A stretch of DNA of 14,759 nt from positions 1-14,759 of the forward strand of contig JABXKY010000263.1 of the NCBI GenBank assembly GCA_013619005.1, given 5' to 3'. Every line of letters starts with the position of its first letter. Positions within the stretch are counted from its first letter, which is position 1. The notes under the pieces are model-generated. The model saw only the letters and a list, made by a program, of their open reading frames with translations, ran no database searches and had not been told where the DNA came from. Positions 1 to 14,759 of the stretch are shown in pieces. The position numbers and the translations under genes are program-made. This DNA is from Candidatus Bathyarchaeota archaeon (GTDB taxonomy: Archaea; Thermoproteota; Bathyarchaeia; TCS64).

Positions 1-1710
1 ACTATATAGCCTCGCTGTGGTGATTGGCCTGAACCAGTAATAGTATGTGGGCACAAACCGCACTGGAGCATAGTCTACCTCTAGCATATTCATAGCCTCA
101 GCGACCTTGTCGCCTACGCCGAGAGCGGTCCCATATACAAGCCACCTCCCCCACATGTTGATATCCTCGGGACCGTAACGGTCAAGCTGGCTGAAATCGC
201 TCAGGTGAGCCTTGAACGCATCCCACTGGAGTTTCTCCCGCAGGTTGTCGTCCTTCCAGTACCCAAACAGGGTTGTAGGGAACAACGCCGCTATGATGAC
301 CTGGAGCAGGGGAATCAGACTATATACAAGAGCCTTGAAGAACACCCAGTCGGCGTTCGGGGATACAGTAAAGGCGCCAGCCAGGATTAAACTGGACATG
401 AGACAGAGGGCCGCAGGCATCACCAGCTCCTTCTTGCCATTTACCGTGAACTCTTTAGCCACCTTCTCGTCGGTGCTGGTCGTAAGTTTACTGTATTTTG
501 CCTGTATTAAGCCGAGCCTAGATGCGTCCACGCTATTTGATTTGCCTCTCTCAGCCATCTCATTCATGTTTTGAGGGGTAACCACGTCATTTACCGCTAT
601 GGAGCTCAGGAAATCCATGACCCTGTCCTCGTAACGGTCCAATCCTTGGTCATCCAAAATCTCGATGGTGGCCTCTGTCTCCTCGGTGCTGATACGGATC
701 TTCTCCTTGATGTGAAGGTCCAGAAGGGTGGCGTAGAAGCCGTCCTCATCGAAATCAGCTGCATCACTCTTGAAAACAAGGTTCACGACCCAGGCAGCCC
801 TGTCCTTGTTGGGGACCACGCTCAGGGTTCTGGGGACCACGTAATCTTTTTCCTTCCCAACCCGGTTCCAGATCATGTAGAGGCCGATGGGCATCACAAA
901 GCCCGCGAGCCGCATGACCCAAATGGATAAACTCGCAATCATATACTCGATCCATAGTACCCTGTTAGCATTTACAGTGAGGGACTCGACGTCCTGGACC
1001 ATCCTCTGATCTCCCTCAAGAATGTCGAGGACGCCATGAGTCATGAGAAACTCGAACTCGAGAAGCTGGTCCTCACCCGAGGTCCCTGAGAACACTATCA
1101 TGTTCATGTCCGTTGTCTTCTTGAGGGTGGGCGGATGCGAGTAACTTTTTACGATATAACCCGGATCCTCGAAAGCCACTCGCACCTTCTCGTAGGGGAG
1201 GTGTACGCTGGCCAACTTCAGGTTGAGGTGGACGTTCTCGTCGTCGACCTCAAGGGGAGGCTTGATCTTGAACGTGTACTTGACCGTGTACTCTCCGGGG
1301 GTGTACCCCTCGGGCCTGAAAGCCCCTGCCTCGTTTCTGTATGCTAAACTGTTTATCTGCATCTCGGTGTTATACGATGTTTCATCAAGGGTTGAAAACT
1401 GACCTGCATAGTCCTTGACGTATCGAATGGTGTTTGCGGGTGCCTCGATGTCAACGAGCAGGATGTGGGGGTTCTGTAAAGGCGATGTTGATAACTGGTC
1501 CTCCCAGAACCGGAAGAGGAACCTTTTCCCCTCGACGTTGATCTTGTAGGTGAACGTCTCCTCAAGTGTCCCGTCAGAGTAGAATACCGCAGAGTAATCC
1601 GAGACTACGGCGTCCCCCTCAAATGCATCGAGAGGTTGAGCCACGTTGATGGCCAGAGCTAGGCCAAGTGTGATGACAAGTAATAGCCTGATCTGGTTAC
1701 TCTCGTTCAA
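1..1710 (-). CDS. DUF2207 domain membrane protein (C-terminus beyond window)
   Basis: The frame is open from a TTG at 1710 to the left edge: 570 codons and no stop. The start is supported by GGTGA five bases upstream, inside the end of lemA. Residues 7-24 form a signal-peptide-like hydrophobic stretch, followed by a beta-rich extracytoplasmic region to about residue 250. Membrane segments are visible at about 256-280, 429-448 and 458-480. After residue 485 comes the family-typical block with W..FK..L.D.S and, near the edge, YGTALGVGDKVAEAM. This order (signal, DUF2207 ectodomain, membrane helices, soluble tail) matches the DUF2207 family, often encoded next to LemA in bacteria and archaea. 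Its biochemical role is unknown; an envelope function is inferred. The family is usually near 550-620 residues, so little should be missing. The start codon could be a later one. Confidence 0.85.
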   Translation of the reverse strand, partial: MNESNQIRLLLVITLGLALAINVAQPLDAFEGDAVVSDYSAVFYSDGTLEETFTYKINVEGKRFLFRFWEDQLSTSPLQNPHILLVDIEAPANTIRYVKDYAGQFSTLDETSYNTEMQINSLAYRNEAGAFRPEGYTPGEYTVKYTFKIKPPLEVDDENVHLNLKLASVHLPYEKVRVAFEDPGYIVKSYSHPPTLKKTTDMNMIVFSGTSGEDQLLEFEFLMTHGVLDILEGDQRMVQDVESLTVNANRVLWIEYMIASLSIWVMRLAGFVMPIGLYMIWNRVGKEKDYVVPRTLSVVPNKDRAAWVVNLVFKSDAADFDEDGFYATLLDLHIKEKIRISTEETEATIEILDDQGLDRYEDRVMDFLSSIAVNDVVTPQNMNEMAERGKSNSVDASRLGLIQAKYSKLTTSTDEKVAKEFTVNGKKELVMPAALCLMSSLILAGAFTVSPNADWVFFKALVYSLIPLLQVIIAALFPTTLFGYWKDDNLREKLQWDAFKAHLSDFSQLDRYGPEDINMWGRWLVYGTALGVGDKVAEAMNMLEVDYAPVRFVPTYYYWFRPITTARLYS

Positions 1711-2259
1711 TTAATTCACCGATATGTCCGGCGGGTTCTCAATCTTCTCCTCGAACTCAAGGTACCCCAGCTTGGAGGCGCCCGCGTACCCTGCCAGGAG
1801 GCTGCTGGGGATAGTCTCCTGCATGGTGTTGTACTCCTGAACCACGTTGTTGAACGTGTACCTGTGGCGGGCGATCTCATCCTCCACATCAATGATGGCC
1901 TCCATGAGGTTCTGGACCCCCTCGGATGCCTTGAGGTCCGGGTAAGCCTCGGCAACGGCCAATAGGCTCCCTGTAATGGTCCTCGTCTCGGTCTCAAGCT
2001 CGCCCAGGTTCTCCGCGGTATCGATGCCCGCCCTTAGCCTGGCGATGGACTCGAATAACTCGCGCTCGTGCTTCACGTACCCCTTGACGGCTCCGAGAAG
2101 CTGCTCTATCATATCCAGCCGCTTCTTCATGGCCACCTTGATCTGTCCCATCGTTGCTTCCGCAGCGTTCCTATACTTTTTAAAATCGTTGTAGATGTTG
2201 ACGGATGAGTAGCCGAGTGCCAACAGCACCCCAATCAGTAGATACACGTAAGCTTGCAT
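1711..2259 (-). CDS. lemA: LemA family protein
   Basis: This 182-residue protein has one N-terminal membrane segment (about residues 3-18) and then a long alpha-helical soluble part, as in the LemA family. Family features visible are YNDFKKYRNA after the membrane helix, KKRLDMIEQLLGAVKGYVKHE near residues 45-65, AEAYPDLKA near 103-111, and the VEDEIARHRYTFNNVVQEYN block. The length is normal. The ATG at 2259 is preceded by a GGGGA Shine-Dalgarno-like sequence. LemA proteins are membrane-anchored helical-bundle proteins of unclear function, commonly linked to envelope homeostasis and to DUF2207 or HtpX partners. Here the gene follows the M23-like gene by 32 bases and abuts the DUF2207 gene with no spacer, so co-transcription is likely. 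Confidence 0.92.
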   Translation of the reverse strand: MQAYVYLLIGVLLALGYSSVNIYNDFKKYRNAAEATMGQIKVAMKKRLDMIEQLLGAVKGYVKHERELFESIARLRAGIDTAENLGELETETRTITGSLLAVAEAYPDLKASEGVQNLMEAIIDVEDEIARHRYTFNNVVQEYNTMQETIPSSLLAGYAGASKLGYLEFEEKIENPPDISVN

Positions 2260-2291
2260 TGAATCCCCTGAAACTAGTCTGCATGTGATGA

Positions 2292-3245
2292 TTAAAAACT
2301 AGCGTTCAGCTGCACCTCAATCCACTCCCCTACCTCAATGTCAAGAATATCATGTCTAAAGGGAATGATTTTTACCAATGTTTCCTTGACCGACCTCAGA
2401 GTAAGGGAGAGACCGAGAATAGGTTTCCCTTTAACAGAGAAAGAAAACCCCCTGCAGTCTGCCTTGCATGACCCATTGAAAGCCTGTGTGATATCGGCGA
2501 TATCCCTTCCCAGGAGCTTGATGGTCCCACTGCTTGGCGGGTTATGAATGTGGGCGCCCATCCAGCCATAGTAGGGGATTCCGCCATCGAGAAACGCGGG
2601 CTCTTCCCCCACATCACCTACCAGCCCAATTGCGTTGGATTCCATCTGAATATAGGAAAACTCGGGTTGAACGTGTATGACCTCTCCCGCTAACTCCTCG
2701 GCGGGTTCACCGACGGTGTTCCCGATCCTGCTGAGGTTAAACCCCCCTCTAGCCCTTACCGGGTCACCGGGTCGCCTGACCTCGGCGTGGAAGTGCGGGG
2801 AAGTACCATACCCATAGTAACCAGACCTGATGGTGGCGGCAATCACATCCCCCACACGCACATCATCGCCCACCTCTACCAGGGGGTCAGCGTGAAGGAG
2901 CTTGGTGACGGTCTCCGGGTTGTCCTTGTTTCTGATAACGATAACGGATTCATGGTCCGCGGCCTCGAATCCATGCCCACTGGGAGCCTTGACCTCCCTG
3001 AGCAACACCACCTCACCGTCGACAGGACTGTACGCCTCCCCGCCAAACCTCTCACCGGGGTACAGGTCTACCCCTGTGTTGAGCTTGTGAGAAGGGTAAG
3101 GGCTGTTGAAGAAGGCGTACCTGCCCCCCTCTGGGCAGTAGAGCTTGACTCCTTCAGCCTCGGCGACTGGGATCATCCGTGTCAACGTGAACAGGTACAC
3201 GGGTACGCTATCCCTGAAAATGGTTTCGAGAAAGGTGTAACGCAT
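2292..3245 (-). CDS. M23-like (LytM/lysostaphin fold) protein with altered metal site
   Basis: 317 residues. Residues 50-160 carry the hallmarks of the M23 beta-sheet fold: SHKLNTGVDLYPG (52-64), SPVDGEVV (73-80), LLHADPLVEVGDDVRVGD (116-133), and the terminal HxH motif SPHFHAEVR (149-157, H151 and H153). H118 matches the conserved histidine of the Y.H element. In active M23 enzymes the first ligands are HxxxD; here the residue four before D60 is Asn56, and the nearest His is H53, so peptidase activity is doubtful. The C-terminal 150 residues are a region I do not recognise. There is no clear signal peptide with this ATG; a start at Met24 is possible but has no better ribosome site. It is probably the first gene of a unit with lemA and the DUF2207 gene. 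Confidence 0.72.
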   Translation of the reverse strand: MRYTFLETIFRDSVPVYLFTLTRMIPVAEAEGVKLYCPEGGRYAFFNSPYPSHKLNTGVDLYPGERFGGEAYSPVDGEVVLLREVKAPSGHGFEAADHESVIVIRNKDNPETVTKLLHADPLVEVGDDVRVGDVIAATIRSGYYGYGTSPHFHAEVRRPGDPVRARGGFNLSRIGNTVGEPAEELAGEVIHVQPEFSYIQMESNAIGLVGDVGEEPAFLDGGIPYYGWMGAHIHNPPSSGTIKLLGRDIADITQAFNGSCKADCRGFSFSVKGKPILGLSLTLRSVKETLVKIIPFRHDILDIEVGEWIEVQLNASF

Positions 3246-3281
3246 TTAAGTGAATGAGTAGCTATTGTGTGTTGAGTCTTT

Positions 3282-3575
3282 ATGGAGCCAGCTCTCAGGG
3301 GAATACTGGAAAAGGTTATCGACGACGAGCTCAGCGACGACAAACTGGAAAGCAACTACCGCGTCTTCACGAACTTCAAGAACAGGGGACTCATTGACAG
3401 CGTCCGCAGCGCCATGTTCGGCAGGATATACACGAGGACCTATAACGCGTGGCTGGACTACAAGTCAAACGACGAGACCCCTGTGAGCCAGCTTGAGGCA
3501 GCCGAGTTCGGTAGGATTTTCGAGATCAGGTCCATGGAAATCAAGAGCAAGATAACGGAATCCGCGAGTTTTTAG
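3282..3575 (+). CDS. Small hypothetical protein, 97 residues
   Basis: I do not recognise this protein. It is charged and predicted mostly helical, with no membrane segment and no cysteines. Notable stretches are DELSDDKLESNYRVFTNF near residues 15-32 and an aromatic/arginine patch RIYTRTYNAWLDY at 48-60. It is divergent from the M23-like gene, with a 36-base spacer. An A/T element (CATTTAAG, near 3243-3250) sits about 34 bases upstream of the ATG, consistent with a short leader. Its last 35 bases overlap, tail to tail, the end of the minus-strand 84-residue gene. Coding status rests on the full-length frame, its amino acid composition and the upstream A/T element only. Confidence 0.55.
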   Translation: MEPALRGILEKVIDDELSDDKLESNYRVFTNFKNRGLIDSVRSAMFGRIYTRTYNAWLDYKSNDETPVSQLEAAEFGRIFEIRSMEIKSKITESASF

Positions 3576-3795
3576 ATTCTTTCACGAACCTCTCAAGTTC
3601 GCTGAACCTGAACTCCTCGTCATGCAGAAGCTGGTAATCGTAGGGTGTTCCCTTTCCCAGGATAACGGTAAGCCTATCCATGCCGTCAGGCTGGTAGCTC
3701 ATCAGAACCTTGATGGTTAGCCTTGAGAAGCCCTGTGCCCTCATGTAACGGTAAACACCGATACGCTCCTGTGGCGTCAGATCACTTGGTCTCAA
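3541..3795 (-). CDS. Small hypothetical protein, 84 residues
   Basis: I do not recognise this family. The protein starts LTPQERIGVYRYMRAQGFSR, which resembles a helical, possibly HTH-like segment. A short beta-like stretch DRLTVILGKG follows, then an acidic/aromatic HDEEFRFSELERFVKE helix. The TTG start at 3795 lies one base past the stop codon of the upstream 43-residue gene. The GGAG within that gene's last codons sits four bases before the TTG, so translational coupling is likely, and this is the best evidence that both are real genes. The last 35 bases overlap the convergent 97-residue gene, so one of the two C-termini could be misassigned. Confidence 0.55.
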   Translation of the reverse strand: MRPSDLTPQERIGVYRYMRAQGFSRLTIKVLMSYQPDGMDRLTVILGKGTPYDYQLLHDEEFRFSELERFVKESKNSRIPLSCS

Positions 3796-3796
3796 A

Positions 3797-3928
3797 CTAC
3801 TCCTCTGGCTCCTTGGGCTTCACGGTAGCCTCGAACTCTTTGATCTTTTCCTCAATGTCAGCTTGCTTGTCTTTGAGCTTTTTCATCCGTTCAAGCAGCT
3901 CCCTGAGTTTTTCGTCCTCTGAAGCCAA
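3797..3928 (-). CDS. 43-residue charged coiled-coil miniprotein
   Basis: The reading frame on the minus strand starts at TTG 3928 and ends in TAG at 3797. It encodes a 43-residue, highly charged peptide with heptad-like spacing (LRELLERMKKLKDKQADIEE), consistent with a single coiled-coil helix and a Pro/Glu-rich tail ending KPKEPEE. There is an upstream in-frame TAA, so the start must lie within a short interval. TTG is the only usual start codon there apart from the internal ATG at Met15. No Shine-Dalgarno is visible. A T-rich TATA-like element (TTTTTAA on the minus strand) lies about 35 bases upstream, which would give a very short leader. The function is unknown; it may act with the 84-residue product encoded immediately downstream. 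Confidence 0.5.
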   Translation of the reverse strand: MASEDEKLRELLERMKKLKDKQADIEEKIKEFEATVKPKEPEE

Positions 3929-3958
3929 AGTTATCGTGTAGATGAAAGGAAATTGTGG

Positions 3959-3967
3959 TTAAAAAGG
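3959..3967 (-). promoter_or_regulatory. T-rich element: possible TATA box or terminator tract
   Basis: The minus-strand sequence CCTTTTTAA lies 17 bases after the stop of the ATC-hydrolase-like gene and about 35 bases before the TTG of the 43-residue gene. It could act as an archaeal oligo-T terminator for the first or a TATA element for the second. Composition and position are the only evidence. Confidence 0.3.
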
Positions 3968-3983
3968 AAATGGAGGAGACAGA

Positions 3984-4454
3984 CTATTCCTCGGGCTGTT
4001 TTACCAGGAATAGGCAGTGTTTGTCGTCCTTGGTCAGTATCTCGGGGATCTGGACATCTATGTCAGGACGGTATGTCTGCCAGAAGGCGTGGTGGAAGTA
4101 CTGGCAGTAAAGCAGCCCTACATCGTTGCATCCCCTCTCACGCCAGATGCGCTCATGGGTGCACAGGTACGTGTAGCTCCTCAGGAAGTTGTCGGTGTAC
4201 TCGACCCTGTCCTTCTCCGTCTCGGGGTGCCCCGGTAAGTCGTAGTGGTCAAAAAGGCTCCTCATGTTGATGGGTCTTCCCTCCTCCTCGTGACGCTTCC
4301 TGAGGCGCTCACCCCTTATCTTGCCGTAGTTCTGGATGGCCCTTATGAGCGCAGCTTTTCCTTCCTCGCCGAAGCTGTCCACCATCTCACGAGCCATCGT
4401 GCTGTACATTAGGGCCCAGAGATCGGCGAACTCAGCGATATCGTCTTGTGCCAT
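3984..4454 (-). CDS. L-2-amino-thiazoline-4-carboxylic acid hydrolase family protein
   Basis: 156 residues. The order of conserved blocks matches the ATC-hydrolase family: an N-terminal helical part with W13ALMYSTMAREMVDSFGEEG and RAIQNYGKIRGERL, then SLFDHYDLPG (66-75), then a cysteine-containing half. That half has C98 (LCTHERIW), C109, YC117 before YFHHAF, YRPDI, and a final DDKHC147LF block where the family usually has GD..C.F. The founding bacterial enzyme opens the thiazoline ring of ATC on the way to L-cysteine. Most homologues, especially archaeal ones, are uncharacterised, so the substrate is not known here. The ATG is preceded by GGGGAT at a usable distance and by a TATA-like element. 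It is divergent from the first MFS gene, sharing a 129-base intergenic region. Confidence 0.75.
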   Translation of the reverse strand: MAQDDIAEFADLWALMYSTMAREMVDSFGEEGKAALIRAIQNYGKIRGERLRKRHEEEGRPINMRSLFDHYDLPGHPETEKDRVEYTDNFLRSYTYLCTHERIWRERGCNDVGLLYCQYFHHAFWQTYRPDIDVQIPEILTKDDKHCLFLVKQPEE

Positions 4455-4486
4455 GATATTATCCCCAGAAATTTCGAGCCTTGAGC

Positions 4487-4494
4487 ATATAAAA
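4487..4494 (-). promoter_or_regulatory. TATA-like element of the ATC-hydrolase-like gene
   Basis: On the minus strand this reads TTTTATAT, centred about 36 bases before the ATG at 4454. That spacing would give a leader of roughly ten bases containing the GGGGAT ribosome site at 4461-4466. Confidence 0.5.
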
Positions 4495-4583
4495 TCATGG
4501 ATAGAAATAGTCCTATGTACTCAGCACGGTTTTTCAGGTACAGTTAAAAGAAGGATGCTCTTCAAACGGGGTACCGATGTGTC

Positions 4584-5810
4584 ATGTCCATCATAGAGAG
4601 GATTCGCAGAGACAAACAGTTACTTAACCTGTCCCTAGCGACGGCTCTGCGCGGCATGCGTGACAACCTCAGGTACATCATCTGGCAGCCATTTGCGCTG
4701 AGCCTTGGAATTCCCATCAGAGATATCGGCGCCCTTGAAAGCCTCATGGACCTCGCCAAGATAATCATCCAACCAGTCCTCGGCGCGGCATCTGACGTCT
4801 ACGGCAGGAAAAAGTTCCTCATAGCGAGGGAGCTCACCGTGTTGGCGGCTGGAATGTGCTTCCTTTTTGCAGAGTCATGGCAACTGCTCGCGGCTGGCAT
4901 GATATTCATCGGGTTCGGAATCGCGTTGATACCAATCTGGAACAGCACCGTCGCCGAGTCAGTCGAGGCGAACGAGATGGGGGAGGTGTTCAGCATTCTG
5001 GGCAGCGCCTACATGACCACGGGTATGATCGGCACGGTGGCGGCTGGCTGGCTGGCGGACAACATGGGGTACAGGATAGTCTACGCCATCTCCGTGGGGT
5101 TCGCGGTGCTGTCACTGTTAGTCACGGTTTTCAAGATCGATGAGACCCACAAGCCGTCGGGGGAGGTAAAGTTCACCGTCAGGGAGGCGTTTACGTCACT
5201 CCTGGACACGTTCAGGCCGCCCAGGTACATGTGGGGGTACTACATCGCCATGTCAGTGGACCTGTTCGCTTTCAGCGTGGGGTGGAGGCTCATCAATGGC
5301 CTGCTGGCGGAGGTGTACGGGTTCACACCTGGGATGCTTGGACTGATGAACGCGGTGAACACGGGGGCGATGGCCTTGTTCCAGATAGTGCTGGGCAGGC
5401 ACGTTGATAGGTACGGTTACAAAAAGTTCCTGACGATTAGCCAGATAATCTCAAGCGTCCTCCTGGCCATGTTGCTGTTCTTCCCGAGCTATCATGTCGC
5501 CATAGTCGCCAGTGTAATGATGGGGCTGGGCGCCGCTTTATGGATGCCAGCAGAGCAGGCATGGGTGGCCAAGAACGTTGACCCCGAGCAGAGGGCGAAG
5601 TCAATCGGTGGATACAGCACGTTCAGGGGCCTCGTTGCGTTACCGGGTCCATTCATAGGGGGAATCGTGTATGATAGGTACGGGTACCACGGACCTCTGG
5701 TCATCAACCTGGTTCTGGCTGTGATAGATGTGGGGCTCCTCTGGTTCCTTGTAAAGGACAACGCCAGGGAGGAGAGCGAGCTACTCGACGACCCTGAGCT
5801 CGAGAATTAG
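4584..5810 (+). CDS. MFS transporter
   Basis: 408 residues with about twelve hydrophobic segments, split by a hydrophilic central loop at about 184-215, as in the major facilitator superfamily. Motif A appears after the second helix as GAASDVYGRKKF (67-78) and again in the second half as GRHVDRYGYKKF (271-282), the usual pseudo-repeat. DPEQRAKSIGG (333-343) precedes the eleventh helix. It is a secondary transporter of the cytoplasmic membrane; the substrate cannot be read from sequence. The ATG was chosen because the nearby upstream ATG and GTG are out of frame. GTTAAAAG near 4543 is a candidate TATA element, and GGGG at 4568-4571 is a weak ribosome site. The last 30 bases overlap the convergent TIGR04076 gene. 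Confidence 0.9.
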   Translation: MSIIERIRRDKQLLNLSLATALRGMRDNLRYIIWQPFALSLGIPIRDIGALESLMDLAKIIIQPVLGAASDVYGRKKFLIARELTVLAAGMCFLFAESWQLLAAGMIFIGFGIALIPIWNSTVAESVEANEMGEVFSILGSAYMTTGMIGTVAAGWLADNMGYRIVYAISVGFAVLSLLVTVFKIDETHKPSGEVKFTVREAFTSLLDTFRPPRYMWGYYIAMSVDLFAFSVGWRLINGLLAEVYGFTPGMLGLMNAVNTGAMALFQIVLGRHVDRYGYKKFLTISQIISSVLLAMLLFFPSYHVAIVASVMMGLGAALWMPAEQAWVAKNVDPEQRAKSIGGYSTFRGLVALPGPFIGGIVYDRYGYHGPLVINLVLAVIDVGLLWFLVKDNAREESELLDDPELEN

Positions 5811-6053
5811 CGGGTTGTACCCATCTGGGCATGCATGACGAGCCACAAGGGTCCCGTCGTCTGCCTGTGCAAATGCGACGTTTCCTCCCTGTGCCATGGC
5901 GTATATCTTTGGCATGACGCTGTACAATGCGTGGAGGCACAGCCTTCCCTCTATCTCATGGGTGTCCCAGTCGAAGGTTATCTCGTCCCCGACCTTGTTT
6001 CCTGCATCGCAGTGACCCTCCTGACTGATTACGGTTGCTTTTATCTTGACCAT
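5781..6053 (-). CDS. TIGR04076 family protein
   Basis: This 90-residue protein matches the TIGR04076 pattern over its whole length. It opens KIKATVISQEGHCDAGNKVGDE, with C15 in the GhC.aG.K.GD signature. A middle block with C39 (EGRLCLHALYSVMPKI) and a GG at 56-57 follow, and it ends with HACPDGYNPLILELRVVE, with C75 in the family CPD..NP motif. Three conserved cysteines suggest metal or iron-sulfur binding, but no function is established. The ATG at 6053 is preceded by a TATA element at leaderless spacing. It is transcribed divergently from the second MFS gene and its 3' end overlaps the first MFS gene by 30 bases. Confidence 0.88.
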   Translation of the reverse strand: MVKIKATVISQEGHCDAGNKVGDEITFDWDTHEIEGRLCLHALYSVMPKIYAMAQGGNVAFAQADDGTLVARHACPDGYNPLILELRVVE

Positions 6054-6075
6054 GCCCTGTGTAGCTGCTTCAGTG

Positions 6076-6083
6076 TATATAAA
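6076..6083 (-). promoter_or_regulatory. TATA box of the TIGR04076 gene (leaderless spacing)
   Basis: The minus strand reads TTTATATA, centred about 26 bases before the ATG at 6053. That is the classic archaeal TATA-to-start distance, so transcription should begin at or within a few bases of the start codon. No convincing Shine-Dalgarno is present, which agrees. Confidence 0.6.
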
Positions 6084-6116
6084 TTCCAGCAGGGAAGGTT
6101 CAGAGGAGTCAACCAG

Positions 6117-6124
6117 TTTTTAAG
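6117..6124 (+). promoter_or_regulatory. TATA-like element of the second MFS gene
   Basis: TTTTTAAG is centred about 44 bases before the ATG at 6165. Transcription from it would start near 6146 and include the GGGGG ribosome site at 6154-6158, six bases before the start. A second A/T palindrome, CTATATAG at 6133-6140, is closer but would leave the ribosome site outside the transcript. Confidence 0.4.
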
Positions 6125-6164
6125 TAAGTAGCCTATATAGCAGGCATATTTCTGGGGGAAAATT

Positions 6165-7400
6165 ATGGGAGTCCGAAGCAGCCTTAAAAATGGGAGAGAC
6201 TTCCTCGCGAGACAGTCCCATAACTACAGGATGATGATAGTCAGGAGCGGCGGGGGCATGTTCCTGTTCAACCTGACGGGCCAGTACAGCAGCATATTCA
6301 CCAAGGCGCTAGGGGCGGACAACATGACCATCGCGTGGCTGAGCAGCGTCAGCAGCTTCATCAGCATGCTCATCAGCATGCCCGTGGGGTACGTCACCGA
6401 CAACTATAACCTCAAGAAGGTGATGGGGGCGGGGCTGTTCCTCAACATCGCCATGGTGGGCATGTACGCCTTCGCCCAGGACTGGAGGTGGATATTCGTC
6501 GCCATGGTCATAAACCCGTTCACTATGGCTCTCATGTTCAGGAGCCAGCAGGTCATCATAACAAATGAGCTCGACAGCGCCGAGAGGGCGAGGGGAATGG
6601 GGGTCAGGATGCAGATAGCCATGATCCTTGGCCTGATCAGCCCGATCCCGGCCGCCTTCCTTGTGAAAAGCTGGGGCGGCCTCACCCTTGAGGGCATCAG
6701 ACCGCTTTACTACATCAGGTTCGTGGGCATGATCATAATCTACAGCTATGTCTACATCAAGCTCACAGATGTCCTGCCTATGCCGAGGGCGAAGAAATCG
6801 ACCGGTTTCATAGATGATTTCAGGGAGGTCCTTGATGAGGGCGGCAGAAAGCTCAAGGTGATGATAGTGGTCGGCGCCCTTGGTGCCCTAGTCTGGTCAA
6901 CGATACAGAGCTTCACGTACCTGTACGCCGCGGAGATCAAGGGAGCCGACGAGCTGATCCTGGGCCTGCTGCCCACGGTTGAAACGATAGCGTTTGTCCT
7001 GTTCGCGACCCCCATGAACAACCTGGCGGATACTAAGGGCAGGAAGTACGCGTTCCTCTTGGTTCGACCGGCGTTGTGGATGTTCTTTGTCCTGGTGATC
7101 CTTGCACCGAACCAGTACTGGCTGCTCGTAGCATGGTTCCTCAGGGGCATCGGAATGAGCACAAGCGCGTACAACACCTTGTTCCTTGAGATGGTGCCAG
7201 CTGAGCAACGGGGCAGGTGGATGGGGCTCAGCAACACGTTCAGCGCGCTGATAAGGATCGGGGCGCCCCTCCTGGGCGGCCTCATGTATGATAGCAACCT
7301 GCCCTGGCTGCTGTTCGCGGTCCCGTTGGCCGTGGATATGTTGGTCCGTATACCCATATTCCACTTCTATGTGCCCGAGACACTCCCGAAGCAGGAGTAG
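6165..7400 (+). CDS. MFS transporter (second, divergent paralogue)
   Basis: 411 residues, with the twelve-helix major facilitator layout and a central hydrophilic loop at about 201-230. The first-half motif A is degenerate (PVGYVTDNYNLKK, 73-85), keeping only the aspartate. The second-half copy is better preserved (NNLADTKGRKYAF, 285-297). VPAEQRGRWMGLSNTFSALI (344-363) parallels the DPEQRAKSIGG block of the 4584-5810 transporter, so the two are distant paralogues. The substrate is unknown. The ATG has a strong GGGGG ribosome site six bases upstream. The gene converges on the third reductive-dehalogenase-like gene, leaving a 93-base gap, so it is not in that operon; any functional link rests on proximity only. 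Confidence 0.9.
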   Translation: MGVRSSLKNGRDFLARQSHNYRMMIVRSGGGMFLFNLTGQYSSIFTKALGADNMTIAWLSSVSSFISMLISMPVGYVTDNYNLKKVMGAGLFLNIAMVGMYAFAQDWRWIFVAMVINPFTMALMFRSQQVIITNELDSAERARGMGVRMQIAMILGLISPIPAAFLVKSWGGLTLEGIRPLYYIRFVGMIIIYSYVYIKLTDVLPMPRAKKSTGFIDDFREVLDEGGRKLKVMIVVGALGALVWSTIQSFTYLYAAEIKGADELILGLLPTVETIAFVLFATPMNNLADTKGRKYAFLLVRPALWMFFVLVILAPNQYWLLVAWFLRGIGMSTSAYNTLFLEMVPAEQRGRWMGLSNTFSALIRIGAPLLGGLMYDSNLPWLLFAVPLAVDMLVRIPIFHFYVPETLPKQE

Positions 7401-7493
7401 TTAAAATAATGCGCGCGCGTCGCGGTAACTCTAGGAGGGAACCAACACTCGTCATCAATAAAGAATGTGAGATAAGCGAAACAATGCGGAAAA

Positions 7494-8651
7494 TTAATTC
7501 CAGTACTCTCGGGGGGCCTTCATCTCGCCGTACCCCATGAGGTCGTCGCTCCAAGCCCAGAGCCTGTTGAGCTGGGGCACGTTCCTGATGAACCACTTGA
7601 CGACGTCATGCACAGGCCCCTTCTTCTTGGCGAAGGCGCAGACCCGGTAACAGACTGTGCAGCTGGTGCCCACCTGGTCCCAGTAGTCCCTGCACTTCTC
7701 CTCGTCGCAGGGCCACCTGAAGGCGCCCGGGTTTGATCCGGGCGGGTCATCCCATGACCGGGGTCCAGGGCCAATGGCGTCCCCGGGGCAATGTTTAGAG
7801 CATTTCTGGCAATCCTCACAGAACTCAAGGATACCCGGGTCGGCCTGTGGGCTCTGGGGCAGGGGCATATCGGTGAATACCTTGCATATCTTGAAGAGCG
7901 GGCCGTCCTGCCAGCTAATAACCCGATTCATCCTCCCCAGGTGGCCGATGCCTGCCTTGAGGGCCATGGGCACGTTCATGGTCATATCGTTCCCTGACGG
8001 TACCGCGTTCCACCCCAGGCCCCTGATGAACTCGGCCACTGTCCCTGCCAGTATGTGCATCCTGCTGTAGGCCATCCCGCCTGCCGCGAATAGGGGCGTC
8101 GGCGTGTACTGGGTCTCCTCGTAGTCGATGGGAACCGTCATGACGATGGCCCACCTGTGGCTTTTAGGGTACACGGCTTTCTCATCTGTCTCGTGGGCGG
8201 TCTCGGCGTCCTCGAATACCACCGGTTTGCCGTCCTTGGTGTGGCTGAAGAACCATCGCTCATCGATCTCGGTGAACCTTACATCCAGGGCGCCGTAGTA
8301 TCTGGCGGCCTTGCTGATGACCCTGGCTGTCTCCTCCGAGCCAGCTTCCCATTTTGGGATATCCTCGGGCTTATGCGTGACCCCCAGTGGGCTCCAGCTG
8401 TAGTAGCCCCTGTTCATGCCCTCTGGCTCGCCGTTGGATTGATGGTTTGCGGTATACGCCGCGTCCCTGAAGGCGTAATCAAGGAGGCTGAAGCCAGGTA
8501 ACTCCTGCTCTATCCTCCACTTTTTCCCCTCCTGGGTCTTGTACCCTCGTGGGGTTGACACCCTCGTGCTTCCCCTTGGGTCGTGGCGCTTGTACGAGTC
8601 CTTTACGGGGTAGTTATCCTCGTAGCCGTTCTTTCTGGTCAACTCAGTCAC
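7494..8651 (-). CDS. Reductive dehalogenase catalytic subunit homologue (RdhA-like), third of the tandem
   Basis: 385 residues. The RdhA pattern is complete: PGFSLLDYAF (52-61); the corrinoid-domain core from AYSRMHILAGTVAEFIRGLGW (194-214) through PSGND (218-222) and VPMALKAGIGHLGR (227-240); and two ferredoxin-type clusters. The first uses C278, C281, C284 and C288 (CEDCQKCSKHCP); the second uses C320, C331, C334 and C338. Family members reduce organohalides with cobalamin and two iron-sulfur clusters, although some relatives have other roles. There is no Tat signal, so it is cytoplasmic. Counterparts of the PceA Tyr246 and Asn272 are Y195 and N221, but the Arg305 position is Lys254 (GPLFKICKV), unlike the other two copies. 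GTG at 8651 begins one base after the upstream stop, so translation is probably coupled. It lacks the TPF.R tail of its siblings and ends at EYWN. Confidence 0.88.
   Translation of the reverse strand: MTELTRKNGYEDNYPVKDSYKRHDPRGSTRVSTPRGYKTQEGKKWRIEQELPGFSLLDYAFRDAAYTANHQSNGEPEGMNRGYYSWSPLGVTHKPEDIPKWEAGSEETARVISKAARYYGALDVRFTEIDERWFFSHTKDGKPVVFEDAETAHETDEKAVYPKSHRWAIVMTVPIDYEETQYTPTPLFAAGGMAYSRMHILAGTVAEFIRGLGWNAVPSGNDMTMNVPMALKAGIGHLGRMNRVISWQDGPLFKICKVFTDMPLPQSPQADPGILEFCEDCQKCSKHCPGDAIGPGPRSWDDPPGSNPGAFRWPCDEEKCRDYWDQVGTSCTVCYRVCAFAKKKGPVHDVVKWFIRNVPQLNRLWAWSDDLMGYGEMKAPREYWN
7517..7610 (-). repeat. Near-identical 3' tract shared with the second rdhA-like gene (copy A)
   Basis: These 94 bases match 8694-8787 at 91 positions by direct comparison. 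The three mismatches (7562, 7564, 7604) all change the amino acid (Arg/Lys, Leu/Phe, Val/Ile), and there is no silent difference. The tract encodes the C-terminal block from VKWFIRNVPQLN to LMGYGEMK. Much of the rest of the two genes is clearly more diverged. Confidence 0.85.
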
Positions 8652-8652
8652 C

Positions 8653-9843
8653 CTAGGTTCGCCTGAACGGCGTTCTCCAGTACTCCCTGGGATCCTTCAT
8701 CTCGCCGTACCCCATGAGGTCGTCGCTCCAAGCCCAGAACTTGTTGAGCTGGGGCACGTTCCTGATGAACCACTTGACGATGTCATGGGTGAGCCCCTTG
8801 GGCTTGGTGAAGCTGCACGTCCTGAAGCATACGCTGCACGGCGACCCCACCTCGTTCCAGTAGTCGAGGCATCCCTCCTCGTCGCCGTACCACTTGAGTA
8901 CCCCCGGGTTGTTTGCCCGGCAGGCAGCCTCGTAGGTTCTGGGTCCGTATGGCAGGACCTGGGCCGGGCAGTGCCTGGCGCATTTCTCGCAGTCCTCGCA
9001 GAACTTGATTATCCCAGGATGTGCCAGATCGCTCTGGGGTAGCGGCAGGTCCGTGAACACCTTCATGAGGCGCACCAGGGGGCCCCTATCCCATGTGATG
9101 AGCCTTCCCTTTCTACCTGCATGACCTAGGCCGGCTTGGACGGCTATGGGTATGCTCATGGCGGTGTCGTTGCCCATGGGGGTGGCGTGCCACCCGAGGC
9201 CCCTGATGAACTCGGCGAGCTGCCCCGCCAGGTGGTGCATCCTGCTGTACCCCATGTTGGAGGACACCTCCAGCTGGGTGGGGGCGTGCATGAACTCATC
9301 GTACTCCATGGCCACGGTGATGCCGATGACGTGCCTGTGTTTGAGGGGGAAGACGGCTTTCTCCTCCGTCACGTAGCCCTCATCGATCTCCACGTCAAAC
9401 TCCAACGGTTTCCCGTACCTGCTGTGGGTGTAGAACCACCGCTCATCCAGGGTGGTGAACCCGACGCTGTGTGCCCCGAAGTACTTGGCCGCCTTCTCGA
9501 TGATCCTCGCGGCCTCCTCTGGGCTTCCCTCCCACCGGGGGACGTCCTCGGGCTTTGTCACGTGGCCCATGCTCTTCCAGCTGTAGAAGGCTTGGCCCTG
9601 GGTGTCGGTGGTGTCCTCGGGGTACTCGTAGAGGCCCGCGGCTCCGTTGAAAGCGTAATCGACTAGGCTGAACCCCGGTATCTCCTGCCTGATCTTGTCT
9701 GCCCTGTATTCCTCGGCTCCGAACTGGACCACGTTTCCCGTTTTCTCGATGGATTGACCGAAGGCTGTGTTCCTCTGGTCGTACCTCTCGTAGCCTTCCT
9801 TCATGGGGTATAATTCATCAAATGTCCTGGGCAACGTAACCAA
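8653..9843 (-). CDS. Reductive dehalogenase catalytic subunit homologue (RdhA-like), second of the tandem
   Basis: 396 residues, close to both neighbours over the full length. Visible blocks are PGFSLVDYAF (56-65), MGYSRMHHLAGQLAEFIRGL (197-216), MGND (223-226), AGLGHAGRKGRLITW (237-251), VFTDLPLPQ (262-270), then clusters C282/C285/C288/C292 (CEDCEKCARHCP) and C325/C336/C339/C343 (GCLDYW...CSVCFRTC). Y199, N225 and R258 sit at exactly the spacing of the PceA residues Tyr246, Asn272 and Arg305, arguing for a working corrinoid active site. No Tat signal is present, and there is no RdhB gene beside it. The TTG at 9843 has only AGG directly in front; a TTG three codons later (9834) has AGG at better spacing and gives an N-terminus more like that of the first copy. 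Cobalamin dependence and the electron donor are inferred from the family. Confidence 0.9.
   Translation of the reverse strand: MVTLPRTFDELYPMKEGYERYDQRNTAFGQSIEKTGNVVQFGAEEYRADKIRQEIPGFSLVDYAFNGAAGLYEYPEDTTDTQGQAFYSWKSMGHVTKPEDVPRWEGSPEEAARIIEKAAKYFGAHSVGFTTLDERWFYTHSRYGKPLEFDVEIDEGYVTEEKAVFPLKHRHVIGITVAMEYDEFMHAPTQLEVSSNMGYSRMHHLAGQLAEFIRGLGWHATPMGNDTAMSIPIAVQAGLGHAGRKGRLITWDRGPLVRLMKVFTDLPLPQSDLAHPGIIKFCEDCEKCARHCPAQVLPYGPRTYEAACRANNPGVLKWYGDEEGCLDYWNEVGSPCSVCFRTCSFTKPKGLTHDIVKWFIRNVPQLNKFWAWSDDLMGYGEMKDPREYWRTPFRRT
8694..8787 (-). repeat. Near-identical 3' tract shared with the third rdhA-like gene (copy B)
   Basis: Partner of 7517-7610. A 35-base core of it (8747-8781, encoding most of IVKWFIRNVPQL) is also identical in the first copy at 9980-10014. 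All three genes therefore share this core at the nucleotide level. Confidence 0.85.
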
Positions 9844-9885
9844 CCTGAAAAATGAGTGGCTGGGGGATAATAAGATTTGAGAGGA

Positions 9886-11055
9886 TTAGCTTCTCTCAAA
9901 TGGGGTGTCCCAGTACTTCTTGGGGTCGCTCATCTTTCCGTAGCCCAGTAGCTCGTCGGTGTAGGCGAAGAAACCGTTTAGCTGGGGCACGTTCCTGATG
10001 AACCACTTGACGATATCGTGGCTCAAGCCCTTGCTCTTGGTGAAGTTGCACATCCTGAAGCAGATGCTGCACCCCGTGGTCACCTCGTGCCAGTAATCAA
10101 AGCAGCTCTGCTCGTTGCAGTACCACTTGAGGGGCCCGGGGTTGTTGGACTCGTTCTGGGGGTCATATGTCCTTGGACCGTATGGGATCGACTGGCTTGG
10201 GCAGTGCTTTGCGCATTTCTCACATGACTCGCAGAACTCGATGATGCCGCTTGGGGCGGGTGGGCTCTGGAGTAGTGGCATGTCTGTGAAGACCTTGCAT
10301 ATCCTCACGAGGGGCCCGTTCTCCCACGTGATGAGCCTGCCGTTCCTCCCCACGTGTCCAAGGCCGGCTTGGGCTGCCATGGGTACGCTGAGTGCGGTGT
10401 CGTTTCCACAGGGAATTGCGTTCCACCCGAGACCTCTGATGAACTCGGCCAACGTACCTGCGGTTACGTGCATGCGGGCGTATCCCATGTTGCTTGTTAC
10501 CTCGATTGGGGTGGGCGCGTAGCTGTTCTCGTTGAACTCCATGGGGATGGTCATGACGATGACGTGCTTGTGGCTCTCAGGGATGACGATCTTCTCGTCG
10601 TTGATGTAACCCGTCTCCACGTCCTCAAACACTATGGGTTTCCCGTTGCTGTCGTGGCTGTATATCCAACGCTTGTCCATCTTCGTGAACCCAACGTTGA
10701 CTGCGCCGTAATACTGTCCGGCTTTCTTGACGACCTTGGCGTGCTCCTCCGGGGTCTTCTCCCATCGTGGGACCTCATCGGGCTTGACTGATACGCCTAG
10801 GGGCTCCCATGAGTAGTAGCCCGTGTTGGCCCCGTCGTGGTTGTCCGAGGTGTTGGCCGCGTTCTTGAAGCTGATGTCTGGGTGGCTGAAACCGGGTGCC
10901 CCTGCCCTCATCTTGTCCCACACTTTCTTGGTGTAGCTGAAGGTTTCAGCGCCTAGCAATTGTCTCTTGATGCTGAAAGCGGTCTTTCTCCCGTCGAAGC
11001 GCTTGTACTCTTCATTGATAGGGTAATATTCTTCAAATGGTATTCTTTTGCCCAC
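9886..11055 (-). CDS. Reductive dehalogenase catalytic subunit homologue (RdhA-like), first of the tandem
   Basis: 389 residues, first of the three in transcription order. It has PGFSHPDISF (54-63), NMGYARMHVTAGTLAEFIRG (189-208), CGND (216-219), AGLGHVGRNGRLITWENGP (230-248), clusters C275/C278/C281/C285 (CESCEKCAKHCP) and C318/C329/C332/C336, and ends in YWDTPFERS. Y192, N218 and R251 keep the spacing of the PceA Tyr/Asn/Arg triad. Classical respiratory RdhA proteins are about 450-550 residues with a Tat leader; this one is shorter and starts directly at the catalytic domain, so a cytoplasmic enzyme is expected. The GTG start is supported by a GGGGGG ribosome site five bases upstream and by alignment with the sibling N-termini. 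It has its own TATA-like element 58 bases or less after the DUF1634 gene. A 42-base gap separates it from the second copy. Confidence 0.9.
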   Translation of the reverse strand: MGKRIPFEEYYPINEEYKRFDGRKTAFSIKRQLLGAETFSYTKKVWDKMRAGAPGFSHPDISFKNAANTSDNHDGANTGYYSWEPLGVSVKPDEVPRWEKTPEEHAKVVKKAGQYYGAVNVGFTKMDKRWIYSHDSNGKPIVFEDVETGYINDEKIVIPESHKHVIVMTIPMEFNENSYAPTPIEVTSNMGYARMHVTAGTLAEFIRGLGWNAIPCGNDTALSVPMAAQAGLGHVGRNGRLITWENGPLVRICKVFTDMPLLQSPPAPSGIIEFCESCEKCAKHCPSQSIPYGPRTYDPQNESNNPGPLKWYCNEQSCFDYWHEVTTGCSICFRMCNFTKSKGLSHDIVKWFIRNVPQLNGFFAYTDELLGYGKMSDPKKYWDTPFERS

Positions 11056-11060
11056 ATCAT

Positions 11061-11066
11061 CCCCCC
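11061..11066 (-). promoter_or_regulatory. Ribosome binding site deciding the GTG start of the first rdhA-like gene
   Basis: GGGGGG on the minus strand lies five bases before GTG 11055. The ATG triplets at 11060 and 11057 are out of frame with the protein, so GTG is the supported start. Confidence 0.6.
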
Positions 11067-11090
11067 GTGTCCCGCTTCCTTTGATTGTGG

Positions 11091-11104
11091 ATATATTAAA
11101 TATG
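11091..11104 (-). promoter_or_regulatory. TATA-like element before the rdhA-like operon
   Basis: The minus strand reads CATATTTAATATAT, centred about 42 bases before GTG 11055. It lies in the 58-base gap after the DUF1634 gene. It would give a leader of about 15 bases that includes the G-rich ribosome site, so the three rdhA-like genes could be expressed independently of the permease genes. Confidence 0.55.
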
Positions 11105-11113
11105 TTGCATTTT

Positions 11114-11458
11114 TCAGCCGACGCCGAGGATCATGCTGAGCACCAGGACGCTCAGAACCATGCCAGTGATTACAGTGAAGGTCCAGTCCTTTGATACGAA
11201 GAAAACGGCCACGCTGGCCACGATCCTGAGCAGCGGGGTTCCCACGAGGACCATGAATCCAAGGAATATCACATGACTCGGCTCTAGGAAGGGGGCTCCG
11301 AATATCATCCAGTTGAGCTCAAACATGTCCACTGGGCACGAGTTGTCCCCTGTTACCATGAACAGGACCAACCCGATGAATATGAGAACCCCGCTTAAAG
11401 AGACGCTTGCCTGCATGAGCCGGGATATGAATAGCTCCATGTTTTTGTGGTCTCTCAA
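11114..11458 (-). CDS. DUF1634 membrane protein
   Basis: 114 residues with three hydrophobic segments (about 15-35, 57-82 and 90-112). The pattern matches DUF1634: an N-terminal SRLMQASVSLSGVLIFIGLVL helix, a central VIFLGFMVLVGTPLLRIVASV helix with the conserved TP.LR, and a final DWTFTVITGMVLSVLVLS helix. Such proteins are frequently encoded directly after TSUP permeases and are presumed accessory subunits, though their role has not been shown. The TTG start at 11458 overlaps the permease stop codon (TTGA), indicating translational coupling. An in-frame ATG at 11440 (MELFISRL) is an alternative start. Confidence 0.82.
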   Translation of the reverse strand: MRDHKNMELFISRLMQASVSLSGVLIFIGLVLFMVTGDNSCPVDMFELNWMIFGAPFLEPSHVIFLGFMVLVGTPLLRIVASVAVFFVSKDWTFTVITGMVLSVLVLSMILGVG

Positions 11459-12300
11459 AATAGTCCAGCCCCTGATACTATCATTCTTAACCCCAAGATT
11501 AGGAGAACGACGACGAACAGTTGTTTTAGGAACAGCCCCTGTATGTGCCTGGTAGACCTTGCCCCGAGGTATGAACCGATTAATGTTCCGAGGACAACGG
11601 GCGCCGTTATGAAGAAATCGCAGTAGCCATGCCTCAGGTACACCAACGCGCTCGCGGATGCCGTTACCCCTATCATGAAGTTGCTCGTCGCCACTGATAC
11701 CTTCATGGGGATACTGCTCACGACGTTCATAGCCGGCACCTTGATCCCGCCGCCCCCTATGCCGAGTAGCCCCGATACGATGCCCGCGATGTAGCTGATC
11801 AGGAATGTTGGAAGTGAGTGATGCACACCGTAGCTCACCTGTTCGCCTGATGCCTCGTCCCAGTAGTCTCCTCCCAGATCCAGTTTATCAGCGAGCCAGT
11901 CGTTTGGCATGCTTGTCCAGCTCTTGTTTGTGTTTCTCATCTGGGTCCACATGGTGATGGAGGCGTAGAGCAGGGAGGCACCGAACAGTGTTTGAAGAAC
12001 CGATTCACCTGCAACGCTCATCAGGGATGCACCTGAAAGAGCCCCTAGAGTTGTAGCTAGCTCCAGGAACATCCCGAGCTTGGTGTTGGTGATCTCATTT
12101 TTGACATAGACAGAGGTGGCTGCGCTACTCGTGGCGACAACGGCGATGATGCTCGCGCCTGCCGCGTAATGAATTGGTATGTCAAGTAAGAATACGAGTA
12201 AGGGAACCAGGATAACCCCTCCACCTAGCCCCAGCAATGCGCCAAGAAACCCCGAGAATATGGCGATTATTAAGGCGAACATCGTGAACGCGGGGGTCAT
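11455..12300 (-). CDS. TSUP family permease (sulfite exporter TauE/SafE-like)
   Basis: 281 residues with the internal duplication typical of TSUP transporters. The first repeat has GFLGALLGLGGGVILVPLLV (17-36) followed by AAGASIIAVVATSSAATSVY. The second has GIVSGLLGIGGGGIKVPAMN (173-192) followed by VATSNFMIGVTASASALVYL. A hydrophilic loop at about 120-162 separates the halves, and the protein is in the cytoplasmic membrane. Family substrates include sulfite, organosulfonates, thiosulfate and other small anions; which applies here is not readable. ATG 12300 is at leaderless distance from a TATA element, with a perfect inverted repeat between them. The divergent FilR1-type regulator is the obvious candidate to control it. 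Confidence 0.9.
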   Translation of the reverse strand: MTPAFTMFALIIAIFSGFLGALLGLGGGVILVPLLVFLLDIPIHYAAGASIIAVVATSSAATSVYVKNEITNTKLGMFLELATTLGALSGASLMSVAGESVLQTLFGASLLYASITMWTQMRNTNKSWTSMPNDWLADKLDLGGDYWDEASGEQVSYGVHHSLPTFLISYIAGIVSGLLGIGGGGIKVPAMNVVSSIPMKVSVATSNFMIGVTASASALVYLRHGYCDFFITAPVVLGTLIGSYLGARSTRHIQGLFLKQLFVVVLLILGLRMIVSGAGLF

Positions 12301-12316
12301 ACCGTAAACCTACGGT
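12301..12316. promoter_or_regulatory. Inverted repeat, candidate operator of the TSUP gene
   Basis: ACCGTAAACCTACGGT has perfect six-base arms (ACCGTA/TACGGT) around a four-base centre. It occupies the bases between the TSUP TATA element and its ATG, where a bound dimer would block transcription initiation. The dimeric HTH regulator encoded at 12408 is a natural candidate ligand. I noticed no second full copy in the window. Confidence 0.5.
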
Positions 12317-12320
12317 CAAT

Positions 12321-12332
12321 ATTATTTATATA
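12321..12332 (-). promoter_or_regulatory. TATA box of the TSUP-DUF1634 genes
   Basis: The minus strand reads TATATAAATAAT, centred about 27 bases before ATG 12300. This predicts a leaderless or nearly leaderless transcript. No Shine-Dalgarno is visible in front of the ATG. Confidence 0.65.
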
Positions 12333-12407
12333 GTTCTGAAAAACCATAATCCACCCTCATTCCGTGAAACAAGCCCTCAAACAGGTTAATACCAATAATA
12401 GACCAAT

Positions 12408-13253
12408 ATGCAGTCCAAATACAGCCAAAACTCAAGGGTAAGGGTTATCTGTTTTTCAATGACAGTAGATACGATGTCAAGTTTTTACGACCTGATGTTC
12501 GAGGTAAGCAACGAGGAACGGGTTCGAATACTAAGGGTGATAGAGAAAAACCGAAACAGCTTCTCGGGTATCGCGCGCGAGCTTGATATCACGACCCAGG
12601 AGGTTAGCCGCCACTTCAACAGGTTGATGGAGGCGGGTCTCACAACGCGGGACAGGGAAGGCTTCCCGTCCCTCACACCTTTCGGCAGCGTCATTCTGAG
12701 ACAGTTAGAGTCCGCGAGGTTCACCAGCGATCACAGGGACTATTTCGTCTCGCACCAAGCGGACTGGTTGCCGGATATGTTCCTCTCAAGGCTTGGGGAG
12801 CTGTCAGGTCTCAGGTTCCGGGACGACGTCATGGTCACTGTAAGCGATATCATCAGGATACTCCAAGAGGCAGAGGAGTACCTGTTTGACATCAATATGC
12901 CTTACGTAGCAGCCGCTTTCCCACACATAAGGGACGCCTACGATAGGGGGATACCTGGAAAGTTCCTTCACGGACGAGATCTGAGGGTCCCAGATGAGAT
13001 GCAGGGTGTTAGGGATGAATCATTCACCGATGAATTTGTGAGAGAGATATCCCGGAGGGGGGTCTTTGAGGAAAGATACCTAGAGACGGATGTGGTGCTA
13101 TACATGAACGAGAAGGAGGTCGCGGTCCTGTGCTTCCCCACGTTGAACAATCAATACGATTTCGCCGGGTTCACTGGGGATGACCCGTCTGCGCATGAGT
13201 GGTGCAGGGACCTGTTCCGTCATTTGTGGGAGAAAGGCCGCCAGATTAGCTAA
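12408..13253 (+). CDS. Winged-HTH transcriptional regulator with FilR1-type (DUF1724) sensor domain
   Basis: 281 residues. An ArsR-like winged HTH lies at about 33-95: NEERVRILRVIEKNRNSFSG, then IARELDITTQEVSRHFNRLMEAGLTTRD as the helix-turn-helix, then LTPFGSVIL. The rest (about 115-280) matches the FilR1 middle/DUF1724 domain of archaeal regulators, with a central EAEEYLFDINMPY block, EERYLETDVVLYMNEKEVAV, FPTLNNQYDFAGFTGDDPSAHEWCRDLF and a final helix. Members bind DNA as dimers and are thought to sense small ligands through the second domain. The ATG at 12408 gives an N-terminal extension unlike the family; in-frame ATGs at 12461 and 12476 (MSSFYDLMF) are good alternatives. None has a clear ribosome site. 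Divergent placement next to the TSUP gene suggests local control. Confidence 0.85.
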   Translation: MQSKYSQNSRVRVICFSMTVDTMSSFYDLMFEVSNEERVRILRVIEKNRNSFSGIARELDITTQEVSRHFNRLMEAGLTTRDREGFPSLTPFGSVILRQLESARFTSDHRDYFVSHQADWLPDMFLSRLGELSGLRFRDDVMVTVSDIIRILQEAEEYLFDINMPYVAAAFPHIRDAYDRGIPGKFLHGRDLRVPDEMQGVRDESFTDEFVREISRRGVFEERYLETDVVLYMNEKEVAVLCFPTLNNQYDFAGFTGDDPSAHEWCRDLFRHLWEKGRQIS

Positions 13254-13292
13254 CCATACCGTTTCATATCCCCGAATCCAGTATTATTGTCG

Positions 13293-14759
13293 ATGAGCCT
13301 CAACGCCGAGATAGCGAAGACCCTGTACGAGATAGGAGAGATTCTCACGATTAAGGGGGACAGATTCAGGAGCAGGGCATACAACATGGCCGCCCAGAGG
13401 GTCACGGTGTTGACTGAGGACATTAGAGTCATAGCCGAGCGCGGGGAACTGGAGCAGATACCTGGTGTTGGAAAGAGCATCGCGCTCACCATTTCAGATA
13501 TCCTTGAGAACAGTGAATCCGAGGTCTTGAATGATCTCAGGGAAAGCCTACCCCCCGGCGTTCTCAGAATGATAGAGATCGAGGGGATTGGCCCCAAGCT
13601 CGCCATGAGGTTCAGCCAGGAGCTCAACATCACCGGCATCGAGGAGCTGGAGAAGGCCGCGAAGGAGCAGCGACTCAGGGGACTGAAAGGCTTAGGGGCA
13701 AAAAAGGAGGAGAACATCATCAAGGCAATCTCCGAGTACAAGAACAGGAGCACAAGGTTCCTCCTCGGCGAGGTTCTGCCCATAATTCAGGGAATCCTCA
13801 CCTATATGGGGGGAAACGAGGCGGTCAGACGGGTAGAGGTTGCGGGCTCCGCGAGGCGGAGGAAGGAGACTGTGGGGGACCTTGATGTCCTGGTCAGCTC
13901 CAATGAGCCAGAAAAGGTAACTGAGCACTTCGTCTCAATGCCCCCGATAGTCAGAATCCTAGGCCAGGGACCCACGAAGAGCACGGTGGTCCTCCGAAAC
14001 ATGCTGCAGGTGGACCTCAGGGTGATACCCCCAGAGAGCTACGGTGCCGCTCTCCAGTACTTCACCGGGAGCAAGGAGCACAACGTGAAGCTCAGAACCA
14101 TCGGCGTCAAGGCTGGTCTAAAGCTCAACGAGTATGGACTCTACGACAGGGAGACGGACGAGCTCATAGCAGCGGAGGACGAGGAGACCATCTACGAGTC
14201 AATGGGCATGAGGTGGATGCCACCTGAGATCAGGGAGAACACGGGGGAGATGGAGGCAGCAATGGAGGACAGGCTGCCGGAGCTGGTAGCCCTCGACCAG
14301 ATCAAGGGGGACCTGCATATTCACACAGACTACAGCCACGCCGTGGACCCCCTTGAGCACATGGTGGAGAAGGCGGTCTCCATGGGGCACCAGTACATCG
14401 CCATCACGGACCACAGCAAGGGCCTGGCCATAGCAAAAGGGCTGTCCGAGAAGAGGCTCGCGAAGCTCATCAAGGAGATTGAGACCCTGGACGCGGAGTA
14501 CCCCGAGGTCAGGGTCATCAAGGGCACAGAGTGCGACATCAAGGGGGACGGCTCCCTTGACTACAGCGATGATACCTTGAGCCAGCTTGATTTCGTTATC
14601 GCCAGCGTCCACACAGGGTTCCAGAACGACGAGGAAAAGCTCACCCAGAGAATGGTGGACGCCATCCACAACCCCTACGTCAAGGCAATAGGGCACCCCA
14701 CGGGTAGGCTCATCCAGAGGAGGAGCCCCTACGCGTTGGACCTGGACAGGGTCTTCGAG
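13293..14759 (+). CDS. polX: DNA polymerase/3'-5' exonuclease PolX (C-terminus beyond window)
   Basis: The frame is open from ATG 13293 to the right edge: 489 codons of a family usually near 570-590. The N-terminal 8-kDa-like helix-hairpin-helix region carries IPGVGKSIA (near 58-66) and IEGIGPKLAM (near 96-105). The polymerase X nucleotidyltransferase core has GSARRRKETVGDLDV, giving catalytic D196 and D198, with D241 (QVDLRVI) as the third acidic residue. YFTGSKEHNVKLR follows. The C-terminal PHP domain begins GDLHIHTDYS (340-349; H342, H344), continues ITDHS (D373, H374), and includes ASVHTGF and GHPTGRL, so the metal ligands look intact. PolX fills short gaps in repair, and its PHP domain is a Mn-dependent 3'-5' exonuclease/phosphoesterase. 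It lies 39 bases after the regulator; TTTCATAT near 13263-13270 is a possible TATA element. Confidence 0.95.
   Translation, partial: MSLNAEIAKTLYEIGEILTIKGDRFRSRAYNMAAQRVTVLTEDIRVIAERGELEQIPGVGKSIALTISDILENSESEVLNDLRESLPPGVLRMIEIEGIGPKLAMRFSQELNITGIEELEKAAKEQRLRGLKGLGAKKEENIIKAISEYKNRSTRFLLGEVLPIIQGILTYMGGNEAVRRVEVAGSARRRKETVGDLDVLVSSNEPEKVTEHFVSMPPIVRILGQGPTKSTVVLRNMLQVDLRVIPPESYGAALQYFTGSKEHNVKLRTIGVKAGLKLNEYGLYDRETDELIAAEDEETIYESMGMRWMPPEIRENTGEMEAAMEDRLPELVALDQIKGDLHIHTDYSHAVDPLEHMVEKAVSMGHQYIAITDHSKGLAIAKGLSEKRLAKLIKEIETLDAEYPEVRVIKGTECDIKGDGSLDYSDDTLSQLDFVIASVHTGFQNDEEKLTQRMVDAIHNPYVKAIGHPTGRLIQRRSPYALDLDRVFE

Follow-up and report, generated by a model that had tools for sequence, protein, structure and literature searches.

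The three tandem rdhA genes described here, from a Candidatus Bathyarchaeota archaeon, probably encode three separate and functional cytoplasmic reductive dehalogenases of a PceA-like kind, each using a corrinoid and two [4Fe-4S] clusters, that are kept together as a substrate-diversified set. The genes lie in a window of 14,759 nucleotides, the whole stretch of DNA analyzed, which is one contig of a 1.75-Mb draft genome (370 contigs, 85% complete, 6.6% contamination). The initial annotation had reported three full-length tandem RdhA homologues (389, 396 and 385 residues) separated by gaps of 42 bases and 1 base, and both the coordinates and the TIGR02486 scores agree with that description (Table 1). 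All three genes are intact and on the minus strand, and the 1-base gap between RdhA2 and RdhA3 can be seen directly in the sequence. The true start of RdhA3 is probably about three codons later than listed, as judged by the length of 382 aa in its four closest database relatives.

Table 1. Features of the rdhA array and its surroundings, with positions in the window.
Feature	Position	Strand	Description
MFS transporter	6165-7400	(+)	PF07690; convergent neighbour of RdhA3; link to the system uncertain
RdhA3	7494-8651	(-)	385 aa as listed, probably ~382; PceA-like homologue; Lys at the PceA Arg305 position; TIGR02486 204 bits
RdhA2	8653-9843	(-)	396 aa; PceA-like homologue; Tyr/Asn/Arg; TIGR02486 202 bits; orthologue stands alone at this site in G002 (L061) and G007 (L069)
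RdhA1	9886-11055	(-)	389 aa; PceA-like reductive dehalogenase homologue; TIGR02486 227 bits; orthologues L008, L045, L009, L010
DUF1634 hydrophobic protein	11114-11458	(-)	114 aa; PF07843 E 1.1e-18; could pass for RdhB
TauE/SafE-family permease	11455-12300	(-)	281 aa; PF01925 E 1.2e-49; 4-base overlap with DUF1634
Divergent intergenic region	12301-12407	.	TATA-like CTATATAAATA at 12323-12333, 22 to 33 bases upstream of the TauE start
ArsR-like winged-helix regulator	12408-13253	(+)	281 aa; PF01022 E 3.4e-8; PF08350 (FilR1 middle domain) E 0.0016, weak, below its cut-off

Membership of the reductive dehalogenase class is well supported for all three proteins. Their TIGR02486 scores exceed the curated cut-off of 160.35 bits, and PF13486 gave 45, 52 and 31 bits for RdhA1, RdhA2 and RdhA3, respectively, against a cut-off of 24.3. 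At an E-value of 0.001, TIGR02486 also matches in 11 of 14 control genomes, in none of them above the cut-off (0/14), and only matches over the cut-off were therefore counted as RdhA. The best relative by sequence in the PDB was PceA for each protein (E 8e-57, 3e-52 and 1e-49). PceA residues Y246, N272 and R305 correspond to Tyr192, Asn218 and Arg251 of RdhA1, and the same Tyr, Asn and Arg are found in RdhA2, while RdhA3 has Tyr, Asn and Lys. We take N272 to be an active-site residue of PceA. The Tyr and Arg have been reported to matter for activity (PMC10624902; papers are cited here from extracts). Both four-cysteine cluster motifs noted in the initial annotation are present, with all eight Fe-S cysteines of the two [4Fe-4S] sets kept in every protein; in the second motif the last residue is N, S or A, versus the P of the consensus CXXCXXXCP (PMC6797604). 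Corrinoid binding and carbon-halogen cleavage are predicted for RdhA1, RdhA2 and RdhA3. The modelled fold of RdhA3, the one protein modelled, is that of PceA and is closer to PceA than to the catabolic NpRdhA, with 28-31% identity to PceA in structural alignments (VIA-align, the list taking in only chains ranked by Foldseek).

The Lys at the Arg305 position of RdhA3 is shared by all nine rows of its clade (RdhA3 of the window, L008, L048, L050, P0125, P0126, P0127, P0134 and P0137). It aligns with the NpRdhA position altered in the K488Q entry relative to the wild type, and the key residues of NpRdhA include Y426 and K488 (PMC10463259). Other departures from the PceA residues were seen elsewhere: L051, L055 and L060 hold a distinct RdhA type of 421-443 aa with Ala at the catalytic Arg305 position, and L048 of genome G010 includes an RdhA (6898-8082) in which Phe replaces the catalytic Tyr.

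The phylogeny proposed in the initial annotation was built from 76 rows (3 from the window, 42 from loci, 9 references and 22 of the 153 proteins P0001-P0153). Duplicates and fragments were left out (L007, L011, L013, L044, L056, L068, L078 and the cut RdhA3 of L045), and long branches are carried by QueG, the Dehalococcoides row, L074 and the catabolic rows. All three window paralogues group with other soluble RdhAs in a clade of 53 rows (99/100) that excludes the bacterial catabolic group. Support for joining this clade to the PceA-type references is weak (82/47), which counts against the preferred reading, and the PceA-likeness of the proteins is thus based on their sequence, their fold and the conserved residues. 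In databases, several near relatives are called 'epoxyqueuosine reductase', and QueG-like tRNA epoxyqueuosine reductases were considered as an alternative. The QueG profile TIGR00276 gave 41, 40 and 38 bits for RdhA1, RdhA2 and RdhA3, far below its cut-off of 200, and QueG falls outside the RdhA rows of the tree (100/99), so that the three paralogues do not have the QueG-clade placement that the initial annotation had named as refuting its proposal. Score, tree and fold together rule out this identity, and its probability is negligible.

Within the tree the three paralogues belong to three different clades of 6, 8 and 9 rows (100/100 each), with relatives that stand alone elsewhere. Their pairwise identities are only 50-56% and closer relatives of each are found elsewhere, ruling out a recent tandem duplication. 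With dN/dS values of 0.04-0.10 against L008 and L045, all three genes are under purifying selection. A second genome (L008 = L044) repeats the order TauE, DUF1634, RdhA1, RdhA2, RdhA3 next to a divergently oriented regulator, and a third (L007 = L045) has the same order on a short contig whose ends cut TauE and RdhA3. Directly adjacent arrays were found in these 3 genomes, all of one genus, and contig ends may hide others; the third rdhA gene of the array in G001 is cut. A fourth array may exist, as the longest contig is given as 10810 bases for each of P0007, P0084 and P0127. Across the class, an RdhA above the cut-off occurs in 56 of 256 genomes at an E-value of 1e-45 or better (8 candidates scored per genome). 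The five named loci with a close RdhA1 relative are all from Candidatus Bathyarchaeota MAGs. The record names assign P0028 and P0137, which are related to RdhA1 and RdhA3, to a Patescibacteria MAG; transfer and mis-binning are both possible.

The initial annotation had left a choice between a heteromeric enzyme and a substrate-diversified set. An obligate heteromer, in which RdhA1, RdhA2 and RdhA3 divide the roles of one enzyme, would account for the tight spacing and for an order that does not vary among three genomes of the same genus, and a fourth array would add to this. However, orthologues also stand without the other paralogues beside them, those of RdhA1 in L009 and L010 (both on short contigs), those of RdhA2 in L061 and L069 and those of RdhA3 in L048 and L050, and G002, which is 93% complete, has an RdhA2 orthologue and no orthologue of RdhA1 or RdhA3 among its two over-cut-off matches. 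No paralogue looks like a non-catalytic subunit, since each keeps a complete catalytic and cluster set. Separate clades, each with orthologues found singly elsewhere, argue against the obligate heteromer, which we consider very improbable, and of the two options the diversified set is favoured. A lone RdhA, orthologous to RdhA2, occupies the site next to PolX and the divergent regulator in G002 (L061) and G007 (L069), and the array therefore probably grew around RdhA2.

The absence of a Tat leader, claimed in the initial annotation, was confirmed. The motif RRxFxK is absent from all three proteins, also when they are extended in frame to the previous stop (14-25 codons), and these extensions contain no hydrophobic stretch; the same motif script detected RRxFxK in 3/3 bacterial RdhAs used as positive controls (two from Sulfurospirillum, one from Dehalococcoides). 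TatC is present in the host genome. By hydropathy, the window's three proteins have no N-terminal transmembrane helices before the RdhA domain, the maximum 17-residue value in their first 90 residues being 0.07-0.91, versus 2.3-2.9 in the first 130 residues of L062-L066. The latter are five RdhAs of 455-502 aa with hydrophobic N-terminal stretches, encoded by G006 (four, L062-L065) and G001 (one, L066) of the same genus as the window, so that soluble and membrane-anchored RdhA types seem to coexist in this one genus. The label 'cytoplasmic-type' given initially thus stands insofar as the proteins look soluble and have neither Tat signal nor RdhB; it does not stand as an assignment to the catabolic NpRdhA/BhbA type, as the fold, core and C-terminus are PceA-like.

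No recognisable RdhB is encoded next to the array or elsewhere in the window. The earlier claim that no small RdhB-type gene is adjacent needs one amendment, in that a small and strongly hydrophobic gene product (DUF1634, peak hydropathy 2.7) does adjoin, its gene ending 58 bp upstream of RdhA1. In size and distance it agrees with a published neighbourhood rule for rdhB, which looks for short proteins with 2-3 transmembrane segments within 2 kb (PMC3939436). Among 20 DUF1634 loci from 61 genomes, TauE adjoins in 18 and RdhA in 3 (within about 1.5 kb); L095 and L096 have neither, and L100 and L101 are below the DUF1634 cut-off. No sequence match to the PceB chains in the PDB was found, nor an ExE motif by eye. 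The synteny rules out DUF1634 as an RdhB and, together with the missing PceB match, makes it best read as a partner of TauE. Neither of the outcomes that the initial annotation said would undo its proposal, a QueG-clade placement of all three or a membrane-anchor gene and Tat signals, was seen. The case suggests that rdhB neighbourhood rules of this kind (PMC3939436) could yield false positives. A linkage of TauE or DUF1634 with rdhA does not appear in the literature, among the matches listed.

The C-terminus gives the proteins a further respiratory trait. In DhPceA, K489, H495, R499, D515 and Y520 lie near the menaquinone (PMC10624902), and the corresponding positions are K/H/K/D/Y in 3/3 window proteins. 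Among the other 50 rows of the 53-row clade, all 50 have the K and the H, 47 the Lys at position 499, and 48 each the D and the Y; the four catabolic rows retain R and D, with L, E, and R or N in place of K, H and Y. Five short Bathyarchaeal RdhAs (357-381 aa) are without most of the quinone-site segment. The retained residues speak against a simple catabolic reading, and they would also suit a membrane-linked role, to the detriment of the preferred reading. Reduction might then take place at the inner face of the membrane, with the C-terminal two-helix element at the cytoplasmic leaflet, electrons drawn from a quinol or other lipid carrier, and DUF1634, TauE or an unlinked protein as the anchor. 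The first C-terminal helix is indeed strongly amphipathic (moment 0.66-0.67 versus 0.37 in DhPceA and 0.32 in BhbA) and the hydrophobic DUF1634 is close at hand, but the second helix is less amphipathic than that of DhPceA and DUF1634 tracks TauE rather than RdhA. Moreover, some of the quinone-site residues are also conserved in quinone-free organisms and may be structural (PMC10624902), so that the C-terminus is of the respiratory type with no implication of quinone use. On balance we regard membrane-linked reduction as unlikely. Slightly more doubtful still is a further functional class of archaeal RdhA, PceA-like and without Tat signal or RdhB, in which the quinone-site helix pair is kept at the inner membrane face, a lipid-soluble or membrane-protein donor is used, and the corrinoid is scavenged and not made.

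In the preferred reading of three separate cytoplasmic dehalogenases, small organohalides would enter the cell and, once bound next to the Co(I) of a base-off corrinoid, give up their halide. The two [4Fe-4S] clusters would pass on electrons from a low-potential donor in the cytoplasm, most likely ferredoxin; no ferredoxin or reductase partner was found among the ten window proteins scanned by domain profiles, and this counts against the scheme. The three active sites would differ in substrate, each reducing different organohalides, with RdhA3 set apart by its Arg-to-Lys change. TauE-DUF1634 would move an anion tied to the reaction, either the released halide or an acidic product, and the winged-helix protein would control the cluster. 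Homologues of this regulator adjoin RdhA in L044, L061 and L069. The TATA-like CTATATAAATA before TauE is a candidate promoter of the cluster, and a search of the divergent promoter vicinity for a regulator-binding palindrome gave two weak inverted repeats only. A second TATA-like stretch is found at 11089-11105, between DUF1634 and RdhA1, and the rdhA genes may therefore have a promoter of their own. Further along the window, at 3984-4454, lies a gene of the L-2-amino-thiazoline-4-carboxylic acid hydrolase family (PF14196), and L055 has a PF14196-type gene 68% identical to it near the 421-aa RdhA of another genus.

The supply of corrinoid is a second point against the preferred reading, as the genes concerned are scarce. 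CobS was found in none of the 19 genomes of the window's family (4 of the 31 genomes searched), CbiB in one (5/31) and FecCD above its cut-off in one (7/31), with weak sub-cut-off matches in four more. These absences are weakened by the draft state of the genomes, yet 10 of the 19 family genomes are >90% complete. B12-binding-domain proteins are encoded in 31/31 genomes, with seven matches in the window's own, and corrinoid proteins are thus present. Up to ten RdhAs per genome (G006) occur alongside the scarce CobS, CbiB and FecCD of the family.

Two convergent MFS genes lie downstream of the array, and MFS transporters were considered as fixed RdhA partners. Over 406 kb and 40 RdhA loci, 18 MFS genes were observed, where the MFS matches in ten genomes would predict 10.7. 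This excess is modest and rough, since the loci include several orthologues and half-domain matches may be contained in the genome counts. An MFS gene lies within 1.5 kb of 12 of the 45 tabulated RdhA genes, two of the 12 being RdhA3 and RdhA2 of the window; the table is without the RdhA genes of L072, L075 and L078, dropped on thinning of overlapping ORFs, and L072 has an MFS gene ~1 kb away. A fixed partnership is at best a possibility on these figures, and the modest enrichment also weighs against the preferred reading. Hydrolase-like and MFS genes, named by eye from sequence starts, recur near other RdhAs, and organohalide chemistry is proven for no archaeal RdhA in the extracts of PMC6737245, PMC6472368 and PMC9239135. 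The proteins could on these grounds be RdhA-fold corrinoid enzymes that reduce a bond other than carbon-halogen, for example C-O or C-S in a natural product. The full PceA catalytic set in all three and the PceA-like fold speak against such a substrate, which we hold to be quite unlikely.

Genes for rdhA in Bathyarchaeota of marine sediment have been taken to indicate the use of organohalides as electron acceptors (PMC6472368). The window genes are without export or anchor parts and yet keep the PceA active site and the quinone-site residues, and for this reason the choice between respiration and cytoplasmic catabolism becomes testable on single proteins.

Compared with the respiratory PceA enzymes of Sulfurospirillum multivorans and Desulfitobacterium hafniense, the window set has no Tat leader and no recognisable RdhB, is archaeal, and comprises three paralogues in a row; like the respiratory RdhAB systems, it keeps the menaquinone-site residues of PceA. 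With the catabolic enzymes NpRdhA, BhbA and JtRdhA the window proteins share the absence of a signal and of RdhB, and a cytoplasmic location is presumed on that basis; RdhA3 has a Lys in common with them as well. In contrast to the catabolic RdhAs, the window proteins are much shorter, form a separate branch and keep the C-terminal K/H/Y, and at 385-396 aa they have no room for a fused reductase or a duplicated cobalamin domain. Among archaeal and subseafloor relatives, the RdhAs of Loki- and Thorarchaeota (PMC6737245) and the Smkt1 cluster of subseafloor metagenomes (PMC3939436) are described as Tat-less, with both Fe-S motifs or a dicluster domain, and resemble the window proteins by description; the extracted descriptions in these two papers include no tandem rdhA triple. 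A set of 31 putative rdhA genes in 22 MAGs, mainly of Aminicenantes and Bathyarchaeota, has been read as possible electron-acceptor genes (PMC6472368), the extracts from that study giving no array, clade or C-terminal analysis. RdhAs with N-terminal transmembrane helices (PMC6797604) resemble the L062-L066 type and differ from the window's three, which have no such stretch, and rdh genes of Thermoplasmatota are already in print (PMC9239135). A tandem archaeal rdhA triple was not found in the open-licence PMC literature, among the matches listed. Tat-less archaeal RdhAs (PMC6737245) and Bathyarchaeal rdhA genes (PMC6472368) are thus already known from these sources, and what the window adds to them is the cluster of TauE, DUF1634 and three rdhA genes, the Lys paralogue, the retained quinone-site residues and the question of corrinoid supply.
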